Virus record (IMG/VR): IMGVR_UViG_3300036978_000532
Location: 1 to 35,879 of that record
From: a virus
DNA: 35,879 bases
Direction: 5' to 3' (one strand)
Shown here: positions 1-35,879 of the stretch, piece after piece
Layout: the number at the start of each line of letters is the position of its first letter
Position numbering within the stretch: the stretch's first letter is position 1
Program-made: the position numbers and the translations under genes
The notes under the pieces: model-generated
What the model was told of the DNA's origin: nothing
The model's input: the letters and a program-made list of their open reading frames with translations, nothing else
Database searches by the model: none

Positions 1-10
1 AGTCTGGTTG
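1..10. repeat. Left copy of 10-bp terminal direct repeat
   Basis: The first ten bases, AGTCTGGTTG, recur at 35868-35877, two bases from the other end. This may be a leftover overlap from a circular or cos-type genome. Joining the ends would give two near-identical 12-mers in tandem. Ten bases is short, so chance cannot be excluded. Confidence 0.45.
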
Positions 11-106
11 TTCGCCCCCCCTTCGGAACGGTAATAGTTTTCTTGGAAGTATACCCCCCACCCCTGCGGTAGTTTTTTTTGCAATTTTCTTTTCATATTT
101 TAAATG
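11..106. other. Non-coding left end with C/G homopolymer tracts; candidate packaging (cos) region
   Basis: No gene is visible here. The stretch holds C7 (15-21), C6 (54-59) and C4 (61-64), which read as G-runs on the coding strand and stand out in an AT-rich genome. A weak inverted repeat, GTTC/GAAC, flanks the C7 run (about 10-29). If the ends join, this region lies directly upstream of the ParB-like, glycosyltransferase and terminase genes, where cos sites usually lie. Calling it cos is inference from position and composition. Confidence 0.3.
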
Positions 107-646
107 TTAAAGTTTTTCATACAAATCAATTAAAGGTTTCAAAGCAACTTTTACATTTTGTTTTTCATCTTCACGCCAAGTGCTTAATGGTTTAGATGTA
201 AATAGTTGTTTTAAAGAATCATTTATTTTGCCAACATAAGTAATCCAATGAGTAGATGTCTTGGTTGTGCGTTCAGGATCATTCTCCATTCTTTGAGCAG
301 AAACATTTGAAGGCAAAATTCCAATCAATTGTGCGCCAAGTTTGGCTACATCTGAAGGCCATAATTCAAGTTCAAGTTGTTCACGATTGCGAGCAAGTGA
401 AATTGCCTTTTCAGATTTATCTACTGGAATGCCTAACGACTCAATCCACTCAGATTTTCCTCCTTTGATTTGCTCACGACCAAGCAGGATCATGTCACCG
501 CAATCTGCCATCCGCATAATTGCGGCTCTAGCATTTTGTTTTGCTGTTAGGGCAAGTGCATTTGCTTCAGCATACGCCCGTTTGATTTCCCCTTCAATTG
601 CTCCCAAGGTTGTCGGGACTATCTGGTTTTTGTTTTCTGTTTCCAT
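107..646 (-). CDS. Hypothetical protein, DUF3102-like
   Basis: This 179-aa soluble protein is the last gene of the leftward operon. The N-terminal half (about residues 20-95) is an alanine/leucine-rich helical stretch followed by GKSEWIESLGI and a second helical region. That layout resembles the DUF3102 family of phage and plasmid proteins, many of which have an MT-A70- or ParB-like context. No catalytic motif is visible. The start overlaps the upstream HTH gene by 53 bases in another frame, which is large for this genome, so a later start is possible. Function unknown. Confidence 0.7.
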   Translation of the reverse strand: METENKNQIVPTTLGAIEGEIKRAYAEANALALTAKQNARAAIMRMADCGDMILLGREQIKGGKSEWIESLGIPVDKSEKAISLARNREQLELELWPSDVAKLGAQLIGILPSNVSAQRMENDPERTTKTSTHWITYVGKINDSLKQLFTSKPLSTWREDEKQNVKVALKPLIDLYEKL

Positions 647-1028
647 TTGTTAATTTGTATGTGCTTTTAGCTTCTTCTGATTTTAGTGCTGACGAGGGTG
701 GTAATCCAGTATGATCTAAAAAGTCCATTGCAATCTTGCTGATAGCTTGTTTTGTGCAACCTAACATCCGTCCTGCTTCCAACATTGACATACCTGCTGT
801 AAGTGGATGCCCAAGAGCAAAGGCTACTCCCCACAATGTTTTGCTTTTAGAATATCCGTGGATTGCAAGGAATGTGATGCTCTGGTTCAGGACTTCGATA
901 AGTTTTTCCGACGCTTCACGATAACTTGTTTTTCCAAGTTCGTTATCACCCCCCCCCTCCTCGTCAAAAAAAAAGTTAGGGGTATAACTTGCTTCGTCGT
1001 ATTGCGATGCGTCACGAAAATCAGTCAT
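594..1028 (-). CDS. Helix-turn-helix DNA-binding protein, putative regulator
   Basis: This is a 144-aa protein with an acidic N-terminus. A helix-turn-helix lies around residues 80-105, with the core EAGRMLGCTKQAISKIAMDF, as in sigma-region-4-like and resolvase-type HTHs of phage regulators. It probably binds DNA, perhaps to regulate transcription or replication. The N-terminal Glu-Glu-Gly-Gly-Gly run is encoded by nine consecutive G bases (949-957 on the + strand as C9). It sits between the NrdR-like zinc ribbon and the DUF3102-like gene. Its target is unknown. Confidence 0.7.
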   Translation of the reverse strand: MTDFRDASQYDEASYTPNFFFDEEGGGDNELGKTSYREASEKLIEVLNQSITFLAIHGYSKSKTLWGVAFALGHPLTAGMSMLEAGRMLGCTKQAISKIAMDFLDHTGLPPSSALKSEEAKSTYKLTNGNRKQKPDSPDNLGSN

Positions 1029-1066
1029 CTTTTTTTATCGTATCGGAATTGTTGTTATTGTCAACA

Positions 1067-1321
1067 TCAAATTTTCCCAAAAATCCTGTCGGAATAATCT
1101 GATCGTGGAACTCTTTCAATCCAATCATCTTCTGATCGAATCACAATGTCCTTTATTTTTATCTTTTTATCTCGATCTCTCGAAACTTTGCCTAATACTT
1201 TTTCAATCGTATTAAATCTCACATTGCATGAAGGGCATTCTCTTCTTCTGATTGTTTCGTGTGGATTTTTTAATCTCGTATCAACGACTCCTGTTTGTTT
1301 ATTGCAAAGAATACACTTCAT
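1067..1321 (-). CDS. NrdR-type zinc-ribbon protein lacking the ATP-cone
   Basis: This 84-aa protein matches the N-terminal zinc ribbon of the ribonucleotide-reductase repressor NrdR. It has C3-x2-C6 and C29-x2-C32, with the typical TRLKNPHETIRRRECPSC stretch and a following RFNTIEKV. Bacterial NrdR is about 150 aa, because an ATP-cone that senses dATP/ATP follows the ribbon. Here that domain is absent and replaced by a short charged tail. The start overlaps the helicase stop (ATGA). It probably binds nucleic acid. Whether it acts on host nrd genes is inference. Confidence 0.75.
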   Translation of the reverse strand: MKCILCNKQTGVVDTRLKNPHETIRRRECPSCNVRFNTIEKVLGKVSRDRDKKIKIKDIVIRSEDDWIERVPRSDYSDRIFGKI

Positions 1322-2571
1322 CGGTCAACAAATTTAGAAATTTCCCCTTTCATTTCAACTTCAGCATTTACATATCGAACACCGTTTCTGTTTTTCATAA
1401 TCCGAATCAGGGAATCGGGATGGTCGGAGTGATCGATTGCCAAAACATAATCGGGATGGTGACCGATTGCTCTACTTTCACGCAATTCACCTCTATCATT
1501 TACTTGGCTTGCAGTCAATATCCAAAGGTTGTATTTCAAAGCAAGAAGTTTCAACCTTCTCACAACTTCACTAACCTGCTGTTCTCTGGTTTCTGATTGC
1601 GTATCTGCTGAAGCAGAACAAAGTTGGATGTAATCAACAACAACCCAATCAAGACCATTTTTTATTTCCCTACGACAGAATGCTTCAATTTCATCAATGC
1701 CGTTAATGGTGTCTTCAATAATAATGGGAAGTCTTGAAAGTCTGGCAATCCCTCCTGCAATTCCATTTACTTGAGCTTTATTTGGATTGTTGTATGCCGA
1801 TACGCATTTGAATCCTGATAAATTTGCAACCATTCTCGACAATACTGAAGTCGCATTCATTTCAAGGCTGAAAACAACACCTCTCTTTGCGTCCACAGCC
1901 CCTTGTAGGGCTGTTTGTAGTAAAGCTATGGATTTACCCCCAGAAGTCTCGGAAGCGAATACAGCGACCGTTCCTCGCTCAAAACCACCGTTCAGTAATT
2001 CATCAAGACCATTGATTCCTGTTTTCAATCGCTCTGGTGCAGTGGTGCGTTCTAATTCTACAATTAACGCTGTGCATTGCTGGGCAAGTGATGTCTTTGT
2101 TTCTTGCTCTTCGTCTTCTGATGCTAAACTTTGTCCAATCCCTACGAGATCCGCTCGCATTTCCCGAATGTCTTGGTTACTTTCTGAAAGTTTCAGCAAT
2201 GCCTTTCGGTATTTTCTCGCTTTCATCAGGTCTTTTCTGAACTCCAATGCCATTGTTGCATCTGGTGCAGGATATGCCGTAAAGATTTCAGTAAACCCAT
2301 ACGCCCCCCCCACCACTTCTAAAACCCCCTTCTCTTCAAGCAATGCCTGAAGCTTAAACATATCGGCAGGATTACCGATATGATGATTTTCCTTGGCAAC
2401 TGATAAAAGTTCCTTATGGGTTGGATTAACAAATAGGTCTGAATCCCACTTTGCCATGTCGAGTGCCGCATGGTTCTGAAGGATGATTGAAATTGCCGCT
2501 TTCTCGGCTGATGCATTCATTGGAATGCTCGGTTTGGAATCCGTTTTATTTTCTCTGATTATTTTTGGCAT
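1318..2571 (-). CDS. dnaB: DnaB-family replicative DNA helicase
   Basis: This 417-aa protein has both DnaB domains. The N-terminal helical domain spans about residues 18-105. The RecA-fold helicase domain begins near residue 180, with Walker A SETSGGKS (207-214), FSLEM (234-238) and Walker B WVVVDYIQL (309-317). It should unwind the phage replication fork as a hexamer. It is slightly shorter than bacterial DnaB (about 450-470 aa), as is common in phages. It lies downstream of a hairpin-rich intergenic region that may be the origin. A run of eight G bases encodes part of the V-V-G-G-A stretch (+ strand 2304-2311). Confidence 0.93.
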   Translation of the reverse strand: MPKIIRENKTDSKPSIPMNASAEKAAISIILQNHAALDMAKWDSDLFVNPTHKELLSVAKENHHIGNPADMFKLQALLEEKGVLEVVGGAYGFTEIFTAYPAPDATMALEFRKDLMKARKYRKALLKLSESNQDIREMRADLVGIGQSLASEDEEQETKTSLAQQCTALIVELERTTAPERLKTGINGLDELLNGGFERGTVAVFASETSGGKSIALLQTALQGAVDAKRGVVFSLEMNATSVLSRMVANLSGFKCVSAYNNPNKAQVNGIAGGIARLSRLPIIIEDTINGIDEIEAFCRREIKNGLDWVVVDYIQLCSASADTQSETREQQVSEVVRRLKLLALKYNLWILTASQVNDRGELRESRAIGHHPDYVLAIDHSDHPDSLIRIMKNRNGVRYVNAEVEMKGEISKFVDR

Positions 2572-2588
2572 TTATTTTTTATAGGCTT

Positions 2589-2620
2589 GCTTCGCTCCCG
2601 CCTAAGCGGGATAGCGAAGC
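2589..2620. repeat. Imperfect hairpin, 8+5 bp stem
   Basis: GCTTCGCT (2589-2596) pairs with AGCGAAGC (2613-2620). Inside, CCCGC (2597-2601) pairs with GCGGG (2606-2610), with loop CTAA and a 2-nt AT bulge. No U-run follows on either strand, so it is not a standard terminator. Confidence 0.8.
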
Positions 2621-2644
2621 TATATCTGTCTTCAGACAGATATA
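2621..2644. repeat. Perfect 10-bp hairpin, TTCA loop
   Basis: TATATCTGTC (2621-2630) is followed by TTCA and its exact complement GACAGATATA (2635-2644). It abuts the preceding hairpin. A partial third copy of the ATCTGTCTGTC sequence follows at 2645-2656. Confidence 0.8.
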
Positions 2645-2728
2645 ATCTGTCTGTCTCGGGTGAACATGGTTATGGATGGGTTTCTATTTGGTTTCAATTT
2701 GGTTTTGGTTTGGTTTTCTTTTGGTTTT

Positions 2729-3103
2729 TTATAGCTTGAAAGCAAATGGTTTTTTTTCGCTTTTTGAATCGGTGGATCCACTTGATTTTGGCCTCCCGCC
2801 TTTCTTGCCATTTGTATAATTGCTGATGATCTTCTTGTTTTGATTTTCCCAATCGTGCATAATTAAAGTCTTGCCTTCTCTTTTTGCATAACCACTTTCG
2901 ATTAAAGCCTTTTCTAATTTGACTGGATCGTCGTTCCAATCTGCAATAGTGGCAATGATTTCAGGAGGTTTTTCTAAACGTTCTGAACGCCTGAATTGGC
3001 ATTGCCCCCATAATTTTAGAAGACTATAAACGCCAGCGTGTCCAGCAAGCTTGATTAAGATTTTAGTTTTGTAATGGTCACAAAAATCTGGTGATAGGAT
3101 CAT
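2729..3103 (-). CDS. Putative phage replication protein (replisome-organiser N-terminal-like)
   Basis: This is a 124-aa protein. Residues 1-90 resemble the winged-helix N-terminal domain of phage replisome organisers: a short helix-rich start, a WNDDPVKLEKALIESGY segment, then LIMHDWENQNKK. A basic Gly-Lys-Lys-Gly-Gly-Arg-Pro-Lys linker and a short tail follow. The C-terminal helicase-loading domain found in longer family members is missing. The adjacent DnaB gene downstream supports a role in replication initiation. The family call is by eye and moderate. Confidence 0.65.
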   Translation of the reverse strand: MILSPDFCDHYKTKILIKLAGHAGVYSLLKLWGQCQFRRSERLEKPPEIIATIADWNDDPVKLEKALIESGYAKREGKTLIMHDWENQNKKIISNYTNGKKGGRPKSSGSTDSKSEKKPFAFKL

Positions 3104-3294
3104 TTTTTTGTTTTCAATAAATAAGCATCTAACGCAATTTGTGCTTGAACGGAATCAAAATCAAATGCTCCGTTTAACACTTCGACCCATTGACCATCAA
3201 TCAATGCTTCGTAATCATATCTTGTTATGCCATCATCGTAATTTGGCCATGATCGCATTACATATCCCTTCCACTTCCATTTGGGTTCTTTCAT
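3100..3294 (-). CDS. Small hypothetical protein (64 aa)
   Basis: This short soluble protein starts MKEPKWKWKGYVMRSW and is rich in Trp, Tyr and Asp. Its stop overlaps the start of the replication protein (3100-3103), and its start overlaps the stop of the 55-aa coiled-coil gene upstream (ATGA). Such four-base couplings support translation. No family recognised. Confidence 0.65.
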   Translation of the reverse strand: MKEPKWKWKGYVMRSWPNYDDGITRYDYEALIDGQWVEVLNGAFDFDSVQAQIALDAYLLKTKK

Positions 3295-3458
3295 TTTTCT
3301 AATTCCTGAATGTATTCTTTCAATGCTTTTATCTCGTCTTTTAGTATCTTGTTTTCATTTACAAGCGAAATATGCCAGAATTTTAGATATTGAACCGAAT
3401 CTAAAATATCAGAAGCCCTTCTTTTTACTATTTCCAACATCTCGGTGTCGGTCGACAT
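3291..3458 (-). CDS. Small coiled-coil protein (55 aa)
   Basis: Reading the minus strand from the ATG at 3456-3458 gives a 55-aa protein beginning MSTDTEMLEIVKRRAS and ending KEYIQELEK. The C-terminal half has heptad-like spacing of L/I in a Lys/Glu-rich helix (NENKILKDEIKALKEYI). The stop overlaps the ATG of the next gene by four bases. Its first 50 bases overlap the end of the upstream 71-aa gene in another frame. Function unknown, possibly an oligomerising partner of replication proteins. Confidence 0.6.
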   Translation of the reverse strand: MSTDTEMLEIVKRRASDILDSVQYLKFWHISLVNENKILKDEIKALKEYIQELEK

Positions 3459-3624
3459 AGTTTTTTATTTTTTCAAGGTGCGTTAAGGCTAACGCCCTCC
3501 CATCCTCTGTGTCATCATAAGTATGCTGGTAAACAGGCAAAGGTTCATCCTTTTGAAGTCGTAACCCAATCGGGCAGTCGTTCATACAAATAACAAGTCG
3601 GATTGAGAGGGCGTTAGTAATCAC
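3409..3624 (-). CDS. Small hypothetical protein (GTG start)
   Basis: The frame opens with GTG (3622-3624) directly after the stop of the SSB-like gene and codes for 71 aa. An internal ATG at 3583-3585 (MNDCPIGLRL) is an alternative start and would give 58 aa. The C-terminus is Lys-rich. No domain recognised. The gap-free position between two genes supports it being real. Confidence 0.55.
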   Translation of the reverse strand: MITNALSIRLVICMNDCPIGLRLQKDEPLPVYQHTYDDTEDGRALALTHLEKIKNYVDRHRDVGNSKKKGF

Positions 3625-4122
3625 TTAGAACGGAATCTCATCAGCTTCGTCTAAAGACTTAACTGAAACATTCGATTTCATTTCTCGTTTAACAGGTGGT
3701 GGAGTTGTCTTTTTTCCAGACAACCACTCCTTTTTCTCATCCCCAAAAAACCAACGATCAATCTTGTTGAACCGATGTTCGGGGTTTTCTGATCCTGCTT
3801 CTTCACCTATCAGGCATACCCCCCTCTTGCCGATCAATTGCTCTGGTTCAACATCAACTTCCTCACCAGCGACAACCGCAGTTCCAATTGCCGCAAGAAC
3901 TTGGTCGATCTTCCAAGCTGCTTTTTCCGTGAATGTTAGATGTTCCCAAAGTTCAGGGCCATCGTTACCATCGGGCATGATGACTGTGCAGGTAAGTTTG
4001 ATCATCGGATTTCCGCTCTGCGAAACCTTCTCGATTGCTTTCCTGATTTCAACCTCGTAAACACTCGGTTCGACGAAGTAGATTGCTTGTTTTTTTGGCT
4101 CGTTTGCTTTGTATGTAGGCAT
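3625..4122 (-). CDS. DUF669-family, SSB-like ssDNA-binding protein
   Basis: This 165-aa protein fits the phage DUF669 family. It has a central beta-rich domain (about 20-125) with KLTCTVIMPDGNDGPELWEHL and a C-terminal FGDEKKEWLSGKK region. The acidic tip DEADEIPF resembles the DDIPF tail by which bacterial SSB recruits partners. It probably coats ssDNA during replication and recombination. It sits beside the PD-(D/E)XK nuclease and RecA-like ATPase, the usual partners of this family in phage recombination modules. Confidence 0.8.
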   Translation of the reverse strand: MPTYKANEPKKQAIYFVEPSVYEVEIRKAIEKVSQSGNPMIKLTCTVIMPDGNDGPELWEHLTFTEKAAWKIDQVLAAIGTAVVAGEEVDVEPEQLIGKRGVCLIGEEAGSENPEHRFNKIDRWFFGDEKKEWLSGKKTTPPPVKREMKSNVSVKSLDEADEIPF

Positions 4123-4151
4123 TTTATTTTCTTTCTGTTTTATGTTTTGGT

Positions 4152-4173
4152 CAGCGTTTTTTGGGATGCGCTG
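4152..4173 (-). promoter_or_regulatory. Leader hairpin upstream of SSB-like gene
   Basis: CAGCG (4152-4156) can pair with CGCTG (4169-4173) across a 12-base loop. It is followed on the coding strand by an A-rich stretch ending GAAAGAAAATAAAATG at the start codon. This matches the hairpin-plus-A-rich-leader pattern at five other genes here. The stem is short, so confidence is modest. Confidence 0.4.
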
Positions 4174-4215
4174 CCCCCCTTTTTCCCTGATGCAGTGTCA
4201 GTTGATCGAGAAAAA

Positions 4216-5220
4216 TTATTTAGTTTTGGTTTGACGAAGCGTTTGAATTGGTGATCCAGTTTTCACTGCAGAATTATCTGGTTCAACATTATTGGAAGCA
4301 CAAAATTCAAAGTAATTCTTTAAACTCATTTTTCCACCCATAGCAAGAATCAATGTTTCTGGCGAAACATTTTTTGCTGCATCTGCAATTGCCTTTGTTT
4401 CGACAAATTGCCGTCCTGCACTTGTTGAAAGCTTCCATCCCTGAATCTCTGTTCCAGATTCAAGTCGGGATTTCATTTCTTCAATTACTGGTTCAGCAAT
4501 CTCTTTCTCTGCAAGCTTCCAGTTGCGAACAAATCCACTGATTGATTCATTACTGGAAAGGATTTCAGCTTTGATTTTTTCGAGTGAATTTCCATTTGGA
4601 GCGGCTATCGTATAAACAGCAGATTCTGCTTGAGTAACAATCTTGTTACAAATTGTGAAGTGCTTGCACCAAGAACAATATTCGCATGGAATAGGTTCAG
4701 CATCTTTACTTGTTGCTTTATTCAAGACATCAAGAACAATCCGCTCTGCTTCATCCCAAGTAAAATCATAAGATCGAACAAGCTGTTGATCTACATAAAT
4801 CACATGGGCAGTATATGATGTTTTGAACTCATCATTCATACAAGCAAGACAATATGCAGCTAATTGTTCTCGGTAATTGCGCACCTGTCCTGTTTTAATA
4901 TCAGCAACCCAACTTAAAGGTTTACATCTTCCGTCTGCTGTTCCCATCTTGCCCATATGAGGAACAGCCATTCCAAGATACTCTTCTCTCGTTTCAATAT
5001 ATTCACCTTTAGCAAGTTCTTTCAATTTAGTTTCACCCCAAGTTGCAACAAAGGCATCCTCGGAAGAAAGTTGAATTGAAGGTTGTAGATTTCCGACCAA
5101 TTCACGAACAACAATATCAATATCTGTTCCTCTTGAAGTAGCGGCATTACCTCCTTCTGTTCCTTGATATAAAGGACATGATGCAAGTTTAGGTAACATC
5201 GATGGACTAATCTCTTTCAT
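4216..5220 (-). CDS. PD-(D/E)XK nuclease, Cas4/RecB-like (DUF2800-type)
   Basis: This 334-aa protein has nuclease core residues D96 and D107-I-K109 (within WVADIKTG) and the downstream helix motif Q119-L-A-A-Y123. Cys 15, 179, 182, 185 and 191 resemble the split cysteine set that holds an iron-sulfur cluster in Cas4/AddB-type nucleases. It likely resects DNA ends for phage recombination. I chose the ATG at 5218-5220 over one 15 bases upstream. GGAGG lies just ahead of it, and it overlaps the ATPase stop as TAATG. Confidence 0.82.
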   Translation of the reverse strand: MKEISPSMLPKLASCPLYQGTEGGNAATSRGTDIDIVVRELVGNLQPSIQLSSEDAFVATWGETKLKELAKGEYIETREEYLGMAVPHMGKMGTADGRCKPLSWVADIKTGQVRNYREQLAAYCLACMNDEFKTSYTAHVIYVDQQLVRSYDFTWDEAERIVLDVLNKATSKDAEPIPCEYCSWCKHFTICNKIVTQAESAVYTIAAPNGNSLEKIKAEILSSNESISGFVRNWKLAEKEIAEPVIEEMKSRLESGTEIQGWKLSTSAGRQFVETKAIADAAKNVSPETLILAMGGKMSLKNYFEFCASNNVEPDNSAVKTGSPIQTLRQTKTK

Positions 5221-6137
5221 TATTGATTCCTCCATTCTTGTGCTGTTGCAATGAATTTATCAACATTATTTGCAATTCGTTTTAAGTAATCTGGCGAGCA
5301 ATCCCGCCATGTGTATCCTTCAAGAAGAACATTTCTTGCAATCAGAAAATCATTAACCAATTGCTCATTATCAATTAACTTCTGTTCCCAATCTGTAATT
5401 GGCTGTTCTTGTTTAACAATAACCTCTTTCTTCGCCACTTCAAACAGATGCGAAACACTCTTCCATTCAAGAGGCAACTCTTCAGGAAGTCCACTTCTTG
5501 TTTTAGCATCATAAGCGGCAGAATGGGTTGTAAGCATAATGCGTTCTTTTCCTCCCATTCCTTTACCTTTGCCTCCCTCCGATTGCATGACTTTTGTTTT
5601 GAATTTCAAAAACCAAAGTTCATCAGCCCATTCTTTGATAAGCGGAGATGCCTGTTTAGACATTTTCAATTCATACCGATCATATGCGGACATAAGATCA
5701 GGTGGTTCAACACGCTGAACTTTGCTGTGAGCAATAAGCACAACATTGATGTTAAGCCCGATCAAGTCATCAAATGCTGTAAGCAAACGAGACATTTTCT
5801 CGGCAACCATAACCCATCCCTTCCCATATCCCCAATCTTCGATCGATGTTTTTTTATGTTGAGCAAGCAATCCTTCCACAACAAGGCGTTCAGTCCAATC
5901 AATCGAATCAATGACAATGGTTTGATAGTTGAGTTTTTTCACTTCACTCAATGCGGTGATAAGCTCATCTGCTGAATTGATTTCAACTCGATCAACATCA
6001 AGGTGGGCTGTTCCCCCTTCAACATCCAGAAACAAAGGTTTCGGGAAGTTAGCCGCAAATGTGGACTTTCCAATGGATTCCACGCCGTAAAGCACAACTC
6101 GTTGTGCCCGTTTTTGTTTTCCTGTTACTATTTTCAT
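5220..6137 (-). CDS. RecA-like AAA ATPase, Sak4-type single-strand annealing/recombination protein
   Basis: This 305-aa protein has Walker A GVESIGKST (18-26), an early LFLDVEGG strand (36-42) and Walker B TIVIDSIDW (73-81). This is the layout of phage nucleotide-binding AAA_24/Sak4 proteins. Those are RecA-core ATPases that help ssDNA annealing together with a DUF669-type SSB. The neighbours fit: nuclease and SSB-like genes follow directly. The start is preceded by a long hairpin and the leader CAATAGAAAATAAATG with no SD. Confidence 0.85.
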   Translation of the reverse strand: MKIVTGKQKRAQRVVLYGVESIGKSTFAANFPKPLFLDVEGGTAHLDVDRVEINSADELITALSEVKKLNYQTIVIDSIDWTERLVVEGLLAQHKKTSIEDWGYGKGWVMVAEKMSRLLTAFDDLIGLNINVVLIAHSKVQRVEPPDLMSAYDRYELKMSKQASPLIKEWADELWFLKFKTKVMQSEGGKGKGMGGKERIMLTTHSAAYDAKTRSGLPEELPLEWKSVSHLFEVAKKEVIVKQEQPITDWEQKLIDNEQLVNDFLIARNVLLEGYTWRDCSPDYLKRIANNVDKFIATAQEWRNQ

Positions 6138-6178
6138 TTATTTTCTATTGGGTTTTAGATGGAATTATTTCCAGCTAA

Positions 6179-6205
6179 TTTCTACACCCATATTGGATGC
6201 AGAAA
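6179..6205 (-). promoter_or_regulatory. 11-bp leader hairpin upstream of Sak4-like ATPase
   Basis: TTTCTACACCC (6179-6189) and GGATGCAGAAA (6195-6205) pair over 11 positions, counting two G-U pairs on the coding strand, with a 5-base loop. There is no U-run after the stem, so this is not a typical terminator. It begins about where transcription from the upstream promoter-like site would start. Confidence 0.6.
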
Positions 6206-6209
6206 GTAA

Positions 6210-6237
6210 CTAATAATACATTCCATAAAATTGTAAA
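6210..6237 (-). promoter_or_regulatory. Diverged copy of repeated promoter (TTTACA - 16 - TATTAG)
   Basis: On the minus strand TTTACA (6232-6237) is followed after 16 bases by TATTAG (6210-6215). This has the same -35 word and spacing as the three better copies at 8.35, 30.8 and 32.0 kb, but a poorer -10. A hairpin follows immediately. It would drive the ATPase/nuclease/SSB/helicase operon. Confidence 0.45.
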
Positions 6238-7020
6238 TCATTTTTTTATCGGGCGTTGAGGAAATTTACGCCAAATGCTTGATGGCATTACATGTATGAC
6301 ACCATTTTTTATTTTGCTTTTGAAAACATTTGGCCAAGCTGCAAGCAATCCCCTTGTATTTTTAGCACGCCCTCCTCCCGAAAATTCAATATCGGTGCAC
6401 CCTCCTTTTTGAACAAATGAAGGCATTGTTTCAATAAGGATACGGTTAAAAATTATTGAGCACCATCTTGTTTCTATACTTGTTGATTTTGCTCCACTCA
6501 TCAAAAGTTGCATTGAATAGTCTGTATCTTCAACTATCCCTTTTCTCCATACTGCCTTAACTTTGTTATTTACAAAAACACAACTGCATGCCTGTCGGTT
6601 GTATGAAACATCATTTGCCTGACTAAATGCAAATGTAGTATAAATCGGTGCAGCAATGCCAACATTTATGTATTTAGAACATTCATTCTCTATAAACCGA
6701 ATGCATTTAATTGATTCGGTTTTGATGTTTTTGTTGTTTGTCCTAATCCTAAAACTTTTGATGTCATCATCCATTTGCCAATGAAATAAATCACCATTTG
6801 ATATGGAGTGCTGTTTTATGAAATTCCTAACATAAGCAATACCCTCATTATTTTTTTGTATGTTTATACATTTATTAGGAAATTGCTTGTTGTATAAATC
6901 AAACTCTTGTGGCTCAACTGCAATTAGAAAATCTATATTTTCTGATTGTAAAAGCTTTGCAGTAATTACATTGTTTGATCTTCCTTTAGATAAAATGTAA
7001 ATGGGATGCCAAGATTTCAT
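6238..7020 (-). CDS. TET-associated-type glycosyltransferase (TAGT), copy 1
   Basis: This 260-aa protein has a GT-A-like fold signature: PIYILSKGR (6-14), EPQEF (36-40), DDD (84-86, metal-binding type) and EDTD (164-167). The same motifs lie at nearly the same residues in the second copy at 34.3 kb. The TAGT family was described from phages that glycosylate oxidised DNA bases. I use the ATG at 7018-7020, which overlaps the RuvC-like stop and aligns with the paralogue, rather than an in-frame ATG 45 bases upstream. Acceptor and sugar are unknown. Confidence 0.75.
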   Translation of the reverse strand: MKSWHPIYILSKGRSNNVITAKLLQSENIDFLIAVEPQEFDLYNKQFPNKCINIQKNNEGIAYVRNFIKQHSISNGDLFHWQMDDDIKSFRIRTNNKNIKTESIKCIRFIENECSKYINVGIAAPIYTTFAFSQANDVSYNRQACSCVFVNNKVKAVWRKGIVEDTDYSMQLLMSGAKSTSIETRWCSIIFNRILIETMPSFVQKGGCTDIEFSGGGRAKNTRGLLAAWPNVFKSKIKNGVIHVMPSSIWRKFPQRPIKK

Positions 7021-7463
7021 TTGTTTGTATTTGCCGCATAAATTGCAACTGCAAGTGCCGCCCATGAATGAGAGGAAATACCATAAGTTGGTCCTTTATT
7101 TTTCTTTGTTCCTTGTGGACCTAATAAATCTATCAATGCCTGTCGAACATTTGCATCTTTTGCTCTCATCGAATTGCATAAATACATTTTTATGTCTTTA
7201 CGATAACATAACCTAACTTTTGTTCTGGCAATTTCTATAAATCTCCCAATCCAAACACAAGTTTCAAAAGTGCTTGCTCCAACTGCCATTCCATATGAAG
7301 CAATCATTTCAAGAGCAACTAAATCATATTCTCTCCCAATTAAAATTTGTCTCATCTCTGGATTTGGCAAGATGCCATAATCTAAAATACGATTGTTCTT
7401 TTCATCATATTGAACAAAAGCTGATTGAGTAGTTCCAGAATCAATTGCCAAAATCATAAGCAA
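7017..7463 (-). CDS. RuvC-like Holliday junction resolvase
   Basis: This 148-aa protein has an RNase-H-like fold with acidic residues D8 (LAIDSGTT), E52 (ALEMIAS) and D103, and a C-terminal H132-x-W-AALAVA helix typical of phage RuvC proteins. It should cut branched DNA before packaging or in recombination. The second Met (7455-7457) may be the true start. The 5' end overlaps the upstream gene by 23 bases, and the stop overlaps the TAGT start. Confidence 0.82.
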   Translation of the reverse strand: MLMILAIDSGTTQSAFVQYDEKNNRILDYGILPNPEMRQILIGREYDLVALEMIASYGMAVGASTFETCVWIGRFIEIARTKVRLCYRKDIKMYLCNSMRAKDANVRQALIDLLGPQGTKKNKGPTYGISSHSWAALAVAIYAANTNK

Positions 7464-7695
7464 ATGCTTTCCTTTTCAATTTATCACTTGGCAATCCTAA
7501 TGCAAAACAGATGTTAGTAAATCCATCACTCTTTAAAAAATGAACCGCCTCTTCATATTGTTTAGATGCAAAATTTCTTGTATGCGCCCGAACATATTTT
7601 TCAGGTTTTATTTTACAATCCAAAACTGCTCGTTCAATCATTGCACATAAAACTTCCCTTGTAAAGAGAAGTTCATTTTCTATTTTTTGTTTCAT
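7441..7695 (-). CDS. Hypothetical protein (84 aa)
   Basis: The frame is open from 7752, but the Met at 7693-7695 (MKQKIENELLFTREVLC) is the better start, because the longer version runs across the 49-aa gene. The product is helical and basic, with one likely helix at residues 1-30. No family recognised. It ends inside the start of the RuvC-like gene. Confidence 0.6.
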   Translation of the reverse strand: MKQKIENELLFTREVLCAMIERAVLDCKIKPEKYVRAHTRNFASKQYEEAVHFLKSDGFTNICFALGLPSDKLKRKAFAYDFGN

Positions 7696-7822
7696 TTTTT
7701 TTAGGAATAAAAGTTGACTTAAATTTTGGTTGAGCTTGATTTTTGGTTGCATTTACTTTCCAAAGTTTCAGATAAAATTCTGGAGGTAAGCAAGTCGCTG
7801 AAGTTTTTTCAATAGCACTCAT
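7673..7822 (-). CDS. Tiny hypothetical protein (49 aa)
   Basis: The ATG at 7820-7822 opens a 49-codon frame (MSAIEKTSATCLPPEFYLKL at the start) that ends TGA at 7673-7675. Its start overlaps the stop of the 35-aa membrane peptide as ATGA, and its end overlaps the next gene by 23 bases. Tight coupling on both sides is the main evidence. Lys-rich tail, function unknown. Confidence 0.5.
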   Translation of the reverse strand: MSAIEKTSATCLPPEFYLKLWKVNATKNQAQPKFKSTFIPKKNETKNRK

Positions 7823-7926
7823 TTTCTGTAAATATGGAATGCGGCGATAGTTAAAATGAATGGGATTCCTACTTTGAAGATTCCTTCAAAGAACCATGAA
7901 ATCATTTGGCAGGTTGTGGGGTTCAT
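7819..7926 (-). CDS. Tiny single-span membrane peptide (35 aa)
   Basis: The frame from ATG 7924-7926 codes for 35 residues with one hydrophobic span (about residues 10-31, FFEGIFKVGIPFILTIAAF) and a basic end, HIYRK. It lies four bases after the upstream gene and overlaps the next by ATGA. It could be a membrane-acting accessory peptide. No homologue is recognised. Confidence 0.55.
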   Translation of the reverse strand: MNPTTCQMISWFFEGIFKVGIPFILTIAAFHIYRK

Positions 7927-7930
7927 GTTT

Positions 7931-8107
7931 TTAATTAGAAATAGAAGCTATATATTTAAGTCCCTCTTTATAGTTAATGAACATTTTGTTTCCGATGATA
8001 TAATAACCATCTTCATCAACTACAATCGTGACTTTTTTATCACTATCAAAAGCGAACGCTTGCAGTGTTTCAAGGTTATCAAGTTTTTGTTGTGCTGTCT
8101 CAGTCAT
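7931..8107 (-). CDS. Small hypothetical protein (58 aa)
   Basis: The frame is open from 8236, but the ATG at 8105-8107 (MTETAQQKLDNLETLQ) is preceded by AAGGGGAAATTTTAT, a rare clear Shine-Dalgarno here. The upstream part also overlaps the previous gene. The 58-aa product has an N-terminal helix then strands (KVTIVVDEDGYYIIGNK). Function unknown. Confidence 0.6.
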   Translation of the reverse strand: MTETAQQKLDNLETLQAFAFDSDKKVTIVVDEDGYYIIGNKMFINYKEGLKYIASISN

Positions 8108-8120
8108 ATAAAATTTCCCC

Positions 8121-8291
8121 TTATGGAAGAACTTGAAACCATCCTTTAAAGTGAGCTGCGGCTTGTTTTTTTGCTTGCGTATATGTTCCTGTGATGAACA
8201 TAATTTCGTCGAGGTTGCCAAAGGCCCAGTTGCCATAACCGCGTGGTTTTTTTCCGTGACTGGCTTGGTATTGTGTTGTTGAACAATTCAT
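8121..8291 (-). CDS. Small conserved-looking hypothetical protein (56 aa)
   Basis: I choose the ATG at 8289-8291 (MNCSTTQYQASHGKKPRG), because the in-frame ATG 39 bases upstream lies within the leader hairpin of the promoter module. The 56-aa product contains GKKPRGYGNWAF and a short helix TQAKKQAAAHFKG, typical of small phage or plasmid proteins of unknown role. It is the first gene behind a repeated promoter. Confidence 0.6.
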   Translation of the reverse strand: MNCSTTQYQASHGKKPRGYGNWAFGNLDEIMFITGTYTQAKKQAAAHFKGWFQVLP

Positions 8292-8314
8292 TTCTATTTT
8301 ATTTTTTTTAGTTT

Positions 8315-8341
8315 TATCATTAGGGGTCATCCCTTCTGATA
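8315..8341 (-). promoter_or_regulatory. 5'-leader hairpin, module copy 1
   Basis: On the coding strand TATCA-GAA-GGG-ATGA-CCC-CTAA-TGATA folds into an outer 5-bp and an inner 3-bp stem. It starts about 7 bases after the -10, so it would sit at the very 5' end of the mRNA. It is followed by an A-rich leader to the start at 8291. Confidence 0.65.
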
Positions 8342-8347
8342 AGAACT

Positions 8348-8375
8348 AATCTAAATAATTTTGAAATGTTGTAAA
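8348..8375 (-). promoter_or_regulatory. Repeated phage promoter, copy 1 (TTTACA - 16 - TAGATT)
   Basis: The -35-like TTTACA is at 8370-8375 and the -10-like TAGATT (followed by AG) at 8348-8353, with exactly 16 bases between. The same words and spacing occur at 30804-30831 and 31974-32001. It lies in the 103-base gap (8292-8394) before the 56-aa gene. Confidence 0.7.
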
Positions 8376-8394
8376 TACTTTTTTCAAAAAAAAG

Positions 8395-8619
8395 TTATCT
8401 CAATTCAGGGATGTTTCTAAAATGACGTTGCTCCCAAACCCAATCTCTAATTTTCTCTAATGTCTCAACATCCAACTTCGCAAACTCTCCACATTCTTTT
8501 CTCAATGCGGAACGAATTTCAGAATCAAGATTGTCGAGCAACAATAGAATATCCAAAGACTTGCAACAAACTTCGTGCTCGTAACTTTCAGTTTCGTCGA
8601 ACTCTAAAATGAACTTCAT
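8395..8619 (-). CDS. Small acidic hypothetical protein (74 aa)
   Basis: This 74-aa acidic protein (MKFILEFDETESYEHEVCCK) overlaps the endolysin stop by four bases (ATGA) and ends the lysis operon. A similar layout, small acidic proteins next to lysis genes, is seen in other phages, but no family is recognised. Role in lysis is not shown. Confidence 0.65.
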   Translation of the reverse strand: MKFILEFDETESYEHEVCCKSLDILLLLDNLDSEIRSALRKECGEFAKLDVETLEKIRDWVWEQRHFRNIPELR

Positions 8620-9068
8620 GCGAAAATATCCTTCTTGTCGGCTATCCGTTTGCGCATCTCGGCAAGTGTCAATCCAGTCAAAATTTCAAAATGCGGTTCA
8701 TCTTTTATGGATTTGAAATCACCGCCCCAAACAAGCCCCAAACTCTTTCCCGCCTGACCGAGTTCCTTGTATTTTGGCGATTCCCCCAAATACTTTTTCC
8801 CTTCAAACAACCCGACATCGAATGCTGTTCCGAAATTGTGATTTGAATATCCAGCACGAGCATTCGTAACGATGCGCCCCTTGGCAGTCCTTCCTTGAGC
8901 ATACAAGGCATCCTGTTCAGCAAAGGTTCGCAACCCTGAAATGATCCGAACATCCAATCCGTATCGCTTCATCAGAGGAATGGCAAGTTGCATGAACTCC
9001 CTTGCCTTTTCCTGCACCCTTGGATGCAGGGATGCGATGTTGCGTTCTGTTCGGTCGTCGAATATCAT
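8616..9068 (-). CDS. M15-family L-alanyl-D-glutamate peptidase (endolysin)
   Basis: This 150-aa protein has the M15C zinc peptidase signature: S75-N-H77-x-x-G-x-A-x-D84 and D123-E-P-H126-F-E. H77, D84 and H126 are the expected zinc ligands. Length matches single-domain phage endopeptidases such as the T5 type. It should cut the peptide stem of peptidoglycan to release virions. No signal peptide is seen, so it needs a holin, and two holin-like genes lie just upstream. The start overlaps the lipoprotein stop (ATGA). Confidence 0.9.
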   Translation of the reverse strand: MIFDDRTERNIASLHPRVQEKAREFMQLAIPLMKRYGLDVRIISGLRTFAEQDALYAQGRTAKGRIVTNARAGYSNHNFGTAFDVGLFEGKKYLGESPKYKELGQAGKSLGLVWGGDFKSIKDEPHFEILTGLTLAEMRKRIADKKDIFA

Positions 9069-9238
9069 TTATCCTTCAATGCTGGCATTTCTGGCAGTTG
9101 ATAGCAAAAAGACCCGTAGTCGGTCTTCACACAAATTTGCGGCGTCCCAAGGGAAGCGCAACCTGTAACGAAGAAAAGCAGGACGAGAAAGAAGGCAATA
9201 ACGATTGCACCGAAAGCAATGTCTTTTGCTTTATTCAT
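9065..9238 (-). CDS. Small lipoprotein, candidate outer-membrane spanin (57 aa)
   Basis: The ATG at 9236-9238 opens a 57-aa protein with a hydrophobic signal segment (about residues 8-24) and a lipobox ending V-T-G-C26. A short mature part of about 30 residues with two more Cys follows. Size and place among lysis genes resemble Rz1-type outer-membrane spanins. No separate inner-membrane spanin was found, so the spanin call is tentative. Start and stop overlap the neighbours by four bases each. Confidence 0.65.
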   Translation of the reverse strand: MNKAKDIAFGAIVIAFFLVLLFFVTGCASLGTPQICVKTDYGSFCYQLPEMPALKDK

Positions 9239-9399
9239 TTTTCCTTTCGGAAGATTTCAATCAGCCCTATAATTGATGCAACAAACATTCCGATGGTTTC
9301 CCATGCGGCGGGGTCTAAACTAACGCCCACCGCCCCGCCAATGATTGCAAGACCACGATATGTTGAAGGTTCTTTTAGTTTTTCGAGTAGGATTTTCAT
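9235..9399 (-). CDS. Holin-like small membrane protein (54 aa)
   Basis: The ATG at 9397-9399 gives 54 aa (MKILLEKLKEPSTYRGLAII). There are two hydrophobic spans, about residues 16-29 and 34-50, then the charged end RKEK. This resembles short two-span phage holins of the kind found with M15 endolysins. It would permeabilise the inner membrane. Overlaps at both ends are ATGA. Confidence 0.65.
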   Translation of the reverse strand: MKILLEKLKEPSTYRGLAIIGGAVGVSLDPAAWETIGMFVASIIGLIEIFRKEK

Positions 9400-9563
9400 T
9401 TGTTATTTTTTTGAACTATTTTGACGATTGAAATTATACCGACTGCGCACCCGATAACAAGAGAAAGAATGCGCAACCATGCTTCAACTTCTGGAAGAAG
9501 TGAAACGGTAACGCTTCCTGCTGTTGCGATTAGTCCGATAAAAGTTGCTTGATGCTGTTCCAT
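9396..9563 (-). CDS. Holin-like small membrane protein (55 aa), paralogue-like
   Basis: The ATG at 9561-9563 gives 55 aa (MEQHQATFIGLIATAGSVTV). There are two hydrophobic spans, about residues 7-23 and 31-50, and the basic end QKNNK. It has the same size and layout as the next gene, including a V-S-L-x-P/D-x-x-x-A-W segment between spans. The two may act as holin and antiholin, or both as holins. Confidence 0.62.
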   Translation of the reverse strand: MEQHQATFIGLIATAGSVTVSLLPEVEAWLRILSLVIGCAVGIISIVKIVQKNNK

Positions 9564-9565
9564 TT

Positions 9566-10861
9566 TTAGTAAATCAATTGCTCTTGGACGATGCAGGGAG
9601 TCAAAATCATCGTGCTGATTCCATTCGCATCCGTAAGTTCAATTTCAAGATCGAGTGTCGCCTGAAGGTTATTTTCCAGTAAGTCACGCAAAGAAGCAGA
9701 AGTAAAATCAACGCTGGCAGTTTTTGCAGCCGCTCCAATCAGGAAATTCGTAACAACTAATTGCGGTAAATTTGTAAATCCTTTAACATTAATAAAGTTA
9801 ATATAAAAATATGAACCTTCTGCACCATTTACAATAACATTACCCGTTCCAATTGATGGTAAATTTTTTAATGCATTTTGAATTTCAGATTCTGAAGCAT
9901 TATGATCAAGCAAAGTAGTTGTATGTTCTTGCGTTTGCATAAAACTTTGCCCACTAATTGCAGATCCTGTAATCCAATCCATTATCATGTCCATATTAGG
10001 GTCAAATAAATAAAAGGATTTAGGATTAGAAGTTCTTGATATTTGATAAGGAACATTAAGGTCTGCTCCATTTAAATTTGTCCAATTGCCTGTTATCGTA
10101 ACAACCTGGCCTTCTAAAAGCCCATGATTTTCAATTGTATTAAATAATCCATCTACTATAGTTCCAGTAACAGCAACTTGTTGTGATGGCATTGTTAATC
10201 TAAAAGAACCAGAACTTGGATTCCGTGAAAATGAAAGTTGTTGAAGCTCACTTACAAATTCGCTGCCTGTTACAATTGTTTCAACTGTTGCTGTGATAGT
10301 TGTCCCAATACTTGACCAAGATGTTTGTAGCACAGCAGGATTTAATCGCAAGTGCATATCTTGAATTTCCCTTGAAGTTGGAGTTCCTGCAAGACGAGTG
10401 TTGATGCTTGCAGTTGTTGAAGGAATTAGTTGAGAAGTATTAGCGGTAATTGCGGCTTGGTCGCCATTGTTCTTAAATCTAAAAACAAATGTTGTCTCTG
10501 GTGATCCTGTTACCTCAATGCCGCCTGCCGCTGAAATCGTCGACAATCCGCTCAACGCACTCTGCAATGTTCCAGCAGTTGCAGAATAATTGATTGCCCC
10601 AGTTGTTTGGGCTGAAAATGAAAGCGTATATGTTCCATCAGTAGGAGTTCCAGTTCGTGAACCGATTGCAAATTTTACGGTAGAATCAGAATTATCGACG
10701 ATCCTAAATGGGTTGTTGATAATCCCTGTTGCCTCCAAAAAATACAAGTTGATTACGCCTGTATCTCCCCTAACAAATTTCTGAATTGTGGCAGGTGCAA
10801 GATTAGTTGTCGAAACTGCTAAACGCCGATTCGTTGTATCAATAAAAAGATCGCGTGCCAT
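9566..10861 (-). CDS. Putative tail-tip / receptor-binding structural protein (431 aa)
   Basis: This beta-rich, Ser/Thr/Asn-rich 431-aa protein is last in the tail operon and directly before the lysis cassette, a common spot for tail-fibre or baseplate proteins. Residues about 70-150 and 310-380 look like two copies of one module. Each has a T-x-x-S-A/N-L-x-x-L-x-S/T-I start, a G-x-I/V-x-V-x-G strand and a following F-x-F/I-x-F strand. The N-terminus (MARDLFIDTTNRRLAVS) may attach to the tail. Function inferred from position and composition. Confidence 0.6.
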   Translation of the reverse strand: MARDLFIDTTNRRLAVSTTNLAPATIQKFVRGDTGVINLYFLEATGIINNPFRIVDNSDSTVKFAIGSRTGTPTDGTYTLSFSAQTTGAINYSATAGTLQSALSGLSTISAAGGIEVTGSPETTFVFRFKNNGDQAAITANTSQLIPSTTASINTRLAGTPTSREIQDMHLRLNPAVLQTSWSSIGTTITATVETIVTGSEFVSELQQLSFSRNPSSGSFRLTMPSQQVAVTGTIVDGLFNTIENHGLLEGQVVTITGNWTNLNGADLNVPYQISRTSNPKSFYLFDPNMDMIMDWITGSAISGQSFMQTQEHTTTLLDHNASESEIQNALKNLPSIGTGNVIVNGAEGSYFYINFINVKGFTNLPQLVVTNFLIGAAAKTASVDFTSASLRDLLENNLQATLDLEIELTDANGISTMILTPCIVQEQLIY

Positions 10862-10884
10862 TTATTAGGATAGATTGTCAAATT

Positions 10885-11106
10885 CTAAATTTTATCAATA
10901 TAATTTTGAGCAGAATCACAACATCCAGATATTGTATTTACATTTGATGGATGCGACTTTTCAAATCTTGTCTTTATTTCTTTAGCAAATTTTTCATTAT
11001 TTTCATTATTAGAAATACATTTTTCGCATATCCCATATGATGGCATTCCTCCATATAATCCAAGTTTGCAAACTGGATGTATTTTTGACCAAAAAGAACA
11101 TTTCAT
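10885..11106 (-). CDS. Small cysteine-rich protein (73 aa)
   Basis: This 73-aa protein has seven Cys, including C12, C27-x2-C30 and a C-C pair near the end. It begins MKCSFWSKIHPVCKLGLYGG. The pattern suggests metal binding or disulfide knots. It lies between two tail genes. No family recognised. Confidence 0.6.
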   Translation of the reverse strand: MKCSFWSKIHPVCKLGLYGGMPSYGICEKCISNNENNEKFAKEIKTRFEKSHPSNVNTISGCCDSAQNYIDKI

Positions 11107-11117
11107 CGTTAAAAAAA

Positions 11118-11756
11118 TTATGGTGGTGGAGGGGCAATTAGATTTGCAGTAAAATTGTAAACACTATCACCACTATCTAATCCCCGCCAAAATAATATAC
11201 CAGAAAGAGTATTCCCATTTGCACTTAAATTAAATTGAGCGGGCACGGTAGAAGGCGGATAATATATGCTTGGGTCTGTAGAAAAATTGTTAGTAAATCC
11301 TCCAAAACTTCCTCCGCTTGCTAAAAATTTTACATAATATTTTGCATTTTTTATACAGGTATTGTAAGCAAATCTTGCTCCAACAATCATATCAAAATAA
11401 AATGGGGTAGGATTTTGAGCAGACCAACTGCCACTTCCTGTTATAATTACACCTGCATTCCAAGCATCCATATCTTCAGTTTTAGTGATTGAAACATCAG
11501 ATTGAGCTTGTCCTGAAGTTTGCCCTAGAAAATACGCTCCATTAAGTGTGTAAATATATGGGTTGCTAAAACTATAACTTAGTTGCCAAGTATTAGTTAA
11601 TTGCAGTATATCATATTCTTCTTTTGTTATTTCAAAAACATTTCTTTCTGTTTGCCATCCACAAGGATTGCAACAATTACATCCAACTACTCGTAATCCA
11701 AGGGGATTATTAGTTAAGATTTTTATTTTATTATTTGGTGTGCGACCAATTATCAT
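11118..11756 (-). CDS. Putative tail protein with N-terminal Cys cluster (212 aa)
   Basis: This 212-aa protein is rich in Asn, Ser, Gly and aromatics and probably beta-structured. It has an unusual CNCCNPCG cluster near residues 25-32 and a Pro run at the C-terminus. It overlaps the upstream gene by four bases. Position downstream of the tape measure suggests a tail-tip or fibre accessory. Function unknown. Confidence 0.55.
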   Translation of the reverse strand: MIIGRTPNNKIKILTNNPLGLRVVGCNCCNPCGWQTERNVFEITKEEYDILQLTNTWQLSYSFSNPYIYTLNGAYFLGQTSGQAQSDVSITKTEDMDAWNAGVIITGSGSWSAQNPTPFYFDMIVGARFAYNTCIKNAKYYVKFLASGGSFGGFTNNFSTDPSIYYPPSTVPAQFNLSANGNTLSGILFWRGLDSGDSVYNFTANLIAPPPP

Positions 11757-12031
11757 GGTTCAGAACAATCTTCTGTAGAAAGCCATTGCATTGCTCCATC
11801 AACAACACCAAGAACATGAGTTCCGCTTCCTGGTGGACTAGGAATTTTTAATTTTCTCATTTGATAACTGCCCTGCCCTGTTGTCGTTTCTGTTAATCCA
11901 TCATTAGTATCCAAAAGACAATAAACAAAATTCTTCATCAAATCACTTGCTCTGATTTGAACAGGATAACCACCTGAGCTTTTTGGCTGTTGCGCAAGAG
12001 GTTCAAAATTGACTGGAAGATTTAATGCCAT
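11753..12031 (-). CDS. Hypothetical tail-region protein (92 aa)
   Basis: This 92-aa protein starts MALNLPVNFEPLAQQPKSSG. It ends with a VLGVVDGAMQWLSTEDCSEP segment that resembles the short Trp-containing repeats of phage fibre proteins (cf. GQILQWGGESW in the 757-aa fibre here). It may be a small fibre or an attachment piece. Tight spacing to both neighbours. Confidence 0.55.
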   Translation of the reverse strand: MALNLPVNFEPLAQQPKSSGGYPVQIRASDLMKNFVYCLLDTNDGLTETTTGQGSYQMRKLKIPSPPGSGTHVLGVVDGAMQWLSTEDCSEP

Positions 12032-12034
12032 ATA

Positions 12035-12655
12035 TCAAATTACTTTTCGAGTTATGATAACTGGTTCTGGCTCAATTGTTATTGTTAATTCATCCCAATA
12101 ACCAAAATTTGTAATATCATATCTTGTAATTGCTAAATTAAAATAAACACTTGTTGTATAACCCGCAAGCTCTAAATCGCTTCCATCACTATTCCTAATT
12201 ATTATTAAATCCCTTAAATCACTTACATTTATTTCTGGGAATGTGCCAGATTGAACTACAACCTTTAATTTAAGATAGCTTACAATAGCATTTGTTCTTT
12301 CAACACTCACAATATCTGAAGTCACATTTCTTAAATTAAGTTGCACATTTCGCAATATTGCTGAAATCTCTGTTTTGCCAATTGTATTTGATCGGCCATA
12401 AGCAGAAATTGCAATTTCCATGAATCCATTTCCACTATCGCGCCATTGCGGTTCAGGGAAAATATACAACCCATCAACAGCAGGAGAAACAATATCAAGC
12501 GTTGAACCTGAAGCAAATTCATTGCGATAAATTTCCTCATCAATTTTTCGTATCACATACGATTGTTGAACAAGACAAAGCCCACTTGAATAAGTGGAAA
12601 CCGTTTTGTCTCCTTTTTCGATTGGGGTTGATTTCCCGAAATATTGAAATGCCAT
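12035..12655 (-). CDS. Putative tail protein downstream of tape measure (206 aa)
   Basis: This 206-aa beta-rich protein follows the tape measure gene, the usual place of the distal tail protein in siphoviruses. No Dit-specific motif is visible, so the role is inferred from gene order only. It begins MAFQYFGKSTPIEKGDKTV and ends with alternating hydrophobic strands (ELTITIEPEPVIITRKVI). Confidence 0.55.
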   Translation of the reverse strand: MAFQYFGKSTPIEKGDKTVSTYSSGLCLVQQSYVIRKIDEEIYRNEFASGSTLDIVSPAVDGLYIFPEPQWRDSGNGFMEIAISAYGRSNTIGKTEISAILRNVQLNLRNVTSDIVSVERTNAIVSYLKLKVVVQSGTFPEINVSDLRDLIIIRNSDGSDLELAGYTTSVYFNLAITRYDITNFGYWDELTITIEPEPVIITRKVI

Positions 12656-12660
12656 AATAA

Positions 12661-15066
12661 TTATGCTAATGCTGCAACTGGAAGTTTAGGTTCTATTTTT
12701 AGAACTGCAATTTTAATTTCATTAACACCATTCATAATTGCGTTCAATGCTGTATTATCGTCAAATTTTTCAGGTTCCGTAAAATCACCACCTTCACCAC
12801 CTTCACCGCCTTCACCGCCTTCACCGCCATTTGCATTTGCATCCCCTCCTTTAAATTCCGCATGAACATCTGTTTTTATGTCTGTGAGTGCTTCTTTCAA
12901 TCCAACTTCATCAATTTTACCTTTAATATCAATAGGCGAATCTTTGATTTGCTCTAATTTACCTTGAATTTCATCCATCACTTGACGAGAATCTTTTCTA
13001 AATGTATCGACTCCAAATTTTTTTGCTAAATCCATTACGCTTACATTCGATAAATCACCGCCAATATAATCTTTCAAAAGTACTAAATCGCCTTTCAATT
13101 TAGCAGCAGCATCTTTCATATTCAAAACAGGATTATCAATTTTCTTTTGTGCGATCTCTTCTAATTCTTGTTTAACGGTCTTCAATGGATTATCCAACCT
13201 TGCCATTTCTGCCGCCCATTGTTTTGCCTCATCGATAGGCATCAACCCTTTTACTTTTTCTAAATAAGAATTATAGGATTTTTGATAACCAATTTGAGTA
13301 ACTAAAGCATCATTGCCTTCTGCTTTCGCTTTTGCTAACTGCAAATCTAAATTTGCTTCATCTCGTTTTGCATCTATAACTTTCGCTTGCTCTGCTGCTT
13401 TTTTCTTTTCAGCGGCAATTTGTTCATTTGCGGCACGCTCTTGCTCTGCCGACCATTTCATATATTCTTGAAAGTATCCTCTTGCTTCTTCTTCAGCCGC
13501 AGAATGTTCAACGGTTATTTTTTTACCTGACTCAGCAACTTGTTTTGTTAGTTCATCAATATTTTTTAAATCCGTTTGAGTATCAAATAAAGCGGGAGTT
13601 GAATCGTAAGCTTTTTGAAAACTTTCAGGGAATGCTTTTCCTGAACTTACTAATTGAGTTTTTAAAGATTCAGTATCGTGAGCCATCGCTCCAAAAAGCA
13701 TTTCTGAATCATATTTTGCTGTTTCAGCAAATTCTTTCATCGACTTTTTTAGGCCACCAAAAATCAAATCATTAGGGAGTGCATCAGCAAGTGCATCAGC
13801 AATTGCTCCACCAGCAGATAATCCCAATGCTGTAAATCCTCCTTTGATGTATGTCATCAATGCACCACTTGAATCAAACAAATCTCCGATTGTTTCTGCT
13901 GATGCTGTAAATGCTGCAACTAAATTTTTATATATTTCATTTCCTGTTTGCTTAACTTGCAAAACAATAGATGCAAACATTAGTTCAAATGCCTTCCCCA
14001 AATCCCCCGCTTCAATAGCTTTTAAAGCCGCACCGAAACCATCCATTGCCTTAGTTCCACCCAAAAAAGCATTCGCTAAATCTTGCCCAAATTTAGCAGC
14101 ATCAAATCGTTTTAATGCTTCAGTAATCGCTTCAAGCGCAGGTTTTGCTTTGTCCAAAATACCAGCAGCAAATTCAACAAATTTGCCTTTAACAACCGTG
14201 ATATTGTCGGAAATTGTATCAAAACTCCCTGCATTTGCTTCCATTATGCTTTTGAATGTTCCAAGTTCTGAGCTTGCTTTACCGATTTCTTGATCAAAGT
14301 TTTGAAACAATCCAGTCAATTTTCCACCGCTTCTCCCAAATATTTCCATTGAAACTGCTGATCTTTCCGCTGGGTCTTGTATCCCACCAATAGCTTTTGC
14401 TAATGTTCTAAACTGCTCGTCTGGTGACATTCCCTGAAGAGTTGAAAGAGAAATCCCCAATTTTGAAAAAGCATGAGCTGCTCCACTTGTTCCATCACCC
14501 GCATCAACAATTGCCTTCTGCATCTTTCCAAAGATTGGTTGAAGATTATCAGCAACAATTCCGTTATTTTGAAAGGCTCTTTGAAGTTCCAACAATTTAC
14601 CGACAGAAACTCCTGTTTGCTCGGACATATCCGTTAATTCGCCTCCTAAATCCAATGCTTTCTTAAAAGTATCGAGTGACGCTGTAACCGCTTTAAACGC
14701 CAATTCTGCCGCAAGCATTGCCCCCTTAACAGCAACCTCGGCAATACCTGCGCCAATTGCAACATCCTTCCAACCTGCTTGCGCTTTTGTTCCAGATTTA
14801 ACGCTCTCATCACCTGTTTGCGTAATCTCTTTGTTCAAGCCATCAAGCTTGGGGTTTAACGCATCGCTTTCGCCGCCGATTTCTTTTAGTTTTTTCTCCA
14901 AACCTTGCAACTGACCGATGCGTTTCATCGTGGATTCGATCTCTTCCATCTCCAATCCACCAGCATTCAACTTATCTTTTAACCCATTCATCTCGGTTTG
15001 AAGAGTCTTTAAAACATCTTCAAGCCCGACATCCTTTGCACCAAATTCAACCGTTACATCAGCCAT
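12661..15066 (-). CDS. Tail tape measure protein (801 aa)
   Basis: This is the longest gene of the window. The protein is Ala/Lys/Glu-rich and largely helical, with long coiled-coil stretches (residues 10-75 and 560-640). A hydrophobic segment lies near 100-140 and a Phe/Gly-rich middle at 180-270 contains the SAVSMEIFGRSGGKLTGLF region common in tape measure proteins. It should set tail length and help DNA entry. Using about 0.15 nm per residue, known for this class, the tail would be near 120 nm. A Gly-Glu-Gly repeat lies close to the C-terminus. Confidence 0.85.
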   Translation of the reverse strand: MADVTVEFGAKDVGLEDVLKTLQTEMNGLKDKLNAGGLEMEEIESTMKRIGQLQGLEKKLKEIGGESDALNPKLDGLNKEITQTGDESVKSGTKAQAGWKDVAIGAGIAEVAVKGAMLAAELAFKAVTASLDTFKKALDLGGELTDMSEQTGVSVGKLLELQRAFQNNGIVADNLQPIFGKMQKAIVDAGDGTSGAAHAFSKLGISLSTLQGMSPDEQFRTLAKAIGGIQDPAERSAVSMEIFGRSGGKLTGLFQNFDQEIGKASSELGTFKSIMEANAGSFDTISDNITVVKGKFVEFAAGILDKAKPALEAITEALKRFDAAKFGQDLANAFLGGTKAMDGFGAALKAIEAGDLGKAFELMFASIVLQVKQTGNEIYKNLVAAFTASAETIGDLFDSSGALMTYIKGGFTALGLSAGGAIADALADALPNDLIFGGLKKSMKEFAETAKYDSEMLFGAMAHDTESLKTQLVSSGKAFPESFQKAYDSTPALFDTQTDLKNIDELTKQVAESGKKITVEHSAAEEEARGYFQEYMKWSAEQERAANEQIAAEKKKAAEQAKVIDAKRDEANLDLQLAKAKAEGNDALVTQIGYQKSYNSYLEKVKGLMPIDEAKQWAAEMARLDNPLKTVKQELEEIAQKKIDNPVLNMKDAAAKLKGDLVLLKDYIGGDLSNVSVMDLAKKFGVDTFRKDSRQVMDEIQGKLEQIKDSPIDIKGKIDEVGLKEALTDIKTDVHAEFKGGDANANGGEGGEGGEGGEGGDFTEPEKFDDNTALNAIMNGVNEIKIAVLKIEPKLPVAALA
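12788..12829 (-). repeat. 9-bp tandem repeat in tape measure gene
   Basis: The unit CCTTCACCG/A repeats about four to five times head to tail and encodes Gly-Gly-Glu units near the C-terminus of the tape measure protein. Unit-number changes would keep frame and alter only this linker. Confidence 0.75.
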
Positions 15067-15070
15067 ATTT

Positions 15071-15862
15071 TTATTCCGTTAAAGTTTTCTCTCGTTTCTT
15101 TAAAATCCTTGCCATTTGATTTTTCATCTTTGTTCCGACAACAGAAAGCGCAGCAACTTGTTCGCTCGGTGGACAAATACGATCAACCCAAGGAACAAGG
15201 TTTGTAAGTTTTACAGAAGGGAAAGATTCATTCCCTGTATTATCAACAATGTCGCCTTTAGATAACTCCATCGCATCCTTAACAAATGAAGGAAATCCAG
15301 TTAGGTTGTTGCCTTTATTTACTTTTCTCAAAAGAGAAGCGCATTGCGCCCATCCTGCTTTCGACAATCCGACACGCTTTTGAATTTCCTCAATATATGA
15401 TGAAAGGCTTGATTCATCCCCAACATACAATTTATCTGCGCGCCCGTATGTCCTACCTGTATTTTTATTACGATTGGTTTTATGGATATTTGCATACGAT
15501 GTAATGAACTGAATATCCTTCCACTTATTCAAAAATCCAATGCGTTTAAAAATTTCTTCAATTATATCATATCTTCCAGCAGAAAGAAGGCGTTTGAATC
15601 GGGCCTTGAGTTTATCACTCTTGATATAATCAACCATATCAGAAAGATAATCAGGCTTTTTGATTATTTTCCCAATATCCTTTTCAACTCTTGCTTTACC
15701 ACTTTCATCAGAAGTTCCAAATGGTTGCGTGCGTCTTGCTAGTTCAATGCAAAGCAACCTTGCATTCAAAACAACTGCATCAGGAATTGTGACTTTCCGA
15801 ATTTCGGCATAGTCCTTGATCAGTTCTTCAAATTTTAGATTCTCAAGTTTGAATTTTGGCAT
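15071..15862 (-). CDS. Hypothetical protein between tail chaperone and tape measure (263 aa)
   Basis: This basic, helical, soluble 263-aa protein has no recognised domain. Its start overlaps the end of the frameshifted chaperone extension by 20 bases, and it stops four bases before the tape measure start. In most siphoviruses chaperone G/GT is followed directly by the tape measure, so an extra gene here is less usual. It may be an additional assembly factor or tail component. Confidence 0.65.
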   Translation of the reverse strand: MPKFKLENLKFEELIKDYAEIRKVTIPDAVVLNARLLCIELARRTQPFGTSDESGKARVEKDIGKIIKKPDYLSDMVDYIKSDKLKARFKRLLSAGRYDIIEEIFKRIGFLNKWKDIQFITSYANIHKTNRNKNTGRTYGRADKLYVGDESSLSSYIEEIQKRVGLSKAGWAQCASLLRKVNKGNNLTGFPSFVKDAMELSKGDIVDNTGNESFPSVKLTNLVPWVDRICPPSEQVAALSVVGTKMKNQMARILKKREKTLTE

Positions 15863-16495
15863 GACGCGAAAGTGTTTGCTCTATAAAGGCAAGTGCGTCA
15901 ACATCCTCTTTTAAGGTTGCTGATTTATTCCATTCGCGTGAAACGCCATTCACCATATCGTCAGCGTGAAGCATTTGCAAACCTGCCGCAAATGGCAATC
16001 CTTCCATAATCTCTCGAAAGCCCCAACCAGTTATTTTAGCAATCTTGTAAACATAACCAGCAAGCCAGTTGGGGCTATTTAGTTTCCCAATGCTGAATTA
16101 CTGGAAGAACCTTTTTTGGATTTTGATTGAGTCGAATGCGAGGTTGTATAAATTGAAAACGCATGATTCATTTCAGTAGTGATCCCCTCAATTTCTGAAT
16201 GGTGAACAATGTTTGCCTCAATCCAACAATCAACTGCATCAATAAAAGCTTCTTTGTCTTTAACGCATCCCCGAATTTCTTCAAATGGGACTGAATGCAA
16301 GAATGCAAAAGCGGCGGCTTTCCAGATCATATCCTTGTCATCATTAAAAACATTGTGCCGTTGCATCCACGAAATAGAAAGTGCAGTAATCGGCCTCAAC
16401 TGCCATTTGCCAATTTTTTTATCTCCGTCTTCAAATGCTTGAACACGAATAATTTCATCATCAGTTAGCAGTTCATTATCTTTATTTTTTTTCAT
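15843..16495 (-). CDS. Tail assembly chaperone G-T fusion made by -1 frameshift (217 aa)
   Basis: At GGGAAAC (16082-16088) ribosomes can slip back one base just before the TAA of the 138-aa G-like protein. They then continue for 79 codons to TGA at 15843-15845. The extension starts LNSPNWLAGYVYKIAKITGW and is free of stops. It has no good start codon of its own near its beginning, and fills a gap that would otherwise be about 216 bases. This copies the lambda G/GT arrangement, where the fusion binds both the tape measure and the tail tube protein. Confidence 0.85.
16019..16088 (-). promoter_or_regulatory. Programmed -1 frameshift signal: slippery heptamer plus stem
   Basis: The heptamer G-GGA-AAC (16088-16082) is in the right phase. 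After a 5-nt spacer (TAAAT, containing the stop), AGCCCCAAC (16076-16068) pairs perfectly with GTTGGGGCT (16027-16019) across a 40-base loop. That loop can form an inner GTTAT/ATAAC stem. Spacer length and stem strength are typical of frameshift stimulators. Confidence 0.85.
16079..16495 (-). CDS. Tail assembly chaperone, gpG-like (138 aa)
   Basis: This is the unshifted product: 138 aa, helical, with the segment WQLRPITALSISWMQRHNVF and an acidic middle, ending SNSALGN. Size, place before the tape measure and the slippery site at its last codons identify it as the gpG counterpart. It likely keeps the tape measure soluble during tail assembly. Its start lies a few bases after the upstream small Lys-rich gene. 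Confidence 0.8.
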   Translation of the reverse strand: MKKNKDNELLTDDEIIRVQAFEDGDKKIGKWQLRPITALSISWMQRHNVFNDDKDMIWKAAAFAFLHSVPFEEIRGCVKDKEAFIDAVDCWIEANIVHHSEIEGITTEMNHAFSIYTTSHSTQSKSKKGSSSNSALGN

Positions 16496-16498
16496 AAA

Positions 16499-16744
16499 TT
16501 ATTTTTTTGTTGATTTGCCTTTTTTTCCAGTCTTGCCACATTTCCCTGTAATACAGGGCAATTTTTTAGGTTCTACTTTAGGTCGTTCTTGTCCTGTTTT
16601 TGCATCCGTTTCACCCCTATCGCCCTTATTTCCACTTGCGCCTTTAGATGTTTTTTGTGAATTGCTACGATTATCTTTTTTACTTACTTTTTTATCATTA
16701 CTTTTCTTTTCAGGGCATTTGCAAACTTCTCTATAGGTCGACAT
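16499..16744 (-). CDS. Lys/Gly-rich low-complexity protein (81 aa)
   Basis: This 81-aa protein has very high Lys, Gly and Ser content and few hydrophobic residues. Cys pairs lie at both ends (VCKCPEKK and PCITGKC). It is probably disordered, and could bind nucleic acid or be a virion linker. It stops four bases before the gpG start. Low-complexity frames can be chance, but spacing and the lack of a competing frame support it. Confidence 0.5.
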   Translation of the reverse strand: MSTYREVCKCPEKKSNDKKVSKKDNRSNSQKTSKGASGNKGDRGETDAKTGQERPKVEPKKLPCITGKCGKTGKKGKSTKK

Positions 16745-16750
16745 ATTGAA

Positions 16751-17134
16751 TTAAAGAAATGCAGACATTTCTTTCTTGGTTTGGATTGATGCTTTTTCTG
16801 AAATTGCTATCTTTTTTCCGTCTCGCTCAATTTCAATAATTCGTGGAGTATCACGAATCAATTCAACTAGAACATCCCGATTGGCAAGAGCCGCACGGAT
16901 ATAGCAGATTGGATTTTCAGGGTCTTTGCGTTCAAGTTCCTCGCCGTCTTTGGTCATTGCGCGATAAACTTCCGAGGCATCTTGTCCCTTGTCGTTTATG
17001 CAATCAAACCAGAAAACAGTTGATTCCTTTCCGTCTTGGCGAACAATCCTCGTAACAGGTGGATTGTTAGGTTTAAATCCCAGCGTTGCGAGTGCAACTG
17101 CCGCTTTTAAATTTATTGTTTGAAATAGTTTCAT
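16751..17134 (-). CDS. Hypothetical tail-region protein (127 aa)
   Basis: This 127-aa soluble protein (MKLFQTINLKAAVALATLGF) is mixed alpha/beta with a basic second half (EIERDGKKIAISEKASIQTK). It lies between the tail tube and gpG-like genes. Similar small proteins of unknown role occur there in other phages. Its start is 14 bases after the 3' strand of a possible RNA pseudoknot. Confidence 0.65.
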   Translation of the reverse strand: MKLFQTINLKAAVALATLGFKPNNPPVTRIVRQDGKESTVFWFDCINDKGQDASEVYRAMTKDGEELERKDPENPICYIRAALANRDVLVELIRDTPRIIEIERDGKKIAISEKASIQTKKEMSAFL

Positions 17135-17147
17135 ATTTATAGGAGAA

Positions 17148-17177
17148 GCCCCTTATTTCAGCCGAGGGGCATCGGCT
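17148..17177 (-). promoter_or_regulatory. Possible H-type RNA pseudoknot in intergenic region
   Basis: On the coding strand AGCCG (17177-17173) pairs with CGGCT (17064+100 to 17060+100, i.e. 17164-17160). Its loop GCCCCT (17170-17165) pairs with AGGGGC (17153-17148). Loop 1 is AT, loop 3 is GAAATA. It lies 8 bases after the tail tube stop codon. Only pairing is seen; function is unknown. Confidence 0.5.
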
Positions 17178-17185
17178 TTAGAATT

Positions 17186-17551
17186 TTAAACAATCTCTGG
17201 ATATTGAGTCGCAGAAACATTGATGGTCTTGAATGTTCCCGCACCTGTTTCTTCAGAAACAGAATCAACAATGATTGCACCACCAGAAACACCAAACGAA
17301 CTTGTATCGTTAGCAAGTGTCAGGATGTTTGCGAGTTGATAATCAACGCCACCATTAACAACACCCTGAAGGGAAATCGTTGCGGTCTTGTTGTAATATG
17401 CAACAGCCACGGTATCACCAAGAGCGTCCATGACGGTCGCTTTATCAGATTGAACTGAACGGCTGAAAGAGTTGAGAAGGAGTCCAGTTTCTTGAAGAAG
17501 TCCAAACTCGACACCAGAAGCTACAGAAGAAGTAATAACGGTTGCGGCCAT
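17186..17551 (-). CDS. Putative major tail tube protein (121 aa)
   Basis: This 121-aa beta-rich protein (MAATVITSSVASGVEFGLLQ) is rich in Val, Ala, Thr, Ser and Gly and has no Cys. It lies directly downstream of a tail-completion-like gene and upstream of the chaperones, where the tail tube gene is expected. It is short for a tail tube protein (usually 140-250 aa). A minor tail protein is the alternative. Confidence 0.5.
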   Translation of the reverse strand: MAATVITSSVASGVEFGLLQETGLLLNSFSRSVQSDKATVMDALGDTVAVAYYNKTATISLQGVVNGGVDYQLANILTLANDTSSFGVSGGAIIVDSVSEETGAGTFKTINVSATQYPEIV

Positions 17552-17566
17552 ATCTTGTAAAAAATG

Positions 17567-18004
17567 TCAACTTGCATACAATGCCGCATGAACGGTCAGG
17601 GAAACGCTCTTTTCTCTGTGCCGATCATTAACAGCCATTGTTACACCAGCATTGCGAAGGATTCCAAAAACAAAGGCATATTGTGGGCGAATGGAATTTA
17701 ACGATGCCTTCAACCCATTTATATCGTAAGCAACCGCTAAAACATTCGCCCACAAATTTTCATATGCTAACGCATCAGTATCATCAGCCTGAACAACCAA
17801 AGAAATATCAACTAAAAATTGAAAGATTGCCGAGTTGATTATACTTTCTTGTTGCCGAGTGCATTTAACAAAACATGCTGGCAATTTAACAAGCCCAAAA
17901 CTTTCAACATCAGTTACAACTAACCCTGATTGAATCTGTTGTTGGACTGCTAAAATAAAGGCATCACTTAATGCCTTTTCAAGTGTTAATGTATAGTCAT
18001 TCAT
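17567..18004 (-). CDS. Putative tail completion / terminator protein (145 aa)
   Basis: The 145-aa protein begins with a helix (YTLTLEKALSDAFILAVQQQ). Strands, a second helical stretch (YENLWANVLAVAYDINGLKAS) and a final strand KSVSLTVHAAL follow. This order resembles gpU/Neck-type tail terminator proteins, which cap the tail and join it to the head. Its place just before the tail tube gene fits. Its start overlaps the upstream 55-aa gene. Confidence 0.55.
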   Translation of the reverse strand: MNDYTLTLEKALSDAFILAVQQQIQSGLVVTDVESFGLVKLPACFVKCTRQQESIINSAIFQFLVDISLVVQADDTDALAYENLWANVLAVAYDINGLKASLNSIRPQYAFVFGILRNAGVTMAVNDRHREKSVSLTVHAALYAS

Positions 18005-18164
18005 CTTTGTTAGGATTTTGCGGGAGTGATACTAAATCCACTTCACTTTCAAGTTTAACAATCGTTCCAGTTTGAGGTTGCCATGTTTCTGTATTTCCGT
18101 CCCAAAGAATAGTATTTTCTAACCATCCTCCATTTTCGTTTAAAATAACATATCGTTCGACCAT
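17997..18164 (-). CDS. Small hypothetical protein (55 aa)
   Basis: The ATG at 18162-18164 opens 55 codons (MVERYVILNENGGWLENTIL) ending TGA inside the next gene's start. The GGWLENTILWDGNTETWQP core looks like small phage structural proteins with W-x-G/N repeats. It fills the gap between the fibre and the tail completion gene. Possibly a fibre accessory. Confidence 0.6.
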   Translation of the reverse strand: MVERYVILNENGGWLENTILWDGNTETWQPQTGTIVKLESEVDLVSLPQNPNKDE

Positions 18165-18166
18165 AA

Positions 18167-20440
18167 TTAAAAATAGGTTGTGATGATTGCTAAACCATCT
18201 GCGCCAATTCCTCCAGCACCAGAGTTACCAACGCCATCAGTTGCCGCGCCGCCACCTCCTCCGCCGCCTCCGTAGAGTCCGCCTGCTGGACCGTTTACTG
18301 CATTGCCTACTTGTGAAGCCGCGCCACCACCACCACCTTGACCGAGTGTTGTTATTAGTCCATGAGGAGTTGGCGAAGTCCCGCTACCAACACCAGCAAG
18401 TGTTGTTGAGGAGATAGCACCTCCGTTTGTGGGAAGAACATTCGTGTTGGAAGCATTTGTTCCACCACCACCACCCCCGCCAGAGATAAAAGCTGCACCT
18501 ACGGCATTAGTTCCGTTAGTAGACCCGCTGCCAGTTCCTCCTGAACCTCCAGTAAATTGACCTGGACCACCCGCGCCTCCAACCGCAGTCGTAGCAGTTC
18601 CTCCAGTTCCTCCAAATCCACAGCGAGCACGCAAGATTCCGAATGTTGTATCTCCACCTTCTGCGCCAATCAATCCATTGGTTGAATTAGTTGCTTGTGA
18701 CGCTCCACCAAGCCCTCCTGCCCCAATAACAACAGCAACGGTTTCCTCTAATGTGGATGCGTCAACTTGATAAATTGTTGCAGCAGCACCGCCACCCCCT
18801 CCTCCGCCAGAACGAGCGGACCCCGCTGCGCCTTTACGGCCAGAACCACCACCTCCACCTCCACCGACAAGTTGGACTTGAACTGACTTTGCTCCTGCTG
18901 GTTTTGTCCAAGTTCCACTTGCTGTGAAAATTTGAATATTTGATCCTGTGCTTGATGATGTTGTCGCAACCCAATTTGTTCCGTCCCACATTGGCACTTG
19001 TCCAGTAATTGCCGAACTTTGCTCTATTTCAGAAAGCGGATGGGTATGAGGCAATGGAGTTCTTGCATCGCTAAGTCTTGAATCTGTTGTAATTACTGCT
19101 GTTCCAGAAATTGCACTCGGTAAAATTCCTGTTGATGGGGCTTTACCTGCTAAATCGGTTATGAGGTTTGCAATTTTCCCTTGAGAAATTGCAGCAGAAA
19201 CATCTACATCGGCATCAAAAATTAAGTTTGCAGGAGTTTGAAAAACTCCATTAACAACCTTAACAACGCCTGTTCCTGCAACTGATGGAAGTGTTGTATG
19301 AAGATGCGAAGGAGTAGAACCGCCAAACAATATTGTGATTGTTCTATTATTGGTTGCTCCTTTTCCTCTCAACTCAATATAAATCCTGTCTGTTTCAAGA
19401 ATTGATGTTGAAGGCAAAACAACAGATGCAATATATTGAGCGGTTACGGTTGGGTCGTAGATAAAAATATCATCAGATTCAGCTAACAATGTTGTTGTTG
19501 ATCCGTTATATTTGTAAACAAACAACCGCATGAGTGTTTGATTCAAATTATTTGCATCCGATGATGCCCATATATTGAAATCCCACAATCCAGCAGGAAT
19601 TTGTGTAACATTTGGATCAAGTGGATCGCTAACAAATCCAGCAATTAAGTCGTAGTTTGCTGTAGAAAGATGACCTGATGTATAACTCGATTGCGTGATT
19701 GTTCCTTCCCTTGATAATCTTTTAGGAGAATTCGGAGAAGTCGGCAATCCAGTTATTGCGCCATTTGCAGATTCATTGAAATTTAAAAAATAAGATAGCC
19801 CTCCACCGCCAGAACCTCCTTGTGGGATTGATGCTGGCAACCATGACTCCCCACCCCATTGCAAAATTTGACCATTTGCGGGGCTTGTAGCTGAAACAGA
19901 ATATCCCTGAAGTTTAACAACACTTGGGCTTGGATAAACTCCGCTCAAGTCGCCAGCAGCTGATCCTGTTGGCGTTCTTGAATCTGACAATCTTGGATCG
20001 GTAGTAATTACTGCAATTCCTGAAATAGCACTTGGAGAAATGCCAGATGCAGGAGCAGCACCAACATCCGAATATGTTGGTTTATTTGAAAGATCGGAAT
20101 AGCTTCCCGATGTTGCAACGGTTGCTAATCCTGTAATTGATGAAACTGGAATATTTGTTGATGGGGCTTTAAGATTTAAAGCATCTTGTAAATCAATTTG
20201 ATCATAAAGAAATCCTGTAATTGATCCCCATGTTACAGAAGAAATTCCCCCGCCTTGATCCACCCATTCCGTATCGAAATCATCGTTTGATTTTTTAGCA
20301 AGAACTTGACCGATTGATCCACCTGTAACAACACCGATTCCATTTTCGCCTTGATTTCCTGTCGGCCCTGCTGGTCCGACAACAATTTCAGTCCGCAAAG
20401 GCAAATCCTTTATCTCTTCCCCATCAAAAAACATACTCAT
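18167..20440 (-). CDS. Tail fibre with collagen-like N-part and glycine-rich C-terminal adhesin domain (757 aa)
   Basis: It has a short collagen-like segment (GPAGPTGNQGENG, residues 22-34), then T-x-x-P-T/G-Y-S-x-x-G-A-A-P-type fibre repeats. A second pair of ITTDxRLSDxRTP repeats lies about 300 residues apart. The C-terminal domain starts at IFTASGTWTKPAGAKSVQVQ and carries several Gly runs, as in Gly-rich adhesin domains of phage fibres. It likely binds the host surface. Its place between a connector and the tail tube gene, rather than after the tape measure, is unusual. Confidence 0.82.
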   Translation of the reverse strand: MSMFFDGEEIKDLPLRTEIVVGPAGPTGNQGENGIGVVTGGSIGQVLAKKSNDDFDTEWVDQGGGISSVTWGSITGFLYDQIDLQDALNLKAPSTNIPVSSITGLATVATSGSYSDLSNKPTYSDVGAAPASGISPSAISGIAVITTDPRLSDSRTPTGSAAGDLSGVYPSPSVVKLQGYSVSATSPANGQILQWGGESWLPASIPQGGSGGGGLSYFLNFNESANGAITGLPTSPNSPKRLSREGTITQSSYTSGHLSTANYDLIAGFVSDPLDPNVTQIPAGLWDFNIWASSDANNLNQTLMRLFVYKYNGSTTTLLAESDDIFIYDPTVTAQYIASVVLPSTSILETDRIYIELRGKGATNNRTITILFGGSTPSHLHTTLPSVAGTGVVKVVNGVFQTPANLIFDADVDVSAAISQGKIANLITDLAGKAPSTGILPSAISGTAVITTDSRLSDARTPLPHTHPLSEIEQSSAITGQVPMWDGTNWVATTSSSTGSNIQIFTASGTWTKPAGAKSVQVQLVGGGGGGGSGRKGAAGSARSGGGGGGGAAATIYQVDASTLEETVAVVIGAGGLGGASQATNSTNGLIGAEGGDTTFGILRARCGFGGTGGTATTAVGGAGGPGQFTGGSGGTGSGSTNGTNAVGAAFISGGGGGGGTNASNTNVLPTNGGAISSTTLAGVGSGTSPTPHGLITTLGQGGGGGAASQVGNAVNGPAGGLYGGGGGGGGAATDGVGNSGAGGIGADGLAIITTYF

Positions 20441-20745
20441 TTATTTATATCCTCCAAATTAAAATCAACGCTAACGGCATCTTGTGAAAGTTCGGCTGAA
20501 GTCACTCGGAATTTTCTTGCTCCGATAACGAGAGTATCACCCAATGAAATTGATTGAGTGACGGAATCATATGCGGCTGTTATTGTCATTGCTAATCCGT
20601 CCAAGAATCCACCATCACGCAAGGAATTGTCTCTTCGATATGCTGAACGATTTGCCATAAATGTATGTCCTTGGAATGTTACCCCGATAGGTAAATCATT
20701 CATCATTCCATACAAATCGTTCTGTAAAATATCGAGAAGCCCCAC
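20437..20745 (-). CDS. Putative head-tail connector protein (102 aa, GTG start)
   Basis: The frame opens with GTG at 20743-20745 (first codons for V/M-G-L-L-D-I-L). An internal ATG pair near residue 14 is an alternative. Beta-rich C-terminal half (LVIGARKFRVTSAEL, AVSVDFNLED). Small connector/stopper proteins of this size lie between capsid and tail genes. The call rests on size and place, with some similarity to gpFII-type joining proteins. Confidence 0.5.
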   Translation of the reverse strand: MGLLDILQNDLYGMMNDLPIGVTFQGHTFMANRSAYRRDNSLRDGGFLDGLAMTITAAYDSVTQSISLGDTLVIGARKFRVTSAELSQDAVSVDFNLEDINK

Positions 20746-20760
20746 AATTAGGAATTACCG

Positions 20761-21429
20761 TCAAATTTGATATTTTAGTTCTAACCTTTTTTGCTTTGGA
20801 TGGTAAAAATCTTCCTTTGCAGGTTGGCAAATGTGAAACCATTCCTCTCGAAATACAGAGCATAATATGGATGGGCTTGAATTGATTGTTACTACTTCTG
20901 AAGCATCCCGAATATAAGCGCAAAGATATTCAACTGAATCTAACTCAAAGAATCCATGTTCTTTCTTGCCGATACAAATAACAGGTCGCCCCTTCGCTAC
21001 TAAATGAGCAATTGTAATTACTTCCTTTGGATCAACTCTTACAGATTGAGAATATCCAGTCGGGAAACAAAGAACAGATTTCCGTAATTCTGGTGGAGTG
21101 ATGATTGCTGGATTGTTTAAATGGATTGTTCGATCAATATCAAATCCCTCATCAAACAACGAGTAAACATAATCAAACCAATTCAGCGGGGATTGAGAAA
21201 AATCTTGAAACTTTTCAGGCCAAATTTGCAGATCAATAATACGATCAAACAAACTATGGTCAACATTTGGATCAAGTGGGATACAATAATCCACCAATTC
21301 AAATAAATTGTGATACTCTCGATTACATTCAAAATAAACTTCATGTCCTAAATTGTTAAAGTGTTCAGCGATTGGAAGGCATCGGATTATATCTCCAAGT
21401 CGCAAATGGTAAACAATTAAAATTTTCAA
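20761..21429 (-). CDS. GT9/heptosyltransferase-like glycosyltransferase
   Basis: The N-terminus KILIVYHLRLGDIIRCLPIA matches the GT-B start of GT9-type transferases, in which G-D follows the first strand, and EVYFECNREY is the next strand. A second half (GRPVICIGKKEHGFF, VVTINSSPSILCSVF) matches the nucleotide-sugar side. I prefer a TTG start at 21427-21429 that overlaps the upstream TGA and gives 222 aa. An ATG at 21468 would add 13 residues. It probably transfers a sugar to a surface or virion acceptor. Confidence 0.6.
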   Translation of the reverse strand: MKILIVYHLRLGDIIRCLPIAEHFNNLGHEVYFECNREYHNLFELVDYCIPLDPNVDHSLFDRIIDLQIWPEKFQDFSQSPLNWFDYVYSLFDEGFDIDRTIHLNNPAIITPPELRKSVLCFPTGYSQSVRVDPKEVITIAHLVAKGRPVICIGKKEHGFFELDSVEYLCAYIRDASEVVTINSSPSILCSVFREEWFHICQPAKEDFYHPKQKRLELKYQI

Positions 21430-22010
21430 AATGTATAAAATTGCTCTGGTGATTTTCCTGCAACCCATCCATGAAATCCAAAAGATTTTTCTCTGGTTGC
21501 AGTTCCCTCTTCAATGTGATGTTCCCAAGAAAATTTTGCCGCAACTTCGACAGGTGCGTATTTTATTCCTAATCTTCTAAATCTGCTTTCCATTATCTGG
21601 CACAAGAAAACATCTCCTGCTTCGCCTTTCCATAAAGGTTCTGCAAGTTTGGCTGTCTCTAAAAACTTTTTGGATTGTAAAGTGAATCCTGTATTGCCAA
21701 CACGATGCGATAGATTCCAGAATATTGGCCACGGCGCACCAATCATGTCGTAATTCATCCATTCATCATCCCATAGATGAGGATTGGAAATAAATCCATC
21801 ATGAGTGCAAATTAACGCATGAGAAGTGTTCACATATTCTGAAAACCTCCCAATTTCCCATTGCATAGCCTGTTGGTAATTACAATTAGCCGCAATAAAA
21901 ACAGCGTCTCCAAATCCTCCAAGAGTGAGAAGATGGTTGAAAAGCTTTTCTGATCTTTTGTAACGCGATTCAACGCCTTCAAAAACAATCAAAGTAACAT
22001 CTTTATTCAT
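21426..22010 (-). CDS. DUF5672-like glycosyltransferase (194 aa)
   Basis: This 194-aa protein has the DUF5672 pattern: an N-terminal LIVFEGVESRY strand, a central HDGF with WDDEWMNYDMIGAPWP, and VGNTGFTLQSKKF. Acidic G-E-A-G-D-V-F and a late WEHH follow. Family members occur in sugar-transfer gene clusters. It is coupled to the GT2 gene upstream (ATG overlap) and the GT9-like gene downstream. Confidence 0.68.
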   Translation of the reverse strand: MNKDVTLIVFEGVESRYKRSEKLFNHLLTLGGFGDAVFIAANCNYQQAMQWEIGRFSEYVNTSHALICTHDGFISNPHLWDDEWMNYDMIGAPWPIFWNLSHRVGNTGFTLQSKKFLETAKLAEPLWKGEAGDVFLCQIMESRFRRLGIKYAPVEVAAKFSWEHHIEEGTATREKSFGFHGWVAGKSPEQFYTF

Positions 22011-23680
22011 TGTTGATGCAATTTTTCAAAGATTTCTTTCGCTCTTGCATACTCGCTTTCATTATTTCCTCTTTGGTAGGTATCATCAAGCGCACGATTT
22101 TCCCAAAACGGATGGTGATGAATGAAAGTAATGTCACGAGCATCAATAATTGCGTTATTTTTTGCCGCACGAAATGTGAAATCGGTGTCAGAATAAACAT
22201 TCTTGAAGACTGGGTTGAAGAGTCCATTTTTTTCATAATATTTGCGAGTCAGGATTGCCATGCAAAGCAACGAATCTGTTCTGTATCCATCAGAAATTTG
22301 AAGGACACTTTCATTTTTTGGGTCAATCCGCTGTTCAATCATTTCATCCCATCCAATCGGGCATTCCCAATCGTCAGAAAGTTGAACAAGAATGTCACCT
22401 GAACATTTATCTGCGGCCATATTCCATGCTCCAACAGAAAACCCATCATAAAATTGAACAACTTTCTTAAAACGATGAAGGACATTTGCAGTCTTGTCAT
22501 CTTTATCAACTGCAAAAATATGTTCAATGCGTTCAGGATTTTTAGCTCGATTGAACCACATTGTCATTGCCTTTACTGCTTCGATTGGTCGCCCTCTTGT
22601 TGCGTGAAGCAATGAAATCTTTATTCCCTTTGAATGTTTTAGAACATTGCCTTCAATGATTGACGCTTGATCTTCTTTTCCGCATGACCGCAAACACCAC
22701 GCCAAAAGTTGGTATCCCTTCCATCCATACCATTCAGCCCGATGCGTCCATTGCGGAAATTTAGGAACAGGAATTTCCGTCATTTGATTTGCAACTTTTA
22801 AGGCATCGTATGGTTTTTTCAGGTCAAGCAAAATTGAAGCTTCCAACCCATACGCTTCGCGCCTTTTTGGTTCAAGAGTCTTGGCTTGCTTTACAAAATT
22901 CAAAGCAACTTCACCAGATGTAAGGTTCGCACAATTCAACAGAGTTTCGTAACGATGCACTCCATCCAAATCCTGCATTGCTAAAGCTTCTGCTCCATAC
23001 TTTGCCGCAAGTTCATTCTTTCCAAAAATGAAGTTCTCGTAATGAAGATAAAATTTGTAATGCGATGACATTTTATCATTGTGCATCAGAATCCGCATAT
23101 TCCTTTCATTGCTGTTGCGGTTTCCTTGTGCTGGTTTGTGAACGATTTCAAGATCGCGCCGAATATGAACCTTAACATCCTTGGAGGGTTGAACATTTTC
23201 GTGAATTGGACGATACCACCAACCAGTTTTGAAACGAAAGAACCTTTCCCTTGGTGATCGTTTGTTTTGTTCTGGAATTACATAATCTGTAAGAATCCAA
23301 TCGCAATCATCAGGACATTCAGCAATCGCTTTCAAGTGGGGTTCTGCCATTTCTGGCTCAATAACATCATCGCAGTCTGCCCACATAACCCATCCATCAG
23401 TTCCAGAAAGATCGTAAGCTTTTTCAAAAGCAAAATTCCTTGCTCTGCCAAAATCATCTAAATGTTTCCAGTCCGAAACAAGAGGCTGATTGAAGTATTC
23501 AAAGCAATGGCAACCTAACCCCTTTGCAATCTCGATTGTTTTATCAGGTTCAAGTGATCCGATTGCACGAACAATAACAATATCGTCGCAAATTTGCTGA
23601 AGTGATTTTACGCATCGCTCGATGCGTCCCTCCTCATTGCCGCATATTAGGCCAGCGACAAGCCTTCTTTTTGGTTTCAT
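22007..23680 (-). CDS. Two-domain glycosyltransferase: GT2 + TPR-like + second GT2-like domain (557 aa)
   Basis: Residues 1-220 form a GT2 domain of the SunS/TPR type: VAGLICGNEEGRIERC and WADCDD (100-105, DxD metal site). A helical TPR-like part follows (about 225-355). Residues 360-557 start ISLLHATRGRP and carry AADKCSGDILVQLSDDWE, D-T-D-F-T-F and HHHPFWE, a second GT2-like fold. It is the first gene after the capsid terminator and probably modifies virion or cell-surface glycans. No promoter is clear ahead of it. Confidence 0.78.
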   Translation of the reverse strand: MKPKRRLVAGLICGNEEGRIERCVKSLQQICDDIVIVRAIGSLEPDKTIEIAKGLGCHCFEYFNQPLVSDWKHLDDFGRARNFAFEKAYDLSGTDGWVMWADCDDVIEPEMAEPHLKAIAECPDDCDWILTDYVIPEQNKRSPRERFFRFKTGWWYRPIHENVQPSKDVKVHIRRDLEIVHKPAQGNRNSNERNMRILMHNDKMSSHYKFYLHYENFIFGKNELAAKYGAEALAMQDLDGVHRYETLLNCANLTSGEVALNFVKQAKTLEPKRREAYGLEASILLDLKKPYDALKVANQMTEIPVPKFPQWTHRAEWYGWKGYQLLAWCLRSCGKEDQASIIEGNVLKHSKGIKISLLHATRGRPIEAVKAMTMWFNRAKNPERIEHIFAVDKDDKTANVLHRFKKVVQFYDGFSVGAWNMAADKCSGDILVQLSDDWECPIGWDEMIEQRIDPKNESVLQISDGYRTDSLLCMAILTRKYYEKNGLFNPVFKNVYSDTDFTFRAAKNNAIIDARDITFIHHHPFWENRALDDTYQRGNNESEYARAKEIFEKLHQQ

Positions 23681-23712
23681 AATTTATACAATGACGATTC
23701 TGTCAATAAAGC

Positions 23713-23746
23713 AAAAACCCCGCCCTCTTGCAAGAGCGGGGTTTTT
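23713..23746. terminator. Strong intrinsic terminator after the major capsid gene
   Basis: AAAAACCCCGC-CCTCTTGCAAGAG-CGGGGTTTTT forms a near-perfect GC stem with A- and T-runs on both sides, so it can end transcription in both directions. On the minus strand it lies 36 bases after the capsid stop codon and before the glycosyltransferase genes. Confidence 0.9.
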
Positions 23747-23781
23747 CTATGAAACCCAAACAAACAAAACAGCGGTATTTT

Positions 23782-24732
23782 TTAAATGAACCCAGTCGTG
23801 ATGCGGATGATCGAAGAACCATCGATAACCTTCTCGGCCGAGTTCTGACGAACACGAAGAACATCAGCGCGGCGAGCATCGTCACGATAGGTTTCCGACA
23901 CGAATGGAACGGGCGAATCTTTAGCCCAAACGATCGTGCGACCAAATCCACCACCAGCGAAATCACCACCGACGGTATTGCAGAGTGCCAGATAGGTATT
24001 GCCCCAGATGAAACCGCCAGCGTAAGGTTGTCCCTTCTTGGCAGTATTTTTAGCGGCACGACCCACAAGGACGCGATCAACTCCAACAGCGGCTGCAACT
24101 TCTGCTTCGCTCAAGAGGCGAGTTTGATCAGAAGGAACAACACCAAAGAATTGGTTTTGCACTTTCACCGAACGGCGGATGCGCTCGAAAACTGGTTGCG
24201 ACATAACAAGCGTGTTAGGAAGCACTCCATATTTGGCAAGTTCAAGCTTGGCGTTAGCGACATCAGCAGGAACATCGAATGTTCCGATGTTGGCATCGGT
24301 GTAAGCGGCAGAAGCAGAAATTGCAGTCAGGCCGTTAGAGGCAAAGGTTGCAGAAGCAACGCGAGCTTCGTGGCTGATTTGGATTTGACGCAAGAGCATT
24401 GCGGCAATGTTCACTTCGGTATCGAAGAAACGATCCAGATCGCGACGATTAGCGTCAGGAAGAACCTCTTCAAGACCATACTCGATTGCGTCGAATGTAT
24501 CGCTATCAAAGCGGCGGCTTGTGCGGGGATACCCAGAACCAGCGGCAATTTTGAGAGTGTCATCGTTCAATGCTTCGGAATTGCCGAGGTTGAGCTTGAG
24601 ATACACGCCCGACTTAACATCAGACGAATAAACAGGCATCACTTCAGCACCGATGAACATATTGTTTTTATTGGACAAGCCCTCGAAAACGGCTTGAGCA
24701 ATATCAGAGCGGATATTAACAGATGAGATCAT
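23782..24732 (-). CDS. Major capsid protein, gpE-like HK97 fold (316 aa)
   Basis: This 316-aa protein fits the lambda gpE / HK97-fold family. It has an N-terminal arm with helix (NIRSDIAQAVFEGLSNKNN), an E-loop-like segment PVYSSDVKSGVYLKL, and a long spine helix (FDTEVNIAAMLLRQIQISHE). It ends with conserved VPFVSETYRDD/ARRADVLRV strands. The neighbours confirm it: decoration and protease genes upstream and a strong terminator downstream. No separate N-terminal scaffold domain is visible. Confidence 0.88.
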   Translation of the reverse strand: MISSVNIRSDIAQAVFEGLSNKNNMFIGAEVMPVYSSDVKSGVYLKLNLGNSEALNDDTLKIAAGSGYPRTSRRFDSDTFDAIEYGLEEVLPDANRRDLDRFFDTEVNIAAMLLRQIQISHEARVASATFASNGLTAISASAAYTDANIGTFDVPADVANAKLELAKYGVLPNTLVMSQPVFERIRRSVKVQNQFFGVVPSDQTRLLSEAEVAAAVGVDRVLVGRAAKNTAKKGQPYAGGFIWGNTYLALCNTVGGDFAGGGFGRTIVWAKDSPVPFVSETYRDDARRADVLRVRQNSAEKVIDGSSIIRITTGFI

Positions 24733-24738
24733 ATTAAA

Positions 24739-25104
24739 TTATTGGTTGAATTTTGGAACATACTCCACAACATCGCCAGCAACGCCGCTATTGATAGCAA
24801 CGCCAAGCGTGACGGTTGAGGCATTAGCATAAGCACCGACGATGCCGCCACCAGTAACAGCGAAAACAGAACTACCAGCAGTAGTTGTTGCGCCAGCGGT
24901 GATGATGCCGAATTGAGTCGGGAAAAATAGTTTCACGGCACCCATTTCACCTGCTGAAACATCTTCTTGAAGCACTCCAATTGCTGAAGCACCAGTTGCG
25001 GCAATTTGAGCCGCGTTATCCCCGCTGATTGCAACGAGGCTATTTGCTGTGACGGCACTCGCAAACGAGAAGCTGCGAATACCCATGTCATTTTGTGTTG
25101 CCAT
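24739..25104 (-). CDS. Capsid decoration protein, DUF2190-like (121 aa)
   Basis: This 121-aa beta-rich protein has repeated Gly/Ala/Val strands (SVTANSLVAISGDNAAQIAAT and TTTAGSSVFAVTGG). Such DUF2190-type proteins lie beside the capsid gene and stabilise the head, as lambda gpD does. It ends six bases before the capsid start. Confidence 0.75.
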   Translation of the reverse strand: MATQNDMGIRSFSFASAVTANSLVAISGDNAAQIAATGASAIGVLQEDVSAGEMGAVKLFFPTQFGIITAGATTTAGSSVFAVTGGGIVGAYANASTVTLGVAINSGVAGDVVEYVPKFNQ

Positions 25105-25113
25105 AAAATTAGA

Positions 25114-25977
25114 TTAGAAATTGAGTTGATTGTTGTCACGGGCGAAAATGTATTCGTCCCGATGATTGCGCATTGCAAAGCGAATTGCCTCCGTTCGGCT
25201 ACCGAGTTCTTGAGTCTTTTGAAGGATGATTTCCTTCAAATCAACCTTGGAATCCTGTTTCTCTTCAGCAGGAACAGAAATTTTTACTGGTTCTGCGCCA
25301 AAGTTGGCGATGATCGAATCAAGTTTTGCTTCAAGTTTAGAAACTTCAGAAAGTTCAGCGACAGGTTGTTCGCTTTCGCAGTTGCAAAGCGATTCTTTTT
25401 GCATCATTTCTTTGCACTCAAGCATTGCGGCCTCAAGAGCGTCCATGCGTTTTGCAAGTTCAACGATGTTGATTTCACCCGATTCCTTTTCAGGCATCGG
25501 CATTTCTGGTGTTTCAGTATCTTCGGGCATTTGTTGGGCGAAAGTGTCAACTTGCTTTGCAGTAAAACTAAAAAGCCCTGTTGCATTTGCCGCAGGAGTT
25601 TGAACTAAATCAGCCGAGTAAAGTTCCGTGCATCGTGCAAAACTGATTCCATCAATTTCCTCAATCGGACCACTAAAGGCAATGCTGATTCCAAATGTGT
25701 CGGGAAGTTTGCTTGAGATTTCAAGAACATAATCCCGCATCGGGGAAGTTTCAAGCAGATTCAAATCACCCAGCAGTTGTTCGCCTTCAATTCTAAAATT
25801 GTTTACAAATCCAACGATGTCCTTGATCCCTGCACCATGATCAAGATTGACTTTTACACCACCTCGATAAGATTCAGCGCATTCTTTAACTTCAATCAAA
25901 GTTTGTTTATCGACATAAAGCCCATGTCCCTTCGCTTCACCGATTGAAATAATTGAAACTCCTTTGATGCTTTCCAT
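25114..25977 (-). CDS. Head maturation protease with C-terminal scaffold region (287 aa)
   Basis: Residues 1-150 have a prohead-protease look: VKVNLDHGAG (His about 46), GDLNLLETSP, LPDTFGISIAFSG (Ser in the catalytic position) and CTELYSADLVQTPA. The rest (150-287) is Glu/Lys-rich and helical (KRMDALEAAMLECKEMMQ), as in scaffold domains fused to proteases. It would shape and then trim the prohead. Place between portal and capsid fits the lambda-type order. Confidence 0.78.
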   Translation of the reverse strand: MESIKGVSIISIGEAKGHGLYVDKQTLIEVKECAESYRGGVKVNLDHGAGIKDIVGFVNNFRIEGEQLLGDLNLLETSPMRDYVLEISSKLPDTFGISIAFSGPIEEIDGISFARCTELYSADLVQTPAANATGLFSFTAKQVDTFAQQMPEDTETPEMPMPEKESGEINIVELAKRMDALEAAMLECKEMMQKESLCNCESEQPVAELSEVSKLEAKLDSIIANFGAEPVKISVPAEEKQDSKVDLKEIILQKTQELGSRTEAIRFAMRNHRDEYIFARDNNQLNF

Positions 25978-26004
25978 GCAAAGGCGTGAATGTCAATTTA
26001 TGGG

Positions 26005-27999
26005 CTATTCTGCTCGATTCATTTGCTCTACTTTTTTAGCCGCCCAAGTTTGCCCTGCATCACCGCCCCACAATGCCCAAGCAATTCGACCATTTGAAGG
26101 AAACCCATCTTCATCAGGCGTAAAGCCCTTCCCCTTTTTATCAACTTCGTGGCGTGAAAAATACGAGTGCATTCTTTTAACGGTATCATCCGACAAGTTT
26201 TTGCTGTTGGAAATATCTCTTGCGCGAGCAACTCCGATTGATGTTCCTCCACGCTTAAATTTTCTACGCCACTCAAGTCCTTTGATTGCCTCGATAATCA
26301 TTCCTTGTGTCGGCTTATTTTCATCCGCTAATTCAGATTCAGTTTGCGGGACTTCTGGAATTGGCGTTGCAATTTTTTGTGCTGATACAATTTGATCAGC
26401 GGATTTTTGATCCATTCCAAAAACATTTACAAGAATGATTGCAGTTTGTTCGGGGCTTAATTCTCCCTTGGAAAAAGACGCAATAACTCCAGTCATGCCA
26501 AAAACGCCTTGCGTTCCGATTGTTTCAATCAACGGAGGCGTTTGGTTTTCCGTGTAAATTTGATCCATTGCAGTTGCAGGAACAGAATCAGAAATTCTAA
26601 TTGGTTGAACATTATATTCTTTCCCTAATTCTTTAATCATTGAAGCTTCTTTTGCTCTAACACGCAATGCCTCTTCGTAATCTTCTCCGTTGTCTCCGTA
26701 AATTTGCGATGCAGTTTTCAGTCCTGCTTTCCAAAGCGCAATATCGGCAGTCGCTTCGCGTCCGTAATCGATAGAAACTTTTGCAGGCCACGACCAACGA
26801 CCATCCAAAAGATATTCCGAATCAGGAATCAATCCGCGAGAAGCCGCATCAAGCAAGACAATGTTTTTTATCTTGTTCAAAAATTGACTTTCCAACAATC
26901 CACGCCACCTCAAAAATGTTCTTTCAGCCATTGCGGCTTCCATCCTCGCCATCGGGCCACTTTTGTCAGCGTCAAAGGCGAATCCGTATGGCAATCCTAC
27001 TGCCATGCAAACATGAGCTTGAATCAGGCGAATAAACTCTCCGAATGCTCCAGTAGGCCGATCAGATTTGAACATTTCCATCTTTTCACCAGCAGAAAGA
27101 TAATTTACGGATGCTGGATCAATGCTTTGCAATCTGGTTGTTTGTCCTTGATCGTTTGTCGTTCTTGAGAAGTAGTCCGAAGGGTCAGCCGCACCTGTTT
27201 CCGTGGTAATCACGCCGCTTTGATAAGAAGCATACTTGATTGCCATTACTTCAGCTTTGATTGCCTCCTGTAAGTCTCTGGTTGCGTTCAACGCTGTTGC
27301 AAATGATGATCTCCCACGATATTCATCTAAACGAGCAGAATCAAAAATGTGGATAAACTCTTTTGCAGGAACATCAGTTGGATTGATGTATTGATTATTG
27401 ATCGTCCTTTGAAAAATTGTGTATGAAATCGGACGACCATAATCATCAATGTTAATGCCGCCGATATATTTATCCGTGTCGGTCTTGTCGTATGGCGAAC
27501 CAATTCGGTCAGCTTCAACACTTTGAAGTTTGAGGTTTTTTTTATCCCTCACAATGATAAATCCGCAATCCCCATCCCGCAAGATTGCCATTACTGCTAA
27601 CTGCAACAAGGTTGTGAAGTTATGCCGCCCCAAGAAATCGCACTCGTTGCACCACTTTTCCCAATACGCTTCGATTGCCGTATCAATTTCCTTGTCGCCA
27701 GTTCTTGCCTGATAGCCGATACGCCCTGAAACATAGGTTGCAAACTTCAAGAGCAGGGAACGAACAGGCGGGAAGTTGTCGGCAAGATCGCGTGCCGCCC
27801 GAATAAGCGAATATCTTTCCCTTGTCCCTGAAGTATCTTCCCCACCAGAAACCCCCCTTGAAATACCCCGCTTTTCACTCGTCAAAGCAGAATCGAACCT
27901 TCCAAAGTTCCGCAACTTCGATTGTTCAATCATTCGATTGAGTGCAAGCTTCGGGGAAACAAACGAAAGTGCTTTCGTGATAATATCTGGTTGATTCAT
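26005..27999 (-). CDS. Portal protein, lambda gpB family, with extra C-terminal domain (664 aa)
   Basis: Residues about 30-520 match the lambda-type portal: FPPVRSLLLKFATYVSGRIG, AILRDGDCGFIIVRD, GRPISYTIFQ and GPMARMEAAMAERTFLRWR. It forms the 12-mer ring through which DNA enters. From about residue 570 there is a further unit (ARARDISNSKNLSDDTVKRM ... GRIAWALWGGDAG) that in other phages occurs alone or on other proteins. This makes it longer than lambda gpB (533 aa). It overlaps the gpW-like gene by four bases. Confidence 0.9.
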   Translation of the reverse strand: MNQPDIITKALSFVSPKLALNRMIEQSKLRNFGRFDSALTSEKRGISRGVSGGEDTSGTRERYSLIRAARDLADNFPPVRSLLLKFATYVSGRIGYQARTGDKEIDTAIEAYWEKWCNECDFLGRHNFTTLLQLAVMAILRDGDCGFIIVRDKKNLKLQSVEADRIGSPYDKTDTDKYIGGINIDDYGRPISYTIFQRTINNQYINPTDVPAKEFIHIFDSARLDEYRGRSSFATALNATRDLQEAIKAEVMAIKYASYQSGVITTETGAADPSDYFSRTTNDQGQTTRLQSIDPASVNYLSAGEKMEMFKSDRPTGAFGEFIRLIQAHVCMAVGLPYGFAFDADKSGPMARMEAAMAERTFLRWRGLLESQFLNKIKNIVLLDAASRGLIPDSEYLLDGRWSWPAKVSIDYGREATADIALWKAGLKTASQIYGDNGEDYEEALRVRAKEASMIKELGKEYNVQPIRISDSVPATAMDQIYTENQTPPLIETIGTQGVFGMTGVIASFSKGELSPEQTAIILVNVFGMDQKSADQIVSAQKIATPIPEVPQTESELADENKPTQGMIIEAIKGLEWRRKFKRGGTSIGVARARDISNSKNLSDDTVKRMHSYFSRHEVDKKGKGFTPDEDGFPSNGRIAWALWGGDAGQTWAAKKVEQMNRAE

Positions 28000-28244
28000 G
28001 GTCTTTGAGTCGGGAAAATTGGACTAAATCTCTTAACGCGATTGCCTGAAACAGAATCAATCGCCGCTTGAAGTTCCTTTAGAGTTTGAGAAACTTCAGC
28101 AAGGTTTGCTCTGGTGAATGAACGCCCTGCTATGCTATAAGATGAACCTGCAACGGCAATTGCTTTTAAACACGCGGTGAAATCCGTTTGCAATTCCTGC
28201 AAAGTGGCAAGAGGCAAACCAAAGAATGATTTTTGCAATCCCAT
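27996..28244 (-). CDS. gpW-like head-tail joining protein (82 aa)
   Basis: This 82-aa protein resembles lambda gpW: a helix (LATLQELQTDFTACLKAIAV), a turn with GSSYSIAGRSFTRANLAEVS, and a second helix (QTLKELQAAIDSV). Like lambda W it lies directly before the portal gene. It would bind the portal and help the tail attach. Confidence 0.78.
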   Translation of the reverse strand: MGLQKSFFGLPLATLQELQTDFTACLKAIAVAGSSYSIAGRSFTRANLAEVSQTLKELQAAIDSVSGNRVKRFSPIFPTQRP

Positions 28245-28260
28245 TTATTTGTTGCTTATG

Positions 28261-28536
28261 TCAATTCTGATATTTTATTGCGTCTCTGCATTGTCTGGAT
28301 AACAAGCAGTCTTCAGTCCAGTAATCGCAAACTGCATTCATCGCGTCAAGCATTTTATAGCTTCGATTCAACTCATCAACAATATACTTACTTCTTGACT
28401 TCTCCCCACGGACAGAATCAATCTTTTTCCAAAACGATTCCGACGCCGAAATGGATTTGCTGATCTTTTGCCTTCCATTGCCAGAACCTTTTTTTCTTCC
28501 AGCACCGATCCGTTTACCGCCGCTTTGTTTTTTCAT
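28261..28536 (-). CDS. Small basic protein, possible ribbon-helix-helix DNA-binding (91 aa)
   Basis: A basic Lys/Gly/Arg N-terminus (GGKRIGAGRKKGSGNGRQKI) is followed by a short strand KSISASESFWKKID and a helix (SRSKYIVDELNRSYKMLDAM). That suggests a ribbon-helix-helix fold. It would bind DNA, perhaps as a regulator. The first 23 bases overlap the upstream coiled-coil gene. Confidence 0.55.
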   Translation of the reverse strand: MKKQSGGKRIGAGRKKGSGNGRQKISKSISASESFWKKIDSVRGEKSRSKYIVDELNRSYKMLDAMNAVCDYWTEDCLLSRQCRDAIKYQN

Positions 28537-28852
28537 TTGATAAATGTTTGTATGCTTCTAAAACTTCAACTCGTTGAATTGCTTGTTCAACTCCATTTGC
28601 AGGATAATTTACAAAGTGATGTAAGAGTTCTGAAATCTCTTTCCATGCGTCTAATTTTTGCAACAACTCATCCCGCTCTTGTTTGTATCTGCCGCACATT
28701 GTCGCCCACTCGTCGCGTGATTTGTAAACTTTTTCAAGTTCACCAATCATTCGGTCATGATGCTCTGCCTCCCGTTGAGCGTCCAGTTTCATTTTTTGAT
28801 TCTCCAAAACCAATTCAGTAATTGTTTCTTGCTGTGCTAACTTTATATCCAT
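28514..28852 (-). CDS. Coiled-coil protein (112 aa)
   Basis: The 112-aa protein is one long helical, charged stretch (residues 1-95; e.g. NQKMKLDAQREAEHHDRMIG), predicted coiled coil by heptad spacing of Leu/Met/Ile. No other domain. It is linked by overlaps to both neighbours. Function unknown. Confidence 0.62.
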   Translation of the reverse strand: MDIKLAQQETITELVLENQKMKLDAQREAEHHDRMIGELEKVYKSRDEWATMCGRYKQERDELLQKLDAWKEISELLHHFVNYPANGVEQAIQRVEVLEAYKHLSNEKTKRR

Positions 28853-29157
28853 TTCATTTCCCCCTGCAATTCCTTATTTTTTCCATACTTTGCTTTTATT
28901 TTTTTTGTTCTCCATTTCATAACATCTTCACGAATCAGTTCATCTGTATGTGGATGATAAATATACATACTCCCATTAAAATTTATGCCTCCATAATATC
29001 GCGCAATGGAAAATTGGGTTTGCGTAACATTTGTTATCCCGAATGGTGATTTTCGGTGGAGTGGGCAATCATCCAAATCTTTCAAGATGCTAAATTTTTT
29101 CAAGTTATCCTGCGTCTCGGACGCATTATTTAAGTCATTTTGTTCCATAATGTACAA
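28843..29157 (-). CDS. Hypothetical protein (104 aa)
   Basis: The start may be the ATG at 29157 or the one three codons later (MEQNDLNNASETQ). An acidic N-terminus is followed by a small central unit (FGITNVTQTQFSIARYYGGI) and a basic tail (KWRTKKIKAKYGKNKE). No family recognised. Overlaps the next gene by 10 bases. Confidence 0.6.
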   Translation of the reverse strand: MYIMEQNDLNNASETQDNLKKFSILKDLDDCPLHRKSPFGITNVTQTQFSIARYYGGINFNGSMYIYHPHTDELIREDVMKWRTKKIKAKYGKNKELQGEMKWI

Positions 29158-29166
29158 TTTTTCTGT

Positions 29167-29490
29167 TTATTCGTTGTCTGCAATTGATCGTTTGAGGTTA
29201 AAAATGCCCTGCAAATCTGGTTCGTTCTGCATGATTAGGCGAGCATAGAATGCCCTGTAAGAGTTGCAAAGCTTGTAATCGTCTTCGCTATCTGTCGCCA
29301 GATAGTATTCCCAACGAAGAACCTCATACAACATCGAAATCCCTGTTTGTGCGCTCCTGTTTTTAGCCCTGAATCTCCGTGCCAAGGTAACAAGTGCGGA
29401 GTAAACATGAGGATTGGAGGCATGGAACAATTCAAACTTTTTTGCAAGTCTGCTTGTCGGTGAAAACTCAAATTCAAATTGATCGTTCAT
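29167..29490 (-). CDS. Conserved phage hypothetical protein (107 aa)
   Basis: This 107-aa helical protein contains FELFHASNPHVYSALVTLAR and SMLYEVLRWEYYLATDSEDD, a pattern I have seen as a common small protein in many phages and prophages. Its function is not established. It overlaps the zinc-finger gene upstream by four bases. Confidence 0.68.
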   Translation of the reverse strand: MNDQFEFEFSPTSRLAKKFELFHASNPHVYSALVTLARRFRAKNRSAQTGISMLYEVLRWEYYLATDSEDDYKLCNSYRAFYARLIMQNEPDLQGIFNLKRSIADNE

Positions 29491-29660
29491 TTTGTTTTTT
29501 TCTTAAACCAGTTTTGAAAATGCCCAAAATCTCGGGGTTGAGTGACACTTTTGTTTTGATTACAAACATCGCACTTTCCGAAATGCCATGTTGAAACTTT
29601 TTCTTTTTTGGATCCATGCTTTGTCCCGCATTCCCAACAAGCCCAATTTGGATAATTCAT
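29487..29660 (-). CDS. Small zinc-finger protein (57 aa)
   Basis: The ATG at 29658-29660 opens 57 codons. C8-x2-C11 and H26-x3-C30-x2-C33 form a likely zinc site (ACWECGTKHG ... WHFGKCDVCNQ). Small proteins of this W-C-x2-C ... G-x-C-x2-C kind are frequent in phages and bind nucleic acid or protein. It overlaps the next gene by ATGA. Confidence 0.65.
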   Translation of the reverse strand: MNYPNWACWECGTKHGSKKEKVSTWHFGKCDVCNQNKSVTQPRDFGHFQNWFKKKTK

Positions 29661-29670
29661 TTTAAGAAAT

Positions 29671-29694
29671 GCGGAAGGGGATTGCCCCTCCCGC
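29671..29694 (-). terminator. Hairpin after DUF932 gene, possible terminator or leader
   Basis: GCGGAAGGGG (29671-29680) and CCCCTCCCGC (29685-29694) pair over 10 positions (one G-U on the coding strand) with loop ATTG. The sequence after it on the coding strand is ATTTCTTAAA, a weak U-tract, and the zinc-finger ATG follows within 11 bases. It could stop or reduce transcription. Confidence 0.6.
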
Positions 29695-29702
29695 TGTTAG
29701 TC

Positions 29703-30431
29703 TTAGTTCAAGAATGCTTCTGCAACATTCCATAATTCCCTATTGACGGCGACATCCGTTCCTGCGGATGTTATTTTACGGATTCCGCTGTATCGGCGTC
29801 CTTGAGTTAAATTTTCTTGCACTCGGTTGAATATCCTCCAAAGATTGTCGCCGTTATCATCATATCGGCGAACATAATCTAGCGATTGGATTTGTTTTTC
29901 TTCTGGCTCGTTGTAACGAATTTTTGCAGCTTCTGATAAGAATGAAATCTTTTCTGGATATGAAAGTTGTTTTGATTTCATTCTTCCAATTACATCTGTT
30001 AAGCGTGTTGAATTGGAAATCAATCGTGTTGCTGCTTCTTGAATAAGTTCGATGTTAACTCTTTTATGGATAAATTTTACTTCATCTTGGATGCTTCCAG
30101 ACACCATTCCGTTTGAACAAACAAGACGGAAAATACCAAGCATCATTTTAAGTGAGCTTGATCCATCGTGTGCATTTATCAATACAACCTCTGGAAATTC
30201 ATCTCCAACCTTGGCAAGTTGTGAAGATTCATGCCGCATCCGAACAACATGTTTTTGGAAACCTTTGCGTTCTTCTTTGTTGACCTTTTGGATTTGGATT
30301 TGACGAGTGGTGAATCCTACATTTTGCAGGTTGTCGATAATTGCGCGGCTTGAAATAAAGCCATACTTTGGGCTTGTATTTGATGCTGCGTGAGCGGCGT
30401 CGATTGCGCTGAGTTGATTTAATGTTGTCAT
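29703..30431 (-). CDS. DUF932 family protein (242 aa)
   Basis: This 242-aa protein fits the phage/plasmid DUF932 family: YGFISSRAIIDNLQNVGF, VRMRHESSQLAKVGDEFPEV, LINAHDGSSSLKMMLGIFRL and VCSNGMVSGS. These are conserved stretches of that family. Its biochemical role is unknown, though some relatives are linked to plasmid or phage anti-restriction regions. The start has no SD and a leader of the form CAAAATAGAAAATAAAATG behind a hairpin. Confidence 0.82.
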   Translation of the reverse strand: MTTLNQLSAIDAAHAASNTSPKYGFISSRAIIDNLQNVGFTTRQIQIQKVNKEERKGFQKHVVRMRHESSQLAKVGDEFPEVVLINAHDGSSSLKMMLGIFRLVCSNGMVSGSIQDEVKFIHKRVNIELIQEAATRLISNSTRLTDVIGRMKSKQLSYPEKISFLSEAAKIRYNEPEEKQIQSLDYVRRYDDNGDNLWRIFNRVQENLTQGRRYSGIRKITSAGTDVAVNRELWNVAEAFLN

Positions 30432-30466
30432 TTTATTTTCTATTTTGAGGTTTATTATTTATTGGT

Positions 30467-30480
30467 GTTCTGGGGAGAAC
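30467..30480 (-). promoter_or_regulatory. Short leader hairpin upstream of DUF932 gene
   Basis: GTTCT (30467-30471) and AGAAC (30476-30480) pair across GGGG. It lies in the 54-base gap before the DUF932 start and is followed by the same A-rich leader as the promoter-linked genes. No promoter is clear directly upstream. Confidence 0.45.
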
Positions 30481-30485
30481 GAAAA

Positions 30486-30749
30486 TTAGATTTCAGTGCA
30501 TCCCGAAAGATCAATTTTTCTATCTGCGCGCATTGTGGATGCGCAAAGTGAGAGGAACCTTTTGCGTGTTAAAGCTGGTGTTCCCTGTGGATGGGCTACC
30601 CATAAACTGCGACCTGTTGTTTTAACAAATCGAGAAGGTTTCCCGCCTCCACATTTTACCCATTGTCCGCATTGAAGTTTAATTTGACCGTTCAAAACAG
30701 CGGATTGAATTGAAGGATTCCAGAGATCAAGTGTTGGGAGATATTTCAT
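30486..30749 (-). CDS. Hypothetical protein (87 aa)
   Basis: This 87-aa basic protein (MKYLPTLDLWNPSIQSAVLN) has GQIKLQCGQWVKCGGGKPSR and HPQGTPALTRKRFLSLC. The Q-C-G-Q-W-V-K-C-G and K-P-S-R-F segments recur in small phage/plasmid proteins near DUF932 genes. Function unknown. First gene behind promoter copy 2. Confidence 0.65.
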   Translation of the reverse strand: MKYLPTLDLWNPSIQSAVLNGQIKLQCGQWVKCGGGKPSRFVKTTGRSLWVAHPQGTPALTRKRFLSLCASTMRADRKIDLSGCTEI

Positions 30750-30775
30750 TTTATTTTTTATTTGAGGTTTCTATC

Positions 30776-30797
30776 ATCAGGGGTTATCCCTTCTGAT
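30776..30797 (-). promoter_or_regulatory. 5'-leader hairpin, module copy 2
   Basis: On the coding strand ATCAG-AA-GGG-ATAA-CCC-CTGAT forms a 5-bp outer and 3-bp inner stem with an AA bulge. It begins about 7 bases after the -10. The outer pairs match copy 1 in part and differ from copy 3 in both strands. Confidence 0.68.
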
Positions 30798-30803
30798 ATT
30801 TCT

Positions 30804-30831
30804 AATCTAATCCAAAATTGATTTTTGTAAA
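30804..30831 (-). promoter_or_regulatory. Repeated phage promoter, copy 2 (TTTACA - 16 - TAGATT)
   Basis: TTTACA at 30826-30831 and TAGATT (followed by AG) at 30804-30809 with 16 bases between. It lies in the 91-base gap before the 87-aa gene, just after the glycosylase-like gene's stop. Confidence 0.72.
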
Positions 30832-30840
30832 TAATTTTTT

Positions 30841-31254
30841 TCAGAAAGTTTTAGGCCAAATGTAAGGCAGATTAGGATCAATATTTGGAAAATGCTTTGA
30901 ATAATACAAAGAATCTTTTCTCAGCAGATTGCTCTGATGCGAAATTGAAAGTTCTTCGGTTAACCAATTTGGCTTTTCGCATTTTCTGAAGTATTCTGCT
31001 TCTGATTGAAACCGATTAAGCATTGTGTCTTTATACCCCCTGCGGATCCACTCTTTACAAATAGCTATTCCATATTCGCACAATTGATATTCGTATCCGC
31101 TCCACATTTTAGTTGCTGGATGATTGCGCCATCCTGAACCTTTGGTTAATGCAGTAAGTATTTGCCAAGCTTCTACTCGTTGCTTACCGAGCCTGCGATA
31201 ATCTAAAACTGCCGCAGATTTTGAAAATGATTTGAATGGTAGAAAAGTTTGCAT
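30841..31254 (-). CDS. Pyrimidine-dimer DNA glycosylase-like protein (Pyr_excise/MSMEG_6728 type)
   Basis: This 137-aa protein begins MQTFLPFKSFSKSAAVLDYR and has RLGKQRVEA (21-29), GWRNHPATKMW (41-51) and CKEWIRRGYKDT (66-77). These match the family related to T4 endonuclease V (DenV). T4 DenV cuts at pyrimidine dimers using its N-terminal Thr; this subgroup has Q2-T3 instead, so catalysis is unproven. It may repair phage DNA or act on modified bases. Confidence 0.78.
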   Translation of the reverse strand: MQTFLPFKSFSKSAAVLDYRRLGKQRVEAWQILTALTKGSGWRNHPATKMWSGYEYQLCEYGIAICKEWIRRGYKDTMLNRFQSEAEYFRKCEKPNWLTEELSISHQSNLLRKDSLYYSKHFPNIDPNLPYIWPKTF

Positions 31255-31255
31255 T

Positions 31256-31474
31256 TTAGTAAATTGCTAATGCCGCTTTTGCTTCCTCGTCGGAAAGTAT
31301 GATGTCGGTCCCACAATCAAGATAGGCATGGCGACCTGTTGATGGTTGCCAGCAGTAAAGTAAAACTTTACCACTGCGTGATTTGAATGGAGTTTCAGTC
31401 CCGCCGCAAGCAGGAACCCAATGTCCTTGTTCAGCTTTTTTTGCAAGCTTGTCGATAAGTTGATCGATGTTCAT
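31256..31474 (-). CDS. Small hypothetical protein (72 aa)
   Basis: An N-terminal helix (MNIDQLIDKLAKKAEQGHWV) is followed by a beta part with ACGGTETPFKSRSGKVLLYC and LDCGTDIILSDEEA. Cys and Gly spacing hints at a small beta fold. It lies one base from the glycosylase-like gene and after a terminator. Function unknown. Confidence 0.65.
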   Translation of the reverse strand: MNIDQLIDKLAKKAEQGHWVPACGGTETPFKSRSGKVLLYCWQPSTGRHAYLDCGTDIILSDEEAKAALAIY

Positions 31475-31481
31475 ATAGTAT

Positions 31482-31513
31482 TTAAAAAGCCAGAGGGATT
31501 GAACCTCTGGCTG
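31482..31513 (-). terminator. Intrinsic terminator between 131-aa and 72-aa genes
   Basis: On the coding strand AGCCAGAGG (31512-31504) pairs with CCTCTGGCT (31496-31488), followed by TTTTTAAA. This is a standard intrinsic terminator just after the 131-aa gene behind promoter copy 3. Partial read-through would be needed to express the following genes, or another promoter. Confidence 0.85.
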
Positions 31514-31520
31514 ATTTTAA

Positions 31521-31916
31521 TTAGGCAACAAGGATTTGAATATTTGAAGCGGCGTTACCTTTTTGAACTTCCCGAATCTTTTTGCGTTCAGCTCCGTTTT
31601 TAGGAACACATCCAGCAAATTGAAGTAATTCCATAGTGCTTGCTATGAATCCCCAAAATTGAAATGGCCCATCATGAAGGCAAGAAACAAAAGGTGTAAA
31701 CTCATGGAGCAAAGCAATGTCCGCTTGATAGACATAGCGGACTTTACCATCTTCACAAACAAATGCATCTGTTACACCGCGATCTCGGTTGAATCCTGTG
31801 TCGGAATTTTTGATTGATTGTTTAGCAGATTGCTCGTTGTAGCTGAGGTCGATGTTTGCGGATGCAACTGCTTCGGCAAGTGTATTGTGGCGGCTGATGA
31901 TTTTGATTGATTTCAT
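31521..31916 (-). CDS. Hypothetical protein (131 aa), first gene behind promoter copy 3
   Basis: This 131-aa soluble protein (MKSIKIISRHNTLAEAVASA) has a helical N-part, a central VTDAFVCEDGKVRYVYQADI and a C-terminal basic helix. It is insulated by a promoter upstream and a terminator downstream, so it is a single-gene unit. This suggests strong or early expression, as for host-takeover proteins. No family recognised. Confidence 0.65.
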   Translation of the reverse strand: MKSIKIISRHNTLAEAVASANIDLSYNEQSAKQSIKNSDTGFNRDRGVTDAFVCEDGKVRYVYQADIALLHEFTPFVSCLHDGPFQFWGFIASTMELLQFAGCVPKNGAERKKIREVQKGNAASNIQILVA

Positions 31917-31943
31917 TTTTCTATTTCTATTTTAGGTTTTTTC

Positions 31944-31966
31944 TCGTCGGGATTCATTCCCTTCGA
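31944..31966 (-). promoter_or_regulatory. 5'-leader hairpin, module copy 3
   Basis: On the coding strand TCG-AA-GGGA-ATGAA-TCCC-GA-CGA forms a 3-bp outer and 4-bp inner stem with a 2x2 internal loop. Compared with copies 1 and 2 the outer bases differ on both sides yet still pair, supporting an RNA structure. Confidence 0.68.
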
Positions 31967-31973
31967 TGTTGCT

Positions 31974-32001
31974 AATTTATCAAGATGTTGATTCTTGTAA
32001 A
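31974..32001 (-). promoter_or_regulatory. Repeated phage promoter, copy 3 (TTTACA - 16 - TAAATT)
   Basis: TTTACA at 31996-32001 and TAAATT (followed by AG) at 31974-31979 with 16 bases between. It lies in the 104-base gap after the large terminase stop and drives the 131-aa gene. Confidence 0.72.
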
Positions 32002-32020
32002 TATATTTTTTCAAAAAAAA

Positions 32021-33751
32021 TCATTCCGATCCAATCGGTAAAACTCCCGCCAACATCGCAGATGCTATTGCAATACATTCACAATCCCAAAGATGGTTTG
32101 GCCTTCCACCAATCCGAATCCATCGCTGTTCAACTTGTTTTGTTTTTGCATTAACAATATCCTTCTTCATTTCCGACAACATTTGTTTTCGATAATTGTC
32201 AGAAACATCTCTCGGCACTTCCCATTTTAAATTTGTATCAGGTTGTCGAAGTGAAGCTAATTTGTCTTTTACTTTTTCGTTACTATAAAAAAAGTAACCG
32301 CATTTCAATCCATCCGATCCCGCTTGTGCGCCTTCAATTTTAGAAACAAATCTTCTAACTCTTCGACCTGCCTCCATGTGGTAAAATCCATCTTGCCCCG
32401 AACCATGCGATGCCGTCCATCCTCGCCGCGCACATTGTTCATAAACTAACGGCGTGTCGTAACCGGCATCCACAACAACGCATCTTGGCTGAACTTCAAA
32501 TTGTGATTGAATTGCATCAATAGTTTCCCAAGTGAGCGGACGCGATTCATGCAACAACATAGAGGATCCATCAATCCGAAACGCCCTGACGATGCACCAA
32601 AAATGGTCACGCTGTTTATCTACGCACAAGAATCTGCGATGCTCGTTATCTATTTTTTGGCCTTCTAAAAATTCTGATTTGGAAAAATCGCCAACAGAAA
32701 TTTCCGGCAAGTCACTTGTAATTTCATTCTGCCAAGTTTGTGCCTTTCGTTTCTGAACAAATTGTTTTAACGGTTCGATGTTCCCACTATTTTTAGCATC
32801 ATTTGCTTCAATCCATTCCTTAACAATCGTGAACCACGGAATCCACCAAACTCCATAAGCAGGATATTCGTAAGATTTGTGTCCACGAACTGGATGCGGA
32901 TTCAATTGTTTGTAGCTTGATCGTGAAGATAAATCCCTGCGAACAGCGGCGGTATCTGGATATTCATGTTTGCAATGTTCACAAACCATTCTAATTGAAT
33001 CTTGCACCTTGTCCCAAAATACATTTCCCCTTTCGTCTCGTTCAGCAACATATTGTATTGAATCAAACAGGTATCGTTGCCATTTTTTGCATTGCGGACA
33101 TTCCCATCCCCAAACTTCTCTTGTTCCACTTTCCCACTCAACATCTGCTTCATGCCCTGCATCCCAACCCTGTGAAACAAGAATTGTTTTACGATTCCAT
33201 CTATCGTGATGACGAGCCTTTAATTCTTTAATCATTCCCCCCCTCCACCTCCAAACTTCATCACCGATACAATACCGCATCGATTTTTCTTGTAGGTTAG
33301 TCATATTTGCACCACCAGCAAACATAACCATGTGAGGAAATAAAATTGTAGTTTTACGCATCGCGTGGCGGTCTTGCGGGAACAATTCTTTTACTGGTTG
33401 GCATTCATTAAAGATTGGAAGCAATCTACTTTCTGTCCAATCTTTTACCATGTCATCAGTTTGCCCTACAAATAATGTTGGACCTGACTTCTGCGCGATA
33501 ATAAAACACGCAATCGTTTCCATCATTGTTGTCTTCCCGCCACCAGTCGGAGCACGAAGAAAGATTTGCGTTGTCTCATCATCACTTGCCGCAAGTAATG
33601 GATCATTCAGCCATGGCGCAACGCTCGGATCAAATTTGCTCGCACGATCAGAATTTGGAAAGTTTACATTTTCAGCCGCCCAATCTAAAATTGTCCCTGA
33701 ATACGCAAGCTTGATCCCTGCCGCAATGCCTTCCAATAATGGATTGATCAT
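32021..33751 (-). CDS. Terminase large subunit, GpA family (576 aa)
   Basis: This 576-aa protein begins with LDWAAENVNFPNSDRASKF and has Walker A APTGGGKT (67-74), ATPase region YCIGDEVWRWRGG and a Cys-rich middle (WECPQCKKW, CEHCKHEYP). The nuclease half includes RFLCVDKQRDHFW and CVVVDAGYD, and the end has HLWDCECIAIASA. This is the GpA family (as lambda gpA, 641 aa). It cuts concatemers at cos or pac and pumps DNA into the prohead. It overlaps the small subunit by four bases. Confidence 0.92.
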   Translation of the reverse strand: MINPLLEGIAAGIKLAYSGTILDWAAENVNFPNSDRASKFDPSVAPWLNDPLLAASDDETTQIFLRAPTGGGKTTMMETIACFIIAQKSGPTLFVGQTDDMVKDWTESRLLPIFNECQPVKELFPQDRHAMRKTTILFPHMVMFAGGANMTNLQEKSMRYCIGDEVWRWRGGMIKELKARHHDRWNRKTILVSQGWDAGHEADVEWESGTREVWGWECPQCKKWQRYLFDSIQYVAERDERGNVFWDKVQDSIRMVCEHCKHEYPDTAAVRRDLSSRSSYKQLNPHPVRGHKSYEYPAYGVWWIPWFTIVKEWIEANDAKNSGNIEPLKQFVQKRKAQTWQNEITSDLPEISVGDFSKSEFLEGQKIDNEHRRFLCVDKQRDHFWCIVRAFRIDGSSMLLHESRPLTWETIDAIQSQFEVQPRCVVVDAGYDTPLVYEQCARRGWTASHGSGQDGFYHMEAGRRVRRFVSKIEGAQAGSDGLKCGYFFYSNEKVKDKLASLRQPDTNLKWEVPRDVSDNYRKQMLSEMKKDIVNAKTKQVEQRWIRIGGRPNHLWDCECIAIASAMLAGVLPIGSE

Positions 33752-34341
33752 GCTTTCAAAAGTTCTCCCTGCATTTCACCTAAGATGCCCTGCACCCGAT
33801 CATTTAGTTTCTTCCTCAACTCTACTTCTCCCAATCCTGCCAATGCTCCACTGGCATCATTCACAAGAGCAGAAAGTTTTGCTGAAAGGATAGCACCAAA
33901 CCTAATTCCAGCTTCTCGCACTTCCAGATTTTTTACATACTCACCGCGATCAATTGCAAGTGCATATTCAATCCGCTCACATTCAAGAATTGTTTTACGC
34001 AATCTTGCTTCATTCAATCCTTTGGGAGCATCCTTTCCACGCCCATTCTGTTCAAGAAAGTTTTTGCGCCATGCTTCAGCCGCTTCCATTGATGTCATTG
34101 GCATTCCTGCCTTTACCATCTTGTGAACATTAGGTTGTGTCATGCCCCAGGCTTTTGCAACATCCCTTTGCGTTAATTTTTTATCGCTATTATCTTTTCC
34201 TGCGGCATAATCATCAATGATTGCGCTTTCTCTTGCAGTTAAAGTTTTCCCGCTTTTTAATTTTTGAAGGATATTTTTAACTTCAGCATCCCTAATCTTC
34301 TTTTGAAGATCATTTGAAGATGGATTGTCTTTTTTTGCCAT
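33748..34341 (-). CDS. Terminase small subunit, Nu1-like (197 aa)
   Basis: An HTH lies at about residues 56-80 (TQRDVAKAWGMTQPNVHKMV) and a helical part with LRKTILECERIEYALAIDRG follows. The rest is helical (LSALVNDASGALAGLGEVEL), for oligomerisation and contact with the large subunit. It recognises the packaging site. It is coupled to the TAGT gene upstream by TAATG and to the large subunit downstream. Confidence 0.82.
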   Translation of the reverse strand: MAKKDNPSSNDLQKKIRDAEVKNILQKLKSGKTLTARESAIIDDYAAGKDNSDKKLTQRDVAKAWGMTQPNVHKMVKAGMPMTSMEAAEAWRKNFLEQNGRGKDAPKGLNEARLRKTILECERIEYALAIDRGEYVKNLEVREAGIRFGAILSAKLSALVNDASGALAGLGEVELRKKLNDRVQGILGEMQGELLKA

Positions 34342-35180
34342 TATTTTTTAGGCTTTAAAGCCATTCCGTAATTGTTTATTCCAGCAGGAATTTCTATTCC
34401 TGTTTTTTTCAATAAAATATTTTTTCTAAATCTTGAGTAGTTCACATGATGTTGCCAGCGACCCCACTTATGAACAATTGTAGTAACATCTGGATGTTGT
34501 CTTTGCAAATGTTTTGCCATTTCCAAACGGCCATCAAAATTTGCATCTTGCTTGTAAAGTTGATCTGTATTGCCGCCCTTCATTGTCATCGTTGCTCTTT
34601 TCCTGCAAACAAATGCCTGCATCAAAATCGTGCACCATTTATCTTTTAATGCACGAAGAGATAAGTCGGTATCTTCATTATAGCGACCACGCCACCTGTA
34701 AGGAATGTCGTTCCGAATTAAAATACAGGAATAGATTCTTGTATTTAGAACAAATGGTTTAGCTTTTGCCCTTGCTGGAACAAACATTTCATATTGCAAA
34801 CCGGCGATTGCAACATTGCTATATCGCAAAACAAAATCTTCAGTCGCCTTAAAACAAATACCATTTGAAACCTTTGTTTTTTTATTGAGATGAAGTCGAG
34901 AAAATGCCGCGATATTGTCATCAAGAATCCAATGCCATAAATGCCCCTCACTCATTGAATGTTCCCATACAAAATTTCGAGAAGGAATGGATCCCTGCCC
35001 TAAATTACTAAATGGAGTGACCAATATCTTTTGAGGGTCAATGACGGATGAATACTTCTTGAACTCTTGAGGTTCAATGACGATCCGATATGGAACATTC
35101 ATTTCCTCAAGAGCTTTAGAAGTCAGCCGACTTTCCCATCTACCCTTTGATATGATATAAACAGGAAATTGCGGATTCAT
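34341..35180 (-). CDS. TET-associated-type glycosyltransferase (TAGT), copy 2
   Basis: This 279-aa protein has PVYIISKGR (6-14), EPQEF (36-40), HWILDDN (83-89) and NEDTD (168-172), in the same register as the copy at 6.2 kb. The ParB-like gene directly upstream (TAATG overlap) is a known partner of TAGTs in phage DNA-modification neighbourhoods. It probably adds sugar to modified DNA bases. The substrate base and sugar donor cannot be read from sequence. Confidence 0.78.
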   Translation of the reverse strand: MNPQFPVYIISKGRWESRLTSKALEEMNVPYRIVIEPQEFKKYSSVIDPQKILVTPFSNLGQGSIPSRNFVWEHSMSEGHLWHWILDDNIAAFSRLHLNKKTKVSNGICFKATEDFVLRYSNVAIAGLQYEMFVPARAKAKPFVLNTRIYSCILIRNDIPYRWRGRYNEDTDLSLRALKDKWCTILMQAFVCRKRATMTMKGGNTDQLYKQDANFDGRLEMAKHLQRQHPDVTTIVHKWGRWQHHVNYSRFRKNILLKKTGIEIPAGINNYGMALKPKK

Positions 35181-35815
35181 TACTCTTCTTGATTTGTATC
35201 ATAAACAAAATCCCTATTGTTTTGGTCTTGATCCTGTTTAGGAAACCAAATTGATTTTGTGTTTTCAGTCAATTCTTGACCGATGACTTTTGAAAATTTT
35301 TCAAAATCATAATTGTTTTCAAAACGAACGATAATTTCTCTAAATGCAGATTTAGCCTCTTGTTCAAATTCTGGCATCCCCTGCCATTCAGCAGTTGGAT
35401 CGGTGACTGGTTCTGGCGGATTAAGGATCGATTCAATCTGGTTGGCGTCTAATCCAATCAAATCCAAATCAAAATCAACCTCCCGCAACTCTCCAATTTC
35501 GAGTGCCAACATTTCCTCATCCCATCCACCTCCGATTTCAGAAAGTTTATTGTCTGCAAGAATGTATGCTCGCCTTTGAATATCCGTAAGGTGTCCCAAA
35601 CGAATGCAAGGAACTTCATCCAATTCTAGTTTTTGTGCCGCCATCACACGACCATGCCCCGCAATGATGCCGTTATCTTTATCGATCAAAACTGGATTGT
35701 TAAATCCAAATTCTCGGATCGATCCTGCAAGTTTTGCAACTTGGTTGTCATCATGCTTTTTAGCGTTTCGTGCGTATGGTATCAGCTTGGCTGTTTTTAT
35801 TTTTTCTATCTTCAT
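35180..35815 (-). CDS. ParB-like nuclease-domain protein (211 aa)
   Basis: Residues 1-100 match the ParB N-terminal fold: LIPYARNAKKHDDNQVAKLA, AGHGR (52-56) and DIQRRAYILADNKLSE. The C-terminal third (about 140-195), with W-x-G-M-P-E-F and T-x-N-T-K-S-I-W-F-P, is a unit often seen on phage ParB-like proteins. It likely guides the neighbouring modification enzyme to DNA, or acts as a ParB-type nuclease or CTPase. Confidence 0.82.
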   Translation of the reverse strand: MKIEKIKTAKLIPYARNAKKHDDNQVAKLAGSIREFGFNNPVLIDKDNGIIAGHGRVMAAQKLELDEVPCIRLGHLTDIQRRAYILADNKLSEIGGGWDEEMLALEIGELREVDFDLDLIGLDANQIESILNPPEPVTDPTAEWQGMPEFEQEAKSAFREIIVRFENNYDFEKFSKVIGQELTENTKSIWFPKQDQDQNNRDFVYDTNQEE

Positions 35816-35853
35816 AAATTTTTTTGATAACCGAAATTTAGAACATTATTCAT
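35812..35853 (-). CDS. Possible 13-aa leader peptide upstream of ParB-like gene
   Basis: The frame MNNVLNFGYQKNL runs from ATG 35851-35853 to TGA 35812-35814 and overlaps the ParB ATG by ATGA. Such coupling is common in this genome, but the frame is very short, so this is weak. Confidence 0.25.
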   Translation of the reverse strand: MNNVLNFGYQKNL

Positions 35854-35867
35854 AATCCTGTTAACCG

Positions 35868-35877
35868 AGTCTGGTTG
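35868..35877. repeat. Right copy of 10-bp terminal direct repeat
   Basis: AGTCTGGTTG matches bases 1-10. Two further bases (CC) follow to the window end. See the left copy. Confidence 0.45.
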
Positions 35878-35879
35878 CC

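Follow-up and report, generated by a model that had tools for sequence, protein, structure and literature searches.

A hairpin in the 5' leader of a phage mRNA is a known kind of element. In the class III transcripts of phage T7 (the gene 10 leader, phi10, and phi17) a hairpin forms the start and an A/T-rich leader comes next, and the stem-loops of E. coli ompA and papA and of B. subtilis aprE lie close to the 5' end or right at it, before the ribosome-binding region. Small conserved hairpins are also found at the start of phage operons, as in lambda boxB, which has a purine-rich five-base loop, and HK022 put, which is a two-hairpin structure. The initiation regions of Bacteroidota, and of Verrucomicrobiota in which Shine-Dalgarno sequences are scarce, are A-rich right before the ATG and lack a Shine-Dalgarno; to our knowledge they contain no conserved 5' hairpin module. 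It is established that stem-loops at the 5' terminus can stabilise mRNA (Emory 1992; Bouvet 1992; both cited in PMC3997798).

The DNA analysed, referred to as the window, is the whole 35,879-bp IMG/VR virus record IMGVR_UViG_3300036978_000532. An earlier note on this DNA had described a repeated promoter followed by a hairpin and an A-rich leader, and this arrangement proved to be real. The pattern TTTACA-N16-TARATTAG was present in exactly three copies, all on the minus strand (8346-8375, 30802-30831 and 31972-32001), compared with a mean of 0.003 expected per window from 300 dinucleotide shuffles, and none of the 300 shuffles gave the pattern together with a following hairpin. The promoters themselves, A (8348-8375), B (30804-30831) and C (31974-32001), consist of TTTACA, a 16-bp spacer and TAGATT (with AG following) in A, TAGATT in B and TAAATT in C, the last being just past the terminase gene. 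At each copy the presumed -10 is followed by 6-7 nt, ATC and the hairpin, an A-rich stretch without a Shine-Dalgarno and an ATG. Hairpin A (8315-8341, minus strand) has the outer stem UAUCA/UGAUA, the internal loop GA/AA, the inner stem AGGG/CCCU and the loop AUGAC. Hairpin B (30772-30798, minus strand) has the same two stems with the internal loop GA/GA and the loop AUAAC, while hairpin C (31944-31966, minus strand) is made of UCG/CGA, AA/GA, GGGA/UCCC and AUGAA. The folding energies were -10.2 kcal/mol (z -3.97) for A, -11.2 kcal/mol (z -4.10) for B and -8.9 kcal/mol (z -3.48) for C, each hairpin being more stable than all 200 shuffles of its own leader. The A-rich leaders occupy 8301-8314, 30750-30771 and 31917-31943 on the minus strand, none with a Shine-Dalgarno, and the distance from the start of the hairpin to the ATG is about 40, 48 and 51 nt for A, B and C, respectively.

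The three outer stems had been taken for three different sequences, and this has to be amended. In its most stable register hairpin B has the outer stem of A, and the stem ATCAG/CTGAT at 30776-30797 is an alternative register rather than a third sequence. The paired changes claimed for the window therefore hold between A/B and C, where outer A-U becomes G-C and inner AGGG/CCCU becomes GGGA/UCCC, and not between A and B, which are near-identical. By themselves the three window copies are thin evidence for pairing. Several other identities for the hairpin were rejected. An intrinsic terminator or attenuator does not fit, as the hairpin is followed on the transcript strand by A-rich sequence with no U run, and no terminator was called on the minus strand at any of the three sites. 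An antisense or plus-strand element is contradicted by the A-rich leader and ATG, which fix the strand, and a CsrA site by the GGA-containing inner stem, which is GAGA or GCC in relatives.

Searches with the portal and terminase gave about 140 related IMG/VR contigs. Among the phages that share the terminase and portal of the window, the leader was found 64-145 nt past the terminase gene in 62 of 89 distinct downstream regions and was absent there from the other 27. Additional copies lie elsewhere in several genomes, several of which hold two (one after the terminase, one elsewhere); with up to 2-3 copies per genome, and with relatives lacking the post-terminase leader, the term 'phage-wide' used previously is too strong. 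The nearest relatives (L045/L085, L086, L043 and L142) have the leader with visible changes, the inner stem being GAGA/UCUC in L043, in place of GGG/CCC, and GGCG/CGCC in L142. The bulk of the clade (GC about 0.53) has a different promoter stretch, cttttcaaaaataaaaaaagcgtagatatt, and then a hairpin of this kind, ATCGAAAGGCAAGAAGCCCGACGA. A further branch reads ttgacg...ATCGAAGGCACCACGCCAACGACG, and near-identical sisters have GCCACCACGGC (L057, L059, L060). A scan of the relatives for the strict promoter of the window gave no match, because in most of them the hairpin is preceded by another promoter sequence. Scans of viral contigs for exact long patterns returned nothing or this clade only, since the spacing of the promoter and the stems vary, and a direct megablast of positions 1-24000 of the window against isolated phages gave no match.

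Models of the element found further copies in related phages. Model R1 matched hairpins A and B in the window with 35.1 and 44.5 bits, and found copies absent from its training set at other genome positions (L158, L161, L166 and L167), one of them with the inner stem AGCG/CGCU. In these same four contigs a terminator-like hairpin, TTTTCGCACTTCGCGAAAA, and a T run stand directly 5' of the leader, consistent with an operon boundary. A fourth R1 match in the window (157-203, E 0.015) was rejected; it is inside a gene and does not fold as the element does (UCUAAACCA...). Model R2, from which the window and its nearest relatives were left out, gave E values of 1.1e-7 for C and 0.015 for B and no better than 0.75 for A; copy A rests on its near-identity to B.

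In its general form the element opens with 5'-AUC(R) and an internal loop of 2x2 (sometimes 3x3) nucleotides, continues with 3-4 bp of inner stem and the loop ANNAN, and closes with (Y)GA. The outer stem is 2-5 bp long. The internal loop is symmetric, RA/RA, with A nearly always at the 3' position on both sides, and the ANNAN pentaloop is present in all but the GCAAC/CAA type. The UC/GA pairs showed no variation over 54 aligned sequences. The sequence of the inner stem is free, and it alone varies while AUC/GA, the internal loop and the loop are kept. The distance from the hairpin start to the ATG in 75 leaders of relatives was 45-60 nt, mostly 46-51 with a mode of 49.

The main covariation test used 24 copies in a MAFFT alignment made from sequence only, with 500 shuffles. 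Paired cells made up 83.7% compared with 69.9 ± 1.7% in the shuffles, 25 cells were doubly changed compared with 8.3, and the covariation score was 0.364 compared with 0.135 ± 0.022, with none of the 500 shuffles scoring as high. Sliding the partner by 1-3 columns gave a score of 0.114 or less, thus compensatory changes were beyond chance and exceeded both the slid and the shuffled controls. RNAalifold, unprompted, returned the same two helices. A larger set of 54 distinct copies scored 0.303 compared with 0.086, in an alignment which was made with the model and fitted to the structure, which includes the spurious row 157-203 and whose shuffles do not correct for relatedness. For these reasons the best evidence is the number of paired inner-stem versions, at least 13, and the local swaps between near-identical leaders, GGC/GCC for GCC/GGC (L063, L060) and CGGG/CCCG for CGAG/CUCG (L167, L161). 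Pairing has thus been kept in the leaders of related phages; its loss there was what the earlier note had said would speak against the element. Evolution has preserved the pairing of the hairpin, which therefore probably works as an RNA; its most likely task is to protect its messages and help to express them.

These data bear on two explanations that need no functional RNA. The copies might have been inherited by duplication, the hairpin being a by-product of the promoter sequence with no function of its own; the copies are all alike and held by one clade, and A and B are near-identical. This is contradicted by the covariation, the double compensatory changes having occurred in several lineages and single changes often giving G-U pairs, and we regard it as very improbable. 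The inverted repeat might instead be an operator, bound as double-stranded DNA by a repressor or activator, and a dyad overlapping or following +1 that recurs at several promoters of one genome would suit such a role. However, copies in one genome have different inner arms that still pair (A/B and C in the window; also G001, G003 and G009), and the arms flip polarity between near-identical leaders, which a dimer reading the sequence would not tolerate. These two features make an operator unlikely, though somewhat less so than duplication.

The conserved positions raise a different question. A hairpin acting purely as a 5' shield could have any sequence, but there is almost no variation at AUC/GA, at the A of the internal loop or at positions 1 and 4 of the loop, a hint that some factor recognises the hairpin. 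Certain outer stems have just 2-3 bp and energies can be as weak as -5 to -6 kcal/mol, several relatives (L142, L167) have a poor -10 and 27 of the 89 regions lack the leader; like the near-invariance, these points count against the expression leader proposed below. A phage or host protein may bind the hairpin, either in antitermination, as at lambda boxB/nut or HK022 put, or as a joint translational switch. Invariant AUC/GA, RA/RA and ANNAN with only the inner stem variable are the usual mark of a recognised hairpin, the element sits at operon starts, and there are terminator-like hairpins after the first gene in operon C and where operon B ends. However, loop positions 3 and 5 vary even inside the window, the conserved 5' AUC may be nothing more than the start site, and different phages have different first genes after the leader. 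The element is also unlike boxB and put in its ANNAN loop, its conserved internal loop and its single hairpin, and no boxA-like element or N-like protein was identified. Given the conserved loop and internal-loop bases, a protein-bound element, antitermination included, is kept as a possible but doubtful reading.

When the first open reading frames after the 75 leaders were clustered, they gave 33 unrelated groups of small proteins; the leader is thus a module that is used repeatedly, not a component of a single gene. In the window the family-matched genes and all genes linked to a leader are on the minus strand. The first gene after leader A (8121-8300, minus strand) encodes a protein of about 59 aa of the MNCSTTQ...SHGKKPRGYG family, whose homologues in L043 and L142 also come directly after the leader. 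The start called for this gene, at 8330, is inside the hairpin and is probably wrong. The block behind copy A contains a TET-associated glycosyltransferase, an AAA ATPase, DUF2800/PD-(D/E)XK, DUF669 and a DnaB helicase. The short operons headed by copies C and B lie between terminase and portal and include genes for a pyrimidine-dimer glycosylase (PF03013) and a DUF932 protein. The first gene after B (30486-30749, minus strand, 87 aa) matched no family and is followed by the DUF932 gene (29703-30431, minus strand) and, at the end of the operon, a terminator-like hairpin (29671-29694). The first gene after C (31521-31916, minus strand, 131 aa) likewise matched no family and has a terminator-like hairpin after it (31488-31512). 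The suggestion that the promoter serves early genes is accordingly plausible for copy A, which heads a replication and nucleotide-metabolism block, but it does not extend to B, C and most copies in relatives, which open small accessory operons between terminase and portal.

Some further observations concern these genes. The small protein with the conserved SHGKKPRGYG...WAF motif has no Pfam match. It heads the leader-A operon and is also known from apparently unrelated larger phages, its occurrences being in the window (8121-8300), L043 (3995-4177), L142 (2083-2253) and L143, L144, L145 and L146. The copy away from the terminase in the window, L142 and G001 precedes the gene for this protein or its neighbour. 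Genes resembling glucosyl-HMC glucosyltransferase (phrog_842) are present at 6238-7065 and 34341-35180, the first also matching the TET-associated glycosyltransferase family, which suggests modified DNA bases. A strong terminator-like hairpin, AAAAACCCCGCTCTTGCAAGAGGGCGGGGTTTTT (23713-23746, minus strand), separates a glycosyltransferase gene from the gene upstream of it (23782-24732). TTGACA or TTGACG stands 13-14 nt before the start codon of several structural genes (10881, 17570, 20764, 25996 and 28264, minus strand) and, with the same spacing, before the post-terminase gene in L081, L090, L097 and L022. The window count is weak (7 compared with 4.3 in shuffles), but the interval is regular and shorter than a normal -35/-10 promoter would need.

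A promoter, an immediate paired hairpin and an A-rich landing site form the layout of 5'-protected, well-translated phage messages such as T7 gene 10, and on this ground a modular 5' expression leader is given an even chance of being the correct reading. The sigma-70-like promoter would be read by the host polymerase, which is assumed because no RNA polymerase was seen among the open reading frames scanned, and transcription would start 6-9 nt past the -10. Judged by this distance, the mRNA would begin at AUC, or no more than a few nt from it, and fold at once into the two-part hairpin, so that its 5' end may be hidden from decay that depends on the 5' end. The A-rich, unpaired sequence that ends at the ATG, which typically lies about 49 nt from the hairpin start, would be the ribosome landing site in a host with little use of Shine-Dalgarno sequences. 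Copy A would place the module at the head of an early gene block, and its other uses would be in front of small accessory genes that are unrelated to one another. A conserved hairpin with conserved flanks at gene starts also recalls the N4-type promoter, in which a hairpin in single-stranded DNA is read by a virion RNA polymerase. This was considered and rejected as scarcely credible. No RNA polymerase was found among the open reading frames scanned in this possibly incomplete record, and no open reading frame was near the size of a virion RNA polymerase, the largest being 801 aa. The hairpin is, moreover, downstream of a sigma-70-like promoter which alone explains a start near the hairpin and not 11-12 nt after it.

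The expression leader as proposed differs from its closest parallels. T7 uses its own polymerase and Shine-Dalgarno sequences, whereas the window promoters look sigma-70-like and none of the 75 leaders of relatives has a Shine-Dalgarno. The T7 hairpins, folded here at -16.1 (phi10) and -15.7 kcal/mol (phi17), share only the promoter-derived GGGAGA and have no common internal loop or conserved loop. The ompA, papA and aprE stem-loops belong to single host genes and form no repeated covarying family, and stabilisation is proven there whereas here it is put forward by analogy.

The scarcity of Shine-Dalgarno sequences extends to the whole window (6 of 51 genes) and to Verrucomicrobia phage P8625 (3 of 39 genes). 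When the terminase was compared with isolated phages by tblastn, P8625 was the best among the matches listed (134 bits, 22.5% identity), and it has distant homologues of the terminase, portal, tape measure and ParB-like genes of the window. Verrucomicrobia bacterium IMCC26134 and Akkermansia are listed as scarce in Shine-Dalgarno sequences (PMC10783764). Two scans of genome contigs with the terminase found no relative, so the assignment of the host rests on the distant similarity to P8625 and on the Shine-Dalgarno scarcity; by these the host is likely to belong to the Verrucomicrobiota. P8625 (L147) has no significant copy of the leader (best E 0.36). It has a repeat of its own at 5448, 10772 and 15594, TTGACA followed by GTATCC...GGATAC-like arms; the ATG comes about 30 nt downstream of TTGACA, which points to messages that are leaderless or have a very short leader. 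The leader described here belongs to a clade of phages, presumably freshwater given the lake-type sources associated with these IMG/VR contigs, that probably infect Verrucomicrobiota.

The earlier note knew of no described family of this form, and Rfam indeed gave no match at the window leaders (E up to 5) or in six relatives (E up to 1), nor was a description of this leader found in open-access literature. As far as could be tested, this leader family, its reuse before unrelated genes and its setting free of Shine-Dalgarno sequences are new. Rfam lacks this well-supported RNA element, whose phage group is widely sampled but uncultured. The leader marks a site of fast-changing accessory genes and so can be used to find such genes. 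A more speculative possibility, held with less confidence than protein binding as such, is a portable RNA control module, in which one hairpin and one phage or host factor would serve interchangeable small genes, possibly for host takeover, at a fixed spot after the terminase. If so, a changing set of accessory genes would be switched and translated together in a host making little use of Shine-Dalgarno sequences. The leader is in addition a possible ready-made expression leader for Verrucomicrobiota, and it provides a testable case of how phages keep their mRNAs stable and translated in bacteria with little Shine-Dalgarno use.
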